Of a DNA stretch of 64,000 nucleotides, positions 1-64,000 are shown piece after piece. Source of the DNA: Labrenzia sp. DG1229 (GTDB lineage: Bacteria > Pseudomonadota > Alphaproteobacteria > Rhizobiales > Stappiaceae); NCBI RefSeq assembly GCF_000521215.1, contig NZ_KI928919.1:338939-402938 (forward strand), given 5' to 3'. The number at the start of each line of letters is the position of its first letter. Within the stretch, counting starts at the first letter, position 1. The notes below the pieces were generated by a model. The model saw nothing but the letters and a program-made list of their open reading frames with translations, was not told the origin of the DNA and did no database searches. Both the position numbers and the translations under genes were made by a program.

Positions 1-1
1 T

Positions 2-844
2 AGGGCTTTTCCCCGGTCCATCCGGGCCTGGACCAGCGAGACCCCGGACCAGCAGAATGCGGGGGCATTTACCAGATGCGCGAACCGGGACCTGCTTTAT
101 GAGCGCTGGCACAAGGCTCTGGAGAACTTTGGAGACAAAGCTCTCCTGAAACGCATGGTAACTGTGCGCAGGGCGCCACAAACCTGGGTCTACCGGAGCA
201 ACATCGGATCGCTTGGTTTGGGGACACTTCTAGGAGCGATATTTCTCGCGATTTTGCCACACATGGATCAACCACCTGGTTTTATTGCATTCTTGGGTCT
301 GGCTTTTGTCGTGGTGTTTTTCCTGGTGCTGAAAATGGGAGGCAACCCTTTGCGCACAGTCCGCCTGACCATTCAAAACAGAACCCTGCGCGGAAACCTG
401 TCGCAACTGGGTCAGGCAGTCCTGGAGACCATGATCCACACCGGCGACATCAAGACGCCTCAGGAAAAACTGAAACTCAGCGTCAGAGCGCATCATGGTG
501 ATTATTTCTGCACGGTTGAGGGCGCTGATGCCAAGGAATGTGCCTTGTTTCTGGACGCCATGAAGCAATTGCTGGGACCAATTGAGAATCCGAAATACAT
601 GATCGTTCGCCGTGTCGGCCTCTTCGGACAGAAGACTGTCGACTACCACCCGGTTCCGGACAGGATCGCCAGAAAAAGGGCGTTTGCGGAGGTGTTTCTG
701 GAACGCTGGATTGCTCTTGTTTCGTCCGCCGATCTTGTATCGGTCCGGTCGAAGGAAGGGCGCAGAATTCTCCTGCAAGCACGTGCCGATGCATATGCGT
801 CACATTTTGTGCCTCATGCGGAGCTATTGGGTCGGTGGGAGTGA
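2..844 (+). CDS. C-terminal part of a large protein, possibly SF2 helicase-like (5' end outside window)
   Basis: The reading frame is open from the first bases, well upstream of the internal ATG at 155, so the gene starts outside the window. About 280 residues are visible. The first 50 (with PRSIRAW and ANRDLLYERW) run without a break into a region with two hydrophobic segments, encoded at about 195-265 and 275-340, that look like a membrane hairpin. The last 130 residues contain ENPKYMIVRR, a YHPVP turn, then SKEGRRILLQAR. From memory, this tail resembles the C-terminal tail of some large bacterial DEAD/DEAH-box proteins, where a PRY...HAVP...A...W...EGxxIL pattern recurs. No helicase motif is visible here, so the family call is weak. 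That the gene is truncated by the edge is certain. Confidence 0.6.
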   Translation, partial: RAFPRSIRAWTSETPDQQNAGAFTRCANRDLLYERWHKALENFGDKALLKRMVTVRRAPQTWVYRSNIGSLGLGTLLGAIFLAILPHMDQPPGFIAFLGLAFVVVFFLVLKMGGNPLRTVRLTIQNRTLRGNLSQLGQAVLETMIHTGDIKTPQEKLKLSVRAHHGDYFCTVEGADAKECALFLDAMKQLLGPIENPKYMIVRRVGLFGQKTVDYHPVPDRIARKRAFAEVFLERWIALVSSADLVSVRSKEGRRILLQARADAYASHFVPHAELLGRWE

Positions 845-961
845 TTTTCCGGTGAGCGATTTCTCTCCATGTTTGGAATTTCAGTGCCTATGGATACACA
901 GAGGTAATTCTCGACAATTTCCTTGATTCAAGCTTGAAGAATTTTGCAACAAGTCAGGCCA

Positions 962-1303
962 ATGATGCCCACCAGAGTCCTCTCCTCATCAAGACGTACC
1001 GGTTCCGGCTGGCTCTTCACATTTGGTCTGGCTCATATTGTTCTGCTTGCGCCAGTCTCGTCACAGGCCTTTGCCACCGATCCCGGCCGGTTCGGTGCGA
1101 TGACCTGTCAGCAGCTCTGGTATGTTGAGCAAAAGACACTGGCTGAGAGCAGGGTGTGTTTGAAGAGCGAACGCGCGAAACGGGCCTTCAGTCGGGCGGA
1201 ACGCTGCATTTCGTCCAGCGAAGCCATCTTGCCGAAGAAGACACAGGACTATCTGACACAGCTCAGGAACGCAGCGCGCAGCAAGCCTTGCGCCGGATTT
1301 TGA
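962..1303 (+). CDS. Small secreted protein, YARHG-like
   Basis: This is a 113-residue protein. The frame stays open back to a TTG at 944, but the ATG pair at 962/965 is the more likely start. A hydrophobic stretch ending in SSQAFA looks like a Sec signal peptide with an A-x-A cleavage site. The mature part has a CQQLWYVEQ motif and several cysteines followed by a basic region. The pattern 'C-x-x-L-W-Y-x-x-N/E ... C' is typical of small YARHG-type periplasmic proteins of unknown function. There is no obvious operon partner, since it lies between the truncated left-edge gene and mgtE. Confidence 0.6.
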   Translation: MMPTRVLSSSRRTGSGWLFTFGLAHIVLLAPVSSQAFATDPGRFGAMTCQQLWYVEQKTLAESRVCLKSERAKRAFSRAERCISSSEAILPKKTQDYLTQLRNAARSKPCAGF

Positions 1304-1458
1304 ACAATTCAGGCCCCCTTGAAAAACAGCTCAAAAGTTGCTCCGGCCAAAACGGGGAGCGCCTGTGGACCGGTGCTGTATTTGCTGTGGCGCTTTGCAC
1401 CGGTAAAGGCTAGTTCTGGACAGCAGGAACGGGTAACTCGGATTGAGGGGGGCAATGG

Positions 1459-2874
1459 ATGAGCGAAGCGGCTGAGCCTGACGTCATGCTTTCTCCAGGC
1501 TCCGTTATCCCCGTGCGCGACGAGGACGAGCACCTCAATCCGGACTTCATCGCTGCTGTCGAGGCGGCGATCGAAGAAGACAACAGGTCAATGCTGAAAG
1601 AGCTTGCCGGCGATCTGCATGAGGCTGACACCGGCGACCTTCTGGAAACGCTCAATGCCGATGAACGCGCCGCCTTCATCCGTTTGCTGGGGGACGAGTT
1701 CGACTATACGGCGCTGACGGAGACCGACGAAGCCGTCCGACTACAGGTCCTGGAAGACCTGCCCAACGAGGTCATCGCAGAAGGCCTGGAAGACCTTGAT
1801 TCCGACGATGCCGTCTACATTCTGGAAGACCTGGATGAAGACGATCAGGCGGCAATTCTGGAAGAGCTGCCTTATGCCGATCGTGCGCAGCTCAAGAAAG
1901 CACTTGATTATCCCGAAGAAAGCGCCGGCCGGCGCATGCAGAGCGAGTTCATCGCCGTTGCTCCGTTCTGGACCGTTGGACAGACCATTGACTACATGCG
2001 GGAAGCTCGGGACCTTCCGGACAGCTTTTACGAAATCTATGTTCTGGATCCGACCTTCAAGTTGCTGGGGTCTGTTCACCTGGACAAGATCCTGAGGACC
2101 AAACGTGCCGAGAAGGTCACCTCGATCATGGAGGAGACGCGTCAGGCCGTTCTGGCAACGGAGGACCAGGAAGAGGTCGCCCGACGGTTCGAGCGCTACA
2201 ATCTGGTCTCCTCGGCCGTGGTTGACGAAAACGAACGACTGGTCGGTGTTCTGACAGTTGACGATATCGTCGACGTGATCCAGGAAGAGGCAGAAGAGGA
2301 TCTGCGTGCCCTGGCCGGGGTGGGCGATGAAGAGATTTCCGACACGGTCGTCACGATTGCGCGCTCGCGTCTTGCGTGGCTGGTGGTCAATCTGGGAACC
2401 GCAATTCTCGCGTCTGTCGTGATCGCACTCTTTGAGGACACGATCGAGGCGATGGTCGCCCTCGCGGTGCTAATGCCTATCGTGGCGTCCATGGGCGGGA
2501 ATGCCGGAACCCAGACAATGACGGTGGCCGTGCGTGGCATAGCGACACAGGAACTGGGCGCCAGGAACCTGCTACGTGTCCTCAACCGTGAAATCCTGGT
2601 GAGTGCGGTGAACGGTGTCGTTCTGGCGTTGCTGATCGGTCTAACCGCCTGGTTCTGGTTTGCCAGTCCTGGTCTCGGTGTAGTGATTGCGGGCTCAATC
2701 ATCATCAACATGCTTTTTGCGGGGCTTTCCGGCCTGTTGATTCCGATTGCGCTGGACCGGCTGAACGTTGATCCGGCGATTGCCTCGAGCGTATTCGTCA
2801 CGACGGTCACCGATGTCGTCGGTTTTTTGTCATTTCTGGGGATTGCAGCGCTCTGGTTCGGGTTACCGTTCTAG
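1459..2874 (+). CDS. mgtE: Magnesium transporter MgtE
   Basis: This 471-residue protein has the full MgtE layout. An acidic superhelical N domain (roughly 25-155; repeats such as NADERAAFIRLL, LEDLDSDDAVYIL, LDEDDQAAIL) is followed by two CBS domains (about 160-285; YNLVSSAVVDENERLVGVLTVDDIVDVI) and, after EEAEEDLRALAGV, five hydrophobic segments in the last 165 residues. MgtE is a Mg2+-gated inner-membrane channel in which Mg2+ bound to the cytosolic N/CBS domains closes the pore. The size is normal. The start ATG overlaps an out-of-frame ATG at 1455. It is transcribed alone and converges on ohrR. Confidence 0.95.
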   Translation: MSEAAEPDVMLSPGSVIPVRDEDEHLNPDFIAAVEAAIEEDNRSMLKELAGDLHEADTGDLLETLNADERAAFIRLLGDEFDYTALTETDEAVRLQVLEDLPNEVIAEGLEDLDSDDAVYILEDLDEDDQAAILEELPYADRAQLKKALDYPEESAGRRMQSEFIAVAPFWTVGQTIDYMREARDLPDSFYEIYVLDPTFKLLGSVHLDKILRTKRAEKVTSIMEETRQAVLATEDQEEVARRFERYNLVSSAVVDENERLVGVLTVDDIVDVIQEEAEEDLRALAGVGDEEISDTVVTIARSRLAWLVVNLGTAILASVVIALFEDTIEAMVALAVLMPIVASMGGNAGTQTMTVAVRGIATQELGARNLLRVLNREILVSAVNGVVLALLIGLTAWFWFASPGLGVVIAGSIIINMLFAGLSGLLIPIALDRLNVDPAIASSVFVTTVTDVVGFLSFLGIAALWFGLPF

Positions 2875-2894
2875 TCTCGCGAACCTGATTTCCG

Positions 2895-3602
2895 TCAGCT
2901 CGATCCGGCTGCACGCAGATTATCACGCAGCTTCATGATCCTGCTTTGCAGATCCATCACCTCTTCCATGCTGGTCCCCGTGGCCGAGAGGACGCAAGTG
3001 CCGAAATGCTCGGTTTTTTTCTGAAGTGCCCGACCCTTTCGGGTGAGTTTGAGAATGACCTGGCGCTCGTCCTTCGTGTTGCGCGTCCGCGTCACCAGAC
3101 CCATCGCTTCCAGTCGCTTCAGCAATGGTGTCAGCGTATTGGTATCCAGCTGCAGTTTGGTGGTTAATTTTCCTACCGGCACGTTGTTGGTTTCCCAAAG
3201 CACGGTCATGGCAAGGAATTGGGGGTAGGTGAGCCCAATTTCCTTCAACAGTCCCTTGTAGACGCCGTGCATGGCATGGTTCGCCGAGTAAAGGGCGAAA
3301 CAAAGATACCGATCCAGCGGCAATGGCGCCGTTGCATCCGGAACAACGTCGTCAACAGCTGAAGAAACCGTTCTGTCGGCGCGTTCAGTTTTTTCCGACG
3401 CGTTCTCCTGGACCTCTTCAATGGGGTCCGGATCAGCACCGGCCTTCCTGGACGTTTTCGTGCGCACGGGCCGCTTGCGCGCCGGCTGTCCTGAAGATGC
3501 TTTCGCTTTTTCAGACGTGTTATTTTTGGGTTTTTTGGTCTCTTCGGGCGCGGAAATACCGATCGCGTCCAACAGAGACATCTGGTCTGTCGTCTCACTC
3601 AT
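2895..3602 (-). CDS. ohrR: OhrR-type MarR-family peroxide regulator with long N-terminal extension
   Basis: This is a 235-residue protein whose C-terminal 140 residues are a MarR winged helix. They begin [17 protein letters not shown], which carries the reactive cysteine typical of OhrR, and continue with [13 protein letters not shown] and the wing region [11 protein letters not shown]. OhrR represses ohr until the cysteine is oxidised by organic hydroperoxide. It is divergent from ohr. The start at 3602 (MSETTDQM) is preferred because the next upstream start would read through the promoter region. Unusually, the first 90 residues are a Lys/Pro/Glu-rich, probably disordered extension with an [12 protein letters not shown] basic patch, absent from typical 140-150-residue OhrR proteins. 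Confidence 0.88.
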
Positions 3603-3612
3603 TCGAGACTTA

Positions 3613-3630
3613 TAAGTCGTGCGCGATATG
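3613..3630. promoter_or_regulatory. Candidate OhrR operator proximal to ohrR
   Basis: This 18-bp site, with core TCGTGCGCGATAT, matches the perfect palindrome at 3678-3695 in 14 of 18 positions. It sits 11 bp upstream of the ohrR start codon, as expected for autoregulation. Its assignment to OhrR is inferred from position and similarity only. Confidence 0.55.
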
Positions 3631-3677
3631 GTCGCAACATGTTGACGCAATCGCAGCCCCAGTATATGTGTGTAAAA

Positions 3678-3695
3678 TATATCGTGCACGATATA
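3678..3695. promoter_or_regulatory. Candidate OhrR operator proximal to ohr (perfect palindrome)
   Basis: TATATCGTGCACGATATA is an 18-bp perfect palindrome about 55 bp upstream of the ohr start codon, in the divergent ohrR/ohr spacer. A dyad in this position is what a MarR-family dimer needs. The weaker copy lies 65 bp away, next to ohrR. Confidence 0.7.
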
Positions 3696-3751
3696 AAATG
3701 AAAAGAACCTGATGAAAAATGCCTGTTTTTCAGACTGATAAGGAGAAAGAG

Positions 3752-4177
3752 ATGACGGTGGAAGTTCTCTACGAGACCCGGGCGCGGGCCACGGGCGGGC
3801 GTGACGGAAAGGCCGAAACCCTGAGCGGATCGTTCAAGGTGGATCTGACCACTCCAAAGGAACTCGGTGGTGCCGGCGGTGCCGGCAACAATCCCGAGGA
3901 GTTGTTTGCGGCCGGTTATGCGGCCTGCTTCATCGGCGCGTTGAAATTCGTCGGCGGACAGGAGGGTGTCTCAATACCAGCCGGCACATCAATAACTTCG
4001 ACGGTTGGAATCGGACCGCGATCCGAGGGAGGTTTCGGTCTGGAAGTTGCGCTTGAAATTTCCCTTCCGGATCTGGACGGTCAGGTGAAAGAGGACCTTG
4101 TTGCCAAGGCGCATCATGTTTGTCCGTATTCGAATGCGACCCGCAACAACATCGATGTCAAACTGACAGTCGTGTAG
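3752..4177 (+). CDS. ohr: Organic hydroperoxide resistance protein Ohr
   Basis: This is a 141-residue OsmC/Ohr-family thiol peroxidase that reduces organic and fatty-acid hydroperoxides, usually with lipoylated partners. Both catalytic cysteines are visible: the peroxidatic Cys in AAGYAACFIGAL and the resolving Cys in KAHHVCPYSNATR. GNNPEELFAAGY is the family signature around the conserved Glu. The ATG at 3752 is preceded by AGGAG at 3741-3745; an in-frame ATG at 3719 has no comparable ribosome binding site. The gene is divergent from ohrR, which almost certainly controls it. Confidence 0.95.
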   Translation: MTVEVLYETRARATGGRDGKAETLSGSFKVDLTTPKELGGAGGAGNNPEELFAAGYAACFIGALKFVGGQEGVSIPAGTSITSTVGIGPRSEGGFGLEVALEISLPDLDGQVKEDLVAKAHHVCPYSNATRNNIDVKLTVV

Positions 4178-4313
4178 CGGCGGTCCGGAATGACCGGTAT
4201 TCTGACAACATCCCGCATATCTGCGGGGCGTTCAGCCAAGTTCTCCGTTGATCTGAGGAGACCAGGCGCGACATGATAGTGTTTGAAACAGCGCGAAAGA
4301 TCGAACGGACACC

Positions 4314-4745
4314 ATGACCCGCAAACCGCCTGCCATTGCCGGCATTCTGGAAACCGCCGTTTATGTTGACGATATGGAGGCGGCGCATGATTTTTACGGC
4401 GGCACTCTGGGCCTGGAGCGTATGGTGGCCGGAGACAGGCTCTTTGCCTATAACGCCGGCCCGGCACAGACGTTGCTCGTTTTTCATCGCGGCCATACCG
4501 GGGAAGATGTTGCGACGCAGGGTGGGGTCGTCCCGGGGCACGATACGACCGGGCATGGTCATTTTGCGTTTCAAATATCGACGGATGAGTTACAGGCCTG
4601 GCGCGAATACCTGAAGCATCATGATGTTTCGGTCATCAGCGAAGTCGTCTGGCCTGCAGGCGGTACGAGCCTTTACTTCAAGGATCCCGACGGCAACATC
4701 CTGGAATTGGCTGCACCGCCGCTCTGGCCAAATTTTCTATCGTGA
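4314..4745 (+). CDS. VOC-superfamily (glyoxalase/dioxygenase-like) metal-binding protein
   Basis: This 143-residue protein spans a single vicinal-oxygen-chelate module of paired beta-alpha-beta-beta-beta units. The first unit has LETAVYVDDMEAAHDFYGGTLGLE; the second has GHGHFAFQIS and ends in GTSLYFKDPDGNILELAAPP. In this fold the metal ligands come from the first strand, the GHGHFAF region and the ILEL glutamate, which are recognisable here except that the first-strand His/Gln position is Glu. The substrate cannot be told from sequence. It stands alone between ohr and the GH25 gene. Confidence 0.85.
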   Translation: MTRKPPAIAGILETAVYVDDMEAAHDFYGGTLGLERMVAGDRLFAYNAGPAQTLLVFHRGHTGEDVATQGGVVPGHDTTGHGHFAFQISTDELQAWREYLKHHDVSVISEVVWPAGGTSLYFKDPDGNILELAAPPLWPNFLS

Positions 4746-4796
4746 ATTTTAAGGATTTTCCGGCAAGTTCGTGTCGCCTAGGGTGTGGGTGGCAAT

Positions 4797-5507
4797 ATGA
4801 AGTTCTTGCAGGCAATTTTTCGCACGGTGTTCTACGTTGTGGTCGGAGGCGTAATTTCGATCGCTGGGGCAGCGTTTTTTTTCATGAACTGGGAACCGGA
4901 CCGGGACGAATTTCCAAAACGGGGGATCGACGTTTCACATCATCTCGGCGAGATCGACTGGAACAAGGTTTCTGCTGACGATGTCGCCTTCGTCTACATG
5001 AAGGCCAGCGAAGGTGGTGACTTCAAGGACAGTGCGTTTGTGCAGAACTGGGCAGGTGCCGGCGCAGCCGGGCTGGCCAGAGGTGCCTATCACTATTTCA
5101 GCCTGTGCAAGCCGGGGCAGGAACAGGCGGAGAACTTTCTGAGTGTCCTGCCGGACGATCCACAGATGCTGGCACCGGTCCTGGATCTGGAATTTACCGG
5201 AAACTGCGCGAAGCGCCCGCCGGTAGAGGACGTTCTTCAGGAGATTGCGGATTTCGTTACCCTGGTTGAACGATCGGCAGGAAAACAGGTCATTTTTTAT
5301 GCGCCGGAAGAGTTTTTCCGAACCTACCTCAAAGGACAGGGCCTGAACCGGCGTTTGTGGACCCGTTCGATCTGGCACTCACCGTCTTACACCAAGGACT
5401 GGATCCTCTGGCAGTATCAGGACAGCGGAACGATTGAGGGCATTTCAGGCAATGTCGATATGAATGTTCTGAACGCTGACATGACCATCGATGAGTTGAG
5501 ATCTTAG
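4797..5507 (+). CDS. GH25-family muramidase (lysozyme), membrane-anchored
   Basis: This 236-residue protein has an N-terminal hydrophobic segment (FYVVVGGVISIAGAAFFF) acting as a signal anchor, followed by a glycoside hydrolase family 25 domain. Its landmarks are RGIDVSHHLGEIDW, FVYMKASEGGDFKD, ARGAYHYFSL, the catalytic LDLEF (DxE) strand and WILWQYQDSGTIEGISGNVDMN. GH25 enzymes cut the MurNAc-GlcNAc bond of peptidoglycan. The ATG at 4797 is chosen over a GTG at 4785. No holin or phage gene is nearby, so a housekeeping or exported cell-wall role is more likely than phage lysis. Confidence 0.9.
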   Translation: MKFLQAIFRTVFYVVVGGVISIAGAAFFFMNWEPDRDEFPKRGIDVSHHLGEIDWNKVSADDVAFVYMKASEGGDFKDSAFVQNWAGAGAAGLARGAYHYFSLCKPGQEQAENFLSVLPDDPQMLAPVLDLEFTGNCAKRPPVEDVLQEIADFVTLVERSAGKQVIFYAPEEFFRTYLKGQGLNRRLWTRSIWHSPSYTKDWILWQYQDSGTIEGISGNVDMNVLNADMTIDELRS

Positions 5508-5545
5508 AGTTAACTTATTGAAATTAATAGAATAAAATTGATCTA

Positions 5546-5561
5546 TTGACTTTAACGTAAA
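5546..5561. promoter_or_regulatory. Candidate LiuR operator
   Basis: TTGACTTTAACGTAAA is an imperfect dyad whose right half (ACGTAAA) and spacing resemble the LiuR-type site (TTTACGT-N-ACGTAAA style) known upstream of branched-chain acyl-CoA catabolic genes. It lies about 33 bp upstream of the MerR-family gene in an AT-rich stretch (5508-5570), which suggests autoregulation of the operon. Confidence 0.5.
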
Positions 5562-5594
5562 AAGACTGAAATGTGCCGGCAACAAGGAGCGGGC

Positions 5595-5996
5595 ATGCAG
5601 CGCTATTTCACGATAACCCAGCTGACACAGGAATTCGACATCACGACGCGTACCTTGCGTTTCTACGAGGCGCAGGGCCTGGTGTTACCTCAGCGACGTG
5701 GCAGACAGCGTCTGTATACGCCAGGCGACAGGACGCGCATCAAACTCATCTTGCGTGGCAAACGGCTCGGTTTTTCCCTGAATGAAATCAAGGAAATGAT
5801 CGAGATGTACGGCAGCTCACCGGGAGAAACCGGACAATTGCGACTGCTGCTTGAGAGAATCGCCGCGCGTCGAGAGGAACTGCTCGAAAAACAGAGGGAC
5901 ATCGAGCTCACCTTGCTCGAACTCGACGAGGTGGAAAGCGGTGCGAAGGCGCGCATGAGCGAACTGCATACCAAGATGCATGTGGAGACCGAGTGA
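5595..5996 (+). CDS. liuR: MerR-family regulator, LiuR-type
   Basis: This is a 133-residue MerR protein with an N-terminal winged helix (FTITQLTQEFDITTRTLRFYEAQGL, then RRGRQRLYTPGDRTRIKLILRGKRLGFSL), a long dimerisation coiled coil (LLLERIAARREELLEKQRDIE) and no metal-binding cysteine motif. This agrees with LiuR regulators, which sense branched-chain acyl-CoAs rather than metals. The start at 5595 follows an AAGGAG ribosome site at 5584-5589. Its stop overlaps the next start (TGATG), so it heads a tightly coupled run ending in isovaleryl-CoA dehydrogenase, supporting the liuR call. Confidence 0.82.
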   Translation: MQRYFTITQLTQEFDITTRTLRFYEAQGLVLPQRRGRQRLYTPGDRTRIKLILRGKRLGFSLNEIKEMIEMYGSSPGETGQLRLLLERIAARREELLEKQRDIELTLLELDEVESGAKARMSELHTKMHVETE

Positions 5997-6439
5997 TGGA
6001 TCTCAGCCCCAGAGACCCTGTCTGGAACACCCGCGTCAGGAACAGTTTCGCTGCTCAGGACTTCATGACGCATCTGGGAGCGGAACTGGTGCATCTTGCA
6101 CCCGGTGCCGTTGATATTGAACTGAAGATGCGCCGGGAACTGACACAACAGCACGGTTTTTTCCACGCCGGGGCAACATCTTCGATTGCCGACAGCGCTG
6201 CCGGTTATGCTGCGCTTTCCCTGTTCGCTGCGGACTTCGGTGTTCTCACCAGCGAATACAAGATCAACCTGCTGAACCCGGCGAACCAGCCAGTCCTTCT
6301 GGCCAGGGGGCGTGTGGTCAAGCCGGGCAAGACGCTGACCATTGCCAAGGCAGATGTCTACGGGCTGGACGACGGTCTGCAGGTTCATGTGGCTACCGGC
6401 CTGTTCACATTGGTGAGCGTTTCCGGCGTAAAGGATTGA
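5996..6439 (+). CDS. PaaI-family hotdog thioesterase
   Basis: This 147-residue single-hotdog protein carries the PaaI signature QHGFFHAGATSSIADSAAGYAAL (HGG-like turn plus helix) and LTSEYKINLLNPA. Members hydrolyse aryl- or acyl-CoA thioesters. The ATG at 5996 overlaps the liuR stop by one base (a GTG at 5993 is also possible), implying translational coupling. A thioesterase in a LiuR operon may relieve CoA sequestration during leucine/isovalerate breakdown, though this role is inferred from context. Confidence 0.85.
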   Translation: MDLSPRDPVWNTRVRNSFAAQDFMTHLGAELVHLAPGAVDIELKMRRELTQQHGFFHAGATSSIADSAAGYAALSLFAADFGVLTSEYKINLLNPANQPVLLARGRVVKPGKTLTIAKADVYGLDDGLQVHVATGLFTLVSVSGVKD

Positions 6440-6442
6440 TTG

Positions 6443-6889
6443 ATGTCAGACATCTTGGTTCGAAAACTGGCGCGGACAGACAAGTCGGCGTGGCAGCAAC
6501 ACTGGGCAAGCTACCTGGAATTCTATCAGCAGGATCTCTCGCAAGAGGTGACCGACGGCCTGTTCGAGCGGCTACTTTCAGCCGGGTCCCACAGTGCATT
6601 TGTCGCGGAGAAGCAGGACCGGATTGTCGGGTTTGTCCACTTTCTGTTTCATGACAGTTCCTGGTCACTGGATCAGGTCTGCTACCTTGAGGACCTCTAC
6701 GTGAGCCCGGAGGTCAGAGGGGGCGGTGCCGGCCGAAAACTCATCGAGGCCGTCTACACTGCAGCGGATCTGGAGCCTGGCGCAAACGGCAAGGTCTACT
6801 GGCACACAAATCAAGACAACAAACGCGCTCAGATGCTCTACGATCGAATCGGCGAGCTGAGTGACTACATTCGCTACGTACGTTCCTGA
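6443..6889 (+). CDS. GNAT-family N-acetyltransferase
   Basis: This 148-residue acetyltransferase shows the GNAT core: [30 protein letters not shown] contains the V-x-x-x-x-RGxGxGxxL acetyl-CoA pyrophosphate loop in the form [10 protein letters not shown], and [20 protein letters not shown] is the C-terminal strand-helix. The acceptor is unknown. The ATG at 6443 has AAGGA at 6431-6435, inside the end of the upstream thioesterase gene. It is the third gene of the apparent liuR operon. Confidence 0.85.
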
Positions 6890-6915
6890 GGACAGGTGCG
6901 TCGGGAGGTAAGATT

Positions 6916-8088
6916 ATGATTCGCAACGATTTTCCCGGTTTCAATTTCGACCTGGGCGAAACCGCCGACATGCTTCGAGACACGGTTCGTTCCTTCAGTC
7001 AAGACCGGATTGCACCGCTCGCCGAAAAGATAGACCGCGAGGACTGGTTCCCGAGGGAAATCTGGCCGGAAATGGGTGAACTCGGCCTGCACGGCATAAC
7101 CGTTGAGGAAGAATGGGGTGGCTCCGGACTCGGATATCTGGAGCATTGCATCGCGATGGAGGAAGTCAGCCGTGCGTCGGCCTCGGTCGGACTGAGCTAT
7201 GGCGCCCATTCCAATCTTTGCGTCAACCAGCTGCGACGCTGGGGGCGCGAAGACCAGAAAAAACGGTATCTGGAAAAGCTGATCACCGGCGAACATCTCG
7301 GTGCCCTGGCCATGTCTGAACCTGGGGCTGGATCCGATGTCGTGTCGATGAAGCTGCGCGCCGAAAGGAAAGGCGACCGTTACGTTCTCAACGGTACCAA
7401 GATGTGGATTACCAATGGCCCCACCGCGGACACGCTGATCATCTACGCCAAGACCGACCCTGATGCGGGCCCGAAGGGAATTACCGCATTTCTGGTCGAA
7501 AGGGACTTTCCCGGATTTTCCGTTGCGCAAAAGCTCGACAAGCTGGGCATGCGTGGCTCCGATACCGGTGAACTGGTTTTCCAGGACTGCGAAGTGCCGG
7601 AAGAAAACGTTCTTGGAGAAGTGGGCAAGGGTGTCAACGTCCTGATGTCGGGTCTCGACTATGAACGCGCCGTGCTCGCAGCCGGATCCGTCGGCATCAT
7701 GCAGGCGGCCATGGATGTTGTTGTTCCTTACGTGCATGAGCGCGAGCAATTCGGGCAGCCGATAGGAACCTTCCAGCTCGTGCAGGGCAAGGTTGCGGAC
7801 ATGTATGTCACGATGAACGCCACCAAGTCCTATGTGTATGCGGTTGCAAAAGCTTGTGACCGAGGAGAAACAACGCGAGAGGACGCTGCCGGGGCTATTC
7901 TCTATGCTGCGGAAAATGCAACGAAGGTCGCGCTCGACGCCATCCAGCTCCTCGGCGGCAACGGCTATATCAACGAATACCCCACGGGACGTCTCTTGCG
8001 CGATGCCAAGCTTTACGAGATCGGGGCAGGGACGTCAGAAATCCGCCGGATGCTGATCGGGCGGGAGATCTTCAACAAAACCACATGA
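6916..8088 (+). CDS. liuA: Isovaleryl-CoA dehydrogenase
   Basis: This 390-residue acyl-CoA dehydrogenase has [25 protein letters not shown] and [16 protein letters not shown] near the flavin/substrate site and [18 protein letters not shown] in the beta domain. Near residue 250 it has [18 protein letters not shown], whose Glu after Tyr is the catalytic base position special to isovaleryl-CoA dehydrogenases. The C terminus has [32 protein letters not shown]. The enzyme oxidises isovaleryl-CoA to 3-methylcrotonyl-CoA in leucine catabolism, passing electrons to ETF. GGGAGG at about 6904 precedes the ATG. The rest of the liu pathway (methylcrotonyl-CoA carboxylase, hydratase, lyase) is not in this window. 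Confidence 0.9.
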
Positions 8089-8134
8089 TGTGAAAACAAG
8101 CCGGATTTTACCGGAGCATCGGGCAGAGGAAACG

Positions 8135-8647
8135 ATGGGAGCAAGCTGGTTTTCGCAAAAAGTTGAAAAACGGACCAGTCCAGTGGACGGTACCGGGCTT
8201 TTTGCAATGGAGAAGATCCACGATGGTGAACTGGTTGTCGTGAAGGGTGGGCACATTTTTGATCGGGTTGTCCGCGATGGGCTGGCAGAGACGCTTGGTC
8301 CTGCTGAAATTCAGATAGGTGACAATCTTTTCATCGGACCTTTGACGCCGGAGGAAAGAGAAGGCTCGATGATGCATCTCAATCACTCCTGTGATCCCAA
8401 TGTCGGGATAAGGGGACAGATCTGTTTTCATGCCATGCATGTTGTTGAGCCCGGAGAAGAACTGACCTTTGATTATGCGACCGGCGACGACGATGACTGG
8501 ACAATGATCTGCAGATGCGGGTCGGTGAGGTGCAGGAACAAGATTTCCGGCAAGGACTGGAAAATCGCCGAGCTGCAAAAGCGGTATGAAGGCTGGTTTT
8601 CCGAGTATCTCCAAATGAAAATTGAAAGATCGGCGGGTGTGTCGTGA
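8135..8647 (+). CDS. SET-domain protein (putative lysine methyltransferase)
   Basis: This 170-residue protein is almost wholly a SET domain. It has the GTGLFAMEKIHDGELV entry, MMHLNHSCDPNVG (NHS/C-D-PN S-adenosylmethionine motif), VEPGEELTFDYATGDDDDW (E-L-T-FDY catalytic motif), and a post-SET-like ICRCGSVRCRNKI cluster with three cysteines. Similar small SET proteins occur in bacteria with mostly unknown targets. The ATG at 8135 follows AGAGGA at 8125-8130; an upstream in-frame GTG at 8090 is weaker. Its stop overlaps the GTG start of the cupin gene by four bases. Confidence 0.85.
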   Translation: MGASWFSQKVEKRTSPVDGTGLFAMEKIHDGELVVVKGGHIFDRVVRDGLAETLGPAEIQIGDNLFIGPLTPEEREGSMMHLNHSCDPNVGIRGQICFHAMHVVEPGEELTFDYATGDDDDWTMICRCGSVRCRNKISGKDWKIAELQKRYEGWFSEYLQMKIERSAGVS

Positions 8648-9033
8648 AGCAGAGCAGACTGAATGAAAAATTCGACGCGAAATCACCTGCAGGTGCCGAC
8701 ATCCGCTTCATCATGGATGGTCCGACCGGCAACATGATCCATTCGACGGTGCCCTCGGGGCAGATCAATCGTGCGACACGGCACAAGACCGTCAGCGAAT
8801 TCTGGCATGTGCTGGATGGTAAGGGGCAGATCTGGCGATCAGACGGTCACACCGAGAGCGTTGTCGATCTCTTGCCGGGTGTTTCGATCGACATTCCCGT
8901 CGGAACCGCATTTCAGTACCGAAGCGATGACAAGGAAGTCCTGAAGTTCATCTGCATTTCGATGCCACCCTGGCCGGGTGACGACGAAGCTGAATATGTC
9001 GATGGCATCTGGCAGGCAACTGTTACTGCCTAG
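8644..9033 (+). CDS. Cupin-domain protein
   Basis: This 129-residue single cupin barrel has motif 1 as TRHKTVSEFWHVLDGKGQIWR and motif 2 as VDLLPGVSIDIPVGTAFQYRS. The usual metal ligands (H, E, H) appear only in part: H and E in motif 1 are present, but the motif 2 His is replaced by the Phe/Gln region. An altered metal site or a non-catalytic role is therefore possible. It starts with GTG at 8644, overlapping the SET-gene stop (GTGA), so the two are probably co-translated. Confidence 0.8.
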   Translation: MKQSRLNEKFDAKSPAGADIRFIMDGPTGNMIHSTVPSGQINRATRHKTVSEFWHVLDGKGQIWRSDGHTESVVDLLPGVSIDIPVGTAFQYRSDDKEVLKFICISMPPWPGDDEAEYVDGIWQATVTA

Positions 9034-9110
9034 ATTGTGACTTTTTCAGATGTATTGATCTCCATGCGCGAACTGATCGTACTGACAGGAGTTGGTTTTC
9101 GGGAACAGAC

Positions 9111-9803
9111 ATGTCTTCAAGAATTGCCCTGGTCCTTGGTTCTACAGGCGGTATCGGTTCCGCGTTGATGCGGTCCCTGAATTGCTCCGAGCAGTATGAT
9201 GAGGTGATAGGTTTCAGCCGCTCGACGGTTCCCGGCCTTGATGTGCTCGATGAAGCGTCCATCGCGGCATGCGCCAACCGTGCCAGATCAATTTCAGGCT
9301 CAGTCGGACTGGTTTTCGATGCGACGGGTGCGCTGACGCCCGAGGGAGTGCGTCCGGAGAAAAGCATGCGCGAGATTGATCCGGTCAATTTCGCAAGGTC
9401 AATTGCGATCAACGCGATCGGTCCCGCGCTGCTCATGAAACACTTTCTTCCGATCCTCCCGAAGGAGGAGAGAAGTGTTTTTGTTACTTTGTCGGCACGC
9501 GTGGGATCGATCACCGACAACAGGGCGGGTGGCTGGTATGCCTACCGTGCTGCCAAGGCGGCGCTCAATCAGATCGTTCGAACCGCAGCGGTGGAACTGG
9601 CGCGAAAGAAGCCCAACGCCATTTGCGTTGCCTTGCATCCGGGAACTGTTCGTACATCTCTGACGGACGGCTTCTCCAAGACTGGTCTTGAAGTTCAGGA
9701 ACCGGAGGCTGCTTCGCAGAGCCTCCTGTCGGTCATCGAAGGACTTTCACCAGAACAGTCCGGTCAGTTTTTCGATCATCGGGGCGCTGTCATTCCCTGG
9801 TAA
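9111..9803 (+). CDS. Short-chain dehydrogenase/reductase, C-factor-like
   Basis: This is a 230-residue SDR. The N-terminal GSTGGIGSAL is the TGxxxGxG-type nucleotide-binding loop, INAIGPALLMKHFLP is the conserved NAG-like helix region, and S...YAYRAAKAAL supplies the catalytic Ser-Tyr-Lys. The short length and the C-terminal ALHPGTVRTSLTDGF place it near the C-factor/CsgA-like SDR group. The substrate is unknown. The gene appears monocistronic, with a spacer of about 75 bp after the cupin gene. Confidence 0.85.
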   Translation: MSSRIALVLGSTGGIGSALMRSLNCSEQYDEVIGFSRSTVPGLDVLDEASIAACANRARSISGSVGLVFDATGALTPEGVRPEKSMREIDPVNFARSIAINAIGPALLMKHFLPILPKEERSVFVTLSARVGSITDNRAGGWYAYRAAKAALNQIVRTAAVELARKKPNAICVALHPGTVRTSLTDGFSKTGLEVQEPEAASQSLLSVIEGLSPEQSGQFFDHRGAVIPW

Positions 9804-9892
9804 GCCGGTTTTTGTTGAAGGCTTGTCTTTTTCTGACAGTAATAGAGAGCCGAGCCGAATGATCCCGGCGGCGCAGTCTGAAGGTGGCTTGC

Positions 9893-10864
9893 ATGACAGA
9901 TCCGTTTTTTCATCCGGTTTCCGGATTTGAATTGCCGCGCTTTGCCGGAGTACCAACCTTCATGCGATTGCCGCATGTCGGGTTGGACGATCCGAGAATT
10001 TCAAAGGTGCAGATCGGCCTGATCGGGACGCCATGGGATGGTGGAACAACGAACAGGCCGGGTCCGCGTCACGGACCACGGCAGCTCAGGGACGCTTCGA
10101 CAATGATCCGTGCCCAGAACGGAGCGACCGGGGTACGGCCGTTCGAACTCGTCAACTGCGCCGACCTTGGCGATGTCGGGCCAAATCCGGCAAGTGTTGA
10201 CGACAGCCTTGATCGTGTGACGGCGTTCTATGACGAAATCGTCGCAGCCGGTATCGTTCCACTATCCGCAGGTGGAGACCATTTGTGTTCGCTGCCGATT
10301 CTCCGCTCGCTCGCAAGGACAAAGCCGCTCGGAATGATTCACTTCGACAGCCACACCGATCTGTTCAACAGTTATTTCGGCGGCATGCAATACACGCACG
10401 GTACACCATTCAGGCGGGCCGTCGAAGAAGGATTGCTCGATCCCGCTCGCGTTGTTCAGATCGGCATTCGTGGTACCGCCTATGACTTCGAAGATCGTGA
10501 CTTTGCGAAGAGCGTCGGCATCAGGGTCATTCCGATCGAGGAATTTCATGCGCGCGGTGCGGAGGATGTCATGGCTGAAGCCAGGGAAATCGCGGGAGAC
10601 GGCGAGACATATGTTTCCTATGACATTGATTTTGTCGATCCGGCCTTCGCGCCGGGAACCGGGACACCCGAAGTGGGTGGACCGAATTCCTACCAGTCAA
10701 TTCAGGTCGCTCGCATGCTGGATGGCGTGGATATCGTGGGAGCGGATCTGGTCGAGGTCTCACCGCCATTCGATCAGAGTGGCGGCACCGCGTTCCTGGG
10801 AGTCTCGATCATGTTCGAGATGCTCTGCAACATGGCCCTGGCTGTGACGAAACGCGAAAACTGA
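9893..10864 (+). CDS. speB: Agmatinase/arginase-family ureohydrolase
   Basis: This 323-residue member of the ureohydrolase fold has manganese-site motifs in order: SAGGDHLCSLPIL, MIHFDSHTDLF (normally DAHxD; here Ser replaces Ala) and YVSYDIDFVDPAFAPGTGTPEVGG. Agmatinases release urea from agmatine to give putrescine, but guanidinobutyrase and other guanidino-acid hydrolases share these motifs, so the substrate is uncertain. The ATG at 9893 follows AAGGTGG; an in-frame GTG at 9884 is less likely. The ACT-domain gene lies 26 bp downstream and may be co-transcribed. Confidence 0.85.
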   Translation: MTDPFFHPVSGFELPRFAGVPTFMRLPHVGLDDPRISKVQIGLIGTPWDGGTTNRPGPRHGPRQLRDASTMIRAQNGATGVRPFELVNCADLGDVGPNPASVDDSLDRVTAFYDEIVAAGIVPLSAGGDHLCSLPILRSLARTKPLGMIHFDSHTDLFNSYFGGMQYTHGTPFRRAVEEGLLDPARVVQIGIRGTAYDFEDRDFAKSVGIRVIPIEEFHARGAEDVMAEAREIAGDGETYVSYDIDFVDPAFAPGTGTPEVGGPNSYQSIQVARMLDGVDIVGADLVEVSPPFDQSGGTAFLGVSIMFEMLCNMALAVTKREN

Positions 10865-10890
10865 CTGAACATCAAGGCGATAGTCCAATC

Positions 10891-11298
10891 ATGACCGGCG
10901 AAACAGATCTGAAAATCCTGATATCCCACATGCGGCCGATGCTTGACCCGGAGCCGTATGTTTTTTGTACCTTTGCCAACAGGACATTTGAAGACCTGGC
11001 TGAATATGCACCGATCGGCCTCTTTGCCGAGACAGAAGGAACGACCGCGATCCTGCCCGTTGAAAGGGCACGCGAATTGGGACTTGCGGATGCCGAATGG
11101 TTTCGGCGGATCACGTTAACCGTGCACTCTTCACTGGAGGCGGTCGGCCTGACGGCTGCGGTTGCCGGCGCGCTTGCGCAAGAAGGGATTTCAGCCAACG
11201 TGGTCGCCGCATTTTTCCACGACCATGTTTTCGTGCCCGCGGAAAGGGCCGATGAGGCGCTTCAGGCCTTGCGAAACATTGCAGACCTGGACAATTAG
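10891..11298 (+). CDS. ACT-domain protein (COG3603-like)
   Basis: This 135-residue protein appears to hold two ACT-like halves. The N-terminal half has a YVFCTFAN strand; the C-terminal half has ITLTVHSSLEAVGLTAAVAGALAQEGISANVVAAFFHDHVFVPAERADEAL, a typical beta-alpha-beta ACT module for binding small ligands, usually amino acids. It probably senses or buffers an amino acid. Its position directly after the ureohydrolase suggests a link to arginine or guanidino metabolism, but this is inference. Confidence 0.8.
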   Translation: MTGETDLKILISHMRPMLDPEPYVFCTFANRTFEDLAEYAPIGLFAETEGTTAILPVERARELGLADAEWFRRITLTVHSSLEAVGLTAAVAGALAQEGISANVVAAFFHDHVFVPAERADEALQALRNIADLDN

Positions 11299-11393
11299 GT
11301 CTTTGTGCGCGATCGGACTGTGTTCCGGTTTTTCTCTTGCAATTTGTCCTCTGGCTTCCCATTCCTAAGCATGAGCAGTCAGGGGTTTTAAGC

Positions 11394-12254
11394 ATGCAAC
11401 GGGTCAAGCGACGTCTGTCGGCCATCATGTGCGCGGATGTTGCACAGTATTCCAAGCTGATGGAGCGGGACGAAGACGGGACACTGGACCGGCTGAAGGC
11501 TTACCGGGATGTCATGTCCGCGCTAACAGACAGACATAACGGCCGCATCGTCAATACCTGGGGTGATGCCGTCATCATCGAATTCGTCTCGGTGATTGAA
11601 GCGGTTCAATGTGCGGTCGACATTCAAAATGAACTATCGCTTCGCAACGCGGATCTTCCGGACCTCAACAGGATGGATTTTCGCATCGGAATCAATCTCG
11701 GCGACATCATGGTCGAAGGCGATGACATTTATGGTGATGGTGTGAATGTTGCCGCGCGACTTCAGGAACTCGCCCCGCGTGGCGGGATCATGCTGTCGCA
11801 ATCCGTCTACGATCAAGTCAAAGCGAAGGTTGCACTCGGTTTTGATCCGCTTGGTCCGCAGAAGGTGAAAAATGTCAGCGATCCCGTTGAAACCTACTCC
11901 GTCAGGCTCGGCGGTCGAAACACACCGGCGGAAACTCCCGGTGAAAAAGACGTTGGGGGCGAGGGTGGCGATGCTGGGCATGACGCAGCCGACCCGGCGA
12001 GCTGGGACAAGGACACCCGAGCCGTTGCGAATGGATTTGAACAGGCGCGACGTTGGTTGCGTGCGCAGCCTCGCCGCGTGAGAACCTGCGTCTTCATGAT
12101 AGGATTGTTTTTCGTCCTGAATCTTTTGACGTCGGGTCTCACGACCCTCTGGTTTGTCTGGCCGTCGCTTCCGTTTGCTGTGATGCTGGTGTGGTATTTC
12201 GTTGTCGGACGCAAGGGGGCTTCTGTTCCGGACACCCCCCGGCACGAAGAATAA
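11394..12254 (+). CDS. Class III adenylate/guanylate cyclase with C-terminal membrane hairpin
   Basis: This 286-residue protein has an N-terminal cyclase domain (about 5-175) starting SAIMCADVAQYSKLM with the first metal Asp. WGDAVIIEF carries the second, and GVNVAARLQ supplies the transition-state Asn/Arg. The purine-selecting Lys that normally precedes the second metal motif (VKTxGD) is replaced by Asn in IVNTWGD, so base specificity is unclear. A Gly/Asp-rich linker (about 180-215) leads to two hydrophobic segments (CVFMIGLFFVLNLL, LPFAVMLVWYFVVG), making it a C-terminally anchored cytosolic enzyme. The start at 11394 follows an AGGGG site at about 11381. Confidence 0.85.
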   Translation: MQRVKRRLSAIMCADVAQYSKLMERDEDGTLDRLKAYRDVMSALTDRHNGRIVNTWGDAVIIEFVSVIEAVQCAVDIQNELSLRNADLPDLNRMDFRIGINLGDIMVEGDDIYGDGVNVAARLQELAPRGGIMLSQSVYDQVKAKVALGFDPLGPQKVKNVSDPVETYSVRLGGRNTPAETPGEKDVGGEGGDAGHDAADPASWDKDTRAVANGFEQARRWLRAQPRRVRTCVFMIGLFFVLNLLTSGLTTLWFVWPSLPFAVMLVWYFVVGRKGASVPDTPRHEE

Positions 12255-12439
12255 CCAATGTGCATGGGCCCTTGTTCCCGATTTGATAACTCTTATCGCG
12301 CTATTCAGATTTTCAAGGTTTGCGAGGAACCGCCACTTCGCTTACACATGGACCAAACAGGCATGGCGTTTGTCTTATCGCCTGCCTTTCAATCAGCCGG
12401 CCCGGCCGGTACAACAGCCAAGGGAGCTTAATCCTGCGC

Positions 12440-13054
12440 ATGAAAAACTATTCGACCCCGGTGCCAGCACGCCTCGACGATGACGATGAGGACAAATCCA
12501 AGGGCCAGCCGTCAATTCAGGTCGACAAGCACCTGTTTGAAGCGCGTACCGTTCTGATTACCGGACCTGTCAGCCAGGACATGGCGCGCGATGTTTGTGC
12601 GCGCCTTCTGGCCCTTGCACAGGTCTCCAATGATCCGATCACGGTGATCGTTTCTTCTCCGGGCGGACACGTCGAATCAGGTGACATGATCCATGACACG
12701 ATTAAGTTCATCGCACCCGAAGTACGCATTCTCGGCATGGGTTGGGTGGCAAGTGCCGGTGCTTTGATCTACGTGTCAGTTCCCAAGGACAAGCGGTTCT
12801 GCACACCCAATACCCGCTTCCTTCTGCATCAACCGTCAGGTGGAGCCGGCGGCATGGCAACGGATATCGAGATCCAGGCCAAGGAAATCATCAAGATGCG
12901 GGATCGACTCAACAAGATTTTTGCCGATGCGACCGGTCAACCGATTGATCGAATTGAAAAAGATACGGACCGTGACTACTGGATGAGCCCGGAAGAAGGC
13001 ATTGAATACGGCCTTGTGGGCAAAGTCGTTACGAGTGTCGAAGAACTGGGCTGA
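12440..13054 (+). CDS. ClpP-like serine protease
   Basis: This 204-residue member of the ClpP/crotonase superfamily has [21 protein letters not shown], the nucleophile region [16 protein letters not shown] (Ser), [10 protein letters not shown] (His) and [22 protein letters not shown] (Asp), so a full triad is visible. The N terminus is not the canonical ClpP axial loop: it has an acidic tract ([11 protein letters not shown]) and begins MKNYSTPVP. It is likely an accessory ClpP paralogue, found in many alphaproteobacteria, rather than the main ClpP. The start at 12440 is chosen by homology pattern; AGGGAG at 12421 is rather far away. A strong terminator follows. Confidence 0.85.
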
Positions 13055-13076
13055 CAATTGTCCATTTCGAGAACAA

Positions 13077-13106
13077 AACGCCGGCGCTGGTTCGCCGGCG
13101 TTTTTG
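13077..13106 (+). terminator. Rho-independent terminator after the ClpP-like gene
   Basis: AACGCCGGCG pairs perfectly with CGCCGGCGTT across a six-base loop and is followed by a run of Ts (TTTTTGTT). It starts 23 bp after the ClpP-like stop codon. Confidence 0.9.
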
Positions 13107-13129
13107 TTACGAGATACTACCGCGTGCTG

Positions 13130-13534
13130 TTAAGCGCTGATGAGTTCCTGCTCAACGGAGTAGACCATGATCGGGTCGACAGGCCTCGGATCCAGAACCT
13201 GGGGCTGCAAGGCGTCCATCAAACCGCGGAATTCAGCTTCATCATTTTCATTTCTGCTGCCGGCAAAAAACACGACAATCAGGTGGTCGACAAAACGCTC
13301 GTACACATCCGTGCAAGTGCAGATGGGTGACAAGAGTTCACAAACCGGCTTGCCATCGTAGAACGGGGCTCCACCGGCAAGAAAAATCAGGAATTCGGTC
13401 AGATCGTCGGAATGTTCAAACTCCTGACGGAACATTGTGACATCGAAACAGGGGTCTTGCTCTAGCCGTGCCTGCAAGCGTGGCATTGACCTTACGACCG
13501 CTTCGCGTCCACCGAGTTTCATATAGAGTGTCAT
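13130..13534 (-). CDS. Truncated-globin-like protein lacking the proximal histidine
   Basis: This 134-residue protein starts MTLYMKLGGREAVVRSM, the typical opening of group I truncated haemoglobins (LYxxLGGxxAV). It has GGAPFYDGKPVCELLSP where the family has GGPxxYxGRxMxxAH, and ends the core with VYERFVDHLIVVFF. By this alignment the F8 haem-ligating His is Leu68, so it may not bind haem in the normal way. The start at 13534 is chosen over the in-frame ATG at 13561 because it begins at the family N terminus. The gene converges on the ClpP-like gene. Confidence 0.7.
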   Translation of the reverse strand: MTLYMKLGGREAVVRSMPRLQARLEQDPCFDVTMFRQEFEHSDDLTEFLIFLAGGAPFYDGKPVCELLSPICTCTDVYERFVDHLIVVFFAGSRNENDEAEFRGLMDALQPQVLDPRPVDPIMVYSVEQELISA

Positions 13535-13981
13535 TTGGATACCCTCGACTGTGCCTTTCAACGATGAACACAGAATGCCGCAGTTCCGTTCACGCCCCTG
13601 TGACCTTGATCACGGTTATCACCTTTGTGAAAACCGACAATTATCACTCACAGCATAAATGAGTGTTTATCCTCTTCCGGATCGACCCGTATCTGGGAAA
13701 GCGGCGGTAGCATCGCCGCATTTTGTTACATTCGAATTACAGATTTGTTTCGGTAATGTGGTCGTCGAAATTTCGAATTAAAGAGAGTATTATTATTATA
13801 ATCATGTATAATTTTTAATATTTATACGCGAGATTTTGCATCTATCAAAACTATTGACTTGAAGTCATTGGTGGAAAACTATTTTTTTCAATTACTGTTC
13901 CTGTGACCAATTGGGCCTTAAAATCGTCTTCTTTAAGATGTCCATATTTTTATTAGAAAATGATCTGCGTGAGCTATATTC
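13535..13981. other. AT-rich intergenic region
   Basis: No supported gene is seen in this stretch of about 450 bp between the divergent globin-like and YdcF genes. From about 13720 it becomes strongly AT-rich (repeated ATT/TAT tracts, TGTATAATTT at 13804-13813), unlike its GC-rich neighbours. It probably holds the promoters for both genes. I saw no tRNA-like fold or clear long inverted repeat. Confidence 0.6.
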
Positions 13982-14785
13982 ATGTTTTTTTATCTTGCAA
14001 AAGTCGGATACTTCTTTATCCAGCCTTCCAATTTTTTCACCGTACTTGCATTGTTCGGATTGACAGTTGCCGCACTTGGCGTCCGGCGAAAAACCGGTAT
14101 CCGTTTGGCGTGGTTCGGTGTTGTAGCGTTGGCTGTGTGCGGAATTTCCCCGATGGCCAACTGGATCATCCTGCCTCTCGAAGAGCGGTTTCCGCGACCT
14201 GCGAGTGTCGAGGGATTTGATGGAATCATAGTGTTGGGTGGCGCTGTCGATACCATTGTCACCGGAGCACGCGGGGACACGGCTCTGACAACGTCGGGTG
14301 AGAGAATCACCATTACAGCGCGTTTGGCTTCTCAGATTCCCAAAGCCGTCGTGATTCATGCCGGAGGTCAAGGCATCATCGTCGCATCACAGGCAACCGA
14401 AGCAGAAGGGGCTGCCAGACTGTTTGAGGACTTCGGTATTCCAGCGGACCGAATCATATTGGAGGACAAGTCCAGAAATACCTGGGAAAATGCCGTTCTA
14501 ACCAGGGAACTTGTCGATCCTCAACCTGGACAAAGCTGGCTTCTGGTTACGTCAGCCTATCATATGCCGAGAGCAATGGGTGTATTCCAGAAAGTTGGCT
14601 GGACCGGCCTGACCGCCTATCCGGTCGATTACAGAACCCGTGGAGAAGCAGACAGAACGCTTGGATTTTCAGGCGTTTCGAAGGGGTTGCGACGGTTTGA
14701 TCTGGCATTCAGGGAGTGGATTGGTCTTGTTGTCTACAGGTTGACTGGGCGCAGTGCGTCACTTTTTCCAGAACCAAAATCCTAG
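13982..14785 (+). CDS. YdcF/ElyC-family (DUF218) membrane protein
   Basis: This 267-residue protein has two N-terminal membrane segments (about 10-30 and 40-58) and a large DUF218 domain. The landmarks are FDGIIVLGGAV, VVIHAGGQG, FGIPADRIILEDKSRNTWENAV and WLLVTSAYHMPRAMGVFQKVGW. YdcF/SanA/ElyC proteins act at the envelope; E. coli ElyC is linked to peptidoglycan and enterobacterial common antigen lipid-carrier use. The exact reaction here is unknown. The gene is preceded by the AT-rich spacer and is probably monocistronic. Confidence 0.85.
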   Translation: MFFYLAKVGYFFIQPSNFFTVLALFGLTVAALGVRRKTGIRLAWFGVVALAVCGISPMANWIILPLEERFPRPASVEGFDGIIVLGGAVDTIVTGARGDTALTTSGERITITARLASQIPKAVVIHAGGQGIIVASQATEAEGAARLFEDFGIPADRIILEDKSRNTWENAVLTRELVDPQPGQSWLLVTSAYHMPRAMGVFQKVGWTGLTAYPVDYRTRGEADRTLGFSGVSKGLRRFDLAFREWIGLVVYRLTGRSASLFPEPKS

Positions 14786-14888
14786 AGAATGTCCGGACCA
14801 TTAACACTGCTTGAAATTCACCTCTTTCATAGGCCGCCGCAACGCACCATATGATGTGTGTCTCAGGGAACAAAAAGGACGTGGGCAG

Positions 14889-16136
14889 ATGGTCCTTGAA
14901 GCGCCGATAGTCGCGGCAGACGTCGTACAGTGGCTTTATAGTGATGCGTCGTATCTCAATGATACGCTGGAAATTGTAAGTGAAATGGCTGCGCGCCTGC
15001 GCGACGGAAGTGTACCGGTCGACAGGGCAACCACGGGAATATGGGTCGTACACCCGAATGTGAGGGCTGAAGCTTCGGTCTGGGCCAGTGACGGTACCAA
15101 GGAACTGCGGCTTTACACTGCCGACAACAGCTCGGACGAGGACTATCAGAACAGTCCGATCCAGCGCGTTCATCAAACCAATCAGGCTGTTCGGGTCCGG
15201 ATTTCGATGCGCCCCGAGGAAGCTGAAGAGTTTCCGGTCGCGATTGACCTCCGCGATGAAGGGTACACGGACTATATCGCATTGCCGATGCCGTTTTCGG
15301 ACGGATCAGTCAAGGTCGCAAGCTTTGCGACCAAAGCGCCAGGCGGCTTCAGGTCCGGGCATATAAGCGTTTTTGAATCCCTTATTCGTCCACTTGCTTT
15401 GGTGTGTGAGCTTAAAACGCTCCGCCGAACCGCTGAAACGGTTCTGGATACCTATGTCGGTCCGCGTGCGGGGTCGAAGGTTCTCGACGGAACAACGCGA
15501 CGCGGACAGGGAGAGTGGATCAAGGCAGTCGTAAGCTTTGCCGATATTCGCGGTTTCACACGTTTGTCCAACACGCTTCCTGCCGACATGATCGTAAATT
15601 TTCTGAACAAGTATTTTGGTGCCATGACTGCCGCTGTCGAAGCGCATGGCGGAGAAGTGCTCAAGTTCATCGGTGATGAAGTCATGGCCATCTTTCCCTA
15701 CGAGACCGAAGAGGAAGCACGCGATGCCGCCAGGCGTGCTCTGCTTGCTGCTCGTGATACGCTTGGACGGATCGACGAGATTAACCGGTCGAACAAGTGT
15801 GCCCAGACCCCAGACCTGAGCGTTGGTATCGCGCTGCATGCCGGCGATGTCTTTTACGGCAATGTCGGCAGTGAAACACGGCTCGATTTCACGGTCGTCG
15901 GTCCGGTCGTCAATCTGGCAGCGCGAATCGCGGAACTTGCCAAGGATCTGCATCGTGAAGTTCTCGTTTCCGACGCGTTGTCAGACATCATGGGCTGCCG
16001 GTCGGGCCTGTTCGGGCGCTATCAGGTCAAGGGTTTTGACGATCCCGTTTCGGTCTACTCGCCTGATTTGCTCAGGGGGGACAAGCTGGGATACTGCCCG
16101 GACAACACGGCAACCCTGGCACGGGACACGAACTGA
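14889..16136 (+). CDS. Class III adenylate/guanylate cyclase with N-terminal sensory domain
   Basis: This is a 415-residue protein. Residues about 25-205 look like a GAF-type sensor (TGIWVVHPNVRAEASVW, YIALPMPFSDGSVKVASFATK, ISVFESLIRPLALVCE). The catalytic domain (about 235-400) has FADIRGFTRLS (first metal Asp), GGEVLKFIGDEVMAIFP (Lys plus second metal Asp) and RLDFTVVGPVVNLAARI (substrate Thr region, Asn and Arg), so all key residues appear intact. The start at 14889 follows AAAGGAC. The frame extends upstream to 14811 without a credible start. Its 3' end overlaps the convergent DUF599 gene by 82 bp. Confidence 0.88.
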   Translation: MVLEAPIVAADVVQWLYSDASYLNDTLEIVSEMAARLRDGSVPVDRATTGIWVVHPNVRAEASVWASDGTKELRLYTADNSSDEDYQNSPIQRVHQTNQAVRVRISMRPEEAEEFPVAIDLRDEGYTDYIALPMPFSDGSVKVASFATKAPGGFRSGHISVFESLIRPLALVCELKTLRRTAETVLDTYVGPRAGSKVLDGTTRRGQGEWIKAVVSFADIRGFTRLSNTLPADMIVNFLNKYFGAMTAAVEAHGGEVLKFIGDEVMAIFPYETEEEARDAARRALLAARDTLGRIDEINRSNKCAQTPDLSVGIALHAGDVFYGNVGSETRLDFTVVGPVVNLAARIAELAKDLHREVLVSDALSDIMGCRSGLFGRYQVKGFDDPVSVYSPDLLRGDKLGYCPDNTATLARDTN

Positions 16137-16777
16137 CGACGCAGCAATACCAGAAGCACGGCCAGCGTCGTGACTGCGAAGACGATGGGACCGGCGAACC
16201 AGCCAAGAAATCCGATTGCAAAGAACAGGGCTCTTTGTCCGCGATTGAAATGACGGCCAGCCAATACATTCAGGTCTCCGGCCTGAACGGCCATTTGCCG
16301 AATTTCGTTTTCGTCTGCGTTACCCTTTTCAGGAACTGCGCCCATGACAATGCTTGCGTAGTTGAAGAGCCGGTAGGCCCAGCCGAATTTGAAGAAGCTG
16401 TAGGCGAATATGAGCATCAGCCCCAGGACCTTGATCTCCCAGAGCGCACGGCTGCTTTCGACCGGTATCGACAAATCGCCTGTAATCTGAACGATACGAT
16501 CGGTCGCTTCCAAAAGGGCAAAGCCGCCGCCAATCGCCAGGAGCGCTGTGGACGCGAAAAAGGCTGTTCCCTGCTGAAGTCCGGTCATGATGGAAGTGTC
16601 CATGATACGAACTTCGCGCTTGCTCATGGCAACCATCCAGCTACGGCGGTACTCGTCCATCACGGCCGATAGGGTTCTGGTGCGCAGGGGACTGACATCG
16701 ACGATCAGGCTGAAGCCGAACCAGGCGACAAGAAACCACGCGGCTGCGGCAAGGTCCAGGTACGAAAGTGCGTGCAT
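16055..16777 (-). CDS. DUF599-family membrane protein
   Basis: This 240-residue protein has four or more hydrophobic segments (LAAAAWFLVAWFGFSLIV, AFFASTALLAIGGGFALL, IKVLGLMLIFAYSFFKFGWAYRLFNYASI, ALFFAIGFLGWFAGPIVFAVTTLAVLLVLL). The RRSWMVAMSKREVRIMDTSIMTGLQQGTAFF segment is characteristic of DUF599. Function is unknown. The start at 16777 (MHALSYLDLAA) is chosen over the upstream in-frame ATG at 16858. The C terminus overlaps the end of the convergent cyclase gene. Confidence 0.85.
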   Translation of the reverse strand: MHALSYLDLAAAAWFLVAWFGFSLIVDVSPLRTRTLSAVMDEYRRSWMVAMSKREVRIMDTSIMTGLQQGTAFFASTALLAIGGGFALLEATDRIVQITGDLSIPVESSRALWEIKVLGLMLIFAYSFFKFGWAYRLFNYASIVMGAVPEKGNADENEIRQMAVQAGDLNVLAGRHFNRGQRALFFAIGFLGWFAGPIVFAVTTLAVLLVLLRRQFVSRARVAVLSGQYPSLSPLSKSGE

Positions 16778-16986
16778 GTAGAGACTTTCTTTTGGAAACT
16801 GAGCATATTCAAAAAAGACATAAGCGGCTGAAAAAATGAAAGGTTTTCTGATCTGCAAAATTCAGAGGGCTGCTGCTCCTTTTTTGCGCTTGCGAAATGG
16901 TAAGGGATCGTTTACCTCCTCGCCTCAATGGCGCCATATTTCAAAATGCAGGGGACTGGCGGCCTGAAAAAAAGTGTAGGGATTTT

Positions 16987-17121
16987 ATGGACGAAAACGT
17001 GCAGAAGTCTTGTTGGAGCGTCACTCTTTGGACTGTCGCTGCGGTAGGTGTCGCCTTGACGATGATCCTCCTTTTCAACGATGTGGAAAGCGCGCAGCAA
17101 GCCGTCGCCGTTGCCAAGTAA
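16987..17121 (+). CDS. Small single-span membrane protein
   Basis: This is a 44-residue ORF starting MDENVQKSCWSV with one transmembrane helix (VTLWTVAAVGVALTMILLF) and a short polar tail. The case for a real gene is its placement alone between two genes and the terminator that follows 25 bp later. The ribosome site (TAGGGA at about 16977) is modest. I do not recognise the family. Confidence 0.5.
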   Translation: MDENVQKSCWSVTLWTVAAVGVALTMILLFNDVESAQQAVAVAK

Positions 17122-17144
17122 GGCCAGCGGGACGTTTTCAATTG

Positions 17145-17173
17145 AAGGCGCAGCCGATGGCTGCGCCTTTTTC
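17145..17173 (+). terminator. Rho-independent terminator
   Basis: AAGGCGCAGCC and GGCTGCGCCTT form an 11-bp perfect stem with a GAT loop, followed by TTTTCC. It ends the small membrane-protein transcript and lies just before the 3' end of the convergent secreted-protein gene. Confidence 0.88.
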
Positions 17174-17176
17174 CTT

Positions 17177-17731
17177 TCAATAACGATTTGAAGCACCAGC
17201 TGCGTTTGTCGGTGAAGGTTTCGGCCGGTTCTCTGGACCGAAAACCTGACGGAACTCCATTTGGCGAACCACCGTGCGATTGCCGGGATAGCTGATCAGG
17301 AGCCCGGCATACGCCGAATTTCCAAACGGCATCATCACCAAACGTACCAGTCCGAGGCCTGGCCAGGCCAGTTCCGCACCCCAGGACGGGATATCCTGCG
17401 GTGAACGGGACGGGTTCATCGCTTCGATATCGATCCCATGCAACAGACTTGTGCCGTCAGCGTCCCATGCGAGGCCGGCAAGACCTGCTTCAAGCGGAAA
17501 GAGGTCAATTCTCGTGCCGCCGAGGGTCAGGACCAGTGATCCATCGGCTGGAAAATCAATATCGACCTTGCCGCCACGCAAGCCTGTGTCAATTGCCGTT
17601 CGGGTTCCGGCGAGCTCCATGAAGGCAGCGGTATTGATGATGTTGAATTGACCTCTCGGCAATTCCGGCTCGGCACTTGTCGGGATAACCAGAAACAGGA
17701 AAGCCAGAATGGTCGCGAAGTGTCTTGCCAT
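17177..17731 (-). CDS. Secreted protein of unknown function
   Basis: This 184-residue protein begins MARHFATILAFLFLVIPTSAEP, a clear Sec signal peptide with TSA cleavage. The mature part is beta-rich (GKVDIDFPADGSLVLTLGGTRIDLFPL, LVRLVMMPFGNSAYAGLLISYPG) with a proline-rich C terminus. I do not recognise a family. The start at 17731 is fixed by the signal peptide, although the frame runs further upstream. The epimerase gene on the same strand ends 100 bp upstream. Confidence 0.65.
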   Translation of the reverse strand: MARHFATILAFLFLVIPTSAEPELPRGQFNIINTAAFMELAGTRTAIDTGLRGGKVDIDFPADGSLVLTLGGTRIDLFPLEAGLAGLAWDADGTSLLHGIDIEAMNPSRSPQDIPSWGAELAWPGLGLVRLVMMPFGNSAYAGLLISYPGNRTVVRQMEFRQVFGPENRPKPSPTNAAGASNRY

Positions 17732-17831
17732 GCACGGTTCCAGATCGGTGTCCGGCGCACGATAGCGTGTGACATGTTTAGAAAGTGTTGGCCCGAAAAC
17801 CCACCCGGTGGCTCTTTTGATTGTTGCACGG

Positions 17832-18716
17832 CTATCTTGAAAGAGAAACGACCATGTCCTCAATCGTGGAATGCTCCGGCTGCCAGCCGGTTGCCCGACT
17901 TGTCTGGGTGACATCGATTTTTTGAGACAACGCGTAGCCGGCGCTCCAGTCCGTTTCCGGGGGAACAGCCTGGTCGGCCTGAATCGTCTCGATTTCCAGG
18001 GGCAGACCGTGCCGGGCCGAAATGTGGGCAGCCAGATGACGAACGGAAATGCCGGATATGCTGCTTGCCATCAATGTCATTCTGAAACGGGCCTGCCGGA
18101 GCGCCAGAACGTAGAGCGCTGCCAGATCGTTTGCCTCGACAAGCGGCCACAGCGTCTCAGAGGCCGCGCGCGTCCTGAATGGATTGCCTGCCTTCAGCGC
18201 TTCCGTCATTTCGGCGATCGGGCCTGAGAACCTGCTGCAGACGAGAGCCGGGTGGATCACCACAAGGTTCAGATCCGTGCCGTGAGACAACGTCCGGATT
18301 GTTTCCGCCATGAACCGGAAGGCAGGGACGGGGGCAAACGGGGTTTTTTCCGTGATAGCCTGTGTGCCCTGTGCGGAAGGAAATAGCCAGATGCCTCCGG
18401 TATAAATGAGCTTCAGGGGTTGTTTCCTGTGCTTGGTGGCCTGCTTGAGCGCCAGCATGGAAAGTCGGTCGATCTTGCCCATATCCGCTGCAAACGTCGC
18501 ACCGGCGTGTATGACCGCGTCGCAGGACGCTGCCCTGCCAACCCAACTTTCGGCGTGCTTCAAGTCCCCGGGAAAAGCACTGGCACCGAAGGCGCGCAAC
18601 TTGTCAGAGGCAGCCTCCGATCGCGCCAGAGCGATGACACGGGCCCCCTTGGAAAGCAACTCTTTGACAATGGCTGCACCGATCAGGCCGGTGCCACCGG
18701 TTACGAACACGTCCAT
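17832..18716 (-). CDS. NAD-dependent epimerase/dehydratase (extended SDR)
   Basis: This 294-residue protein starts MDVFVTGGTGLIGAAIVKELL, a perfect GxxGxxG Rossmann loop. It is followed by ALARSEAASDKLRAFGASAFPGDL (adenine-binding acidic turn) and DAVIHAGATF. The usual YxxxK is not obvious: around FRFMAETIRTL the Tyr appears to be Phe, so catalysis is uncertain. VIHPALVCSRFSGPI follows as in atypical SDRs (NmrA/WcaG-like). The start at 18716 is fixed by the Rossmann motif. The substrate is unknown. Confidence 0.8.
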   Translation of the reverse strand: MDVFVTGGTGLIGAAIVKELLSKGARVIALARSEAASDKLRAFGASAFPGDLKHAESWVGRAASCDAVIHAGATFAADMGKIDRLSMLALKQATKHRKQPLKLIYTGGIWLFPSAQGTQAITEKTPFAPVPAFRFMAETIRTLSHGTDLNLVVIHPALVCSRFSGPIAEMTEALKAGNPFRTRAASETLWPLVEANDLAALYVLALRQARFRMTLMASSISGISVRHLAAHISARHGLPLEIETIQADQAVPPETDWSAGYALSQKIDVTQTSRATGWQPEHSTIEDMVVSLSR

Positions 18717-18837
18717 CCTAAAAGAGAACCCTGTTCGAGAGTTGCGCGCAAGTTTTTGATGTGGGGAGCTGTGCACAATCCACCGACGTTTACTCTTGCC
18801 AGCTTGACCTTGCGGACAGGCCTGCTAGGTCAAAAGA

Positions 18838-19272
18838 ATGACGTTGCATCTGGTGAAACTCTGTGTCGGCGCAGACAGCGCGGAATCTCTTCAGGCCTCG
18901 ATCGATTTTCGTATCGAGCAGGCCCGAATGGCGGGTCTGGAAGAAGTAACGACACACACCACGCGTATGGTACCCACCCGCAAGGACGATTTGCTGGAAG
19001 GCGGTTCGCTCTACTGGGTTATCAAGGGCAAGATCCAGGTTCGCCAGCATCTGATCGATATTCGTCCCTTCACGGACGATGCCGGTATCAAGAGATGCGA
19101 CCTTGTGCTCGAACCAAGGTTGATCCTCACGAGATACCAGCCCAGGCGCCCGTTTCAGGGATGGCGGTATCTGAAAGCGGATGACGCACCCGCGGACATG
19201 CGGCTGGCCGCAGAGACCAAGGCCATGTCAGACGCCATGCGCCAGGATCTGACAGAACTCTGTCTGTTATGA
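18838..19272 (+). CDS. DUF1489-family protein
   Basis: This 144-residue protein starts MTLHLVKLCVGADSAESL and has the conserved central block LYWVIKGKIQVRQHLIDIRPF and VLEPRLILTRYQPRRPFQGWRYLKADDAPADM, which identify DUF1489, a family nearly confined to Alphaproteobacteria. Function is unknown. It is divergent from the epimerase gene. Confidence 0.9.
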   Translation: MTLHLVKLCVGADSAESLQASIDFRIEQARMAGLEEVTTHTTRMVPTRKDDLLEGGSLYWVIKGKIQVRQHLIDIRPFTDDAGIKRCDLVLEPRLILTRYQPRRPFQGWRYLKADDAPADMRLAAETKAMSDAMRQDLTELCLL

Positions 19273-19298
19273 TCGCTTGGAAACATCCAACTGCCCGT

Positions 19299-19910
19299 TC
19301 ATGTATCGTCGTTCGGTGTCAACGCCTTACCCAAATGCTGGAAGAGTTGGTCAAAATCTGGCCACGACCGGTCCAGTTTGGGGTTTTCCTTTTTGCGGGT
19401 CATGGAAAGCTGGGCATACCCGTGAACCAGTGACCAGACGAGGACTTCTATGTCTTCTTTCGATGATCCGGAGGCCACGAAGGGTGCACAAGCCTCCCGG
19501 AGGAGGGCGTATGCGCGTTCGGAGTGCGAGCAAAAAAACTCGTCGTCCTCATTGAACTTCTGTCCGGAAAAGATGAACAGAAACAAAGCTGGATGATCCG
19601 ACGCATAGTCGATGTAACCGTGGCAAATCGCAGACAGGCGATCTCTGGGAGAAGGACCGGCACCGTCCAGGCGTTTTGTCATGGCCTCGCAAAACAACTG
19701 GAAGCCACGCGCAGCGATCGCGGTCGATAGACCCATGATATTCTTGAAATGATAGCCGGGTGCGGCGTGTGAAACTCCCGCCATCGTAGCACATTCGCGG
19801 AGTGAAAGGCCGTCTGCGCCCCGTATTCGCAGGAGTTCGACACCAGCGTCTATCAGTGCCGTTTTCAGGTCGCGATCAGTTTTTCGCCTTGTCGTTTGTT
19901 CAATTACCAT
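19299..19910 (-). CDS. TetR-family regulator
   Basis: This 203-residue protein has an N-terminal HTH of the TetR type (LKTALIDAGVELLRIRGADGLSLRECATMAGVSHAAPGYHFKN) and a C-terminal ligand/dimer domain with DHPALFLFIFSGQKF and LVWSLVHGYAQL, like the TetR_C_33/WHG group. It is divergent from the DUF2306 gene. The 75-bp spacer holds two copies of the same 15-bp dyad, which it probably binds to control both genes. Confidence 0.9.
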   Translation of the reverse strand: MVIEQTTRRKTDRDLKTALIDAGVELLRIRGADGLSLRECATMAGVSHAAPGYHFKNIMGLSTAIAARGFQLFCEAMTKRLDGAGPSPRDRLSAICHGYIDYASDHPALFLFIFSGQKFNEDDEFFCSHSERAYALLREACAPFVASGSSKEDIEVLVWSLVHGYAQLSMTRKKENPKLDRSWPDFDQLFQHLGKALTPNDDT

Positions 19911-19931
19911 GTGACCGTCTTCATCGATTGT

Positions 19932-19946
19932 CTTGACAGTGTCAAG
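19932..19946. promoter_or_regulatory. TetR operator copy 1
   Basis: CTTGACA-G-TGTCAAG is a perfect dyad with a one-base centre, 22 bp upstream of the tetR start. It also contains a TTGACA -35-like element that could serve the rightward promoter. Its regulator is inferred from position. Confidence 0.75.
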
Positions 19947-19957
19947 TTTGATCTTAT

Positions 19958-19972
19958 CTTGACACTGTCAAG
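19958..19972. promoter_or_regulatory. TetR operator copy 2
   Basis: CTTGACA-C-TGTCAAG has the same arms as copy 1, with centres 26 bp apart. It lies just ahead of the AGGAG ribosome site of the DUF2306 gene, so a bound repressor would block that transcript. Confidence 0.75.
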
Positions 19973-19985
19973 TCGGAGGAGAGGC

Positions 19986-20627
19986 ATGGAACAGGTTTTG
20001 AAGCTAACCGGTCGTATTGCGTTCTGGGTGAGCGTGATTTCATCGGTCCTGGTGGCGTTTGTTTCCTACAGGTTTGTTCCGCTCGGCGTGGAAATCGCCA
20101 TGAATTTCGTTTCACACAATTTGGCGGGAAACAGTCTGGCGCTTTTTGCGCATATTGCTGTCGCACCGGTCGCTCTTTTTCTGATGCCGTTTCAGTTCAT
20201 GTCCGGACTGCGCCGTAAACACCCCCCGCTTCACCGTTGGGTTGGACGGATCTACGTTGTGGCGGTCGTGATTTCCGGTGTTGCCGGTTTTCAGCTGGCG
20301 TTTCATTCAACGGCCGGTGTTTTCGCGAGCGCCGGATTTGCTTCGTTGGCCGTTGTCTGGCTCTGGACAACACTCGGTGCGCTCTATTTTGCGCTCACAA
20401 GGCAGTTTGCCAGGCATCGCGACTGGATGCTCCGTTCCGCTGCCTTGACCTTTGCGGCGGTGACCTTGCGAGTGTATCTGGGGTCATCGATGGCACTGGG
20501 CGCCGAATTTCAGGTCGCCTACCCGATCATCAGTTGGGCGTGTTGGATACCAAATTCGATTTTGGTCGAGACGTACCTGCTGATGCGCGGCAGGCGAAGC
20601 TATCTGCTAACCAATCAAACCATGTGA
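19986..20627 (+). CDS. DUF2306-family membrane protein
   Basis: This 213-residue protein has about six hydrophobic segments. The conserved RRKHPPLHRWVGRIYVVAVVISGVAGFQLAFH and RQFARHRDWMLRSAALTFAAVTLR segments are the DUF2306 hallmarks; His residues in both may bind haem or metal by analogy with related cytochrome-like membrane families, but this is not shown. The ATG at 19986 follows GGAGGAG. It is divergent from, and likely repressed by, the adjacent TetR protein. Confidence 0.85.
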   Translation: MEQVLKLTGRIAFWVSVISSVLVAFVSYRFVPLGVEIAMNFVSHNLAGNSLALFAHIAVAPVALFLMPFQFMSGLRRKHPPLHRWVGRIYVVAVVISGVAGFQLAFHSTAGVFASAGFASLAVVWLWTTLGALYFALTRQFARHRDWMLRSAALTFAAVTLRVYLGSSMALGAEFQVAYPIISWACWIPNSILVETYLLMRGRRSYLLTNQTM

Positions 20628-20730
20628 ATCGAAATCTCATCTAGTTTGGGATGAAGACAGCTGCTGTGCTTGCCAAATCAGACCTGCAGGCCCAATTTGA
20701 ATGTATCGAGCGCAGCAGGGACGAATATGA

Positions 20731-21465
20731 ATGGCGAAAACAGATCTGGACGCGACGGGGAAACCTGTCCGGAAAAAAGGCGACTTGCCTTCGGCCGCGT
20801 CCGATATCTCTGCCTTTCTTGAGAAAGCGAAGGAAATCGAGCCGAAAGCAGGGAGCGACGGCCGACTGATTTTTGCGCTCGACGCAACCATGAGCCGACA
20901 ACCGACCTGGGACAGGGCCTGCCATATTCAGTCGGAAATGTTTCAGGAAGCAGACCATATCGGTGGTTTGAAGATAAAGCTGGTCTATTTTCGCGGCTTT
21001 GGAGAATGCAGAGCATCACGCTGGTTCGAGCGCAGTGATGAGCTTGCAAAGGCCATGAACCGGATCTCCGTCCAGGGTGGGCGCACTCAAATCAGCAAAG
21101 TGCTTTCCGCCGCTCTCCAGTCAGCTACGGACGACAAGATTGCCGCTGTGGTCTATGTCGGTGACTGTATGGAAGAAGATGTGGATATTCTTTGCGACAA
21201 GGCCGGACAACTCGGGTTGATGGGCGTGCCGGTGTTCCTGTTTCAGGAAGGGCGAGACACCATTGCGGAACAGGCCTTTCGCGAGATGGCGCGCTTGTCC
21301 AAAGGAGCCTATTGTCCCTTTGATGCGGGGTCTGCACAGCAGCTGGCCGAGCTCTTGAAAGCGGTTGCCGTATTTGCAAGTGGTGGACACAGCGCACTTG
21401 TAGCACTTGAACGGAAAGGCGGGCAGGGAGCCCGTCTGCTTCTGCAGCAAATCAAATCTGACTGA
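20731..21465 (+). CDS. VWA-domain protein
   Basis: This 244-residue protein has a von Willebrand A fold: LIFALDATMSRQPTWD (a MIDAS-like DxTxS, here D-A-T-M-S), GGRTQISKVLSAAL, VVYVGDCMEEDVDIL and VPVFLFQEGRD. No signal peptide is visible, so it is probably cytosolic. It ends with TGATG overlapping the start of the DnaJ-like membrane gene. VWA followed by a membrane/J-domain gene is a recurrent pair in Alphaproteobacteria, which suggests a shared chaperone-like or assembly role. Confidence 0.88.
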   Translation: MAKTDLDATGKPVRKKGDLPSAASDISAFLEKAKEIEPKAGSDGRLIFALDATMSRQPTWDRACHIQSEMFQEADHIGGLKIKLVYFRGFGECRASRWFERSDELAKAMNRISVQGGRTQISKVLSAALQSATDDKIAAVVYVGDCMEEDVDILCDKAGQLGLMGVPVFLFQEGRDTIAEQAFREMARLSKGAYCPFDAGSAQQLAELLKAVAVFASGGHSALVALERKGGQGARLLLQQIKSD

Positions 21466-22013
21466 TGTTTTATTTTCTTATCGGACTGGTCCTGCTCACT
21501 GCCGTCATCTTGGGTGCACGCAGTTTTGTTCAGGCCAACCCCGGCGATCTTGCCCGCCAGCTTCGCAAGTACGGCGGAATTCTTCTTCTTGCCCTTGGTG
21601 CCGTCTTCATGCTGACCGGGCGCTTCATGTTCGCCATTCCGTTGATAGGGTTTGGCCTGTCTCTTCTGGGGGTTGCCGGTCTCGGTCGCCTGACAGGAAG
21701 CTACAAGCCGAACAAGGCATCAGGTCAAAGATCCAGGGTGCGAACAGCAATGGTCGAAATGGAACTGGATCACGATACCGGTGAAATGACCGGTCTGATT
21801 CTGGCTGGTGGTTTTCAAGGCCGCAGGCTGGACGAACTAAGCGACCAGGACCTGCTTTCGTTCTGGCAGGAATGCGGCCAGGACGAACAAAGTTGCAAGC
21901 TAGTCGAAGCTTATCTCGACCGCAGGCTTGCCGGATGGCGTGAACACTTCCAGTCTGATGGAACAGAGGGTACAGGGGAAGCCCGGTCGAGCTCTGGCCC
22001 CGATGACAGATGA
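21465..22013 (+). CDS. N-terminal part of a DnaJ-like membrane protein (membrane and linker region)
   Basis: This 182-residue protein has two to three hydrophobic segments ([52 protein letters not shown]), then [43 protein letters not shown] and [16 protein letters not shown]. In related proteins as I recall them, this part continues into a C-terminal J domain in a single ORF of about 230 residues. Here the frame ends after a short divergent tail, and the J domain is in the +1 frame. It starts on the overlapping TGATG of the VWA gene. Confidence 0.75.
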
Positions 22014-22176
22014 GGAGGCCTACGAGATCCTGGGGCTTTCTCCCGATGCCGGGGACGCGGAAATTCGATCCGCGCATCGCAGGCTCATGATGCGGGTTCA
22101 TCCCGACAAAGGGGGATCCGGTTTCCTCGCGGCGAAAATCAACGAGGCTAAAGACACGCTTCTCAGAAGACATTGA
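22003..22176 (+). CDS. J-domain segment split from the upstream DnaJ-like gene
   Basis: This 57-residue reading frame starts [38 protein letters not shown] and ends [12 protein letters not shown]. It holds helices I-III of a J domain with the Hsp70-stimulating HPD motif. The open frame extends back to 21928, overlapping the preceding gene by 86 bp in another frame. An ATG at 22003 overlaps that gene's stop by 11 bp, so a separate coupled protein is possible. A frameshift, sequence error or programmed slip within one gene is at least as likely. Confidence 0.65.
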
Positions 22177-22193
22177 CGACATCCGTTACGCAG

Positions 22194-23897
22194 TTACTGG
22201 TAGATGGCGAAGCAGGCGAATTTTGCCTTTTTCAGTTTATTGCAGGCCTTGCGGGCTGCAGTCTTGTTTTTGAAGCCAACAAATCGCGCGCGGTAAAGCG
22301 TTTGCCCGTTAGCTTCAACGGGTTCTGTGTATGGTGAACGTCCACGTAGAGCCGCTCCCGTTCTGGCCTTGGCTTTCTTCAGAAGTGCAACGGCCTGATT
22401 CTCAGTCTCCGAAGCGGCAATCTGCACCTGCCAGCCCGGTTCGATGTCCGGCGTATCGCTGGTCGCAACAGTGACGGTGTCATCCTTCGACTGGCTTTCG
22501 ACAACCGGCAGCACGGTCGCCGAAGCTGCCGCCACTTTCACGTTTGATGCAGTAACTTCGGGCGCCGGGACTGTTTCAATCTTGACCGTCTCCACAGTGA
22601 TCGTTTTCGCTGGGATCGGTCGGCCTTCACTATCTGGCTGGGATACCGTGCGTCTGGACACATCTGCCCTTGCTGCGTCGAGCAGCGCTTTTTTCGAGAC
22701 TGAATTCGTCGTCAGATCCAGATCAGGACTGTCACGGCGGATCGGCGGCAGCGCGGTTGCGACTGCGAAAGTCTCGTCAAAACGCCTTTTGACAATTTTG
22801 GGAGGTATCGGAACCGCGTCTCCAAAACCCGGTACTGTTGCGGGCGCGGCCTTGACTGAAGCCGTGGTGACGGAGGCAACAGAAGGTACGGGCACCGGAG
22901 CAGCGACCGGTTTTTCAGCCGCATTGAACGCAAGAACCATCGGGGCTCCTGACGCAGGCTTCTGATTGCTACCCGGCTTTACTCTTGGCAATGGCGGCTG
23001 ACTCAGGGTCGAGGCAACAAAGATCGGCGCGCCGCTGCGCTTGGCTATCATGGGGACGGTTTTCTTGCCGCGGCTTGCCTTGGACAGATAGCGGCTGATC
23101 AGCTTGGTCATCTGGGCATTTCTGGACGCGCCGGACCTGCCGCCCATCACAACGGCAACAATCTGTCGGCCATTCCGGTTGACTGAAGTGACGAGATTGA
23201 AACCGGATGCCCTGATATAGCCGGTCTTGATACCGTCAACACCCTTCACACGGCCAAGGAGCTTATTGTGGTTGCCGTAAGTGCGACCCTTGTACTTGTA
23301 GGATCGCGTTTTGAAATAGCCGTAATACTGCGGGTAGTGCTCTTGAATCGCACGTCCAAGGGTCGCCATATCCCGAGCAGTCGTCCGTTGGCCGGAATTC
23401 GGCAAACCATGCGGGTTCCGAAAGGTCGTCTTTTTCATGCCCAGGGACCGTGCAGTGCTCGTCATGCGTTGGGCGAACTTTTTCTCGGACCCTGAAATAT
23501 TCTCAGCGACAACGGTTGCAACATCGTTTGCGGACTTGGTCACCAGCGCAAGGATTGCGTCCTTGACCTTGATGGTTTTTCCCGACTTCAAACCCAGTTT
23601 GGATGGTGGCCGGCCCGCAGCATACTTGGACACCTTCAGGCGGGAATTGAGCGTAAGACGACCGGCCGAGAGCTCTTCGAAAACCACATACAGGGTCATG
23701 ATCTTCGTGAGCGAAGCGGGATATCGGTAGGCGTCAGCAGAAGATGCGTACAGCGTCTTGCCGGTTTTGGCGTCAACGACAATGCCGGCATATTTGGAAT
23801 TGGCCATCGCCGTGACAGGAAGCATGATCAGCAACACGCCGAGTACCAGAATTTTTCCCACTTGGGTTATCGCCATTGCATTGCGAAGAAAACGCAT
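22194..23897 (-). CDS. dacF: D-alanyl-D-alanine carboxypeptidase (DacF/DacD type) with C-terminal SPOR domain
   Basis: This 567-residue protein has a signal peptide (ILVLGVLLIMLPVTAMA) and a peptidase S11 domain with all three active-site motifs: SLTK (62-65), SAN (122-124) and KTG (224-226). A long Pro/Ala/Val-rich linker (about 280-480) and a C-terminal SPOR domain (WQVQIAASETENQAVALLKKA ... ARKACNKLKKA) follow. S11 enzymes trim the terminal D-Ala of peptidoglycan stem peptides in the periplasm; SPOR domains bind denuded septal glycan, so it likely acts at the division site. The start is ATG 23897; in-frame GTG 23930 and ATG 23876 are alternatives. Confidence 0.92.
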   Translation of the reverse strand: MRFLRNAMAITQVGKILVLGVLLIMLPVTAMANSKYAGIVVDAKTGKTLYASSADAYRYPASLTKIMTLYVVFEELSAGRLTLNSRLKVSKYAAGRPPSKLGLKSGKTIKVKDAILALVTKSANDVATVVAENISGSEKKFAQRMTSTARSLGMKKTTFRNPHGLPNSGQRTTARDMATLGRAIQEHYPQYYGYFKTRSYKYKGRTYGNHNKLLGRVKGVDGIKTGYIRASGFNLVTSVNRNGRQIVAVVMGGRSGASRNAQMTKLISRYLSKASRGKKTVPMIAKRSGAPIFVASTLSQPPLPRVKPGSNQKPASGAPMVLAFNAAEKPVAAPVPVPSVASVTTASVKAAPATVPGFGDAVPIPPKIVKRRFDETFAVATALPPIRRDSPDLDLTTNSVSKKALLDAARADVSRRTVSQPDSEGRPIPAKTITVETVKIETVPAPEVTASNVKVAAASATVLPVVESQSKDDTVTVATSDTPDIEPGWQVQIAASETENQAVALLKKAKARTGAALRGRSPYTEPVEANGQTLYRARFVGFKNKTAARKACNKLKKAKFACFAIYQ

Positions 23898-24365
23898 ACC
23901 AAACACAGTTACTATCCCAATCCGGGTCACACGTTTCGAATTGAAGCCTGGCGGGTTGGATCATTTCCCCCTGCGATTCAAGCCGCAGCTCCGTGATGTC
24001 TGTTTCATTTGATGGAATCACGGTTACAAATGTGTAAATGAATTGCCGAAAAAGCACTTTGGGAAATAGTTTTTTGTTAGAGTTAATCAATCGTTAATTC
24101 TGATTTATTCGTATATCATAGTATAGGTTTTGATTTTATTTAAAATCTCTATCGTGCCCGGAAATTAAAATGTAAATTATTTGTTAAAACCCCTATTTGT
24201 ACTTTCTATTTCTATGCCTGTCGAAAGTGGTTCTGTTGAATACTCCTCGTATGTTTTTCATGAGTGCTGATCGCAATTGCTGGTGAACTGACGGCAAGCC
24301 CCCTCAACAGCAGATGCAATTTTCACTGATTGAGATAGCGTGGATTAATTTCTCGTAATGGTTGT

Positions 24366-24380
24366 TTTTGCAGTGCAAAA
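24366..24380. promoter_or_regulatory. Candidate PhaR operator 1 (phasin promoter)
   Basis: TTTTGCA-G-TGCAAAA is a 15-bp perfect dyad with TGC/GCA half-sites, as reported in general form for PhaR repressors that control phasins in PHA-storing bacteria. It lies 128 bp upstream of the phasin start and just 5' of a TTGACA box. Confidence 0.6.
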
Positions 24381-24398
24381 TCGCCTTGACAGTTATTG

Positions 24399-24407
24399 TG
24401 CAGTGCA
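24399..24407. promoter_or_regulatory. Candidate PhaR operator 2 (phasin promoter)
   Basis: TGCAGTGCA repeats the core of the upstream dyad, with its centre exactly 30 bp from that of copy 1, about three helical turns. It lies downstream of the TTGACA box at 24386, within the presumed promoter. Confidence 0.55.
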
Positions 24408-24507
24408 TTACGAGAATGCCCATAGGTAACGTGATGCGCGTGCCGACTGCCACTAAGGGCCTTTGATGCAGGCCTTGCGCGCCGGTTCGCTGGAAGAGGT
24501 CAGTGAA

Positions 24508-24840
24508 ATGATGAACAATTTTGAAGAAATGCAGAAGTTGAGCAAGGACAACATGGATATCGCCATGGCATCCTTTGGTTCGATGAGCAAGGGCTTTCAG
24601 GCGATCGCAGCTGAAGTAGCAGATTACCAGAAGAAGTCCTTCGAAGAAGGTACGGCAGCCGTTGAAAAGCTTGTTGCGTCCAAGTCCCTGGACAAGGCGT
24701 TCGAAGCGCAGGCTGACTATGTCAAAACCACATACGAAGGTTTTGTCGGCGAAATGACCAAGATCAGTGAAATGGTTACCGACATGTCCAAAGATGCCTA
24801 CAAGCCTTACGAAGGCGTGATCGGCAAAATGGGCAAGTAA
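24508..24840 (+). CDS. Phasin-family protein
   Basis: This 110-residue, almost wholly helical protein matches the short alphaproteobacterial phasins: MNNFEEMQKLSKDNMDIAMASFGSMSKGFQAIAAEVADYQKKSFEEGTAAVEKLVASKSLDKAFEAQADYVKTTYEGFVGEMTKISEMVTDMSKDAYKP (quoted in outline as the diagnostic repeat of amphipathic helices). Phasins coat polyhydroxyalkanoate granules. The ATG pair 24508/24511 has GAAGAGG about 10 bp upstream; the frame is open back to 24463. Tandem PhaR-like sites upstream support the role. A strong terminator follows. No phaC or phaR gene is in the window. Confidence 0.88.
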   Translation: MMNNFEEMQKLSKDNMDIAMASFGSMSKGFQAIAAEVADYQKKSFEEGTAAVEKLVASKSLDKAFEAQADYVKTTYEGFVGEMTKISEMVTDMSKDAYKPYEGVIGKMGK

Positions 24841-24878
24841 GCCTCCCTGTTTTTTCGCCAACTGGCGGATTGCGTTTC

Positions 24879-24909
24879 AAACCCGGCTCGATCGAGCCGG
24901 GTTTTCTTT
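24879..24909 (+). terminator. Rho-independent terminator after the phasin gene
   Basis: A perfect inverted repeat with 13-base arms, AAACCCGGCTCGA / TCGAGCCGGGTTT, is followed by TCTTTT. The inner bases form the loop. It begins 38 bp after the phasin stop codon. Confidence 0.9.
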
Positions 24910-25245
24910 TGTTTGTCGAGATATACCCACATTTTGCCGGTTGGGCCGGAACGGAATCGCGTTCACGTGGATTTGCATATCGTTCCCACCTTTTAATCGT
25001 TTTTCAGACACCTACATTCCCGATTAACGGTGACGCTTCTGTCGGAAACAGGACGTTCACCCGAATCTTGATGAAATCGACCATTGCGCGAGCGCGGCTT
25101 GCGCGGCAGGATTACCGGTGTAGAAAAAGATATTCGCGGAGTTGAAACCTGCGAATTGAAGAAGCCGGACCGGTTTGCATGTGCGCTCCGGCCCGGGAAA
25201 TGAAAACCGGTGTTTTCCGGAATGAGAGAAGCGATAGGTAAGGCA
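24910..25245. other. Spacer between the phasin terminator and clpS
   Basis: No gene is supported here. The stretch must carry the clpS-clpA promoter, but I cannot point to a convincing -35/-10 pair. A short open frame at 24870-25145 has no ribosome site or recognisable protein. Confidence 0.5.
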
Positions 25246-25578
25246 ATGTCGGCGGGTTCAGATCAAGACAATGACGGTGGTGACGCCGGAACTGTTGTTG
25301 CTACCCGAACCAAAACGGTTACCAAACGGCCTAACCTCTATCGTGTGCTGTTGTTGAATGATGACTACACTCCCATGGAGTTTGTCATCCATGTAGTGGA
25401 GAGCTTTTTCCAGAAGAACAGGGAAGAAGCGACCCGTATCATGCTTCATGTTCATCATCATGGTGTCGGCGAATGTGGGATTTTTTCCTATGAAGTCGCA
25501 GAGACCAAGGTAACCCAGGTGATGGATTTCGCACGCAAGCATCAGCACCCTCTGCAATGCGTCATGGAAAAAAAGTGA
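25246..25578 (+). CDS. clpS: ATP-dependent Clp protease adaptor ClpS
   Basis: This 110-residue protein has a flexible acidic N terminus ([14 protein letters not shown]) and a ClpS core: [61 protein letters not shown]. The [10 protein letters not shown] segment forms the N-degron binding pocket that delivers N-end-rule substrates to ClpA. GTG 25210 and ATG 25222 are alternative upstream starts; ATG 25246 has a nearby TAAGG. clpA begins 12 bp downstream. Confidence 0.95.
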
Positions 25579-25590
25579 GGACCAACGCAC

Positions 25591-28041
25591 GTGCCTTCCT
25601 TCTCGCGCAGTTTAGAAAAAGCCCTTCACCAGGCTCTGGCTTTCGCCAACGAACGGCAACAGGAATACGCTACGCTTGAGCATCTCCTGCTGGCGTTGCT
25701 CGACGATCAGGACGCAGCTGCCGTCATGCGGGCCTGTAATGTGGATCTGGATACGATCCGACGCAATCTGCTTGAATATATCGAGACCGAACTCGACAAT
25801 CTGGTGACAGACAGTGATGAGGACTCAAAGCCGACGGCTGGTTTCCAGCGCGTCATCCAGCGGGCGGTCATCCATGTACAGTCTTCCGGCAGGGAAGAGG
25901 TTACCGGCGCCAACGTGCTGGTCGCAATTTTTGCCGAACGCGAAAGCCACGCAGCCTATTTCCTGCAGGATCAGGACATGACCCGCTACGACGCGGTCAA
26001 CTACATCTCTCATGGCATCGCAAAACGTCCCGGGATGTCCGACGCTCGTCCTGTCGAAGGCGCGGAGGAGGAAGACATTCTTCCAGGTTCTGAAGGGGAC
26101 AAGAAGCCCAGTCAGAAGACAGATGCGCTTGAGGCATATTGCGTCAATCTCAACGAAAAGGCAGTCAACGGAAAAATCGACCCCCTGATCGGCCGCGAGA
26201 GCGAAATTCAACGTACGATCCAGATTCTTTGCCGCCGGGCGAAGAACAATCCGCTTTTTGTTGGTGATCCGGGTGTTGGAAAGACCGCGATTGCTGAAGG
26301 GTTGGCGCACCGTATCGTCAACGAGGATGTGCCTGACGTCCTGATGGACGCGACCATCTTCTCGCTGGACATGGGGTCTCTTCTCGCCGGCACGCGTTAC
26401 AGAGGCGATTTTGAAGAACGTCTGAAGCAAGTAGTCAAGGAAATCGAGGATTATCCTGGCGCAGTGATGTTCATCGACGAGATCCATACCGTGATCGGCG
26501 CCGGTGCCACGTCGGGCGGCGCAATGGACGCGTCGAACCTGCTCAAACCTGCGCTTGCTTCCGGCGCGATCAGGTGTATCGGCTCGACAACATACAAGGA
26601 ATACCGGCAGTTCTTCGAAAAAGATCGCGCACTTGTCCGCCGCTTCCAGAAGATCGATGTGAACGAGCCTTCGATCCCTGATGCAATTGACATCCTGAAG
26701 GGGCTGAAGCCCTATTTCGAGGATTTTCACAAGGTGCGTTACACCAACGATGCCATCAAGACGGCGGTGGAATTGTCTGCGAAGTACATTTCAGACAGGA
26801 AACTGCCTGACAAGGCGATCGATGTCCTGGACGAAACCGGTGCGTCGCAGATGCTCGTTCCGGAGGCGCGGCGCCGGAAAACGATTGGCGTGAAGGAAAT
26901 CGAGAACACCATTGCCACGATGGCCCGCATCCCGCCGAAATCCGTTTCAAAGGACGATGCCGAGGTTCTGGAAAACCTTGGAAAGGACCTCAAGCGTGTT
27001 GTCTACGGTCAGGACGCGGCGATCGAAACGCTGGCCTCGGCAATCAAGCTCGCGCGCGCAGGATTGCGTGAGCCGGACAAGCCGATCGGCAGTTATCTGT
27101 TCTCCGGTCCGACCGGTGTCGGCAAGACCGAAGCAGCGCGTCAGCTGGCGTCGTCACTCGGCGTGGAACTGATCCGTTTCGATATGTCTGAATACATGGA
27201 AAGGCATACGGTTTCGCGATTGATCGGTGCGCCTCCCGGTTATGTCGGGTTCGACCAGGGCGGTCTGTTGACCGACGGTATCGACCAGCATCCGCATTGC
27301 GTCCTGTTGCTCGACGAAATCGAAAAGGCCCATCCGGACCTCTTCAACATTCTGTTGCAGGTAATGGATCACGGCAAGCTGACCGATCACAACGGCAAGC
27401 AGGTCGATTTCCGCAACGTGATCCTGATCATGACCACGAATGCGGGCGCTTCGGACATGGCGAAGATGCCTGTCGGCTTCAACCGTGTGAAGCGGGAAGG
27501 GGACGATACGGAAGCGATCAACAAATTGTTCACGCCGGAATTCCGCAACCGTCTCGATGCGATCATTCCGTTCGGCAACCTGCCGATGGAAGTTGTCTAC
27601 AAGGTGGTCGAGAAGTTCGTCATGCAGCTTGAGGTGCAGCTTGCGGACCGCAATGTCACGTTCGAACTGACCGACGATGCGGTGAAATGGCTGGCGACCA
27701 AGGGGTATGATGACCGAATGGGGGCCCGCCCACTCGGCCGGATTATCCAGGAACACATAAAACGGCCGCTTGCCGACGAAGTTCTCTTCGGCAAATTGAA
27801 AAAGGGCGGCATGGTCAAGGTGTCGGTTTCCGAGGATGGCAAGGGCCTGCTGCTGGAAAGCATTGAAGAGCGGGCAAATCCGCCCAAACCGAAAGCCAAG
27901 ACGGAAACCAAACCAAAAGCGAAACGGCGCCGGAAACCGGTTTCAAAGACATCGGCGACCAAGCAGACAAAGTCCTCCGGCGGAAACAAGGGGGGCTCGT
28001 CGAAAAAGAGCCTCGTGCCAAAAGTGCCTTTGGCGGACTGA
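25591..28041 (+). CDS. clpA: ATP-dependent Clp protease ATP-binding subunit ClpA
   Basis: This 816-residue AAA+ unfoldase has a Clp-N double repeat (1-145), a first ATPase domain with Walker [14 protein letters not shown] and Walker [10 protein letters not shown], and a second with [15 protein letters not shown] and [14 protein letters not shown]. Lack of the ClpB middle domain and the clpS neighbour identify ClpA. It unfolds N-end-rule and other substrates for ClpP. The start is GTG at 25591 with TGAGGA upstream. The C terminus carries an unusually long Lys/Arg/Pro-rich tail (about 765-816) beyond the normal end. Confidence 0.96.
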
Positions 28042-28063
28042 ACAAGGCATTGGGATTGCAACG

Positions 28064-28096
28064 AAAGACCCCGGAGATGATCCGGGGTCTTTTGTT
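28064..28096 (+). terminator. Rho-independent terminator after clpA
   Basis: AAGACCCCGGA and TCCGGGGTCTT pair perfectly across a GATGA loop, followed by TTGTTTTG. It lies 23 bp after the clpA stop. Confidence 0.9.
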
Positions 28097-28204
28097 TTGA
28101 CACAAACGGTCCTTTCACTTCTTTCACCAATTCCATTCGACAAATTTGTTGGTCGACTGTTCCAGGATTTCCTAACGTGGGAATAAGCCGAACAGGAGTT
28201 GAAA

Positions 28205-28909
28205 ATGTCCGATACGAAAGTTGCCCTGATTACAGCTGGCGGGTCCGGAATGGGCGCGGACGCTGCACGCCGCCTTGCCGCTGATGGTATGAAGGTCGCG
28301 ATCCTGTCATCGTCGGGAAAGGGTGAGGCGCTTGCCGAGGAGCTTGGAGGGTTCGGATATACGGGCTCAAATCTTGACCCGGAAAACTTGAAGTCGTTTA
28401 TCGTAAAGTGCCGGGAAGCATTAGGCCGTGTTGATGTTCTTGTAAACTCTGCTGGCCATGGTCCCAAAGGTGACATCCTGGAAATCTCGGACGAGGACTG
28501 GCATCGGGGCATGGACTACTACCTGATGAATGTCATCCGCCCGAGCCGGATCGTTGCCCCGATCATGGCAGAGCAGGGAGGTGGAACGATCCTCAACATC
28601 TCCACCTTTGCCACTTTTGAGCCCGACCCGACGTTTCCGACATCTGGTGTCTTCCGGGCTGGTCTTGCCAGCTTCACGAAACTCTTTTCCGACAAGTTCG
28701 CGGCGCAAAACGTGCGGATGAACAATGTCCTTCCCGGTTTCATCGACAGTCTTCCGGAAAAGGACGACCGGCGCGGGCGCATCCCGATGGGCCGGTATGG
28801 CCGGTCCGACGAGGTCTCTGGTCTGATTTCCTATCTGGCCAGCGATGAAGCTGCCTATATCACCGGTCAGAATATCCGGATCGACGGCGGGTTGACGCGG
28901 TCGGTGTAA
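28205..28909 (+). CDS. SDR-family protein with non-canonical active site
   Basis: This 234-residue Rossmann protein has ITAGGSGMGADAARRLAADG (nucleotide loop), VDVLVNSAGHGPKG (NAG-type motif) and a C-terminal YITGQNIRIDGGLTRSV typical of classical SDRs. Where the YxxxK dyad should be, it reads TSGVFRAGLASFTK, so Tyr is Phe and Lys is Leu. From memory, related proteins share VFRAGLAS, so this is a family trait rather than a local mutation. It may bind NAD(P) without normal reductase chemistry. The ATG at 28205 follows CAGGAG. Confidence 0.82.
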   Translation: MSDTKVALITAGGSGMGADAARRLAADGMKVAILSSSGKGEALAEELGGFGYTGSNLDPENLKSFIVKCREALGRVDVLVNSAGHGPKGDILEISDEDWHRGMDYYLMNVIRPSRIVAPIMAEQGGGTILNISTFATFEPDPTFPTSGVFRAGLASFTKLFSDKFAAQNVRMNNVLPGFIDSLPEKDDRRGRIPMGRYGRSDEVSGLISYLASDEAAYITGQNIRIDGGLTRSV

Positions 28910-28984
28910 CGCTTGAGTACACTGGACAAGATTTCCCGAAAAAGGTAAGGCTTCCTTACTATCTGTTTTCCGAGTCCTTTTCCA

Positions 28985-29746
28985 ATGACCGTTCCCCACG
29001 GGACCGCGCAATCGAATTTGCCTGACGAGCCGCCGACGACTGGCAGGAAGTGGTTCCTGCTGGGCGCCCGTGCGGCGATTTCGATACCGGCCCTTATCCT
29101 GACTGCAGCGTTTGTCGGCTATGCAGGTCTTGCTCGCGAGACAGGGCTGACTCTTCCCGAGACCCTGGCAATGACAGGACTTATCTGGGCATTGCCTTCC
29201 ATCGTCGTTCTAACCGGGGCTCTGTCTTCCGGAATGGGATTGATCCCGGCATCGATAGCCGTTGCGCTTGCTTCTGTGCGTCTCATGCCGATGACAATGG
29301 CACTCATGCCGATGGTGAAGGTGCCGGGAAAGACAAAAACCTGGCATCTTCTTATCGCTTCGCATTTTGTTGCGGTGACTGCCTGGGTGTTTGCCATGCG
29401 CAATCTGCCGGACCTGCCACGTGAGGCGCGATTGCCGTATTTCACCGGCTTTGGCGCATCGGTGACGTCGTTTGTGTTCTGCATGACAGGTATTGCCTAC
29501 ATGGCAGTCGAACGAATGCCGGATGTGGTGGCAGGAGCACTGGTGCTGCTCACGCCGGTTTACTTCCTGTGTTCGCTGTGGGGTGCGGCACGGCTGAACG
29601 TCGACAAGATTGCGATGGTTGTCGGGTTGGCACTCGGGCCGGTCTTTTTCCTCTACTTGCCTGGCCTGGACCTGCTGTGGACAGGTTTGGTGGGCGGCAC
29701 GGCAACTTACCTCGGCATGAAAGTGTTACGTGGAGGACGTTCATGA
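28985..29746 (+). CDS. azlC: AzlC-family branched-chain amino acid exporter, large subunit
   Basis: This 253-residue inner-membrane protein has about seven hydrophobic segments (AAISIPALILTAAFVGYAGLA, PETLAMTGLIWALPSIVVLTG, SSGMGLIPASIAVALASVRLMPM, TSFVFCMTGIAYMAVERMP, GALVLLTPVYFLCSLW). LASVRLMPM and the following ALMPM segment match the conserved AzlC 'N/S-x-R' region. AzlC with AzlD exports branched-chain or related amino acids. Its TGA overlaps the azlD ATG (ATGA). Confidence 0.88.
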   Translation: MTVPHGTAQSNLPDEPPTTGRKWFLLGARAAISIPALILTAAFVGYAGLARETGLTLPETLAMTGLIWALPSIVVLTGALSSGMGLIPASIAVALASVRLMPMTMALMPMVKVPGKTKTWHLLIASHFVAVTAWVFAMRNLPDLPREARLPYFTGFGASVTSFVFCMTGIAYMAVERMPDVVAGALVLLTPVYFLCSLWGAARLNVDKIAMVVGLALGPVFFLYLPGLDLLWTGLVGGTATYLGMKVLRGGRS

Positions 29747-30108
29747 CGGACGGCCTGATACGCGAAACCTGGTGGTGGCCGTATGTCATGATCCTTGTCG
29801 CGGGGTGGCTGGCAACAGATGTCTGGCGCTGGATCGGCGTTTTTGCCAGTGGCCGTCTGCGGGAAGACAGTGAACTGCTGATCTGGGTGCGCTGCGTTGC
29901 AACAGCGCTTGTTGCCGGTCTCATCTCCAAGTTGATCCTGTTTCCGCAAGGCATTTTGAGCGAGACGCCGATGTGGCTGCGCATTGCAGCGACAGGTGTC
30001 GGATTCTCGGCGTTTTTTGTCTCCCGTCAAAAAGTCGTTGTCGGCGTTCTGGCCGCAGAAGCCTTTTTGATCGGTGGCTGGTGGCTGCTCGATAGGGTAG
30101 TCTGGTAG
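29743..30108 (+). CDS. azlD: AzlD-family branched-chain amino acid transport protein, small subunit
   Basis: This 121-residue small membrane protein has three to four helices (WWPYVMILVAGWLATDVWRWIGVF, LLIWVRCVATALVAGLISKLILFP, WLRIAATGVGFSAFFVSRQKVVVGVLAAEAFLIGGWWLL). The RCVATALVAGLISKLI segment is characteristic of AzlD. The ATG at 29743 overlaps the azlC stop by four bases and has TGGAGGA just upstream. It is the obligate partner of AzlC. Confidence 0.85.
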   Translation: MTDGLIRETWWWPYVMILVAGWLATDVWRWIGVFASGRLREDSELLIWVRCVATALVAGLISKLILFPQGILSETPMWLRIAATGVGFSAFFVSRQKVVVGVLAAEAFLIGGWWLLDRVVW

Positions 30109-30140
30109 ACAGCAGACACTCTCGAGATCAGGTGATTGCA

Positions 30141-30791
30141 ATGGCGGATCAGGTAGAACTCTTTTACGCTCCTCAAACCCGCGCGACCGGCGTTCGCGTT
30201 CTGCTGGAAGAGTTGGGTGCTCCCTACACGCTGAACGTATTGAACTTCAAACTTGGAGAGAACCGGCAGCCCGGCTTTCTGGCAGTCAATCCAGCCGGCA
30301 AGGTGCCGACTGTAAGGTGTGGAAAGGCCGTTATCACCGAACAGGTCGCCATCTACATCTACCTGGCCGACCTGTTTCCTGAAAAGGGTCTGACACCGGC
30401 TCTGGATGATCCGCGCCGCGGACCATATTTGCGGTGGTTCGTCTACATGGCGTCGTGCTTCGAGCCTGCGTTGGTTGATCGCGCGTTGAAACGGGAAGAG
30501 CCGCCACAGACAATGTCTCCCTATGGAAGTTTCGACACGGTCATCGAGAACATGAGAGCACAGCTTTCAAAAGGTCCCTATGTACTTGGTGACAGGCTGA
30601 CGGCACTCGATGTTCTATGGGCGATGGGGCTCCGATGGGGCATCATGTTCGGCATTGTGCCGGAACTGGATGAATTCAAGAGCTATACAGCCCGGTACTT
30701 TGAAAGACCGGCGGTCGTCAAGGTTCTCCAGGAAGACCAGAATCTGGCAAGGGAACAGGAGGAAGCCGCTATAGCTGCAGGAATTGCCTGA
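30141..30791 (+). CDS. Glutathione S-transferase
   Basis: This 216-residue GST has the N-terminal thioredoxin-like domain VELFYAPQTRATGVRVLLEELGAPYTLNVLNF, with the cis-Pro/GSH-binding AGKVPTVRCGKAVITEQVAIYIYLADLFP (the ES-type motif is EQ here). The helical C-terminal domain contains YVLGDRLTALDVLWAMGLRWG, which holds the N-capping box. Its substrate is unknown. The ATG at 30141 (MADQVELFY) is chosen over 30132. It lies 33 bp after azlD and may share its transcript. Confidence 0.9.
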   Translation: MADQVELFYAPQTRATGVRVLLEELGAPYTLNVLNFKLGENRQPGFLAVNPAGKVPTVRCGKAVITEQVAIYIYLADLFPEKGLTPALDDPRRGPYLRWFVYMASCFEPALVDRALKREEPPQTMSPYGSFDTVIENMRAQLSKGPYVLGDRLTALDVLWAMGLRWGIMFGIVPELDEFKSYTARYFERPAVVKVLQEDQNLAREQEEAAIAAGIA

Positions 30792-31358
30792 GGCTGGAGG
30801 CTGACTTCTTGTGTGCTTGAGACGAAGAGGTTTGGTGGCAACAACCCATGACCTCAGAATGTGAGGCAGGATCGCCTGGACCGTCTCATGGTTCTCTTGT
30901 ATCGGATCGACCGCCAACCAGGACCCGTCGTCAGATATCTCTCGGGTTTCCAGGCACGAAAAATAGAGCTCGCACCAGGCACCGTAGGCTGTTCGCACTA
31001 AGAACTTCTCCGGGACCATCAGTTCGACGGTGACATATTCGGAGAGGGATAATTCGTGGTCCGACAAAAGGGCCGAGGCTAGAAGATCAAGTTCCTTTGG
31101 TTCAGCTTCATATGCCCAAACCTGAGGGGTGTCCGTCTGCGTCAGCTCGATTTGTCTCAGTTGACGGACGACGAATTCATAGGCGATGCGGTGGTTGCCC
31201 TGGATCCCGATACCTTCCCGGGTGGGAACGTAACGCCCTTCAAAATCAAACAGATCCAGGACGCAGGATTTTTGAAACGTGAAGAGCCTTGCGCACCTTG
31301 CCCGAGGTGCTACGGATGAATCACAGCGCGGCGAGCGCTGCGCGAATTTTCTCCGCAT
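30615..31358 (-). CDS. Hypothetical protein, possibly a decayed or frameshifted gene
   Basis: The open frame fills the only sizeable gap in this region. Its middle (encoded about 30800-31290) reads like a real protein with coding-like GC at third positions: LDLFDFEGRYVPTREGIG, YEFVVRQLRQIELTQTDT, LSEYVTVELMVPEKFLVRT, LAVDPIQENHETVQAILPHIL. The ends are doubtful. The start at 31358 overlaps the hit gene by 38 bp, and the last 60 residues run antisense to the GST gene. I do not recognise a family. It may have been truncated or shifted, with its true C terminus lost. Confidence 0.35.
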   Translation of the reverse strand: MRRKFAQRSPRCDSSVAPRARCARLFTFQKSCVLDLFDFEGRYVPTREGIGIQGNHRIAYEFVVRQLRQIELTQTDTPQVWAYEAEPKELDLLASALLSDHELSLSEYVTVELMVPEKFLVRTAYGAWCELYFSCLETREISDDGSWLAVDPIQENHETVQAILPHILRSWVVATKPLRLKHTRSQPPASGNSCSYSGFLLFPCQILVFLENLDDRRSFKVPGCIALEFIQFRHNAEHDAPSEPHRP

Positions 31359-31755
31359 GGCCTGCCAGAACGTCGTTGTCTGCCATTTCACCTGTATGGG
31401 GTTTCAACGAAATGCCTTCAAACCTGGGAATGACGTGCACGTGGGTGTGAAACACGACCTGCCCACCGGCTGGTTCAGAAAACTGCTGGATTGTCGTGCC
31501 GTCGGCACCGAACGCCTTGATAACGGTGTGGGCCATTTTCTGCACAGTCGCCATAACCGCGTTCAGATCTTCCGTCTCGATGTCCAGGATGTTCCGGGAA
31601 GGTGCCTTGGGAACCACCAGGATATGCCCGTCTCCGCGCGGCATGATGTCCATGATCACCAAGGTCTTGTCGTCTTCATAGATTTTGTGGCTCGGTAATT
31701 CACCACGCAGGATCTTGGCGAAAACGTTCTGGTCGTCATATTGAGCTGCGGACAT
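31321..31755 (-). CDS. HIT-family (histidine triad) nucleotide hydrolase
   Basis: This 144-residue protein has the histidine triad signature VVFHTHVHVIPRF (His-x-His-x-His), plus NVFAKILRGELPSHKIYEDD and IMPRGDGHILVVPKA at the N terminus. HIT proteins hydrolyse nucleoside phosphoramidates or AMP-lysine and similar compounds. Length and motifs are standard. Confidence 0.93.
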   Translation of the reverse strand: MSAAQYDDQNVFAKILRGELPSHKIYEDDKTLVIMDIMPRGDGHILVVPKAPSRNILDIETEDLNAVMATVQKMAHTVIKAFGADGTTIQQFSEPAGGQVVFHTHVHVIPRFEGISLKPHTGEMADNDVLAGHAEKIRAALAAL

Positions 31756-31875
31756 TTATGGAAATTCCAGTTGAAATTCGACAGGCTCTGCGGTGCAGGT
31801 TCCTTGCGCGGAGACTAATCGCAGAAGCCAGGACTGAGCAAGGGAAATCACGGTCCCGGTTCGCCTGACGCCCGG

Positions 31876-32229
31876 TCACAATTGTGAACGACTCCGTGGT
31901 GTCGCGCGTGATACTGCAATCAATTCACTGCCAAGTTCGGTAAGGCGCACCCTGTCGGGTTTGTAGAACATCCAGTTGCCGAACTTCTTGCCGGTCACGA
32001 GCCCGGCATCGGCCAGTTTTTTCATGTGTGAACTGACCGTTGGCTGGGACAAACCGATCTTGTCGGTGATGAACCCGACGCAAACACCGTCCTCGACGAG
32101 ATCGCCATCGCGTTGTTCTGGAAAGTGTGGGCGCGGATCCAGAAGCCAAAGCAGGATCTGCAGTCTGATCGGACTTGCGAGAGCCGACATCAGGGAGGAA
32201 CTTGACTTCGCATCTATATTGATATTCAT
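31876..32229 (-). CDS. ArsR-family winged-helix regulator
   Basis: This 117-residue regulator has SALASPIRLQILLWLL and GFITDKIGLSQPTVSSHMKKLADAGLVTGKKFGNWMFYKPD, the ArsR winged helix. No metal-binding CxC pair is present, so a non-metal ligand is likely. An insert (DPRPHFPEQRDGDLVEDG) precedes the recognition helix. It is divergent from the PLP decarboxylase, with repeats of CATCTATAT around its start codon that look like operator sites. Confidence 0.88.
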   Translation of the reverse strand: MNINIDAKSSSSLMSALASPIRLQILLWLLDPRPHFPEQRDGDLVEDGVCVGFITDKIGLSQPTVSSHMKKLADAGLVTGKKFGNWMFYKPDRVRLTELGSELIAVSRATPRSRSQL

Positions 32230-32256
32230 CTATATAGAAACTCCTCGATATAGATG
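32211..32256. promoter_or_regulatory. Repeated CATCTATAT half-sites between arsR-type gene and decarboxylase
   Basis: CATCTATAT occurs at 32211-32219 and 32227-32235, and its inverse ATATAGATG at 32248-32256. The second and third form an inverted repeat with a 12-bp spacer in the divergent promoter; the first lies inside the first codons of the regulator gene. The arrangement suggests co-operative binding by the ArsR-type protein. Confidence 0.6.
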
Positions 32257-32267
32257 GATGAACCGGC

Positions 32268-33632
32268 ATGCAAAATAGCTCTCTTGAACGTCTTGCGGAA
32301 GCCTTTTCCAGCGGCGCTGAACGAGGCGCGTCTTACCTCAGGCAAATCGGGGAGCGACAGGTCAACGCGGATACATCCAGACTGCCTGACCTTGACCCCG
32401 GTTTGCCGGAAACGGGACTAGGTGAGACGGCGGTCCTCGACCTCATGGAAACGATCGGGGGCGAGGGGACGGTTGCGTCGGCGGCCGGGCGATATTTCGG
32501 TTACGTCATTGGCGGGACCCTGCCGGCGGCATCCGGCGCGCGCGCAATGCTGTCCGCCTGGGATCAAGTGGCAGATCAACTGACGGGGCCGTCAGTTCTA
32601 GAGATGGAAAATATTGCACTCTCCTGGATTGCCGATCTCCTGCAGCTGCCGGCTGAAGCCTCCGGTGCCTTCACCACCGGAGCAACGATGGCAAATCTTA
32701 CGCTTCTGGTCACGGCCCGGGACACGCTTTTGAGCCGTCAGGGGCACCATCGCGGCGCGGGCCTCCTGGGTGCACCTGCTCTCAGGATTGTTGCGAGTTC
32801 GGAGATCCATGCGACCGTCCTGAAATCGGTTCGGATGGCAGGCATGGCCACCGACACGATCGAGTGGGTCGATGTCGACGACCAGGGCCGCCTGAAGCTT
32901 TGCGACTTGCCGGGTCTTGATGACACAACGATTGTGCTCGCGCAGGCAGGGAATGTTTGCACGGGTTCCGTTGATCCGCTCAGGGGCCTGGGTACAAGAT
33001 GCCGGGAAGCCGGCGCCTGGCTTCACGTTGATGGCGCATTCGGTCTCTGGGCACGGCTCCTGGAGCCTTTGCGGCATGCGTATGACGGTCTCGAGCTTGC
33101 CGACAGCTGGGTTGTCGATGCGCACAAGACGCTGAACACACCTTATGACGCGGGAATTGCGCTTTGCCGACATCCACAAGAGATGGAGGCTTCTATGGCA
33201 ATAGGAGCAGGATATCTGCCGGCGACGCGTCCAGGTCCCTCTGACCGGGCGCCCGAATTCAGCAGGTCTGCGCGCGGCGCTGAAACCTGGGCCGCACTTT
33301 TGTCCCTCGGACGCAGCGGTGTGTCTGAAATGGTGACCCGGTTTCACAAACATGCGGTCAGAATCTCCGAAAAACTGAAAGCACTGGGTTTTGAGGTTCC
33401 ACACAGCGTGCATTTCAATCAGGTGTTCGCAACGCTCCCGGGAAACGAAGAGGCATGCTCCGACATTGCCGCCCACGTTCAGAAATCTGGTGAAGCCTGG
33501 TTCGGCCCTGCCGTTTGGCAGGGAAAAAAGGGCTTTCGGATCAGTGTTTCGAACTGGACCACGGCCGATGATGATGTCGACCGGCTGATTGCGGCAATCG
33601 TGAGCGCGAAAGAAGCGGTTCGGGTTTCATAA
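32268..33632 (+). CDS. PLP-dependent group II decarboxylase
   Basis: This is a 454-residue pyridoxal-5'-phosphate enzyme of the aromatic-L-amino-acid/glutamate decarboxylase fold. It has FTTGATMANLTLLVTARD, a HVDGAFG phosphate-binding/Asp region and DAHKTLNTPYDAGIALCR with the Schiff-base Lys. The N terminus shows RYFGYVIGGTLPAASGARAMLSAWDQ. Substrate specificity cannot be read from sequence. It is divergent from the ArsR-type regulator, which probably controls it; there is no clear Shine-Dalgarno before the ATG. Confidence 0.9.
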   Translation: MQNSSLERLAEAFSSGAERGASYLRQIGERQVNADTSRLPDLDPGLPETGLGETAVLDLMETIGGEGTVASAAGRYFGYVIGGTLPAASGARAMLSAWDQVADQLTGPSVLEMENIALSWIADLLQLPAEASGAFTTGATMANLTLLVTARDTLLSRQGHHRGAGLLGAPALRIVASSEIHATVLKSVRMAGMATDTIEWVDVDDQGRLKLCDLPGLDDTTIVLAQAGNVCTGSVDPLRGLGTRCREAGAWLHVDGAFGLWARLLEPLRHAYDGLELADSWVVDAHKTLNTPYDAGIALCRHPQEMEASMAIGAGYLPATRPGPSDRAPEFSRSARGAETWAALLSLGRSGVSEMVTRFHKHAVRISEKLKALGFEVPHSVHFNQVFATLPGNEEACSDIAAHVQKSGEAWFGPAVWQGKKGFRISVSNWTTADDDVDRLIAAIVSAKEAVRVS

Positions 33633-33685
33633 GGAAGATCGCAGACTTCAAGCCCGGTATGTAACGGGAACGACGTAACAGGGAT

Positions 33686-33710
33686 GCATCCCGCGGTTAG
33701 CGCGGGATGC
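33686..33710. terminator. Stem-loop between convergent decarboxylase and aas genes
   Basis: GCATCCCGC pairs with GCGGGATGC across a seven-base loop in the 92-bp convergent spacer. No T-run follows on the plus strand, so it may act as a weak or bidirectional terminator. Confidence 0.5.
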
Positions 33711-33724
33711 AGGGGGCGGCGAAA

Positions 33725-36700
33725 TCAGGCGGCTTGTTCGGCGAACCGTTGATCAGATACCAGTTTGTTGACACCTGAAAAGTCGATTTTGCCTGATCCA
33801 AGGACAGGCACATTCTGCACCACCTGGACTTCTGCCGGGATCATCAGATCCTGCGCTCCGCGTTTTTTTGCAGCTTTCAGAAAATCCGATCGCGTTGCAG
33901 TGGGGCACTCGGTGATCAGAACAAGCTTCTCCCCCTTGCGTGGGTCCTTGACTGCGGCGACCGCCGACAGGTGGTCGGGCCAGACCTGTCCAGCGATTGC
34001 CTCGACTGCTGCCAGCGAAACCATCTCGCCGCCAATCTTGGCAAAGCGTTTTGCACGGCCCTTGATCGTGATGTAGCCGTCTTCATCTATTTCAACGATG
34101 TCTCCCGTATCGTGCCAGCCGTCGACCAGCGGATCAACGACGCCCGGATTGTCCGACTTCAGATATCCGACCATGATATTGGGCCCTGCAACAAAAAGCC
34201 GACCACCGGTTTCCACACCCGTCACGGGTTCAAGGCGTGCGGACATGCCCGGCATCAGTTTGCCGACCGTGCCCGGCTTGTTGAACATGGGTGTGTTGAT
34301 GGCGATGACAGGTGCGGTTTCCGTGACTCCATAGCCTTCCAGAACGCGGAGACCGAATTTTTCCATGTAGGTCTGTCGTGTCGAGGGTTTGACAGGTTCA
34401 GCGCCGGCGAAACAATAACGAAGCGACCGGAAATCGTAGGCATGAGCGACCCGGGCATACCCGTTCAGGAATGTGTCGGTGCCAAACAGGATCGTTGCGT
34501 TGGAACTGTAGATCAGCTCCGGAATGATCCGGTAGTGCAAAGGCGACGGATAGAGGAAGGTCGGTACACCTGAAATCAGGGGCAGAATCGTTCCCGCCGT
34601 CAGGCCGAAGGAGTGAAACATCGGCAGGACATTGAAGACCTTGTCGGACGGCGAGAAATCAATCCGGGCAGCAGCCTGAGTGGCATTGGCCAGAATGTTC
34701 CTGTGTGTCAGCACGACGCCTTTCGGCGTTCCTTCCGAACCGGAGGTAAACAGGATAATGGCGGTATCGTTGCCGGTCCGGCTGACGAGGGGACGCCTGC
34801 GCATGCTCAAGCCCCTCAACTTGTCCAAAAGGCTGATTTCCTTGCGCATTTCGTCGAGCCAGATGAACCGGACATAAGGCTCCATGCCTTCGACCAGTGC
34901 CTCAAGCTTGGCCTGGCGAATGAACGTTCGCGACGAGAGTATGGTCTCGACCTTTGCCGTTCGGCAGGCGGACAGCACGTTTTCCAGTCCGGCGGTGAAA
35001 TTGATCATCGCGGGCACCTTGCCTGCTGACATCGTAGCCAGAACGGTGACCGCGGATCCATTGGCATTCGGCAGCATGACCCCGAGGGTTTCCTGATTGG
35101 CTGCCAGAGCAAGGATCTTGCGGCCAAGGACGGAAATGCCTGTCAACAATTTGCCGTAGCTCAGCTGGCCGGACAGGGGATCTTCAAGAGCGAGTTCAGA
35201 ATATCCGCGTTCCTTTGCGGTTTCGAAGACCTGGTCCAGTATGGTCTTGTCGTCGGCACGACTTGTTTCGAACATCAGGTCGGACATGATCTGGTAGAGT
35301 TCGCTTCCTGCCGCGGCACGGCGCTTCCGGCCTTTCAGGTCTTCCGGCAACTCCAGGCGTTTCGGTTCCATGATGGTAACTCTCACTTTCGGAAACAGTC
35401 GTTTGCGGATCTGGTTCGGGTTCAAATAGGAAAAGGGCGTTTTTTCGAGGCCGTCGATGCGGATCGGAACGATCATGGCCCCGGTCTTGTCTGCGACCAT
35501 GGCAGCGCCGTCATAAACTTTCATCAGCGATCCGGTGACGGTGAGCCTGCCCTCTGGAAAGATCACCATCGGTTCACCGGACTTCACCACCTTGATCAGC
35601 GAACGTGTGGCCATGGGTTTGGCCGGATTGATCGGAAGGGCGTTGGCCAGTTTCAGGAAAGGACGAACCCACCAGCGCTGTGCGATTTCGTAGTCGACTG
35701 CAAAGGTCGGGGTCTTGTCAGCCAATGTCAGCGCAAGGCCGGCGTCCAGGAGGGACACATGGTTCAACGCAAGGATCGGGGCCTTACCAGCTTTTTCAAG
35801 GTTCTCAATGCCTTTGATCTCGACCCTGAAAATTGTGCGATAGAGGATCGAAACGGCGTCTCGCAGCGGATTTGTCGGCAGAACTTTCATCATGATAACG
35901 GCTGCCATCGCGTTCAGAATGCCAAGACATGCCATGATTACCGGTATGGACACGCCGAATTTTTGCGCTCCGGCGAGTGCAAGACCTCCAAGGGTCATCA
36001 AGGCTGCCCCAAGGGCGTTCGTTCCTGCAATACGGCGCGCTCGTGTCTCCGGCGTGGCCCAGGTCTGCAGGGCGGTGAAGGTCGGGACGACCAGCAAAGC
36101 GCCTGAGATTGCCAGCCCGGCCATATCGATCGTCAGGCGGAGCACACCGTCGCTCTTGAGGAATGCTGCCAGGTTTACCGGAGATCCGGTTGCCGGGAGG
36201 GCCGAAAGGGTCCAGGCACTGTCGAAACAAAAGACAGCAAGCAAAACCGTTCCAAAAGCCGCCGGCAGCAGCACCACGCGCCCTGCGGACAGCCAGGCGG
36301 CCAGCGCGGAACCTATGCCGATGGAGACGGCAAAGACCGTCAGGAAAAAGGTAACAGCTGTTTCGTTCCCGCCAAGGACATCCTTGACCATCAGCGGCAG
36401 CAGCGCGAGTACCATCGCACCGATCAGCCAGAACCAGGCATTCATCAGGGCAACGCGGAAAAGGCGTTTGTCACTTGCGAGGTTGGCAAGGATGCGCCAA
36501 GTCGACGTCGCAATATTACAGTCGACCTTCAGGTCGGGAGCGACGGCTGGGGCGGCTGGAATCCTGCGGCTCATCGCATAGCAGCTCCAGGCCAGCATGA
36601 GCATGACCGGGGCAAAGGCAGCAGCGGGAGCTCCGGAGCTGAATATCATGCCGGCCGAAATTGTTCCTCCCAGGATCGCCAGAAAGGTTCCGGTTTCGAC

Positions 36701-37144
36701 CCAGGCATTTGCACGTGGCAAATCCGAGTTTGCGAGGTGTTCCGGCAGCAGACCGTACTTGACGGGACTGAATATCGCCGACATCGCACCGAACACAAAA
36801 AGCGCAGCGAAAAGCAACGGTAGGGACGAAAGCAGCATTCCAGCTGCTGCCAGGAGCGCCCCGGCGATTTCAGTACCCTTTGAGAACCTGGCTATTCGAG
36901 ACTTGTCGAATTTGTCTGCAAGTTCACCGCCAATTGCCGACAGGAAAAGGAATGGCGCAATGAAAATGGCGCCGGTCAGGGCAATCAGCGCGCCCGTGTT
37001 GCCAGTTTGAGCACCGGTCGACGTGACCTGAAACAGCACCAGAAAAACCAGTGTGTTTTTCAGAAAATTGTCGTTGAAAGCGGACAGGAACTGGGTCCAG
37101 AACAGCGGTGCGAACCGCTTTGAAGTCATCAATGGCTTGCTCAA
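33725..37144 (-). CDS. aas: Acyl-[ACP]--phospholipid O-acyltransferase (Aas-like MFS/LPLAT/AMP-ligase fusion)
   Basis: This is a 1139-residue three-part fusion. Residues about 1-400 form an MFS-type lysophospholipid flippase (FAPLFWTQFLSAFNDNFLKNTLVFLVLF). About 420-620 form a PlsC-type acyltransferase with NHVSLLDAGLAL (HxxxxD) and FPEGRLTVTGSL. About 640-1130 form an AMP-binding acyl-ACP synthetase with ILFTSGSEGTPKGVVLTHRN and GWHDTGDIVEIDEDGYITIKGR. It re-acylates lysophosphatidylethanolamine on the inner membrane. I favour the TTG start at 37144, giving MSKPLMTSKRF, because GGAGGTGA lies five bases upstream. It is the last gene of the pspA-yiaA-aas run. Confidence 0.9.
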   Translation of the reverse strand: MSKPLMTSKRFAPLFWTQFLSAFNDNFLKNTLVFLVLFQVTSTGAQTGNTGALIALTGAIFIAPFLFLSAIGGELADKFDKSRIARFSKGTEIAGALLAAAGMLLSSLPLLFAALFVFGAMSAIFSPVKYGLLPEHLANSDLPRANAWVETGTFLAILGGTISAGMIFSSGAPAAAFAPVMLMLAWSCYAMSRRIPAAPAVAPDLKVDCNIATSTWRILANLASDKRLFRVALMNAWFWLIGAMVLALLPLMVKDVLGGNETAVTFFLTVFAVSIGIGSALAAWLSAGRVVLLPAAFGTVLLAVFCFDSAWTLSALPATGSPVNLAAFLKSDGVLRLTIDMAGLAISGALLVVPTFTALQTWATPETRARRIAGTNALGAALMTLGGLALAGAQKFGVSIPVIMACLGILNAMAAVIMMKVLPTNPLRDAVSILYRTIFRVEIKGIENLEKAGKAPILALNHVSLLDAGLALTLADKTPTFAVDYEIAQRWWVRPFLKLANALPINPAKPMATRSLIKVVKSGEPMVIFPEGRLTVTGSLMKVYDGAAMVADKTGAMIVPIRIDGLEKTPFSYLNPNQIRKRLFPKVRVTIMEPKRLELPEDLKGRKRRAAAGSELYQIMSDLMFETSRADDKTILDQVFETAKERGYSELALEDPLSGQLSYGKLLTGISVLGRKILALAANQETLGVMLPNANGSAVTVLATMSAGKVPAMINFTAGLENVLSACRTAKVETILSSRTFIRQAKLEALVEGMEPYVRFIWLDEMRKEISLLDKLRGLSMRRRPLVSRTGNDTAIILFTSGSEGTPKGVVLTHRNILANATQAAARIDFSPSDKVFNVLPMFHSFGLTAGTILPLISGVPTFLYPSPLHYRIIPELIYSSNATILFGTDTFLNGYARVAHAYDFRSLRYCFAGAEPVKPSTRQTYMEKFGLRVLEGYGVTETAPVIAINTPMFNKPGTVGKLMPGMSARLEPVTGVETGGRLFVAGPNIMVGYLKSDNPGVVDPLVDGWHDTGDIVEIDEDGYITIKGRAKRFAKIGGEMVSLAAVEAIAGQVWPDHLSAVAAVKDPRKGEKLVLITECPTATRSDFLKAAKKRGAQDLMIPAEVQVVQNVPVLGSGKIDFSGVNKLVSDQRFAEQAA

Positions 37145-37157
37145 GGTCACCTCCATC

Positions 37158-37181
37158 CGGGTGGTTGCTGGCAACCACCCG
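37158..37181. promoter_or_regulatory. Perfect inverted repeat in the aas leader
   Basis: CGGGTGGTTGC and GCAACCACCCG are 11-bp perfect arms with a TG centre, four bases upstream of the aas ribosome binding site. On RNA it would be a strong hairpin next to the Shine-Dalgarno, so it may attenuate aas expression or serve as an operator. Confidence 0.5.
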
Positions 37182-37198
37182 TGGAAAACAGTTGGAAA

Positions 37199-37480
37199 TC
37201 AGGATTGCTCGGGACTGTTGATGTCCAGCAGCAGCTTTTCTGTCTTGGCATCTTCAATGCGGTGGTGAAGTTTCTCGGACTCGTCCCGGTCGCGCAGCGT
37301 CTTGGTGAGCGTGATTGAGGTGTGCACCAGCATGATCGCGGCCATGGTGTAAAAACCCTTTGCTGAAAAACTGGCTTCCAGATTGTAAATCCCGAGGGCC
37401 ATCATCACCGCGGCTACGCCAAAGCTGACCCAGGTGAAGATGATCCAGTTCTGGGAGTGTTTTGCGAGTGCTTCCTGCAT
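37199..37480 (-). CDS. YiaA/YiaB-like two-helix inner-membrane protein
   Basis: This 93-residue protein has two transmembrane helices (NWIIFTWVSFGVAAVMMALGIYNL and KGFYTMAAIMLVHTSITL) followed by KTLRDRDESEKLHHRIEDAKTE. The short-helix pair and KTLRDR turn match the YiaAB domain. The ATG at 37480 has AAAGGA seven bases upstream. It starts 15 bp after the pspA-like gene, so the two are co-transcribed. Confidence 0.75.
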   Translation of the reverse strand: MQEALAKHSQNWIIFTWVSFGVAAVMMALGIYNLEASFSAKGFYTMAAIMLVHTSITLTKTLRDRDESEKLHHRIEDAKTEKLLLDINSPEQS

Positions 37481-37494
37481 GGGATTGTCCTTTC

Positions 37495-38193
37495 TCATTT
37501 TTCAGTTTCAATCAGGAAGGGGAGCTCGGCTTTCAACCGGCCAAGAACATCGTTCGCACGGATGCGGACCGGATCACCGCAATCGGCATTGGCGAGTTTC
37601 TCGATCATGGCTTCGGGCCTGTCTGCGGGCGAGAGCTCCGCAAGGGCCTGGTCTGCCAACTGGTTGCGTTCCTGCTCTTGCAGAATGTCGTCCAGCTGGT
37701 GCTCAGCCTTGACAAGAGCGGATTGGCCCGCAACGGCGCCGAGTGACTGGGCCTTTTGGATCTGCTGGCGGACTTCTGCGGTTCGTTCGCCGCGCTTGAG
37801 GGCGCGAAGCCTGCCTTGAGCCCGGTGCAACTGGTCCGTCAGGGTCAAGAGGTCCTTGTCGAATTTGCGGATGGCGGCCTCAAGGGCGGCCTTTTCATCT
37901 TCCAGTACTGCAATGGCTTCGGCAGCTTCGCGTGCCAGTGTCTCGACACCCTTGAGAAGTGCGTTCCTTGCCCGGTTTTCCAGATCCTCGATGGATACTG
38001 AAATCTGCCTGAGGCGATTGCGATCCTGATGCTGTTCTGCCTTGGCTCTGGCCAAGGCAGTCTGTGCAGCCCTGACGGAAGTTGCAGCGTCACGCACGTT
38101 CCAGCCAAGTGAGGTTATCGATGATTGCTGTCTGCCGGTCTGGGCACTTGTTTCAAACAATGCCTTCAGTTGAGATATGAGCGGTTCGAACAT
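37495..38193 (-). CDS. pspA: PspA/IM30-like coiled-coil membrane-stress protein
   Basis: This is a 232-residue, largely helical protein: MFEPLISQLKALFETSAQT, then long coiled-coil stretches (AAQTALARAKAEQHQDRNRLRQI, LEDEKAALEAAIRKFDKDLLTLTDQLHRAQGRLRALKRGERTAEVRQQIQKA). This matches the PspA/IM30 fold, though it is divergent and lacks a clear amphipathic N-terminal helix. PspA proteins stabilise damaged inner membrane. The ATG at 38193 follows GGAGGAAAG. It is divergent from a TetR gene, with twin operators between them. Confidence 0.75.
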   Translation of the reverse strand: MFEPLISQLKALFETSAQTGRQQSSITSLGWNVRDAATSVRAAQTALARAKAEQHQDRNRLRQISVSIEDLENRARNALLKGVETLAREAAEAIAVLEDEKAALEAAIRKFDKDLLTLTDQLHRAQGRLRALKRGERTAEVRQQIQKAQSLGAVAGQSALVKAEHQLDDILQEQERNQLADQALAELSPADRPEAMIEKLANADCGDPVRIRANDVLGRLKAELPFLIETEK

Positions 38194-38209
38194 CTTTCCT
38201 CCATAAAAA

Positions 38210-38222
38210 TGAACAATGTTCA
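38210..38222. promoter_or_regulatory. TetR operator copy proximal to pspA
   Basis: TGAACA-A-TGTTCA is a 13-bp perfect dyad, 17 bp upstream of the pspA-like start. Its partner lies 57 bp away (centre to centre). The TGAAC/GTTCA style is common for TetR sites controlling their own divergent operon. Confidence 0.7.
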
Positions 38223-38266
38223 CTATTTGACAAAGCCACATCAAATGCGCTAGGTCAAGAAAAAAA

Positions 38267-38279
38267 TGAACTCAGTTCA
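38267..38279. promoter_or_regulatory. TetR operator copy proximal to tetR
   Basis: TGAACT-C-AGTTCA is a 13-bp dyad with one base changed per arm from the first copy, 24 bp upstream of the tetR start. Together the two sites would let one repressor control both divergent transcripts. Confidence 0.7.
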
Positions 38280-38302
38280 CTTTTACGTGCAGGGATTGGT
38301 TA

Positions 38303-38893
38303 ATGTCGGGAATTCAAAGAGCCAAAAGCGAGGAAACCCAGCGCAGGGTCCTTGAAGCTGCGATCAGGGCCGTCGAGGCGGGCGGAATGGAAGCCGTGCA
38401 AATCCGCAGGATTGCCGCGGAAGCAGGATATTCGGTCGGCTCGGTATACAAGCACTACGAAGATCAGGATGCCCTGATCGCGGCTGTTGATACCGTTACG
38501 CTGGAGCGTATCAAAACTGACATGTCAAATGCGATCGAGGGGATCGAGGATCCTCTAAAGCAGCTGAAAACGCTGGCGCGCACTTATCTGGAATTCGCTC
38601 GCCGGCATCGAAACTTGTGGGTAACGCTGTTCACGCATCATTTGCCCGATGGCCGCCCAGTGCCGGATAGCCACATCCAGGGGACGGTCGATCTTCTGAC
38701 TTATGTTGCTGTTCCGCTGAAGAAACTTAATCCCGACCTTACCGAAGACCTGCTGGCCGCGCGTACCCGAACCTGCTTTTCAGCACTCCACGGGCTGGTG
38801 TCCATCAGTCTTGAAGAACGGTTCGTTGGCCTGCCAGGCGACGAGATGGATCGGGAAATGATGTTTCTGGTTGAGAGGCTGGCGGCGAAGTAG
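38303..38893 (+). CDS. TetR-family regulator of the pspA operon
   Basis: This 196-residue protein has an N-terminal TetR HTH (RVLEAAIRAVEAGGMEAVQIRRIAAEAGYSVGSVYKHYEDQDAL) and a helical C-terminal ligand domain (YLEFARRHRNLWVTLFTHHLPDG, ARTRTCFSALHGLVSI). It is divergent from the pspA-yiaA-aas run and separated by the twin operators. The inducer is unknown, but a fatty-acid or membrane-damage signal would fit the target genes. Confidence 0.9.
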   Translation: MSGIQRAKSEETQRRVLEAAIRAVEAGGMEAVQIRRIAAEAGYSVGSVYKHYEDQDALIAAVDTVTLERIKTDMSNAIEGIEDPLKQLKTLARTYLEFARRHRNLWVTLFTHHLPDGRPVPDSHIQGTVDLLTYVAVPLKKLNPDLTEDLLAARTRTCFSALHGLVSISLEERFVGLPGDEMDREMMFLVERLAAK

Positions 38894-38924
38894 CAAGCCC
38901 CGCTCAGGCTGGAGTAATCTTTCC

Positions 38925-40406
38925 TCAGGTTCCGCAAAACGTTTTGTAAGGACCGAATTCCACAGGTGCAGGGCCGGAATATGCGTCCATGCCAGGTTGT
39001 TCGGTGAATGGCGCGGCAAGTACGTCCATTAGTTGCCGTGCAGGTTCATAGTTTCCGGTTTCAGCTGCCTCAAGGGCTTCTTCGACCTTGTGGTTTCGGG
39101 CGATGTAGACCGGGTTGACCCTGTTCATTGCGTCGCGTGTTTTGCCTGACGTCGTATTTTCCCCTTGCAATCGGTCCTTCCAGCGCTTCAGCCAAGCATC
39201 GATGCCTTCCTGCTCTTCAAATTGCGCGCGAAGTGCCTTCTCGTCACCGGTCGCAGCGTCTGCCAGGTTTCGAAACAACTGCGTGTAATCCACATTTTGC
39301 GCCTGCATTTGGCTCAGCAGTTCCTCGGCCAGGGGCGGGTCGTCACTTTGGACCGTCGCAAGGCCGAGTTTTTTGCGCATGCCGGCAAGCCATGCCGTCT
39401 TGTACAGATCCGGGAAACGTCCGAGTTCCTCGGTGACACGCTCCACCGCCTTGTCGATATCATCCGGATCGATCAGAACCAGAATGGCTTCAGCCAGGCG
39501 TGCCAGGTTCCATTGAGCCATTACCGGTTGCCGGCCGAAAGCATAGCGACCGCCATGATCAATTGAGCTGAAAACCGCCGCAGTATCATAAGTGTCGATG
39601 AATGCGCATGGGCCGTAGTCAATCGTCTCTCCGGATATCGTGGTGTTGTCGGTGTTCATGACGCCGTGGATGAAACCAACCAGCACCCAATGCGCGATCA
39701 GCCCCGCTTGCCGTTCCATCACCCGGGAGAAAAGTTTCAGGTAACGATCGTCTTCCTTTTCCAGGTCAGGGTCATGGCGTGCAATTGCGTAATCTGCAAG
39801 TTGTCGAAGCTTGTCGGTTTCGCCACGCGCAGCGAAGAACTGAAACGTACCGACGCGAAGATGACTGCTTGCAATCCGTGTCAGGACGGCGCCCGGCTTG
39901 GGACCTTCCCGGTAGATCGTTTCACCAGTCGTGACAGCGGCAAGGGCACGGGTTGTGGGTATGCCCAGGGCGTGCATGGCTTCACCCAAAATATATTCCC
40001 GCAAGACGGGCCCTATGACTGCCTTGCCGTCTCCGCCGCGGCTGAAGGGTGTCGGGCCGGATCCCTTCAACTGAATGTCGCGACGCTTTCCAGCCAGGTT
40101 GATGACTTCTCCGACGAGGAGAGCGCGGCCATCGCCCAGTTGCGGCGAAAAGCCTCCGAATTGATGCCCCGCGTAAACCTGTGCCAGGGGAGATGCGCCA
40201 TCCGGACACTTCAATCCCGCAAAAATCGCGGCGCCATCCGGCGTTTCAAGCGCCGCACCGTCCAGTCCGAGTTCTTCCGCAAGCGTTCTGTTGAAGAGCA
40301 CGAGCTTGGGCGCTGGAACCTTTGCACCTTCCCACGCAACATAAAAACCTGGAAGGTCACGTGCGTAGGAATTGTCGAACTGGAAGAGTGGTGCGTTGGC
40401 GGTCAT
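38925..40406 (-). CDS. selO: Protein adenylyltransferase SelO
   Basis: This 493-residue pseudokinase-fold protein (UPF0061/YdiU) has YARDLPGFYVAWEGAKVPAP, then QVYAGHQFGGFSPQLGDGRALLVGEV. The ATP-site block is IQLKGSGPTPFSRGGDGKAVIGPVLREYILGEAMHALGIPTTRALA, followed by VGFIHGVMNTDNTTISGETIDYGPCAFID (catalytic HGVMNTDN). SelO AMPylates Ser/Thr/Tyr residues during redox stress. This version ends after FGPYKTFCGT, retaining the conserved C-terminal Cys (CGT). ATG 40406 is preferred (AGGACAG upstream) over GTG 40427. Confidence 0.92.
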   Translation of the reverse strand: MTANAPLFQFDNSYARDLPGFYVAWEGAKVPAPKLVLFNRTLAEELGLDGAALETPDGAAIFAGLKCPDGASPLAQVYAGHQFGGFSPQLGDGRALLVGEVINLAGKRRDIQLKGSGPTPFSRGGDGKAVIGPVLREYILGEAMHALGIPTTRALAAVTTGETIYREGPKPGAVLTRIASSHLRVGTFQFFAARGETDKLRQLADYAIARHDPDLEKEDDRYLKLFSRVMERQAGLIAHWVLVGFIHGVMNTDNTTISGETIDYGPCAFIDTYDTAAVFSSIDHGGRYAFGRQPVMAQWNLARLAEAILVLIDPDDIDKAVERVTEELGRFPDLYKTAWLAGMRKKLGLATVQSDDPPLAEELLSQMQAQNVDYTQLFRNLADAATGDEKALRAQFEEQEGIDAWLKRWKDRLQGENTTSGKTRDAMNRVNPVYIARNHKVEEALEAAETGNYEPARQLMDVLAAPFTEQPGMDAYSGPAPVEFGPYKTFCGT

Positions 40407-40790
40407 GAATTCTGTCCTGATGTTCACCTGAGGTGCTCAGGTCGTTATCTAGCAAAATATATGGAGCTGTGTTCGAATTTTCCCCCCAGTGAACACTTCA
40501 TGTCTCAATGGATAGTTCGTATATCGCCTCGGTATATACCGGGACAGTGACCGTCATCCTTCTTTGTGAACCCTGGATGCAAAGGGATGATGCTGACAGA
40601 AGTCTTTTAATTTACTGAAAAACATAAATATTTTTTAGGAGAGTTGTATAATTTCAGTGTCTCGATTGTATTTTTGCTTACGCCTAACTTTAAATAGCGA
40701 TCAAAATATTGTATAATTCCATTCGCTCAACCCAGGGTATTTTTGAGCGTTGTATTTTTCTGTTTTTTTCTCTTGATTTGGATTCCAGTC
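40407..40790. other. AT-rich spacer upstream of the protease-nuclease cassette
   Basis: This stretch of about 384 bp has no supported gene. It contains a 12-bp perfect palindrome CGGTATATACCG (40530-40541). The 10-bp direct repeat TTGTATAATT occurs at 40644-40653 and 40709-40718, each with a consensus TATAAT -10 hexamer. From about 40600 it is T-rich and unlike neighbouring GC-rich DNA, as often seen beside horizontally acquired cassettes. Confidence 0.6.
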
Positions 40791-42761
40791 ATGAAATCGG
40801 TGTTCCAGTCCCAGCTAGAAGAATTGCAGACAGTCGAGGAACTTCTCGACAACGAGAAGTACATTGTTGCGGAAACGCCGTTCCCGGCGAACGAGGGGCT
40901 GGAAGGTGTCAGCCCGGTTACAGCCGGTTCGGCCTCGCTTGAAGAAGCGGTCGATCGTATCAGGACGGGAAAAGCGGATCTTGGTGCTCCGACCTATACC
41001 GAAGCAATCGTCATGCGCACCGGCTTTCCGTCATTGCTCGTGCAAAACGGCACTTTTGAAGATCCGAAGCTCGATCACTGGAAAAAGGTACTTCTGCCCA
41101 GACGTGACCAGATCAACAAGGCCATTGTCAATGTCGGTCGTGTGGATCTGGTGAATGATCCCAATGCCAAATGGATAGGCACCGGCTGGCGTGTGAATGA
41201 AGACACATTTGTAACCAACAGGCACGTTGCGGAATATTTTTCACGCCGAAGCCGGGGTGGTTGGGACGTTGCGCCTGGTATCAAGGTTTACATGGACCTG
41301 AAGGAAGAACACGAGTCCGACGAGCAACTTGAATTGCTGGTTTCATCGATTTTGCACATTGAACCGACAGGTCTGCCCGATGTCGCGATCATGCGCGTGA
41401 AAAGCGCTGCACTGAGCGGCATGGCGGACCCGATATCCTTGCAACTGGATGGACAAAGGCCCGAAACCATCGGTGTGATTGGATATCCCGCGAAAGCCGT
41501 TCGCGACAATCCCGTGGACGCGATGGATCGCTATTTTGGCGATATCTACAATGTGAAACGATTTGCGCCCGGGCGGATCATGGATGAAGACCATTCGTCT
41601 TCGGTGTTCACCCACAACGCCACCACACTCGGCGGAAACTCCGGTTCGGTCATCATTGATGTCGAGACCGGCTGTGCCGCCGGTCTTCACTTCGCAGGCA
41701 GTGCGCTCACGCAAAACTACGCAGTGAAAATCGGTACGGTTGCCGATGTACTGCGCCGCAAATCAGTCCATTTCACGACCTGTTCCGAGGTGGATGGTTC
41801 CGGCGGAAATTCCGGTTCAGGCAAAGGCGGCGGGTCCAGTTCGGAAGATGCCGGACGTTTTGGAGACCGAGAGGGGTATCAGCCGGACTTTCTTGGACGC
41901 GGTTCATTGCGTGTGCCGCTGCCGGAGCTGAACACCATGCAAATGCGCAAACTCGCGCGTACAGATGCAGGTGAAAGCGAGCTGAAATACAGGCATTTTT
42001 CGGTCGTCATGAATGGAGAGCGACAACTGGCGTTCTATGCCGCTGCAAATATTGATGGAAACGAACTGCGCAGGCCAAGGCGCGTCAAGTCATTCAAACT
42101 CGATCCTCGCCTCGCCGAAGACAAACAGGCGGGAGAAGATCTCTATTTCGACAATGACCTGGACCGCGGTCATCTCATCAGGAGGCTCGATCCCTGTTGG
42201 GGAACAAAATCCCAAGCCGACGAGGCAAACCGGGATTCCATGTTCTTTCCCAACATCGCTCCGCAACACAAGAAGCTTAACCAGAAAATCTGGCTTCGGT
42301 TGGAAGAACATGTTCTTGACCGGGTGGATGAGGTCGATGCGAAGATTTCCGTTTTCGTCGGGTGTTTGTTTGACGATGGCGATCCGGTTCAAAAACCGAG
42401 CGGCGTCAAGGTTCCCATGGGTTTCTGGAAAGTTGTTGCATCGATAGGTCGTTCTCAAAGAGGCCGATCCAGCCGGCGCGTTCTGCAGGCCCAGGCATTT
42501 TTGTTGTTCCAGGGACATCTCGTAAAACCTGGAGACCTGGAGCTCGTCTTCGGACAGGGGTTCGAAGAACACCAGGTCACGATTGAAGAACTTGAACGGT
42601 TAACCGGACTTGATTTCGGTTCCTTGCGAGATGCCGACACATTCGCGGTGACACAGGAAATGCGTGTTGAGCACAAGGAACGTCTGGAAACGACGACCGG
42701 CCTCATCACCGACACCTCGGACCACATCAAACCGCTGGGTTCCGTCGAAGACGTGATCTGA
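40791..42761 (+). CDS. Trypsin-like serine protease fused to DNA/RNA non-specific endonuclease (NUC)
   Basis: This is a 656-residue fusion. Residues about 110-330 form a trypsin-like domain with FVTNRHVAEYF (His145), PTGLPDVAIM (Asp197) and TLGGNSGSVII (Ser284). A Gly/Ser linker (336-352) joins it to a NUC nuclease (about 390-600) with NDLDRGHLIRR (His461 in DRGH), MFFPNIAPQHKKLNQKIW (Asn488, Asn497) and LEEH (Glu505/506), the likely Mg-site residues. Both active sites look intact. The frame extends upstream to TTG 40743, adding a hydrophobic stretch, but that stretch is encoded by T-rich DNA and ATG 40791 seems as likely. The peptidase gene starts 24 bp downstream. Confidence 0.85.
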   Translation: MKSVFQSQLEELQTVEELLDNEKYIVAETPFPANEGLEGVSPVTAGSASLEEAVDRIRTGKADLGAPTYTEAIVMRTGFPSLLVQNGTFEDPKLDHWKKVLLPRRDQINKAIVNVGRVDLVNDPNAKWIGTGWRVNEDTFVTNRHVAEYFSRRSRGGWDVAPGIKVYMDLKEEHESDEQLELLVSSILHIEPTGLPDVAIMRVKSAALSGMADPISLQLDGQRPETIGVIGYPAKAVRDNPVDAMDRYFGDIYNVKRFAPGRIMDEDHSSSVFTHNATTLGGNSGSVIIDVETGCAAGLHFAGSALTQNYAVKIGTVADVLRRKSVHFTTCSEVDGSGGNSGSGKGGGSSSEDAGRFGDREGYQPDFLGRGSLRVPLPELNTMQMRKLARTDAGESELKYRHFSVVMNGERQLAFYAAANIDGNELRRPRRVKSFKLDPRLAEDKQAGEDLYFDNDLDRGHLIRRLDPCWGTKSQADEANRDSMFFPNIAPQHKKLNQKIWLRLEEHVLDRVDEVDAKISVFVGCLFDDGDPVQKPSGVKVPMGFWKVVASIGRSQRGRSSRRVLQAQAFLLFQGHLVKPGDLELVFGQGFEEHQVTIEELERLTGLDFGSLRDADTFAVTQEMRVEHKERLETTTGLITDTSDHIKPLGSVEDVI

Positions 42762-42785
42762 CAGGTTTTCCGGAGGGAAACAAAC

Positions 42786-44822
42786 TTGAGCGCCGCAAAG
42801 TCAAGTCTCCTGTTTCGCGGAGAACGTTTGCTGACCACCAGCGCGGATGTGGGAGACGTACGAGACTACGTATACCAGCCCGCGTTGTCGGGATTGGCGC
42901 GCCAAGTCGATCCGCGGTCGGGAAACTCTCTCTGGTGGAGCAGTGGCCGCATACGCGATCAGGGTGATGCGGGAAGCTGTACCGCACACGCGCTGGCGGG
43001 AATTATCGATCACCTTCGTGTGCGCGATCGCATGCTCGACAAATCCGAGAAAACGAAGCTGGGCAAGGGAGACAGAAAACCCTGGGCTTCAGCAAACATG
43101 CTGTACAACATTGCGCGATTTCACGACAGATTTCCTGGCGAGAATTATGAAGGATCGTCGATCCGGGGGGCTTTGCAAGCATTCTATTTCAACGGGGCGT
43201 GCGCGGACATGGTCGCCAAGGGACTATCGGGGCGGGAATGGCACATGACCAGGGAAATTCTGGAAAGTGCGCGCAAGGTTCAACTGGGTGCCTACTATCG
43301 CGTCCGGCCAAGATTGCCGGATGTACACGCAGCCCTTTGCGAGGCCGGACTGGTCCTGGCTTCCGCCGACATCCACGAGGGATGGTCAACCAAAACCGGT
43401 AGCATCAGTCTTCCCAAGACGAAGTCCGAAAAGTTGGGACGGCATGCCTTTATTCTTGTCGGATATACGGAACGCGGATTTCTCGTGCAGAATTCCTGGG
43501 GTGCCAATTGGGGCGAAGATGGGGTGGCACTCTGGAGTTACGAAGACTGGGCCTCCAGTGTCGTCGACATGTGGGTTCTCAGGCTCGCAGTTCCGATCGC
43601 CAGTCACTCCGCAATCGGCAGCGCTCAGGCAGCTGTTTCAAGCGGAGCACAGATGGGGCAGGGCGCATTCGATCATGCATCCATTGACCCTGTCTCACCG
43701 CCCACGCGCTTCGACGTCCTCGGCCATATCGCCTCGACCTCGCGCGGAAAACTGGATCGCTTCGGTCCATACCATATCGATATGGCAACGTTGAAAGAGA
43801 CGGTCAGGATCCTCGCCGAAAGCTCCAGATACAAGCACATCCTGATTCATTTCATGGGGCTGCAGCGGCACGAGAACGCGACGATGTCGGCGCTCCGTGA
43901 CGCAGTTCCCGTTTTCAAGAAGAACGGGGTTTATCCGTTTTTTGTCACTGTCGAAAACGATTTGTGTGTTGCCGTACACGATATGGTGGAAGCAGAAGTC
44001 GGACACGCGAACAAACTCATCGGGCTGGGCGAGAGCCCTGAAAAAGATCGCCACATTGAGGGGCATTTGTCTGGCGCCGCGCTTCGGATCGTTGAGGAAA
44101 TCCGGCGCAGCTCCATGTCTGTCGTCTATAAAAGCGAGCAGAACACGCTCGGCGAAGGCTTGCAAATCCTCAATGATCTGTTCAGCGCGCTTGAGCCCCG
44201 GTATCGCCAGGGTGAGATTTCATACCATATGTCCGCACACGGGTTCGGATCGTTGTTGCTCGCCGAATTGTTCAGACAGACGGATTACTGGAGCCGGCAG
44301 CCGATCTTTTCCTCTCTCAGCCTGTTTTCACCCATGTTGCCTGAAGATCTTTTCCGCAAAAGTTTCGTCGAGCGACTGTTTCACCCGCGCGATCTGCCAG
44401 TCAGCCGCAAGGCGCGAGGCTCCGACATCGGCATAGAAAAAGTCGATCTGTATATTCAGAGCGAAGATGCGATGCGTGAAGATCGGCCCCTTCCGGGATA
44501 CGGCGGCAACTGGCCGTTGCTTTGGGGGCGCGTGCTTGCGATGGCTGAAAGGCGTGCCAACGGGAGTTATTCGGGTCTTGAAACCGGCGGTACGTACCGG
44601 TGCGAAAACCGTGAACAGGCGCGTTTGCTTGCGCTTGGTACACCCGCAACCAGTTTGTCCGATGAGCCCGGCGTAGAACTCAAGAGGCTGTTCGGACCTC
44701 ACCGGGATTTCGATCTGCGCACTGAATTGCTTGATACACTGTTGGACCGCATTCTGAACGGTGATGCCGCACTGCCTTTCGAAACAGCTTTTCCCGACAG
44801 GGAAAGCCTGTTGAAGACTTGA
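42786..44822 (+). CDS. Papain-like (C1A) cysteine peptidase with long unassigned C-terminal region
   Basis: This is a 678-residue protein starting at TTG 42786, with GGAGGG eight bases upstream. Residues about 25-265 form a C1A fold with all active-site parts: GRIRDQGDAGSCTAHALAG (Gln59, Cys65), GRHAFILVGY (His220) and FLVQNSWGANWGEDG (Asn236). No signal peptide or inhibitor-like propeptide is seen. The remaining 400 residues (about 285-678) are unassigned. ILIHFMGLQR, YPFFVTVENDL and ISYHMSAHGFGSLLLAELF recall an alpha/beta-hydrolase fold, but the expected elbow Ser is Gly. It follows the protease-nuclease gene in one apparent operon. Confidence 0.82.
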   Translation: MSAAKSSLLFRGERLLTTSADVGDVRDYVYQPALSGLARQVDPRSGNSLWWSSGRIRDQGDAGSCTAHALAGIIDHLRVRDRMLDKSEKTKLGKGDRKPWASANMLYNIARFHDRFPGENYEGSSIRGALQAFYFNGACADMVAKGLSGREWHMTREILESARKVQLGAYYRVRPRLPDVHAALCEAGLVLASADIHEGWSTKTGSISLPKTKSEKLGRHAFILVGYTERGFLVQNSWGANWGEDGVALWSYEDWASSVVDMWVLRLAVPIASHSAIGSAQAAVSSGAQMGQGAFDHASIDPVSPPTRFDVLGHIASTSRGKLDRFGPYHIDMATLKETVRILAESSRYKHILIHFMGLQRHENATMSALRDAVPVFKKNGVYPFFVTVENDLCVAVHDMVEAEVGHANKLIGLGESPEKDRHIEGHLSGAALRIVEEIRRSSMSVVYKSEQNTLGEGLQILNDLFSALEPRYRQGEISYHMSAHGFGSLLLAELFRQTDYWSRQPIFSSLSLFSPMLPEDLFRKSFVERLFHPRDLPVSRKARGSDIGIEKVDLYIQSEDAMREDRPLPGYGGNWPLLWGRVLAMAERRANGSYSGLETGGTYRCENREQARLLALGTPATSLSDEPGVELKRLFGPHRDFDLRTELLDTLLDRILNGDAALPFETAFPDRESLLKT

Positions 44823-45058
44823 CGGTCGGTTCCACGACATCGCGATTGCAGATACGAGGGCGGGCATGATCGCGGACAGCATTGGACGATGCCGAATGGA
44901 ACCGGATGCGGTCCTGGAAAGAACCGATGCTGTCAGTTGACGTGCACCCATGTTTACATCGGAAATAATAAATATCGATTTTTTCCAAAACGGTAAGATC
45001 TGCCTTTGCCATTGTGGCGTAATGCTTCTGTAATCAATCGACACTTGGAGTAGATGTC

Positions 45059-45568
45059 ATGAAAAAGAGCCTTTCGGCCCTTGTTGGAGCAGTGTGTATT
45101 TTTGCCAGCCAAGCAAATGCGAATACGATTGTTGAGATCGCCGCGGGGGATGAACGTTTCACCACGCTTGTTACGGCCGTTCAGGCAGCCGGGCTTCAGG
45201 ATGCCCTCCAGGGACCAGGTCCTTTTACTGTGTTTGCTCCGGTAAATGATGCCTTCGCGGCGCTTCCTGAAGGCACCGTGGAAACATTGCTGAAACCGGA
45301 GAACAAGGACCAGCTCACAAATGTGCTTCTCTATCACGTTGATGACCGCAAGTTGACGTCCAGTCAAATCCCGGTTGGATCCAACTATTTCAAGCCGCTT
45401 TTGACGAGCGAACGCACGTGCATTACCCGGTCAGGCAAGGCGGTTGATATTGCCGATGGTACCGGCTCGACCGCAAACGTCATCATCGCGGATATCCTGG
45501 CGGACAACGGCGTGATCCATGTGATCGACAAGGTCCTGATCCCTGGAAACCGTCCGGATTGTCACTGA
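45059..45568 (+). CDS. Secreted fasciclin (FAS1)-domain protein
   Basis: This 169-residue protein has a signal peptide (MKKSLSALVGAVCIFASQANA) and one FAS1 domain: FTTLVTAVQAAGLQDALQGPGPFTVFAPVNDAFAALP (H1 box), LTNVLLYHVDDRKLTSSQ, and DILADNGVIHVIDKVLIP (H2 box). FAS1 domains mediate adhesion. The ATG at 45059 follows CTTGGAG. Two cysteines (in RTCIT and PDCH) may form a disulphide. It appears monocistronic. Confidence 0.92.
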   Translation: MKKSLSALVGAVCIFASQANANTIVEIAAGDERFTTLVTAVQAAGLQDALQGPGPFTVFAPVNDAFAALPEGTVETLLKPENKDQLTNVLLYHVDDRKLTSSQIPVGSNYFKPLLTSERTCITRSGKAVDIADGTGSTANVIIADILADNGVIHVIDKVLIPGNRPDCH

Positions 45569-45759
45569 CATAGTTGCTGAACCGGCGGGCGACCTGGTTT
45601 GCCGGCCGGTTTCATCACAGGTTTCATTCCAACTCGTCGGTCATTTCGGCGGGTTTTCATTTTTCCGGTTTTTGCGCAATCGAACGGGCTGTCGCAAATC
45701 AGCACTTGGCAGCTTGCATGAATCGACCGACAAATCTTGAGTAAACCGGGAGCAAATAC

Positions 45760-46752
45760 ATGCGAGCCATAACATATGACCGTTTCGGCGATGCCGCTGA
45801 GGTATTGCAGCTGGATGCGCTTCCGGTTCCCGAGGCTGCTGATGGTGAAGTGCTCGTCCGCTTGCATGCGTCGGGGGTCAACCCGTCCGATGTTCGGGTT
45901 CGCGCGGGCGGCCGCCCGGGTGTAACCAAACCGCCTTTCCCGAAGATCACGCCCCATAGCGATGGTTCGGGCGTGATCGAGGCCGTTGGTGTCGGCGTTC
46001 CCGAAAGCCGGATCGGGGAACGGGTCTGGATCTGGAATGGTCAATGGCAGCGGGCTTTTGGTACGGCGGCCGACTACATCGCGCTTCCGGCAGATCAGGC
46101 CGTGACCCTGCCAAACCATGTTTCCTTTGAAGAAGGTGCCGTTCTCGGTATTCCAGGGATAACAGCCTGCCACGCGGTTCTCGGAGGCGGGTCGGTCGCC
46201 GGTCGGAAGGTACTTGTGAGTGGCGGAGCAGGGACAGTCGGGCGACTTGCCATTCAGGTTGCCGTTGCTTCGGGAGCGCAGGTACTTTCAACGGCGCGAG
46301 GCGAAAAGGGAATACAGGCGGCAAGAGATGCCGGTGCAGACGCGGTTTTCGACTATTCCGCCGAGAACCTGTCTGACCAGATCCTGGAAGTCACCGAAGG
46401 TCGCCCGATTGACCGTATCGTCGAAGTTGAATTCGGCAAAAACATCGAGATGAACACGAAGATCATTGCCGAGAGAGGAACCATTGCCGCAATCGGTTCG
46501 GCGAAAGACATGACACCTGTGCTGCCATTCTATCCGCTGATGTTCAAGGCTGTGACGATCGATCTGATCCTTGTCTATATTTTGTCGGGAGCAGAGCGCG
46601 CGGCTGCTATCGGAAACCTTACGGATCTACTGGACCGCAAGGTGCTCGATTTCCAGATATCGCAAGTTCTTCCGCTTGAAGACTGCGCAAGGGCGCATGA
46701 GATCATTGCATCAGGGAACAGGTCGGGTTCCGTCATTCTCAAAACCTCATGA
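45760..46752 (+). CDS. Quinone oxidoreductase (zeta-crystallin/QOR-type MDR)
   Basis: This 330-residue medium-chain reductase begins MRAITYDRFGDAAEVLQLD and has LHASGVNPSDVRVRAGGRPG. The NADPH-binding VLVSGGAGTVGRLAIQVAVASGAQVLSTARG replaces the zinc-dehydrogenase site; no catalytic Zn Cys/His set is seen, so it belongs to the zinc-independent quinone oxidoreductase branch. VLPLEDCARAHEIIASGNRSGSVIL is the typical C terminus. Its acceptor is unknown. Confidence 0.9.
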   Translation: MRAITYDRFGDAAEVLQLDALPVPEAADGEVLVRLHASGVNPSDVRVRAGGRPGVTKPPFPKITPHSDGSGVIEAVGVGVPESRIGERVWIWNGQWQRAFGTAADYIALPADQAVTLPNHVSFEEGAVLGIPGITACHAVLGGGSVAGRKVLVSGGAGTVGRLAIQVAVASGAQVLSTARGEKGIQAARDAGADAVFDYSAENLSDQILEVTEGRPIDRIVEVEFGKNIEMNTKIIAERGTIAAIGSAKDMTPVLPFYPLMFKAVTIDLILVYILSGAERAAAIGNLTDLLDRKVLDFQISQVLPLEDCARAHEIIASGNRSGSVILKTS

Positions 46753-46888
46753 CTACAGGTTCCGTCAGTGACCTTTTGGCGGAATTGTTTCGTTGTTCTG
46801 TTCGCGGCATGCTGCACAATGAAGAAACTCCCCGAACCGGAATGGCTCAAGTTCAATTGAACCGACCGCGACGCAAAGGATTGGACCG

Positions 46889-48073
46889 ATGAAAGAGATT
46901 GTGATTGCAAGCGCTGCGCGTACCGCTGTCGGTAGTTTCGGCGGAGCATTGAAGGATACGCCGCCCTGTGAACTTGCCACCACAGTTGCCAAGGCGGCCA
47001 TCGAACGGGCCGGCATTCAGGCGGAGCAGGTCGATCAAGCCTTTTTCGGCAATGTGATCCATACCGAACCGCGTGACATGTATCTTTCCAGAGTAGCCTC
47101 GCGTCAGGCCGGAGTGCCTGATCATGCACCTGCCCTTACCATGAATCGACTGTGCGGCAGCGGCTTGCAAGCTGTCGTTTCGGCTGTCCAGGCCATTTCG
47201 ATGGAAGATGGTGAAGTGGCTTTGGTGGGAGGCGCTGAAAACATGAGCAGGGCAGGCTACCAGCTGCCGGGTGGCCGTTGGGGACAGCGTATGGGCGACG
47301 CACAGGTTGTCGACATGATGACCGGCGCGCTGCACGATCCGTTCGGGATCGGGCACATGGGGGTTACAGCGGAGAATGTGGCCGACAGATACGAGATATC
47401 CCGGCAACGGCAGGACGAATTCGCCGTTGAAAGCCATCGTCGTGCCAGCGAAGCCATTCGCGAGGGGCGCTTCAAGGATCAGATCGTGCCGCTGAGCGTC
47501 GGACGGCGGGGCAAGGAAAAGGTCTTTGATACCGATGAACATGTTCGCCATGAGGCCACGGTTGCGGATATGTCCGGATTGCGGGCGGTTTTCAAGAAAG
47601 ACGGCAAGGTTACAGCCGGGAATGCCTCGGGTCTCAATGACGGTGCCGCGGGCATCATTTTGCTGAGCGCAGAAAAGGCGGAAGAGCTTGGTGTCAGGCC
47701 GCTTGCACGGGTTCGGTCCTACGGTGTGGCAGGTGTCGATCCGGCCGTGATGGGGATTGGTCCGGTTCCGGCAATGCAGATCGCCATGAAACGCGCGGGG
47801 ATTGGTGCCGACGACCTGGATGTCGTGGAGAGCAACGAAGCCTTTGCGGCGCAGGCTTGTGCGGTCAATGACCTGCTTGGGCTGTCAGATGCGAAAGTGA
47901 ACCCGAACGGTGGTGCCGTTGCGCTTGGCCATCCAATCGGTGCGACGGGAGCAATCCTGATGACGAAGCTTGTTCATGAACTTGTCAGAACCGAAAAACG
48001 ACTGGGTGCGGCAACCATGTGTATCGGCGGCGGGCAGGGCATAGCCGTCGTCGTCGAGAATATCGCCGGCTGA
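46889..48073 (+). CDS. bktB: Thiolase, BktB-like acetyl-CoA C-acetyltransferase
   Basis: This is a 394-residue biosynthetic-type thiolase. NRLCGSGLQAVVSAVQAI carries the acyl-accepting Cys near 90, GGAVALGHPIGATGA the His near 348, and TMCIGGGQG the second Cys near 378. The segment GNVIHTEPRDMYLSRVA is close to BktB, the beta-ketothiolase that makes 3-ketovaleryl-CoA and acetoacetyl-CoA for PHA. This agrees with the phasin in the window, though the genes are 22 kb apart. It is preceded by a 136-bp spacer with no obvious site. Confidence 0.88.
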   Translation: MKEIVIASAARTAVGSFGGALKDTPPCELATTVAKAAIERAGIQAEQVDQAFFGNVIHTEPRDMYLSRVASRQAGVPDHAPALTMNRLCGSGLQAVVSAVQAISMEDGEVALVGGAENMSRAGYQLPGGRWGQRMGDAQVVDMMTGALHDPFGIGHMGVTAENVADRYEISRQRQDEFAVESHRRASEAIREGRFKDQIVPLSVGRRGKEKVFDTDEHVRHEATVADMSGLRAVFKKDGKVTAGNASGLNDGAAGIILLSAEKAEELGVRPLARVRSYGVAGVDPAVMGIGPVPAMQIAMKRAGIGADDLDVVESNEAFAAQACAVNDLLGLSDAKVNPNGGAVALGHPIGATGAILMTKLVHELVRTEKRLGAATMCIGGGQGIAVVVENIAG

Positions 48074-48147
48074 GTTGTCTCCGGCGGTTGTCATTGCCTT
48101 GTCGTCGCTTCGGCCTAGATGCAAATTGCAAACAGGAGACGTGCGCG

Positions 48148-48690
48148 ATGAGGTTCGGACTTGCAGCCTTTCTTTTCGCCTTGACGACGGTTTCAGTTCT
48201 TGCAGTGGATCCCGAAGATGACGGATCAACGCCGCCGGAACCGACACCGACATCGACGAAGTGTCCTGATGGCGAAGCCTGGGATGATTCCACTGGTCGC
48301 TGCATTGATCTCGACGCCCGGATATTCACCGACAGGGATCGTTATCTTGCAGCACGAGAACTGGCCTACGCAGGCAGGCTGACCGGAGCAGGTCGCGCTT
48401 TGGATACGATTTCGGATCAGTCGAGCTCCCGTGTTCTGACTTATCGTGGTTTCATTGCGCGCAGATCCGGAGACTGGTTCCAAGCAAAGGCTTATTACGC
48501 GTTGGCGCTTTCGGCCGATCCGGACAATGTGCTGGCGCGTGCCTATCTTGGAATGGGGCTTGCCGAAATGGGTGAGCTTGACGCAGCGGGCAAACAACTC
48601 AGGCAGATCCGTCTCCGCGGCGGTCGCGAGACCTGGCCCGAACGCGCGCTGATCATGTCTATCCGTTCGCGTGGCGTTACATCATATTGA
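48148..48690 (+). CDS. Secreted TPR-containing protein
   Basis: This 180-residue protein has a signal peptide (MRFGLAAFLFALTTVSVLA), a Pro/Thr-rich linker and two cysteines (KCPDGEAWDDSTGRC), then about two TPR-like repeats (RGFIARRSGDWFQAKAYYALALSADPDNVLARAYLGMGLAEMGELDAAGKQLRQI). The KCPDG...GRC pattern recurs in small periplasmic proteins of Rhizobiales. Function is unknown. The ATG at 48148 follows AGGAGA. Confidence 0.78.
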   Translation: MRFGLAAFLFALTTVSVLAVDPEDDGSTPPEPTPTSTKCPDGEAWDDSTGRCIDLDARIFTDRDRYLAARELAYAGRLTGAGRALDTISDQSSSRVLTYRGFIARRSGDWFQAKAYYALALSADPDNVLARAYLGMGLAEMGELDAAGKQLRQIRLRGGRETWPERALIMSIRSRGVTSY

Positions 48691-48832
48691 AGTTGACGAA
48701 ACGTATTGTTCGACAATGTGGTCGTGCCACGGGAAAGGTGACAGAGGCGGGAAGAAAACAAATTTGAGTTCGAGTGAATAAAATCGAATTCCAGGTGTCT
48801 ACAGGGCATCGAGTTTAAAGCGGGAGAATGAA

Positions 48833-49276
48833 ATGAAATTTGTTATTGCACCAATTGTCGCTGCGATGGGCATGATCGGGGCGCAGGCATACGCGGGCGA
48901 AACGCCTTCCAACCCGGAAGCCAAAGTCTATTTTGTAAATCTTGAAGACGGAGACTCAGTCAGCGGTCCGGTGAAAGTGGTTTTCGGCCTGAACGGTATG
49001 GGAGTTGCCCCGGCTGGAACCGAAAAAGACAATACCGGCCATCACCATCTACTTCTGAACCGCCCTCCGATCGGTCAGGGAGAAGACGGCGCGGATGAGT
49101 TCATCTACAATCTTCCGGCAGATGAGAACCACATCCACTATGGCGGTGGCCAGACCGAAACAATGCTCGAACTGGCTCCCGGTACCCATACACTGCAGCT
49201 GGTACTCGGGGACCTCAATCACGTTCCACATGATCCGCCCATCTACTCTGACGTGATAACAATCACGGTAGAGTAA
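48833..49276 (+). CDS. DUF4399-family secreted protein
   Basis: This 147-residue protein has a signal peptide (APIVAAMGMIGAQAYA) and a DUF4399 domain: VYFVNLEDGDSVSGPVKVVFGLNGMGVAPAG, TGHHHLLLNRPP (His cluster) and PGTHTLQLVLGDLNHVPHDPPIYSDVITITV. The His-rich loops suggest metal binding, but this is not shown. It lies 51 bp before the sigma factor gene, with a stem-loop between them. Confidence 0.87.
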   Translation: MKFVIAPIVAAMGMIGAQAYAGETPSNPEAKVYFVNLEDGDSVSGPVKVVFGLNGMGVAPAGTEKDNTGHHHLLLNRPPIGQGEDGADEFIYNLPADENHIHYGGGQTETMLELAPGTHTLQLVLGDLNHVPHDPPIYSDVITITVE

Positions 49277-49289
49277 TCCCATGCAATTT

Positions 49290-49311
49290 CCGGCGGCGTT
49301 TCTGCCGCCGG
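49290..49311 (+). other. Stem-loop between DUF4399 and sigma factor genes
   Basis: CCGGCGGC and GCCGCCGG form an 8-bp stem with a GTTTCT loop, seven bases before the GGAGGA ribosome site of the sigma gene. There is no T-run, so it is not a clear terminator. It may moderate read-through or sigma translation. Confidence 0.4.
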
Positions 49312-49327
49312 CGTGCTGGAGGATCAC

Positions 49328-49846
49328 ATGAAATCTCGCTCCGTCAGGGACTTGCTGCCGCGTTCTTTGCCCTCGATATGGCGATTTGCGCTCAGCCTGA
49401 CGGGTGATGTGGAGATGACCAACGATCTGGTACAATCGACCTGCCTGCGCGCAGTCGAGAAAGCTGGTCAATTTCGCTCGTCAGGAAGTTTCGAGGGCTG
49501 GTGCCTGCAGATTTGCCGCTCGATCTGGCTGAATGAATTGCGTAGCCGGGCAAGTCGGCAGGACAAGGCATTCGCAACCCTTGATGTCGATCAGATCCCG
49601 GATCTGGCCCCCGGGATAGAACACAACCTTTATGCCAAGGAAATCATTTCCAGGGTCATGACGTTGCCTGATGCGCAACGAAGCGTGGTCGAGCTGGTTT
49701 TCGTCCAACAATTCACATATTCGGAGGCCGCAGTCATTCTCGACATCCCAATCGGCACCGTTATGAGCCGGCTGCACGCATCGCGAAGAGCGCTCAAGGA
49801 ATTTGCCGGGGTGACGAACCGTGAAAAGAGAAAGGAGCAGAAGTGA
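49328..49846 (+). CDS. ECF-type RNA polymerase sigma factor
   Basis: This is a 172-residue sigma-70 family protein with region 2 (LPSIWRFALSLTGDVEMTNDLVQSTCLRAVEKAGQFRSSGSFEGWCLQICRSIWLNELRS) and region 4 (LPDAQRSVVELVFVQQFTYSEAAVILDIPIGTVMSRLHASRRAL), lacking region 3. GGAGGA lies just ahead of ATG 49328. Its stop overlaps the GTG of the anti-sigma gene (GTGA). It probably governs its own operon and perhaps envelope genes. Confidence 0.92.
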   Translation: MKSRSVRDLLPRSLPSIWRFALSLTGDVEMTNDLVQSTCLRAVEKAGQFRSSGSFEGWCLQICRSIWLNELRSRASRQDKAFATLDVDQIPDLAPGIEHNLYAKEIISRVMTLPDAQRSVVELVFVQQFTYSEAAVILDIPIGTVMSRLHASRRALKEFAGVTNREKRKEQK

Positions 49847-50586
49847 CTTATTCGGATCAGGAACTTCTGGCTTTTCTGAACGGCGACCTCGATGGCAAAC
49901 GCGCTGCCGAAATCGAACAGACGATGCGTGTGGACCGGGACCTGGAAAGCCGGGTCATGGCGCTGGACCCGGTTGCCTCACCGGTACGCGAGGCGATGAT
50001 CGCTCTGCCAGGCAGGCATATTCTAAAGGACCTTGAAAAATCAGCATTCGTTTCAGATGTATCAGCCGGCAAAAGCCGGCAATGGCTGAAACTGGCGGCT
50101 GTCCTGGTACTTGGAGCTGTTATGGGTGGCAGCGCCATGTGGATCGGGAGGCCCGCTACCGAAGATTGGCGAGGGCGCGTCGCGCAATATCAGTCACTTT
50201 ATGTCGCCGATACGGTCCGGCTGACGACCGCCACGTCCGACGTTTTGAAACGGCAAATCGATGCAGCCAGTGAACGCCTGGGGCGCCCGCTGGAAATATC
50301 GTCGCTGGAGGCCCCGGAAGCACTCAGATTGGCGAGAGTTCAGGTTCTCGGTCTCGATGATGCTCCGTTGATACAAATTGTCTACCAGGATGGGAACGGC
50401 ACTCCATTTGCGCTTTGTGTCACCACTGCAAAGCAACCAGCTGAAGGCGACAAAACCAGTTCCGAAATGCTTCACGGACTGGCGACGACCGCATGGCAGG
50501 ACGGGTCTTACCGGTTTATTTTTGTCGGCGGCAATGATCTTTCAATGACCGGGCAAGTCGCCGCGCAACTCAAGGCGCTCTTGTAA
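49843..50586 (+). CDS. Transmembrane anti-sigma factor
   Basis: This 247-residue protein has an N-terminal helical anti-sigma part (YSDQELLAFLNGDLDGKRAAEIEQTMRVDRDLESRVMAL), one transmembrane helix (LAAVLVLGAVMGGSAMWI) and a C-terminal extracytoplasmic domain. This is the usual arrangement for a membrane-bound sensor that releases the ECF sigma on stress. The HxxxCxxC zinc motif is absent. The start is GTG 49843, overlapping the sigma stop. Confidence 0.85.
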   Translation: MTYSDQELLAFLNGDLDGKRAAEIEQTMRVDRDLESRVMALDPVASPVREAMIALPGRHILKDLEKSAFVSDVSAGKSRQWLKLAAVLVLGAVMGGSAMWIGRPATEDWRGRVAQYQSLYVADTVRLTTATSDVLKRQIDAASERLGRPLEISSLEAPEALRLARVQVLGLDDAPLIQIVYQDGNGTPFALCVTTAKQPAEGDKTSSEMLHGLATTAWQDGSYRFIFVGGNDLSMTGQVAAQLKALL

Positions 50587-50628
50587 AGCCGAGGCGTCGT
50601 GACGTTCCTGGTTGATTCTGGCACGCTG

Positions 50629-50860
50629 TGGCTCAAGGTCCGAGATGAACAATACGATGCGGCCGTCACGATGTATCATGATCAGGGGCAAGTCGCGATC
50701 AAGCTGCTCGGTTTTGATCGGGGCGTTTCAGTACCGGCCGGATTGCCTCTTCGGGTCACGACGCCGGCACACGGAACTGCATTTGATATCGCCGGGAAAA
50801 CCATCGCAATTGTTCTTCCCACCAGGAATGCGTTCACCATGTGTCCGAACATCGCAAGCA
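50629..50860 (+). pseudogene. Remnant of a pdxA-like gene (4-hydroxythreonine-4-phosphate dehydrogenase)
   Basis: One frame reads YDAAVTMYHDQGQVAIKLLGFDRGVSVPAGLPLRVTTPAHGTAFDIAGKTIA, an excellent match in pattern to the C-terminal substrate/metal region of PdxA (MYHDQGQ, TTPAHGTAYDIAGK). The roughly 200 N-terminal residues are missing. After NAFTMC the frame continues into Cys/Trp-rich sequence that no longer resembles PdxA. It is wedged between the anti-sigma gene and the DUF1028 gene, so it is a decayed fragment. The related PdxA2 family often lies in catabolic operons like the one next to it. Confidence 0.78.
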
Positions 50861-50961
50861 ACAGATGGTGTTGCAACGAGTGTTTCGGTTACCGTAGTGC
50901 AGGCAATGCCGAAGCGCAGGTCTGCGTCGTCCAATGCCATGACGCACCGCCGGATTGGATA

Positions 50962-51726
50962 TCAGCCGCCGGATACCGGGGCAGCTGTCGCAAAAGAGGC
51001 GCTGGCTATTCCCTGTGTGTTTCGTTCCACCTCAAGCCGGGCAATCTTGCGATCGATTTCAGTGCGATCAAGCAGGCCGTGAATGTTATCGCGGCTCGGC
51101 ATCAACTCGGCGAAGTGCAGGTAGCGTTCCTGCGCGACGGTGTGCAATCGGCGTAGTTCAGCGAGTGGGTCTCCATGATCGTCAGCACGTATGTCGAGCC
51201 ACGGATGGTCGTCATCATGAACAATCTTCAGGGCTGCTGACTGGCGCCCGCGCTTGTCGCCTCCCGCAGTCTCGGCTGCTTCCATGGCAGTCAATAATCT
51301 TTGTTCGAGCGGCAATGTAATGTTTGCCTGATAAGTTTCCATCGCAGCCTCAACCACTTGTGGTCCGGCGAGCATGTTTCCTGCAACGGTAACACCGTCC
51401 GCGACAAGGTGGCCGCACCAGCTGACACATTTTTCGCCGGTAAAGGCGGCTGTGAGGCCGTTGGCGTCTATCAGATGGATTTGCCGGGAATGGGCTCCCT
51501 GGTCGCGGCCAACGACGGTATCGATTACCTCTTGCGCCGACTTTCCGGAACGAAGCATGATCAACCCTTCCGTTCCGTAGATCGGGCTGACAAGTGCCTG
51601 TGTGGCAATTGCCCCGACACGGCCAGCAAGGTGTGGAACGACGGCCCCTGCAGCAAAAAACCGGCTGGCGACAGCGACCCCGTAATGTCCTGTCCCGTTG
51701 TCTTGGGCGACAATCGAAAATGTCAT
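50962..51726 (-). CDS. DUF1028-family protein (Ntn-hydrolase-like)
   Basis: This 254-residue protein begins MTFSIVAQDNGTGHYGVAVASRFFAAGAVVPHLAGRVGAIATQA, the DUF1028 signature. It has ADGVTVAGNMLAGPQVVEAAMETYQA and GGDKRGRQSAALKIV, where DUF1028 keeps a GGD-R-G-QSAAL block. The family resembles Ntn hydrolases and is often found with gamma-glutamyltransferase and peptide ABC transporters, as here. Its substrate is unknown. It is the last gene of the minus-strand operon, 16 bp after the GGT gene. Confidence 0.88.
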   Translation of the reverse strand: MTFSIVAQDNGTGHYGVAVASRFFAAGAVVPHLAGRVGAIATQALVSPIYGTEGLIMLRSGKSAQEVIDTVVGRDQGAHSRQIHLIDANGLTAAFTGEKCVSWCGHLVADGVTVAGNMLAGPQVVEAAMETYQANITLPLEQRLLTAMEAAETAGGDKRGRQSAALKIVHDDDHPWLDIRADDHGDPLAELRRLHTVAQERYLHFAELMPSRDNIHGLLDRTEIDRKIARLEVERNTQGIASASFATAAPVSGG

Positions 51727-51742
51727 CTCGCGTCCCTTCTTC

Positions 51743-53530
51743 TTATCGCCCGGCTGCGTAGGCCTGCATCAGGCGCGGGGTTGCGCCTGCGCGCAGGAGG
51801 CCACCAGGGTCACGTGCCGCCGCAGTCAGCCGACCAATCGTCCAGGCATCGGCAACTTCCACCGAATGACCCTGTTTCCTGAGGCTTGCAAGCGTGTCTG
51901 CGCCAAAACTCTCCTCCGCCATGATATGGCCCGGTTGTCGCTGACGCGGATGGAACGATGCTGGAAAGTGGGTGGTGTGAAACAGAGGCATATCGAGGGC
52001 TGCCTGAAGGTTCCCTTCGTGATGCACGAGCCGCAGGAAGAGGGCAAGTTGCCACTGATCCTGCTGGTCGCCACCCGGAGTGCCGAAGGCAAGTGCTGTA
52101 CCGTCCTCATGAAATGCAATGCTTGGTGTGAGGGTCGTGCGCGGACGTTTTCCCGGTGCGAGGGATCCTGGCAGTCCATCCTGAAGCCAGTACATCTGGG
52201 CGCGGGAGTTCAGTGCAAAGCCGAGACCGGGAATAATCGGGGATGACTGCAGCCAGCCACCGGACGGTGTTGCGGACACGATGTTACCCCACCGGTCTAT
52301 CACGTCGATATGAACGGTGTCGCCCCGCTTCTCGGACAGATGCGCCATCGTCGGTTCGTAAACACCGGATTCGGAAATTCCGGTTCCATTGATGACTTCC
52401 AGAGTGCGTTGGACCTGGGACTCGAAGCCGGGAATTGTGCCGGGAAGCAAATCGGCAGATGCAGTTTCGGAGATCAGGGATCGTCGGGCTGCGTTGTAGT
52501 CGTCCGACAAAAGAACGTTTAGCGGAACATCACAGAAATCAGGATCACCGTAGTAGGCTTCCCGGTCCGCAAAGGCAAGCTTCATGGCTTCGGTCACAAG
52601 GTGAACGAATTCCGGGCCGGACGGGTCGAGGGACGCGAGGTCGAATCCGCGCAAAAGAGATAGTGACTGAAGCAGGACCGGTCCCTGGCCCCAGGGGCCT
52701 GTTTTCAAAACAGTCCAGCCGTTGTAACCGGCGCTGACCGGGTCTTCGTAGGTGGCTGAATATCCGGAAAGATCATCAGTGGAAAGCACGGCCTTGTGTC
52801 GGGCTCCGGATCCGTCCAAGACTTCTGCGGTCTTCAGGTAGTTGCCGATCGCCTCGGCAATGAAGCCACGATAGAAGCAATCGCGGGCCGCATCGATCTG
52901 TTGTTCACGCCCGGACATGGCCTCAGATTCCTGCAGGAGCCTTGACCAGGTCTTGGCGAGAACAGGGTTCTTGAAATTCGAATCCGGGGCCGGCACAGCG
53001 CCACCGGGCACCCAGGTCTGATACGACGTTGGCCACTCGGTTTCGAAGAAATCCTTCAGTCCCGCGATTGTCGCGCTGACCCTCGGTAGCAGAGGATGCC
53101 CATGTTTCGCGTAGTGAATTGCCGGTTCCAGGACAGTTCTCAAAGGCAGAATACCATGGTCTCGCAGGAGCAGCATCCAGCCGTCAAAAGCACCGGGAAT
53201 GACAGTTGCAAGCAGGCCGTTGCCTGGAACCAGATCCAGATTTTCAGACCTGTAATGACCAATCGTTGCCGCAGCCGGGGCAGGTCCCTGTGCGCACAGG
53301 ACCTTGGTTTCATTCTGGCTTGCGTTGTGCAGCAGGATAGGCAGGTCGCCGCCGGGTCCATTCAGATGTGGTTCGACAACCTGAAGAGCCAGACCTGTGG
53401 CAACGGCTGCGTCGAACGCATTGCCGCCGAGTTCCAGCATGCGCATTCCCACTGCGGTGGCAATCCAGTGTGTCGACGTGACGACACCGAAGGTGCCTTT
53501 GATCTCGGGTCTGGTGGTAAAAGCTGTCAT
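51743..53530 (-). CDS. Gamma-glutamyltransferase-family protein
   Basis: This is a 595-residue Ntn-hydrolase precursor. The large-subunit part has GVVTSTHWIATAVGMRMLELGGNAFDAAVATGLALQVVEPHLNGPGGDLPIL (gamma-glutamyl pocket). The autocleavage site is RGDTVHIDVIDRWGNIVSATPSGGW, whose Thr would become the new N-terminal nucleophile. The small subunit has GTPGGDQQDQWQLALFLRLVHH. No signal peptide is visible, so it is probably cytosolic, unlike secreted GGT, and suited to peptides brought in by the adjacent ABC transporter. Confidence 0.9.
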   Translation of the reverse strand: MTAFTTRPEIKGTFGVVTSTHWIATAVGMRMLELGGNAFDAAVATGLALQVVEPHLNGPGGDLPILLHNASQNETKVLCAQGPAPAAATIGHYRSENLDLVPGNGLLATVIPGAFDGWMLLLRDHGILPLRTVLEPAIHYAKHGHPLLPRVSATIAGLKDFFETEWPTSYQTWVPGGAVPAPDSNFKNPVLAKTWSRLLQESEAMSGREQQIDAARDCFYRGFIAEAIGNYLKTAEVLDGSGARHKAVLSTDDLSGYSATYEDPVSAGYNGWTVLKTGPWGQGPVLLQSLSLLRGFDLASLDPSGPEFVHLVTEAMKLAFADREAYYGDPDFCDVPLNVLLSDDYNAARRSLISETASADLLPGTIPGFESQVQRTLEVINGTGISESGVYEPTMAHLSEKRGDTVHIDVIDRWGNIVSATPSGGWLQSSPIIPGLGFALNSRAQMYWLQDGLPGSLAPGKRPRTTLTPSIAFHEDGTALAFGTPGGDQQDQWQLALFLRLVHHEGNLQAALDMPLFHTTHFPASFHPRQRQPGHIMAEESFGADTLASLRKQGHSVEVADAWTIGRLTAAARDPGGLLRAGATPRLMQAYAAGR

Positions 53531-53565
53531 ATGGAAATCCGGGTTTGAGCGTTTCCAGGGTGTTC

Positions 53566-54447
53566 TTATGTTTCTCGGGGATCGAGCGCGTCGCGCAACC
53601 CGTCACCCAAAAGGTTGAAGCCGAGGACCACCAGAAAGATTGCAATGCCTGGCCACATTGCCATCCAGGGAGCCTGGGTCATGAAATTCTTGGCGACATT
53701 CAGCATTGATCCCCAGCTGGGTGCCGGAGGCTGCTGGCCGAGCCCGAGAAACGACAGACTTGCTTCCGCAATGATTGCGGTTGCGATTGTCAGGGTCGCC
53801 TGGACGAGAATTGGTGCGAAAACATTTGGCAGGATGTAGCGCATCAGTATGATCGGGGTTGGAAGACCGATCGCATGTGCTCCCTCGACATAGTCTTCCG
53901 TCTTGACTGCCAGAACTTCGCCTCGGGTCAGTCGAATGAAAATCGGCATTGCCGACAGCCCGATCGCAATCATCGCGTTGGTCAGGCTCGGACCCAGGAA
54001 CGCGGCAAGCGCGATCGCCAGGATCAGGAATGGTGTCGCAAGCAGAGCATCTGTCGCGCGCGATATGATCTGGTCAATCCAGCCGCCGAAATAGCCTGAA
54101 ATCAATCCGAACGGTACACCGACCGAGACGGCGATCAATACTGAGACCACGCCGGCAAGCAGCGACGCCTGTGCGCCCCAGATCATCCTGGAGAGGATGT
54201 CACGGCCGAGTTCGTCGGTGCCAAGCCAATGTGCCGCGGAGGGGGCATTGCGAATGGCACCCCAACTGGTCGCCGTCGGGTTGGCAATCGGCAACAGGGG
54301 GGCAAGGATGGCAATCGAAATGAAAAACACAACCAGCAGAAAGCCGACAAAGGCACTTTTGTTGGCCTTGAGCTTGTTCCAGGCCCGGTTTCCCGATCGT
54401 GGCTGCTCTTCAGAACCGGCAGCAGGGATATCGACAGCGGCGCTCAC
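53566..54447 (-). CDS. Peptide ABC transporter permease, DppC-like
   Basis: This 293-residue inner-membrane permease has about six helices and the binding-protein-dependent transport (EAA) loop EDYVEGAHAIGLPTPIILMRYILPNVFAPIL. The N-terminal HWLGTDELGRDILSRMIWGAQASLL is typical of DppC/OppC. The start is GTG 54447, overlapping the dppB-like stop by four bases; the open frame upstream to 54531 is antisense-free but not needed. Confidence 0.92.
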   Translation of the reverse strand: MSAAVDIPAAGSEEQPRSGNRAWNKLKANKSAFVGFLLVVFFISIAILAPLLPIANPTATSWGAIRNAPSAAHWLGTDELGRDILSRMIWGAQASLLAGVVSVLIAVSVGVPFGLISGYFGGWIDQIISRATDALLATPFLILAIALAAFLGPSLTNAMIAIGLSAMPIFIRLTRGEVLAVKTEDYVEGAHAIGLPTPIILMRYILPNVFAPILVQATLTIATAIIAEASLSFLGLGQQPPAPSWGSMLNVAKNFMTQAPWMAMWPGIAIFLVVLGFNLLGDGLRDALDPRET

Positions 54448-55391
54448 AATGCGGTCCTCATCCGTGGATTCAGGAAGAAATACAGGACGTCGGCGACAAG
54501 ATTCATGAGGATGAAGCCAACGGCAGTGCACATGACGACACCCTGGACGACTGCGTAATCCCGCGTGAAGACGGCGTCGACGATGAGTTTTCCGAATCCG
54601 GGAATGGTGAATATCTGCTCGGTAAGGACTGCTCCTGCGAGCAGTTCGCCAAACAAAAGGGCGCTCAGGGTCACGATGGGAAGCAGCGCGTTTCGGAAGG
54701 CATGCTTCAGCACAACGACGCTTTCCTGCAGCCCTTTTGCCCTTGCCGTGCGGACATAGTCTGCCCGAAGGATTCCGAGCATTGCAGAACGCGTGTGTCG
54801 CATCAGCGTTGCCGCCAGTGCTGTGCCGAGGACAAAGGCCGGCATGATCATGGTTTCAAGGGACCGGACAGGATCGACGAAAGGAGATTCATAACCGGAT
54901 GCCGGAAGCCAGCCGAGATTGACCGAAACAAGCATGATCAGCATGATGCCCAGCCAGAAGTTTGGTATCGACAGGCCGGAAAGCGCAATCATGTTTGCGG
55001 CATAGTCGATCGCAGTACCTTTCTTGACTGCGGAAATAATGCCGGCGGGTATACCGATAATCATCGCGATGAACATAGCCATTACGGCCAACTGGATTGT
55101 CACCGGCAACTTGTCTGCGATGAGTTCCAGAACAGGTTGGTTGGTCCGAAGCGAAATTCCGAAGTCTCCCTGCAACATGGCGCTGATCCAATAAAAATAC
55201 TGCGTCAGGATCGGCTTGTTGAGATGATACTTTTCCCGGATAAACGCCAGTGTTTCCGGGTCGCGTTCTTCTCCTGCCAGAACCAGTGCCGGATCTCCGG
55301 GAAGAAGTTTCTGCAGGAAAAAGACGAACACCGAGACCAGGACAATGGTCGGAATGGCTATTGCCAGTCGTCTTGCGATGAAAGACAGCAT
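54444..55391 (-). CDS. Peptide ABC transporter permease, DppB-like
   Basis: This 315-residue permease starts MLSFIARRLAIAIPTIVLVSVFVFFLQKLLPGDPA, the DppB-type N terminus. It has the periplasmic loop before LPVTIQLAVMAMFIAMIIGIPAG and the EAA loop ADYVRTARAKGLQESVVVLKHAFRNALLPIVT. It pairs with the DppC-like permease downstream and contacts both ATPases. Confidence 0.93.
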   Translation of the reverse strand: MLSFIARRLAIAIPTIVLVSVFVFFLQKLLPGDPALVLAGEERDPETLAFIREKYHLNKPILTQYFYWISAMLQGDFGISLRTNQPVLELIADKLPVTIQLAVMAMFIAMIIGIPAGIISAVKKGTAIDYAANMIALSGLSIPNFWLGIMLIMLVSVNLGWLPASGYESPFVDPVRSLETMIMPAFVLGTALAATLMRHTRSAMLGILRADYVRTARAKGLQESVVVLKHAFRNALLPIVTLSALLFGELLAGAVLTEQIFTIPGFGKLIVDAVFTRDYAVVQGVVMCTAVGFILMNLVADVLYFFLNPRMRTAL

Positions 55392-55452
55392 TTTTGGGTT
55401 CCGCCCGTGACCGGGGCCCGGCGAAAATGCCGGGACCCTTGATTTTCTGGTC

Positions 55453-56958
55453 TTACTTGAACTTCACGTTCTCCAGACGGATCATGCCATCCGGATACGG
55501 GGTGAAGCCTTCCAGCTTGTCCGAAAGCGCCCAGATCCAGGTGACGTGGTAGAGATAGATGAGCGGCATGTCCGCATTCAGGATGTCACGCGCCGCATCA
55601 TACTTCTCCTTGCGGATTTCCAGGTCCGTAGATGTTCGGGCAGCGTCCAGAAGGGCGTCTATCTCCGGATTGCAATACTTGCTGTCATTGATACCGCCCT
55701 CGCAGGTCACAAACTGATGTATGTTACCGTCCGGGTCCACGCGTCCCGACCATCCGATCTGGCTCGCCTGGTAATCGCCCGCAGACTGGTCCGACAGAAG
55801 GCTGGCAAACTCCATCGACTTCAGCTTGACATTGAAACCGGCTTCCGCGGCCATGGCCTGAACAACCTGCATGAGCTGTGTTTGAACCGGGTTGTTCGCG
55901 ACCTGCACTTCAACATCAAGGCTGTCATGACCGGCTTCTTTCAAGAGAGCCTTTGCCTTCTCGACGTCTCTAGCCGGAACCGGATGGTCCTTGTCGTACC
56001 AGGGGCTTGTCGGCGGGAAGGGCTGGTTGCCAGGTGCGAATGCACCTTCAAAGACGACCTGGTTGATTGCGTCGCGGTCAAGAGCGAGGCTGAATGCTTC
56101 TCGAATTCTTGCGTCCTGGCCGACCGGATTGTTGGCGCGGTCACCGTTGCCGACATTTACCGTAATGCCCTGATATCCAAGGCTGACTGCCTCTTCGTAT
56201 TGAAGGGAATCGTCACCTTTCACCGAAGTCGCATCTGTTGCCGCCAGACGCTCGAGCATATCAAGATCGCCGGAGCGCAGATTTGCCAGGCGGACGGTCG
56301 TGTCCGGAATAGGCAGGAAGGTGACCTTGTCGAAATTGATGGCGTCCGCATTCCAATAGTCGCCAAACTTCTCGAGCACGATCCTGTCTTGCGCGATCCT
56401 TTCTGAGAATTTGAAAGGACCGGAGCATATCGGATTTGCACCGAAATCCACACCGGCTGCGGCAGCGGCTGTTGGTGACAGCATCATGCCGGACCGGTCG
56501 GCAAATTGTGCCAGAAGGGTCGCGTCGGGCCCTTTCAGCTTGAACTGCACCTGGTGCGGGCCCGTGACCTCAACGGACTGAATTGTTTTGACTTCACTCT
56601 TGCGCCGGCTTTCCGGCAGGTTCTGGGAGCGGTCGATATTGGCCTTGACCGCTTCAGCATCAAACGGTGTGCCATCGTGAAACGTGACGTCGTCACGCAG
56701 GTCCATCGTCAGTGTCAGGCCGCCGTCTGACCATGACCAGCCGGTCGCAAGTTGAGGAACGATTTCGAGATCCGGCGTGATGTCGACCAACTTGTCGCAC
56801 AAGGACGCATAGACGATACGGCCGACAAATGTCCGCGATTGATCCGGGTCGAGAACGTCAGGATCTTCCTGCAGGCCGATGCGAAGGTCTGCCGCCATGG
56901 CAGGAGCGATTACCGTCGAGGCACTGAGGAGCAGTGCAGCTAGGAGAGATTTACGCAT
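55453..56958 (-). CDS. Peptide ABC transporter substrate-binding protein (SBP_bac_5)
   Basis: This 501-residue periplasmic protein has a signal peptide ([22 protein letters not shown]) and the SBP_bac_5 fold: LATGWSWSDGGLTLTMDLRDDVTFHDGTPFDAEAVKANIDRS, FADRSGMMLSPTAAAAAG and GSGPFKF-like ICSGPFKFSERIAQD. Ligand type (peptide, gamma-glutamyl peptide or other) cannot be fixed by sequence. The ATG at 56958 overlaps the end of the upstream ATPase gene by eight bases. Confidence 0.92.
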   Translation of the reverse strand: MRKSLLAALLLSASTVIAPAMAADLRIGLQEDPDVLDPDQSRTFVGRIVYASLCDKLVDITPDLEIVPQLATGWSWSDGGLTLTMDLRDDVTFHDGTPFDAEAVKANIDRSQNLPESRRKSEVKTIQSVEVTGPHQVQFKLKGPDATLLAQFADRSGMMLSPTAAAAAGVDFGANPICSGPFKFSERIAQDRIVLEKFGDYWNADAINFDKVTFLPIPDTTVRLANLRSGDLDMLERLAATDATSVKGDDSLQYEEAVSLGYQGITVNVGNGDRANNPVGQDARIREAFSLALDRDAINQVVFEGAFAPGNQPFPPTSPWYDKDHPVPARDVEKAKALLKEAGHDSLDVEVQVANNPVQTQLMQVVQAMAAEAGFNVKLKSMEFASLLSDQSAGDYQASQIGWSGRVDPDGNIHQFVTCEGGINDSKYCNPEIDALLDAARTSTDLEIRKEKYDAARDILNADMPLIYLYHVTWIWALSDKLEGFTPYPDGMIRLENVKFK

Positions 56959-58090
56959 TTTTGTCTTTCCTCTGGGTGGTGGTGACAGCGGGGGAGGAGG
57001 ATGGGCCATTCGACTTTTTTTTCCGGCTCCACTCCCGGTAAAGGGAAAATCGTTTCGCAGTGGCCACGCTTCGGGGCGGCTCTTGTTTTTGTCGGGTCCG
57101 GTCTTCGGCGATCTTCTGCCAGTGATGACAGGCCACCTGGCGCGTTCCGTCCGCGGTTTGGAGCCGGGGGCGGTCAATTCCGCACTGTTCGTCAGCCAGG
57201 CCGCATCGCGTGTGGAAGCGGCATCCTGATGGAGGGTTCAGCGGAGATGGGATATCTCCGGGAAGATCAGCATGCATCGCGCGCATGCCGGGAGCAGGCA
57301 CGGGAATCGCGCGCATCAGCGCCTGGGTATAAGGATGACGGGGAGCGCCATAGACGGTCTCCGTATCGCCGATCTCGACGACTTCGCCGAGATACATGAC
57401 CGCAACCCGGTCGCTCATGTGACGGATGACGGCAAGATCATGAGCGATCAGGATCAGGGTCAGGTTGAATTCGGACTTCAGGTCTTCAAGCAGGTTGATG
57501 ACCTGCGCCTGTACGGAAACATCGAGTGCGGAGACCGGCTCGTCGGCAACGATCACACTTGGATCGCTTGCCAGTGCACGGGCGATGCCGATGCGCTGCC
57601 GCTGACCGCCCGAAAACTCGTGCGGGTATCGGTCCGCCATGCTCGAACGAAGGCCGACCCTTTGCAGCAGGCCGGCAACCTTCTGCCGTCGGATGGTCTT
57701 GTTGTCCTGCGTGTGGACCGTCAGTGGTTCTTCAACGATTGCACCGACCGTCATTCTCGGATTGAGCGATGAAAACGGATCCTGAAAAACGAATTGCAAG
57801 TCCTTGCGCAGGCGACGCATGTCGCGTGCAGGAAGATGCGCAATGTCATTCCCTTCGTACAGAACCTGACCTTTCGTCGGTTCAAGGAGACGGACAAGGG
57901 TTCGGGCAAGTGTGGATTTTCCGCATCCGCTTTCACCCACGATTGCAAGCGTCTCGCCGCGTCTGACAGTCAGGTCTACGCCGTCGACGGCCCTGACAAA
58001 TGTTCTTTGCTGGAACAGGCCGCCACCTCGCGTGAACGTGCGTCCGACCCCGCGCGCTTCCAAAATGGTGTCCTGAGCGAAGTGTTTCAT
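56951..58090 (-). CDS. Peptide ABC transporter ATP-binding protein, DppF-like
   Basis: This 379-residue ATPase has Walker [17 protein letters not shown]-loop [17 protein letters not shown], signature [16 protein letters not shown] and Walker [15 protein letters not shown]. The C-terminal oligopeptide extension has [14 protein letters not shown], the Cys-rich motif that in this family can hold an iron-sulphur cluster. The last 55 residues ([16 protein letters not shown] onwards) are an extra basic tail overlapping the binding-protein gene. Its ATG overlaps the upstream stop (ATGA). Confidence 0.92.
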
Positions 58091-59112
58091 AACGCTTCCG
58101 CCAAATGGTTTTCGAGTGGTGCGAGGTGACAGGCCGCCAGGTGCCTGTCCGAGACTGCCGTCAGTGCAGGAGCCTGCGCCTCACAGGTTCTTGTCGTGAA
58201 CGGGCAGCGAGGTGCAAAGCGGCAACCGGATGGCATCCTGTCGATTGTCGGAACCATCCCGGCGATCGTTGTCAGACGGTTCTGCCGCTCTCCGAGAGAG
58301 GGCAGGGAGCTCATCAGGCCGATTGTGTAAGGATGCTGCGGGTCGTCGAAAATGGCCTGAACCGTTCCTTGCTCAACAATTTTCCCGGCATACATCACAG
58401 CAACCTGATCGGCGACTTCGGCAACAACACCGAGGTCATGCGTGATCATGATCAGGGCGGTCCCGGTTTCCTCCTGAAGCGTTCTCATGAGATCGAGGAT
58501 CTGTGCCTGAATGGTCACGTCGAGCGCGGTTGTCGGTTCGTCGGCGATCAGCAGGTCAGGGTCATTGGCAAGTGCCATGGCTATCATCACCCGCTGCCGC
58601 ATGCCGCCGGAAAGCTGATGGGGATAGTCGTCGAGCCTTTCAGATGCGGCAGGTATTTTCACCCGTTCCAGCATTTCCAGCGCTCTGCGGCGCGCATCTG
58701 ACGGACTGATCGCCCTGTGACGGAGCACACCTTCGGCGATCTGGTCTCCGATACGAAAAGAAGGGTTCAGCGACGTCATGGGTTCCTGGAAGATCATCGC
58801 CATACGATCACCACGCAAATCCGCACGGGTTTTTGCAGGTAAGGACAGCAAGTCCTTCTGATCGAACGAGATGCGCCCGCTTGCGATCTCCGCCGGAGGC
58901 ATCGGCAAGAGGCCCATAAGTGCGAGCGCGGAGATGGATTTGCCACATCCGCTCTCTCCAACGATGCAAAGGGTCTCGCCGCGGTCGACACCAAATGAAA
59001 TGCCGTCAACCGTGTTTTCCGTCGCGTTTTTGAAGCGAATTGCAAGGTTTTCGACCGTCAGCAGACGCGACCTGGTGGTAATGTCCGATTGTATTTCGAG
59101 GCTCTCAACCAT
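58087..59112 (-). CDS. Peptide ABC transporter ATP-binding protein, DppD-like
   Basis: This 341-residue ATPase has Walker [36 protein letters not shown], signature [16 protein letters not shown] and Walker [15 protein letters not shown], plus the oligopeptide C-terminal [14 protein letters not shown]. It overlaps both the GntR gene end (eight bases) and the next ATPase gene (ATGA), so the operon is tightly coupled. Confidence 0.93.
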
Positions 59113-59815
59113 TGTCGGCAGTTTCCGATGTCTGGAAAAGCAGCCGTTCCTGGAGAGTCAGGAGATGCTGACGCATCAGGCGTTCGGCGGAGACCGGATC
59201 GTGACGTTCGATGGCATCGACAATATCGGTATGTTGTGCCTTGTACTGCGAGACCGTTTCGCGGGTTCGCAGGGCTTCGCGTACATGACGCCAGCTTTCG
59301 TTCTGCCGCATGCGGTCGACGACGTCGAAGAGTGCCAGAAACAGGGCGTTGCCGGCGGCTTTTGCAATTGCCCGGTGGAGGGCACCGTCCCACAATTCTC
59401 GGCCGTCCATGTCGTGGGCTTCGCCGACCTTGTCCGCGATGTGACGCATCTGGGCGATGTCCTGCGAGGTTGCCCGGATGGCGGCCAGTTGCGCCAGGGC
59501 CGGTTCCAGGCGAAGGCGCACTTCCATGACTTCGAGCATATTGCTCATTTCCGGAAGTTTGCTGAGTTGCTGGTCGCCTTCACTCGGTTTGGAGCCGATA
59601 AACGTACCGGCACCCTGCCGGCGCCAGATGAACCCCTCCGTTTCAAGCACTTCCAGCGCCCGCCGAACGGCGCGCCGTCCGACACCAATTTGCTCGGAAA
59701 GGTCTCGTTCCGTCGGCAGCTGGCGCACGCCGTCCAATGCCAGTTGATCGACGAGAATACGCAGACGTTCCAGAGCCAGGCTGGAGTTGCGCTGAGTTGG
59801 ACGATCTTCTGTCAT
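59105..59815 (-). CDS. GntR-family (FadR/FCD subfamily) regulator
   Basis: This 236-residue regulator has an N-terminal winged helix (QLPTERDLSEQIGVGRRAVRRALEVLETEGFIWRRQGAGTFIG) and a C-terminal FCD ligand domain (MLEVMEVRLRLEPALAQLAAIRA, ELWDGALHRAIAKAAGNALFLALFDVV, HTDIVDAIERHDPVSAERLMRQHL). It is the first gene of the operon, translationally coupled to the DppD-like gene. An 18-bp inverted repeat just upstream is a probable autoregulatory operator. The frame continues upstream of 59815 to 60100 through AT-rich DNA but without a supported start. Confidence 0.92.
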   Translation of the reverse strand: MTEDRPTQRNSSLALERLRILVDQLALDGVRQLPTERDLSEQIGVGRRAVRRALEVLETEGFIWRRQGAGTFIGSKPSEGDQQLSKLPEMSNMLEVMEVRLRLEPALAQLAAIRATSQDIAQMRHIADKVGEAHDMDGRELWDGALHRAIAKAAGNALFLALFDVVDRMRQNESWRHVREALRTRETVSQYKAQHTDIVDAIERHDPVSAERLMRQHLLTLQERLLFQTSETADNG

Positions 59816-59833
59816 GGTACGATCTTCGTGTGG

Positions 59834-59851
59834 AACCAATTTGAATTGGTT
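59834..59851. promoter_or_regulatory. Candidate operator of the GntR/FCD regulator
   Basis: AACCAATT-TG-AATTGGTT is a perfect inverted repeat with a two-base centre, ending 18 bp before the regulator start codon. FadR-type GntR proteins usually bind such dyads (consensus with T-G-G-T). It could repress the whole peptide operon. Confidence 0.65.
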
Positions 59852-60201
59852 ACATAATTTGTCCCTTTTTTCACATTTGCAACAACTTCGAACGCAAAAA
59901 TTGGAAAGGAAACGAAATTTTCCCATAACTATGAACATAAGTATCGGAAAAATAACAAAATTTTTGTTTTGAAAAATGTTCCTGATTGTCGGTTTGCAGC
60001 AGCACTGAAACAAGAATCTTTGCCTTTCCAGGCTCGCATTGGGGAAATTGGTCTCTAAACCAGGCGTACGTTTGTCCTGAAGACGTGCATGGTCGCCCAA
60101 TGACCGGTCGTTTTACGATTTTGCTCAAGGGGGCGGGTTTTCTTTTGAATTTTGACGCGGTTTGTGGCGGGAGATTTGAATGACGGGCGAAGATTGTATT
60201 T

Positions 60202-60219
60202 GAAATGTTATAAAATTAC
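60202..60219. promoter_or_regulatory. Weak Zur-like site upstream of the second ABC transporter
   Basis: GAAATGTTATAAAATTAC has a left half that fits the GAAATGTTATA half of the classical Zur box, but the right half matches only partly. It is 55 bp before the presumed start of the binding-protein gene. This is low-confidence pattern matching. Confidence 0.3.
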
Positions 60220-60273
60220 GTCTAGGCATTGCTGTGCCAGTTATTCATGTTTTCAAGTGTTTTGGAGACCACC

Positions 60274-61842
60274 TTGCCAAACAAGAAAATCAAATCTGTC
60301 TTCGCTGTTTCTTTGAGCCTTGTCGCCCTGGCGGCGATGGCATTTGCCATGCCCGTCAATCATGCGCAAGCTGCAGAAAAAACAATGCGTATCGCGGTGC
60401 CATTCGGGCCCAAGTCAAGTGTACCTGATCCCCGAGCAAGGCAAAATGGGTGGCTCAGCAATCGCGCCGGCGTCTCCGAAACGTTGGTCGGCCTTGGTTA
60501 TGACATGGCATTGCAGCCTCGGCTTGCCGAAAGCTTTTCAAATGTGTCTCCTACCGAGTGGAAGTTGACACTTCGAGCTAATGTCAAGTTTCACGACGGT
60601 TCCACAATGACGGCTGAGGATGTGAGAGCCTCGTTCGAAAAGCTGGATCAGGAGGGCCATCCGGCGCACAATCCGCGCTTGTCGAAATTACTTGGACTGG
60701 ACACCGTCACCGTTGAAGATCCTCACACGCTGGTGTTCAAGACAAAAACTCCAAATTCCGCGCTTCTATGGTCGTTGACCGAGCCATCGGCCGCAGTCAT
60801 GAAAGAAGGCACTGACGACCTGCCGCTTATTGGTACCGGTCCATTTGTTTTCGTCACTGCCGAAACCGACAAGACCTATCAGACACGAAAGTTTGCAGAC
60901 TATTGGGGCGGGGATCCAAAGCTGGACACCATCGTCATGGACGCACTTTCCGACTCATCCGTCGCAGCGCTCGCTCTGCAAGCCGGAGATGTCGATCTGG
61001 TTACCAATTATCCCGAACCGGATTTTGCTAGTTTGAAGAACAAGGGCGAAGGACAGCTGTTTTCCAACCCGACCACGAGGCTTTTCTTTTTTCAGGTCCG
61101 GACTGCCGATGGCCCGCTTGCCAATGAACCGTTGCGCACGGCGATATCCCTTGGCCTGGATCGTGAAACCATTGTTGCCGCTTCTTTGAGTGGCGTGGGC
61201 GGAGAAGTCGCCAACGGCATTTTCCCGACCTCAATGGAATCCTGGGCAAATTCCGGTCTTTCCCTGAAATACGACCCGGAACAAGCCAAAGCGGTTTTGG
61301 ATGAGGCCGGCATCAAGGACACCGACGGCGATGGCCATCGTGAGCTTGAGGGTGTCGAGATTTTACTCAAGATTCGTTCATACGAAGGTCGTGCGGCTCT
61401 GCGGCCCACGTTGGAAATCACCCAGGCCATGTTGCATCAGATCGGAATCAAGTCGGAGATTTCCATGGCCGAATATGACGCCAATAACGAGGCGTTGAAA
61501 GCCGGCGATATCCAGATGCACCTGCAAGCCTGGGGAACGGCACCACTCGGTGACCCGAACTATTTTCCAAGCACACTTGTTGAAACGGGCGTCGCGTACA
61601 ATTTTTCCGGTTACTCCAATCCCGAACTTGATGACCTTCTGGTGAAGGGCCGTGAAAGCTTCGACGATGAAGTGCGCAAGGATTACTATGATCGCATCCA
61701 GGAAATCATAAACACAGACCTGCCACTGATTCCGGTTTTTCACAAAACTCAGGTTTCTGTCGGAAACGGCAAAGTTGGCGGCTACCGGATCCATCCGGCT
61801 GAAACCTACCTTGTAACACCGGACCTGACGCTTGCGGACTGA
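60274..61842 (+). CDS. Nickel/peptide/opine-type ABC substrate-binding protein (SBP_bac_5)
   Basis: This 522-residue protein has a signal peptide (FAVSLSLVALAAMAFAMPVNHAQAA) and an SBP_bac_5 domain: MRIAVPFGPKSSVPDPRARQNGW, RAGVSETLVGLGYDMALQPRLAESF, VKFHDGSTMTAEDVRASFEKL, LPLIGTGPFVFV. The opening 'RIAVPFGPK...R.GVSETLVGL' is reminiscent of the NikA/CntA branch rather than DppA. I favour the TTG at 60274 because GGAG lies seven bases upstream; ATG 60247 is an alternative. It heads a plus-strand operon with two short ATPases and a permease. Confidence 0.85.
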   Translation: MPNKKIKSVFAVSLSLVALAAMAFAMPVNHAQAAEKTMRIAVPFGPKSSVPDPRARQNGWLSNRAGVSETLVGLGYDMALQPRLAESFSNVSPTEWKLTLRANVKFHDGSTMTAEDVRASFEKLDQEGHPAHNPRLSKLLGLDTVTVEDPHTLVFKTKTPNSALLWSLTEPSAAVMKEGTDDLPLIGTGPFVFVTAETDKTYQTRKFADYWGGDPKLDTIVMDALSDSSVAALALQAGDVDLVTNYPEPDFASLKNKGEGQLFSNPTTRLFFFQVRTADGPLANEPLRTAISLGLDRETIVAASLSGVGGEVANGIFPTSMESWANSGLSLKYDPEQAKAVLDEAGIKDTDGDGHRELEGVEILLKIRSYEGRAALRPTLEITQAMLHQIGIKSEISMAEYDANNEALKAGDIQMHLQAWGTAPLGDPNYFPSTLVETGVAYNFSGYSNPELDDLLVKGRESFDDEVRKDYYDRIQEIINTDLPLIPVFHKTQVSVGNGKVGGYRIHPAETYLVTPDLTLAD

Positions 61843-62635
61843 TAACAAAGCGCTGCTGAAAGTAGAAAGCCTGTCGGCGCGTATCGGCCGACAGGTTGTG
61901 CTCGATAATCTGAGTTTCGAAGTCAACCAGGGTGAATGCGTCGCGGTTGTTGGTGGTTCAGGAGCGGGCAAATCAACACTCCTAAGATGCCTGATGGGTC
62001 TGACCCGTCCGGCGAGGCCCTATCGCGGTTCCTTGTGGTTCGGGGGCGCGGAACGCTGTTTTGCATCGAAAAAGCAGCACGCCAAACCAGAAGGAATTGC
62101 TTTTGTCCCGCAAAATCCGGACCACGGATTTGATCCCCTCAAGCGCCTGAACTGGCAATGGCGCCAGGCAGCGCGAATCGTCACCGGAAGTCCCGGGTTC
62201 AGCGCTTCGCAACAGGACTTGCTGGATAGCCTGGGCCTTCGTTCCCTTGGCAGCAACTTTCCCCACCAGTGGAGCCGGGGTATGCAACAACGGCTGTTGT
62301 TGGGAATTGCACTGCTTGGTGAACCGCGGTTACTGATCCTTGATGAGCCCACATCCGCGCTTGACTCGTTGATTGCGGCCCAGGTCTTGCGCACGGTGAT
62401 GACTTACGCTCATGAGCAAGATGTTGCACTGCTGATCGTAACGCATGACCTGGCACTTGCAGCGCGCTTTGCGACGAGATCCGCGATCATGACAGCCGGG
62501 CGGATCGTGGAATTCGGCGAAACCTCAAAACTGCTGGATGAGCCGAACACGGCTTATGGAAAATTGCTGGTGAGCCATCGCAACTGGAAAGTTGCCGTGA
62601 GCCATGGAGATACCATTTCCGCTGCTGCGGAATGA
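61832..62635 (+). CDS. Nickel/peptide-type ABC transporter ATP-binding protein 1 (NikD/CntD-like)
   Basis: This 267-residue ATPase has Walker A VGGSGAGKSTLLRCLMG, Q-loop VPQNPDHGFDPLKRL, signature-like WSRGMQQRLLLGIAL (SRGMQ rather than SGGQ) and Walker B LLILDEPTSALDSL. It lacks the Cys-rich oligopeptide C terminus, giving the short NikD/CntD length. TTG 61832, overlapping the upstream stop, is the only start that keeps the N-terminal KVESLSARIG strand. Confidence 0.88.
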   Translation: MRTDNKALLKVESLSARIGRQVVLDNLSFEVNQGECVAVVGGSGAGKSTLLRCLMGLTRPARPYRGSLWFGGAERCFASKKQHAKPEGIAFVPQNPDHGFDPLKRLNWQWRQAARIVTGSPGFSASQQDLLDSLGLRSLGSNFPHQWSRGMQQRLLLGIALLGEPRLLILDEPTSALDSLIAAQVLRTVMTYAHEQDVALLIVTHDLALAARFATRSAIMTAGRIVEFGETSKLLDEPNTAYGKLLVSHRNWKVAVSHGDTISAAAE

Positions 62636-62644
62636 CTTGATATC

Positions 62645-63451
62645 ATGTTGCGTGTCAAAAACCTTCGTGTCCGCATTCACGGCAAGGCAATATTGGATGC
62701 AATTTCCTTCTGTGTGCAGCAGGGGCAAACTCTTTGCATCACCGGCGAGAGCGGTTCAGGAAAAAGCAGCTTGTTGCGTGCGCTGAACGGACTTTTGCCG
62801 GCGGAATTTGAAAGGCTGGCATTTCACCCCAAAACCAGCGAGCCGTCCGAACTCAAAGGACGATGGCAAGGTGCTCCCGGTTTGCCGGGTAGCCGGTGGG
62901 TCATGCAGGATCCGATAGCCGCTCTCAATCCGAAACTGCCGCTTGGAGTATCTATCGGGGAGAGTGTCTTTTCAAAGAGCCTTTCTGCGACAGAGTTAAA
63001 TGATGCGGTTTCAGAGGCAATGTCTGACGTCGAACTGCTTCCAGGACTTGCAGTCCGTCGCCCTTCAGAAGTCTCCCTGGGGCAGGCGCAACGTGCCTGT
63101 CTTGCCCGTGCGCTCGTTGCCCGGCCAGAGCTCATCTTTTTCGACGAGCCCCTCAGTGCACTCGATGCAATCGTTCAAAAGCAAGTGGCGGCCACGATGC
63201 GGCGTATTCAAATGCGGTATGGGACAACATTTATCATCGTGACCCACGATCTCGGGTTTGCAGCGACTTATGCCGATCATGTGCTTGTCTTGCGCAATGG
63301 CAAGGTAGAGGCCAACCAAAGCGCCGGAAATTTCTTCAAGTCCCCGGAAAGCCGATATTGCGAAGAGTTGCTTCTGGCTGCCACGGAGCTGGGTGGATTA
63401 CCAGAAGTCGTTCCAGCAACCCAAGGACCTGAGGTAGCTCGATCGTGTTGA
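62645..63451 (+). CDS. Nickel/peptide-type ABC transporter ATP-binding protein 2 (NikE/CntF-like)
   Basis: This 268-residue ATPase has Walker A TGESGSGKSSLLRALNG, Q-loop VMQDPIAALNPKLPLG, signature-like VSLGQAQRACLARALV (SLGQAQ; the usual SGGQ is altered) and Walker B LIFFDEPLSALDAI. It is short like its partner. The ATG is nine bases after the upstream stop. Both partners have non-canonical C-loops, a mild oddity of this operon. Confidence 0.88.
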   Translation: MLRVKNLRVRIHGKAILDAISFCVQQGQTLCITGESGSGKSSLLRALNGLLPAEFERLAFHPKTSEPSELKGRWQGAPGLPGSRWVMQDPIAALNPKLPLGVSIGESVFSKSLSATELNDAVSEAMSDVELLPGLAVRRPSEVSLGQAQRACLARALVARPELIFFDEPLSALDAIVQKQVAATMRRIQMRYGTTFIIVTHDLGFAATYADHVLVLRNGKVEANQSAGNFFKSPESRYCEELLLAATELGGLPEVVPATQGPEVARSC

Positions 63452-64000
63452 CATCGAGCCCGCGTGTTGCACCTTTTCTTTTTGCACTCTTCCGCCGACT
63501 TCTGAGTCTTTTCTGCGTCCTCCTTGGTGTGAGCCTCATTACGTTTGCAATGACCTACTTTGCACCAGGCGACAAAGCCGCAGCGATTGCTCATGCCCGC
63601 TATCCGGATGTTCAGGCTTTTCCGCCAGAAATTCTGGAAGGAATTCGCGAGGAATTCTCCTTGAACGAACCGTTCTTCGTTCAGTTCTTCCAGTGGTTGT
63701 TCCGTTTCTTCCAGGGTGAATTCGGCAATTCCTTCGCCTCCAACACGCCGGTTTGGGACATATTTGTCGGCAATGTCACCGAGACGCTCTCGCTCACGGC
63801 GACTGCGCTACTTATTGGACTGCTGGCCGCATTTGCACTCAGTTCAGTTGCTGTCTGGCGACCGGGCAGCCTTTTCGACCGGACAGCGGTCGCCCTGGCG
63901 TCAATCGGAGCGGCCATGCCGAACTATTGGCTCGGCCTGCTTCTGATCCTTTTGTTCGCAGCTCATTTGAATTGGCTTCCTGCCTATGGCTCCGGTTCAC
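63445..64000 (+). CDS. ABC transporter permease, DppB/NikB-like (3' end outside window)
   Basis: The start (GTG 63445 or TTG 63448) overlaps the ATPase stop. The 185 visible residues run to the edge: APFLFALFRRLLSLFCVLLGVSLITFAMTYFAPGDKA is the DppB/NikB N terminus, then FSLNEPFFVQFFQWLFRFFQGEFGNSF, a TLSLTATALLIGLLAAFAL helix, and ALASIGAAMPNYWLGLLLILLFA. It is the fourth gene of this transporter operon; a second permease is expected beyond the window. Confidence 0.9.
   Translation, partial: MLTSSPRVAPFLFALFRRLLSLFCVLLGVSLITFAMTYFAPGDKAAAIAHARYPDVQAFPPEILEGIREEFSLNEPFFVQFFQWLFRFFQGEFGNSFASNTPVWDIFVGNVTETLSLTATALLIGLLAAFALSSVAVWRPGSLFDRTAVALASIGAAMPNYWLGLLLILLFAAHLNWLPAYGSGS

Follow-up and report, generated by a model that had tools for sequence, protein, structure and literature searches.

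The question raised by this locus is what two adjacent genes for hydrolases of different kinds, a trypsin-like protease fused to a nuclease and a papain-like peptidase, do together. The genes lie in a stretch of 64,000 nucleotides from Labrenzia sp. DG1229 (contig NZ_KI928919.1), hereafter the window, whose host genome of 7.63 Mb belongs to the genus Roseibium. Both open reading frames were present at the coordinates of the original prediction. Gene 1 (40791..42761, + strand, 656 aa with its start corrected to ATG 40791) encodes the fusion of a trypsin-like protease with a NUC (Endonuclease_NS) nuclease, and gene 2 (42786..44822, + strand, 678 aa, TTG start) encodes a papain-like peptidase with a C-terminal alpha/beta-hydrolase-type domain. 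The pair is read on the + strand between a SelO gene on the gene 1 side and a fasciclin gene on the gene 2 side. Comparison with two Roseibium genomes (G067 and G061), in which the fasciclin gene stands beside SelO without the pair, placed the cassette at approximately 40407..44960; the left flank gave no significant match, so the left edge of this extent is approximate. The predicted AT-rich spacer was confirmed, with a G+C content of 32% at 40580-40740, and a Pfam scan of nine window neighbours identified ordinary genes, as had been expected. No Rfam match at the gathering score was found in 38000-46000, and promoter-like and terminator-like sites numbered 3 and 2, against 2.6 and 5.0 expected.

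The start originally given for gene 1, at 40743, was rejected because of upstream stops in homologues and poor upstream conservation. It is a TTG located 16 codons upstream of ATG 40791, and its use would add a hydrophobic stretch to the protein. The ATG occurs at the matching place in 7/7 homologues examined. R. album, L096, and L097 each have a stop codon 2 to 8 codons ahead of it, and only 11 to 30 of the 48 places immediately upstream match the window. The upstream stretch is open, with no stop, in four Roseibium homologues. These comparisons indicate that gene 1 probably starts at ATG 40791 and, because of the upstream stops and the poor conservation, that the hydrophobic stretch is probably untranslated. 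A ribosome-binding-like site, GGAGG, was read ahead of gene 2 (42772..42776, + strand). The 24-bp gap between the genes and their conserved neighbourhood favour the predicted single operon, which is thereby read from sequence and not from transcripts. Both genes are under purifying selection. In comparison with R. album, whose gene 2 is 96% identical to that of the window, dN/dS was 0.079 for gene 1 and 0.070 for gene 2, which argues that the pair is more than chance open reading frames; in comparison with the homologues at L060 it was 0.091 for gene 1 (75% identical) and 0.130 for gene 2 (67% identical). The values for the pair were similar to those of neighbouring ordinary genes and thus give no sign of an arms race.

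Pfam analysis of the gene 1 protein returned Trypsin_2 (PF13365, E 3.6e-10) and Endonuclease_NS (PF01223, E 7.7e-42). The Trypsin_2 domain occupies residues 130-299 of 656 (41178..41687, + strand) and carries the triad H145/D197/S284, and the NUC nuclease domain occupies residues 391-611 (41961..42623, + strand) and carries H461 of the DRGH motif, N488, Q492, and E505. The numbering originally given for H145, D197, S284, and H461 is right when counted from ATG 40791. The catalytic residues are invariant across an alignment of 13 family members, and among 49 trypsin–nuclease proteins H145, D197, and N488 are each present in 48 and S284 and H461 each in 47; the exceptions (L104, L160, and a gap in L083) are not papain-paired. 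Between the two domains lies a fast-evolving Gly/Ser linker (residues 331-358; 41781..41864, + strand), for which dN relative to the L060 homologue was 0.88, against 0.15 and 0.12 in the domains on either side (the linker value being dN only, not dN/dS). A fast linker between constrained domains suits a tether or a possible cleavage region. Residue 278 is Thr; by chymotrypsin numbering this residue should form part of the S1 pocket lining, so Arg/Lys specificity of the trypsin domain is not expected. Structure models of both proteins were of low confidence (pLDDT 26.9 and 42.8, from alignments of 2 and 6 rows).

The gene 2 protein matched Peptidase_C1 (E 9.4e-8; 32.8 bits against a cut-off of 20.7). 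Its papain domain spans residues 13-275 (42822..43610, + strand) with Q59/C65/H220/N236, of which C65, H220, and N236 had been correctly named beforehand. These papain residues are invariant across an alignment of 10 family members and present in 45/46 proteins, the remaining one (L064) being a truncated gene call. Using a family profile, the best solved relative of the domain was PDB 3ois (E 4.5e-24), a bacterial cysteine protease that we take to be xylellain of Xylella; its 291-aa chain matches the papain part of gene 2 only, and it is not known to have a nuclease partner. The 400 extra residues noted in the original prediction are real and can now be described as an alpha/beta-hydrolase-type domain without its nucleophile (residues 306-678; 43701..44819, + strand). 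The domain was assigned through relatives: DUF900 (alpha/beta-hydrolase) was detected at E<=0.1 in 7/14 members of the domain alignment, with a best score of 21.1 bits against a cut-off of 20.5. The fold assignment rests on these relatives because the window protein itself gave no DUF900 match at E<=1 and no significant hydrolase match in Pfam; comparison of the domain with the PDB gave a single, non-significant match (E 0.2). Most stand-alone relatives of gene 2 show both HGG and a GHSAG-like nucleophile motif. In the window protein and its close relatives the latter reads A-H-G-F-G (residues 484-488 of the window protein; 44235..44249, + strand) and HGG is absent; the histidine at 639 is retained. 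With a dN/dS of 0.144 relative to L060, the domain is, judged from these alignments, one that has lost its nucleophile while purifying selection continues.

The reading favoured here, to which a probability of about one half is given, treats the cassette as an intracellular suicide module of two genes, in which the papain partner deploys the trypsin–nuclease without a LypB-type NLR. The cascade that we infer, with its direction, trigger, and outcome, is as follows. Gene 1 would supply the executioner, in which a flexible linker ties a trypsin-like protease to a sugar-non-specific nuclease of the type known from NucA-trypsin conflict systems and LypC. Gene 2 would supply the controlling partner, a papain-like protease that acts as initiator and is carried on a scaffold; the retired hydrolase domain of this scaffold, without its nucleophile, would now probably serve to bind a trigger or a partner. 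When phage infection or some other insult occurs, the papain protein would activate the gene 1 protein, either by cleaving it or by assembling several copies of it; its trypsin domain and the released nuclease would then act, and the cell would die or stop. Proteolytic nuclease activation has recently been shown to be common to several bacterial immune systems, with parallels in animal cell death, and the pair would extend that immune toolbox by an enzyme of the papain type and a hydrolase that has been retired. It would also provide a small two-gene system for asking which protease fires first and whether nuclease or protease is the killer, questions left by LypC.

Gene 1 is of a known kind. 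One Tryp–Endonuclease_NS protein, in Fusobacterium, appears in a paper of 2008 (PMC2605481), and trypsin–nuclease fusions were published as part of "System 3" of Kaur et al. 2020 (PMC7159879). With System 3, gene 1 shares a NucA/Endonuclease_NS domain and a trypsin-like peptidase, here in the same protein; the partners given there are S8 peptidases and, in a subset, EAD1, bDLD2, and STAND, and no Pfam match to EAD1, bDLD2, or STAND was found in the pair or in the nine window neighbours scanned. Cleavage activation was predicted in that paper for the nuclease-trypsin class, and papain has one mention in its main text, as an EAD1-linked peptidoglycan peptidase. LypC, from the CARD-NLR-like system LypABC of Caulobacter crescentus (Banks et al. 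2026, PMC13236601), is likewise a trypsin–nuclease fusion. Compared by description, it has the same two domains, domain order, flexible linker, and catalytic Ser, His, and Asn as gene 1, and its nuclease domain ends at residue 662, near the length of the 656-aa gene 1 protein. The partners of LypC are a CARD-trypsin-ATPase protein (LypA) and an NLR, whereas that of gene 1 is a papain–pseudo-hydrolase; no LypA protein was found among the window neighbours scanned at the locus. A control search detected Endonuclease_NS in Caulobacter vibrioides.

In a different, unrelated nuclease-protease pair, activation of the nuclease by protease cleavage was shown by Tuck et al. 2025 Science (PMC12799240). 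In the nuclease-protease pairs and in Canu, a nuclease is coupled to a trypsin-like or caspase protease, as in gene 1, but the pairs have a separate MBL-fold nuclease gene, whereas in the window a NUC/HNH nuclease is fused to the protease and the second gene encodes a papain. The same paper describes the loss of ancestral effector residues in HamA (Hachiman) after the pair was gained, a parallel to the lost hydrolase nucleophile of gene 2. No published description of a trypsin–nuclease with a papain–alpha/beta-hydrolase gene next to it was found among the best literature matches (main texts of openly available papers); as far as these searches reach, neither the papain–pseudo-hydrolase partner nor its repeated recruitment has been described.

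The company kept by relatives of gene 1 was examined for links to immunity. Three Roseibium loci (L078-L080) and one on a Paracoccus plasmid (L160) encode a trypsin-type protein, a NACHT/AAA-type protein, and then the trypsin–nuclease; this is the layout of LypABC, as judged from gene order and from similarity among these loci. At L089, L090, and L103 the trypsin–nuclease is accompanied by a NACHT protein and a bDLD2–trypsin protein, which is the arrangement of System 3 of Kaur et al. (PMC7159879). The trypsin–nuclease gene of L151 lies near MoxR and patatin genes and that of L152 near S8 and CHAT genes, and L081 combines alpha/beta-hydrolase, trypsin, and nuclease in a single polypeptide. Relatives adjoin or lie near NLR/STAND, bDLD2, MoxR, caspase, CHAT, and S8 genes; other trypsin–nuclease copies (e.g. 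L149 and L150) have no such company. At the window locus none of ten surrounding genes matched PADLOC at E<=0.001; it is relatives of gene 1 that lie in operons resembling, in layout, published or predicted immune or suicide systems. In a search at E<=1e-5 that, among NTPase sensors, covered LypB-type NLRs only, such an NLR was present in 3/3 LypABC-like Roseibium genomes and in 1/13 pair genomes, namely G049, where it lies away from the pair; it was not detected in the genome of the window.

The strongest reason for doubt comes from LypC, in which, according to Banks et al. (PMC13236601), the S296A change abolishes lysis, the protease being essential and the nuclease residues dispensable. Because of this the nuclease may not be the killer in the window pair. 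Under the corresponding alternative, the cassette would be a lysis module as in LypABC, whose trypsin cleaves a putative lytic effector, in phage defence or in release of a gene transfer agent, with the nuclease as an accessory. Beyond the LypC mutants, this accords with the loss of the nuclease residues H461 and N488 in one LypABC-like relative, L160. Both residues are intact in 13/13 papain-paired copies, which argues against the doubt about the nuclease as well as against the lysis module, and 12 of the 13 pair genomes had no detected LypB-type NLR; the lysis module is considered unlikely.

The distribution of the pair was examined at several levels. In a family survey of 87 genomes (E<=0.001), gene 1 was found in 24 and gene 2 in 19, the latter over a long stretch in 12 and, in the other 7, only over a portion of the papain region or just past it. 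An adjacent pair on the same strand was present in 9/45 Roseibium genomes. Six of the nine have gene 1 first, beside SelO. The other three (G044, G045, and G069) carry the pair at a different genomic position and in the opposite order, with the papain gene first and ~20 bp between it and the trypsin–nuclease that follows. SelO was found in 37/45 Roseibium genomes, and gene 1 stood beside it in 6 of 30 loci fetched. In an order sample of 347 genomes, the gene 1 profiles matched 32 and the gene 2 profiles 21; both families occurred in 12 genomes, against 1.9 expected (p 8e-9, uncorrected for kinship), and nine of these lie outside the genus Roseibium (p 2e-6, also uncorrected for kinship). The two genes were neighbours in 7 of the 12, namely in three Roseibium genomes and in G359, G249, G305, and G110; these counts use hand-transcribed lists of matches, and chance adjacency was calculated for genomes of 5,000 genes. 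Adjacency across distant taxa, on which the original prediction was to be checked, thus extends to four further families, with one pair-bearing genome in each. Many homologues of either gene stand alone, unpaired. Among 72,556 plasmid records, gene 1 had 100 matches, of which 10 covered 80% or more of it, whereas none of the 21 matches of gene 2 covered 80%.

Trees were built for 49 trypsin–nuclease and 46 papain–hydrolase proteins. In the former the papain-paired label requires three changes, forced by well-supported branches, and in the latter the paired label likewise requires three. A single clade of paired genes was rejected by AU tests (p 7e-65 for the trypsin–nuclease and 1e-5 for the papain–hydrolase tree), in which the group was chosen after seeing the data. 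The pairing seems to have arisen at least three times, the trees pointing to independent assembly of the same two parts, with the qualification that the three changes could in principle include losses. Within the group of the window (Roseibium, L096, L097, and L098) the two trees branch alike, as expected for co-inherited genes. The papain tree was made without L064, a late gene call lacking the active Cys, and L026 was omitted as the same record as L077. The trypsin–nuclease tree excludes nuclease proteins of 450 aa or less (including L128, L129, L143, L145, and L146) and includes rows without a Pfam trypsin match (L082) and the very long branch of L104. L098, L099, L137, and L140, which were missed or lost by the simple gene caller, were added by hand.

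These patterns bear on the remaining alternatives. General intracellular stress or turnover proteases that travel together with no immune role would fit the ordinary neighbours, the purifying selection like that of neighbouring genes, and the shared position beside SelO in six genomes; the repeated independent pairing with a DNA/RNA-cutting enzyme, the patchy presence in the genus, and the occurrence of relatives on plasmids and in conflict-system-like operons make this quite improbable. The papain protein might instead restrain the trypsin-nuclease as an antitoxin-like inhibitor or disposal factor, which would suit two closely linked genes of which one is potentially toxic and a degenerate domain that could bind a partner, but with papain residues intact in 45/45 copies reaching the active site and many trypsin-nuclease genes having no papain neighbour, such a role has very little probability. 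Secreted degradative enzymes or interbacterial effectors, the latter an original suggestion that found no support, are brought to mind by the extracellular classical NUC nuclease (PDB names) and are the least credible, since neither the 656-aa nor the 678-aa protein has a membrane-like hydrophobic stretch, in line with the predicted lack of a clear secretion signal (judged by hydropathy only), and the nine neighbours scanned include no secretion gene. As to the papain-deployed suicide module, the predicted suicide-type defence with a protease-activated nuclease is strengthened by the distant pairing, the immune-like operons of relatives, and the matching published prediction, and is weakened by the lack of a PADLOC match at the locus, the many unpaired homologues, and the dispensable nuclease of LypC.

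On the papain–hydrolase tree, the loss of the hydrolase nucleophile is a single change (support 90/96), and the nucleophile-less group consists of the group of the window together with L117, L154, L155, and L159. The protease partners in these four are a caspase–GDSL protein (L117 and L159), a trypsin fused to the papain (L154, on a long branch), and an S8 peptidase two genes away (L155). By the criterion used, 13/13 nucleophile-less proteins have a protease fused to them or encoded nearby on the same strand, compared with 5/33 intact ones (L067-L069, L099, and L130), a count in which divergent neighbours (caspase at L065 and trypsin at L157) and a CHAP/NlpC cell-wall enzyme beside L109 are not included and for which the neighbours of intact proteins were Pfam-scanned in part only. 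A statistical link between nucleophile loss and protease partner was rejected, since the single loss on the tree provides 1 independent pair only. The GHSAG motif is kept in two of the three independent pairings (L099 and L067-L069), so that loss of the hydrolase is unnecessary for pairing. A tentative and somewhat doubtful extension of the suicide-module reading is that an ancestral papain-hydrolase killed by means of its own hydrolase, that this activity disappeared a single time, in one lineage, and that the domain was retained for sensing or docking, the protein then acting via separately encoded executioners (trypsin-nuclease, trypsin fusion, caspase-GDSL, and S8); the window pair would be a module of this sort, achieving with no LypB-type NLR what LypABC achieves with one.

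Wider samples were also searched. Viral contigs contained no trypsin–nuclease, and phage records gave only 2 weak, nuclease-only matches to gene 1. In a class sample of 385 genomes (E<=1e-20), the papain–hydrolase was found in 11 genomes and the trypsin–nuclease in 11, with no new case of the two as neighbours. One genome of this sample, G667, has three consecutive genes, for a trypsin protein, a haem peroxidase, and a papain–hydrolase.

A further papain-hydrolase gene and a further Endonuclease_NS gene were located in the genome of Labrenzia sp. DG1229. A second papain-hydrolase gene, which stands alone and encodes a protein with an intact GHSAG nucleophile motif, was found at positions 104815-106692 of contig C37 (8726-10696 of the fetched locus L058), and a second Endonuclease_NS gene was found at positions 30014-30652 of contig C29, where the match contains one stop codon and the gene is possibly broken.

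Other trypsin-linked fusions were also observed (coordinates are positions within each fetched locus). A phospholipase D-like domain and a trypsin domain are joined in a Roseibium fusion (L087:7415-10285), which is a candidate for a further trypsin-linked effector, and a single 1221-aa protein (L081:6594-10259) combines a PGAP1-like hydrolase, a trypsin, and the Endonuclease_NS nuclease.

Among loci with papain-hydrolase genes, the adjoining GDSL-type genes of L098, L117, L134, and L135 were judged by eye to have a common N-terminal motif, roughly LDEL..LaDPxV...L.PY, possibly representing an adaptor domain. In both L117 and L159, the GDSL protein is also fused to a caspase. At two loci (L130:5610-11677 and L155:2314-7947), an animal-type haem peroxidase occurs together with a papain-hydrolase gene and an additional protease (trypsin or S8).

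Stand-alone papains of approximately 250 aa, related to the papain family of the window, were present on contigs classed as viral (L162:4995-5741, L167:4983-5759, and L168:4956-5729), and one of the three adjoins a putative muramidase gene, recognized by eye.
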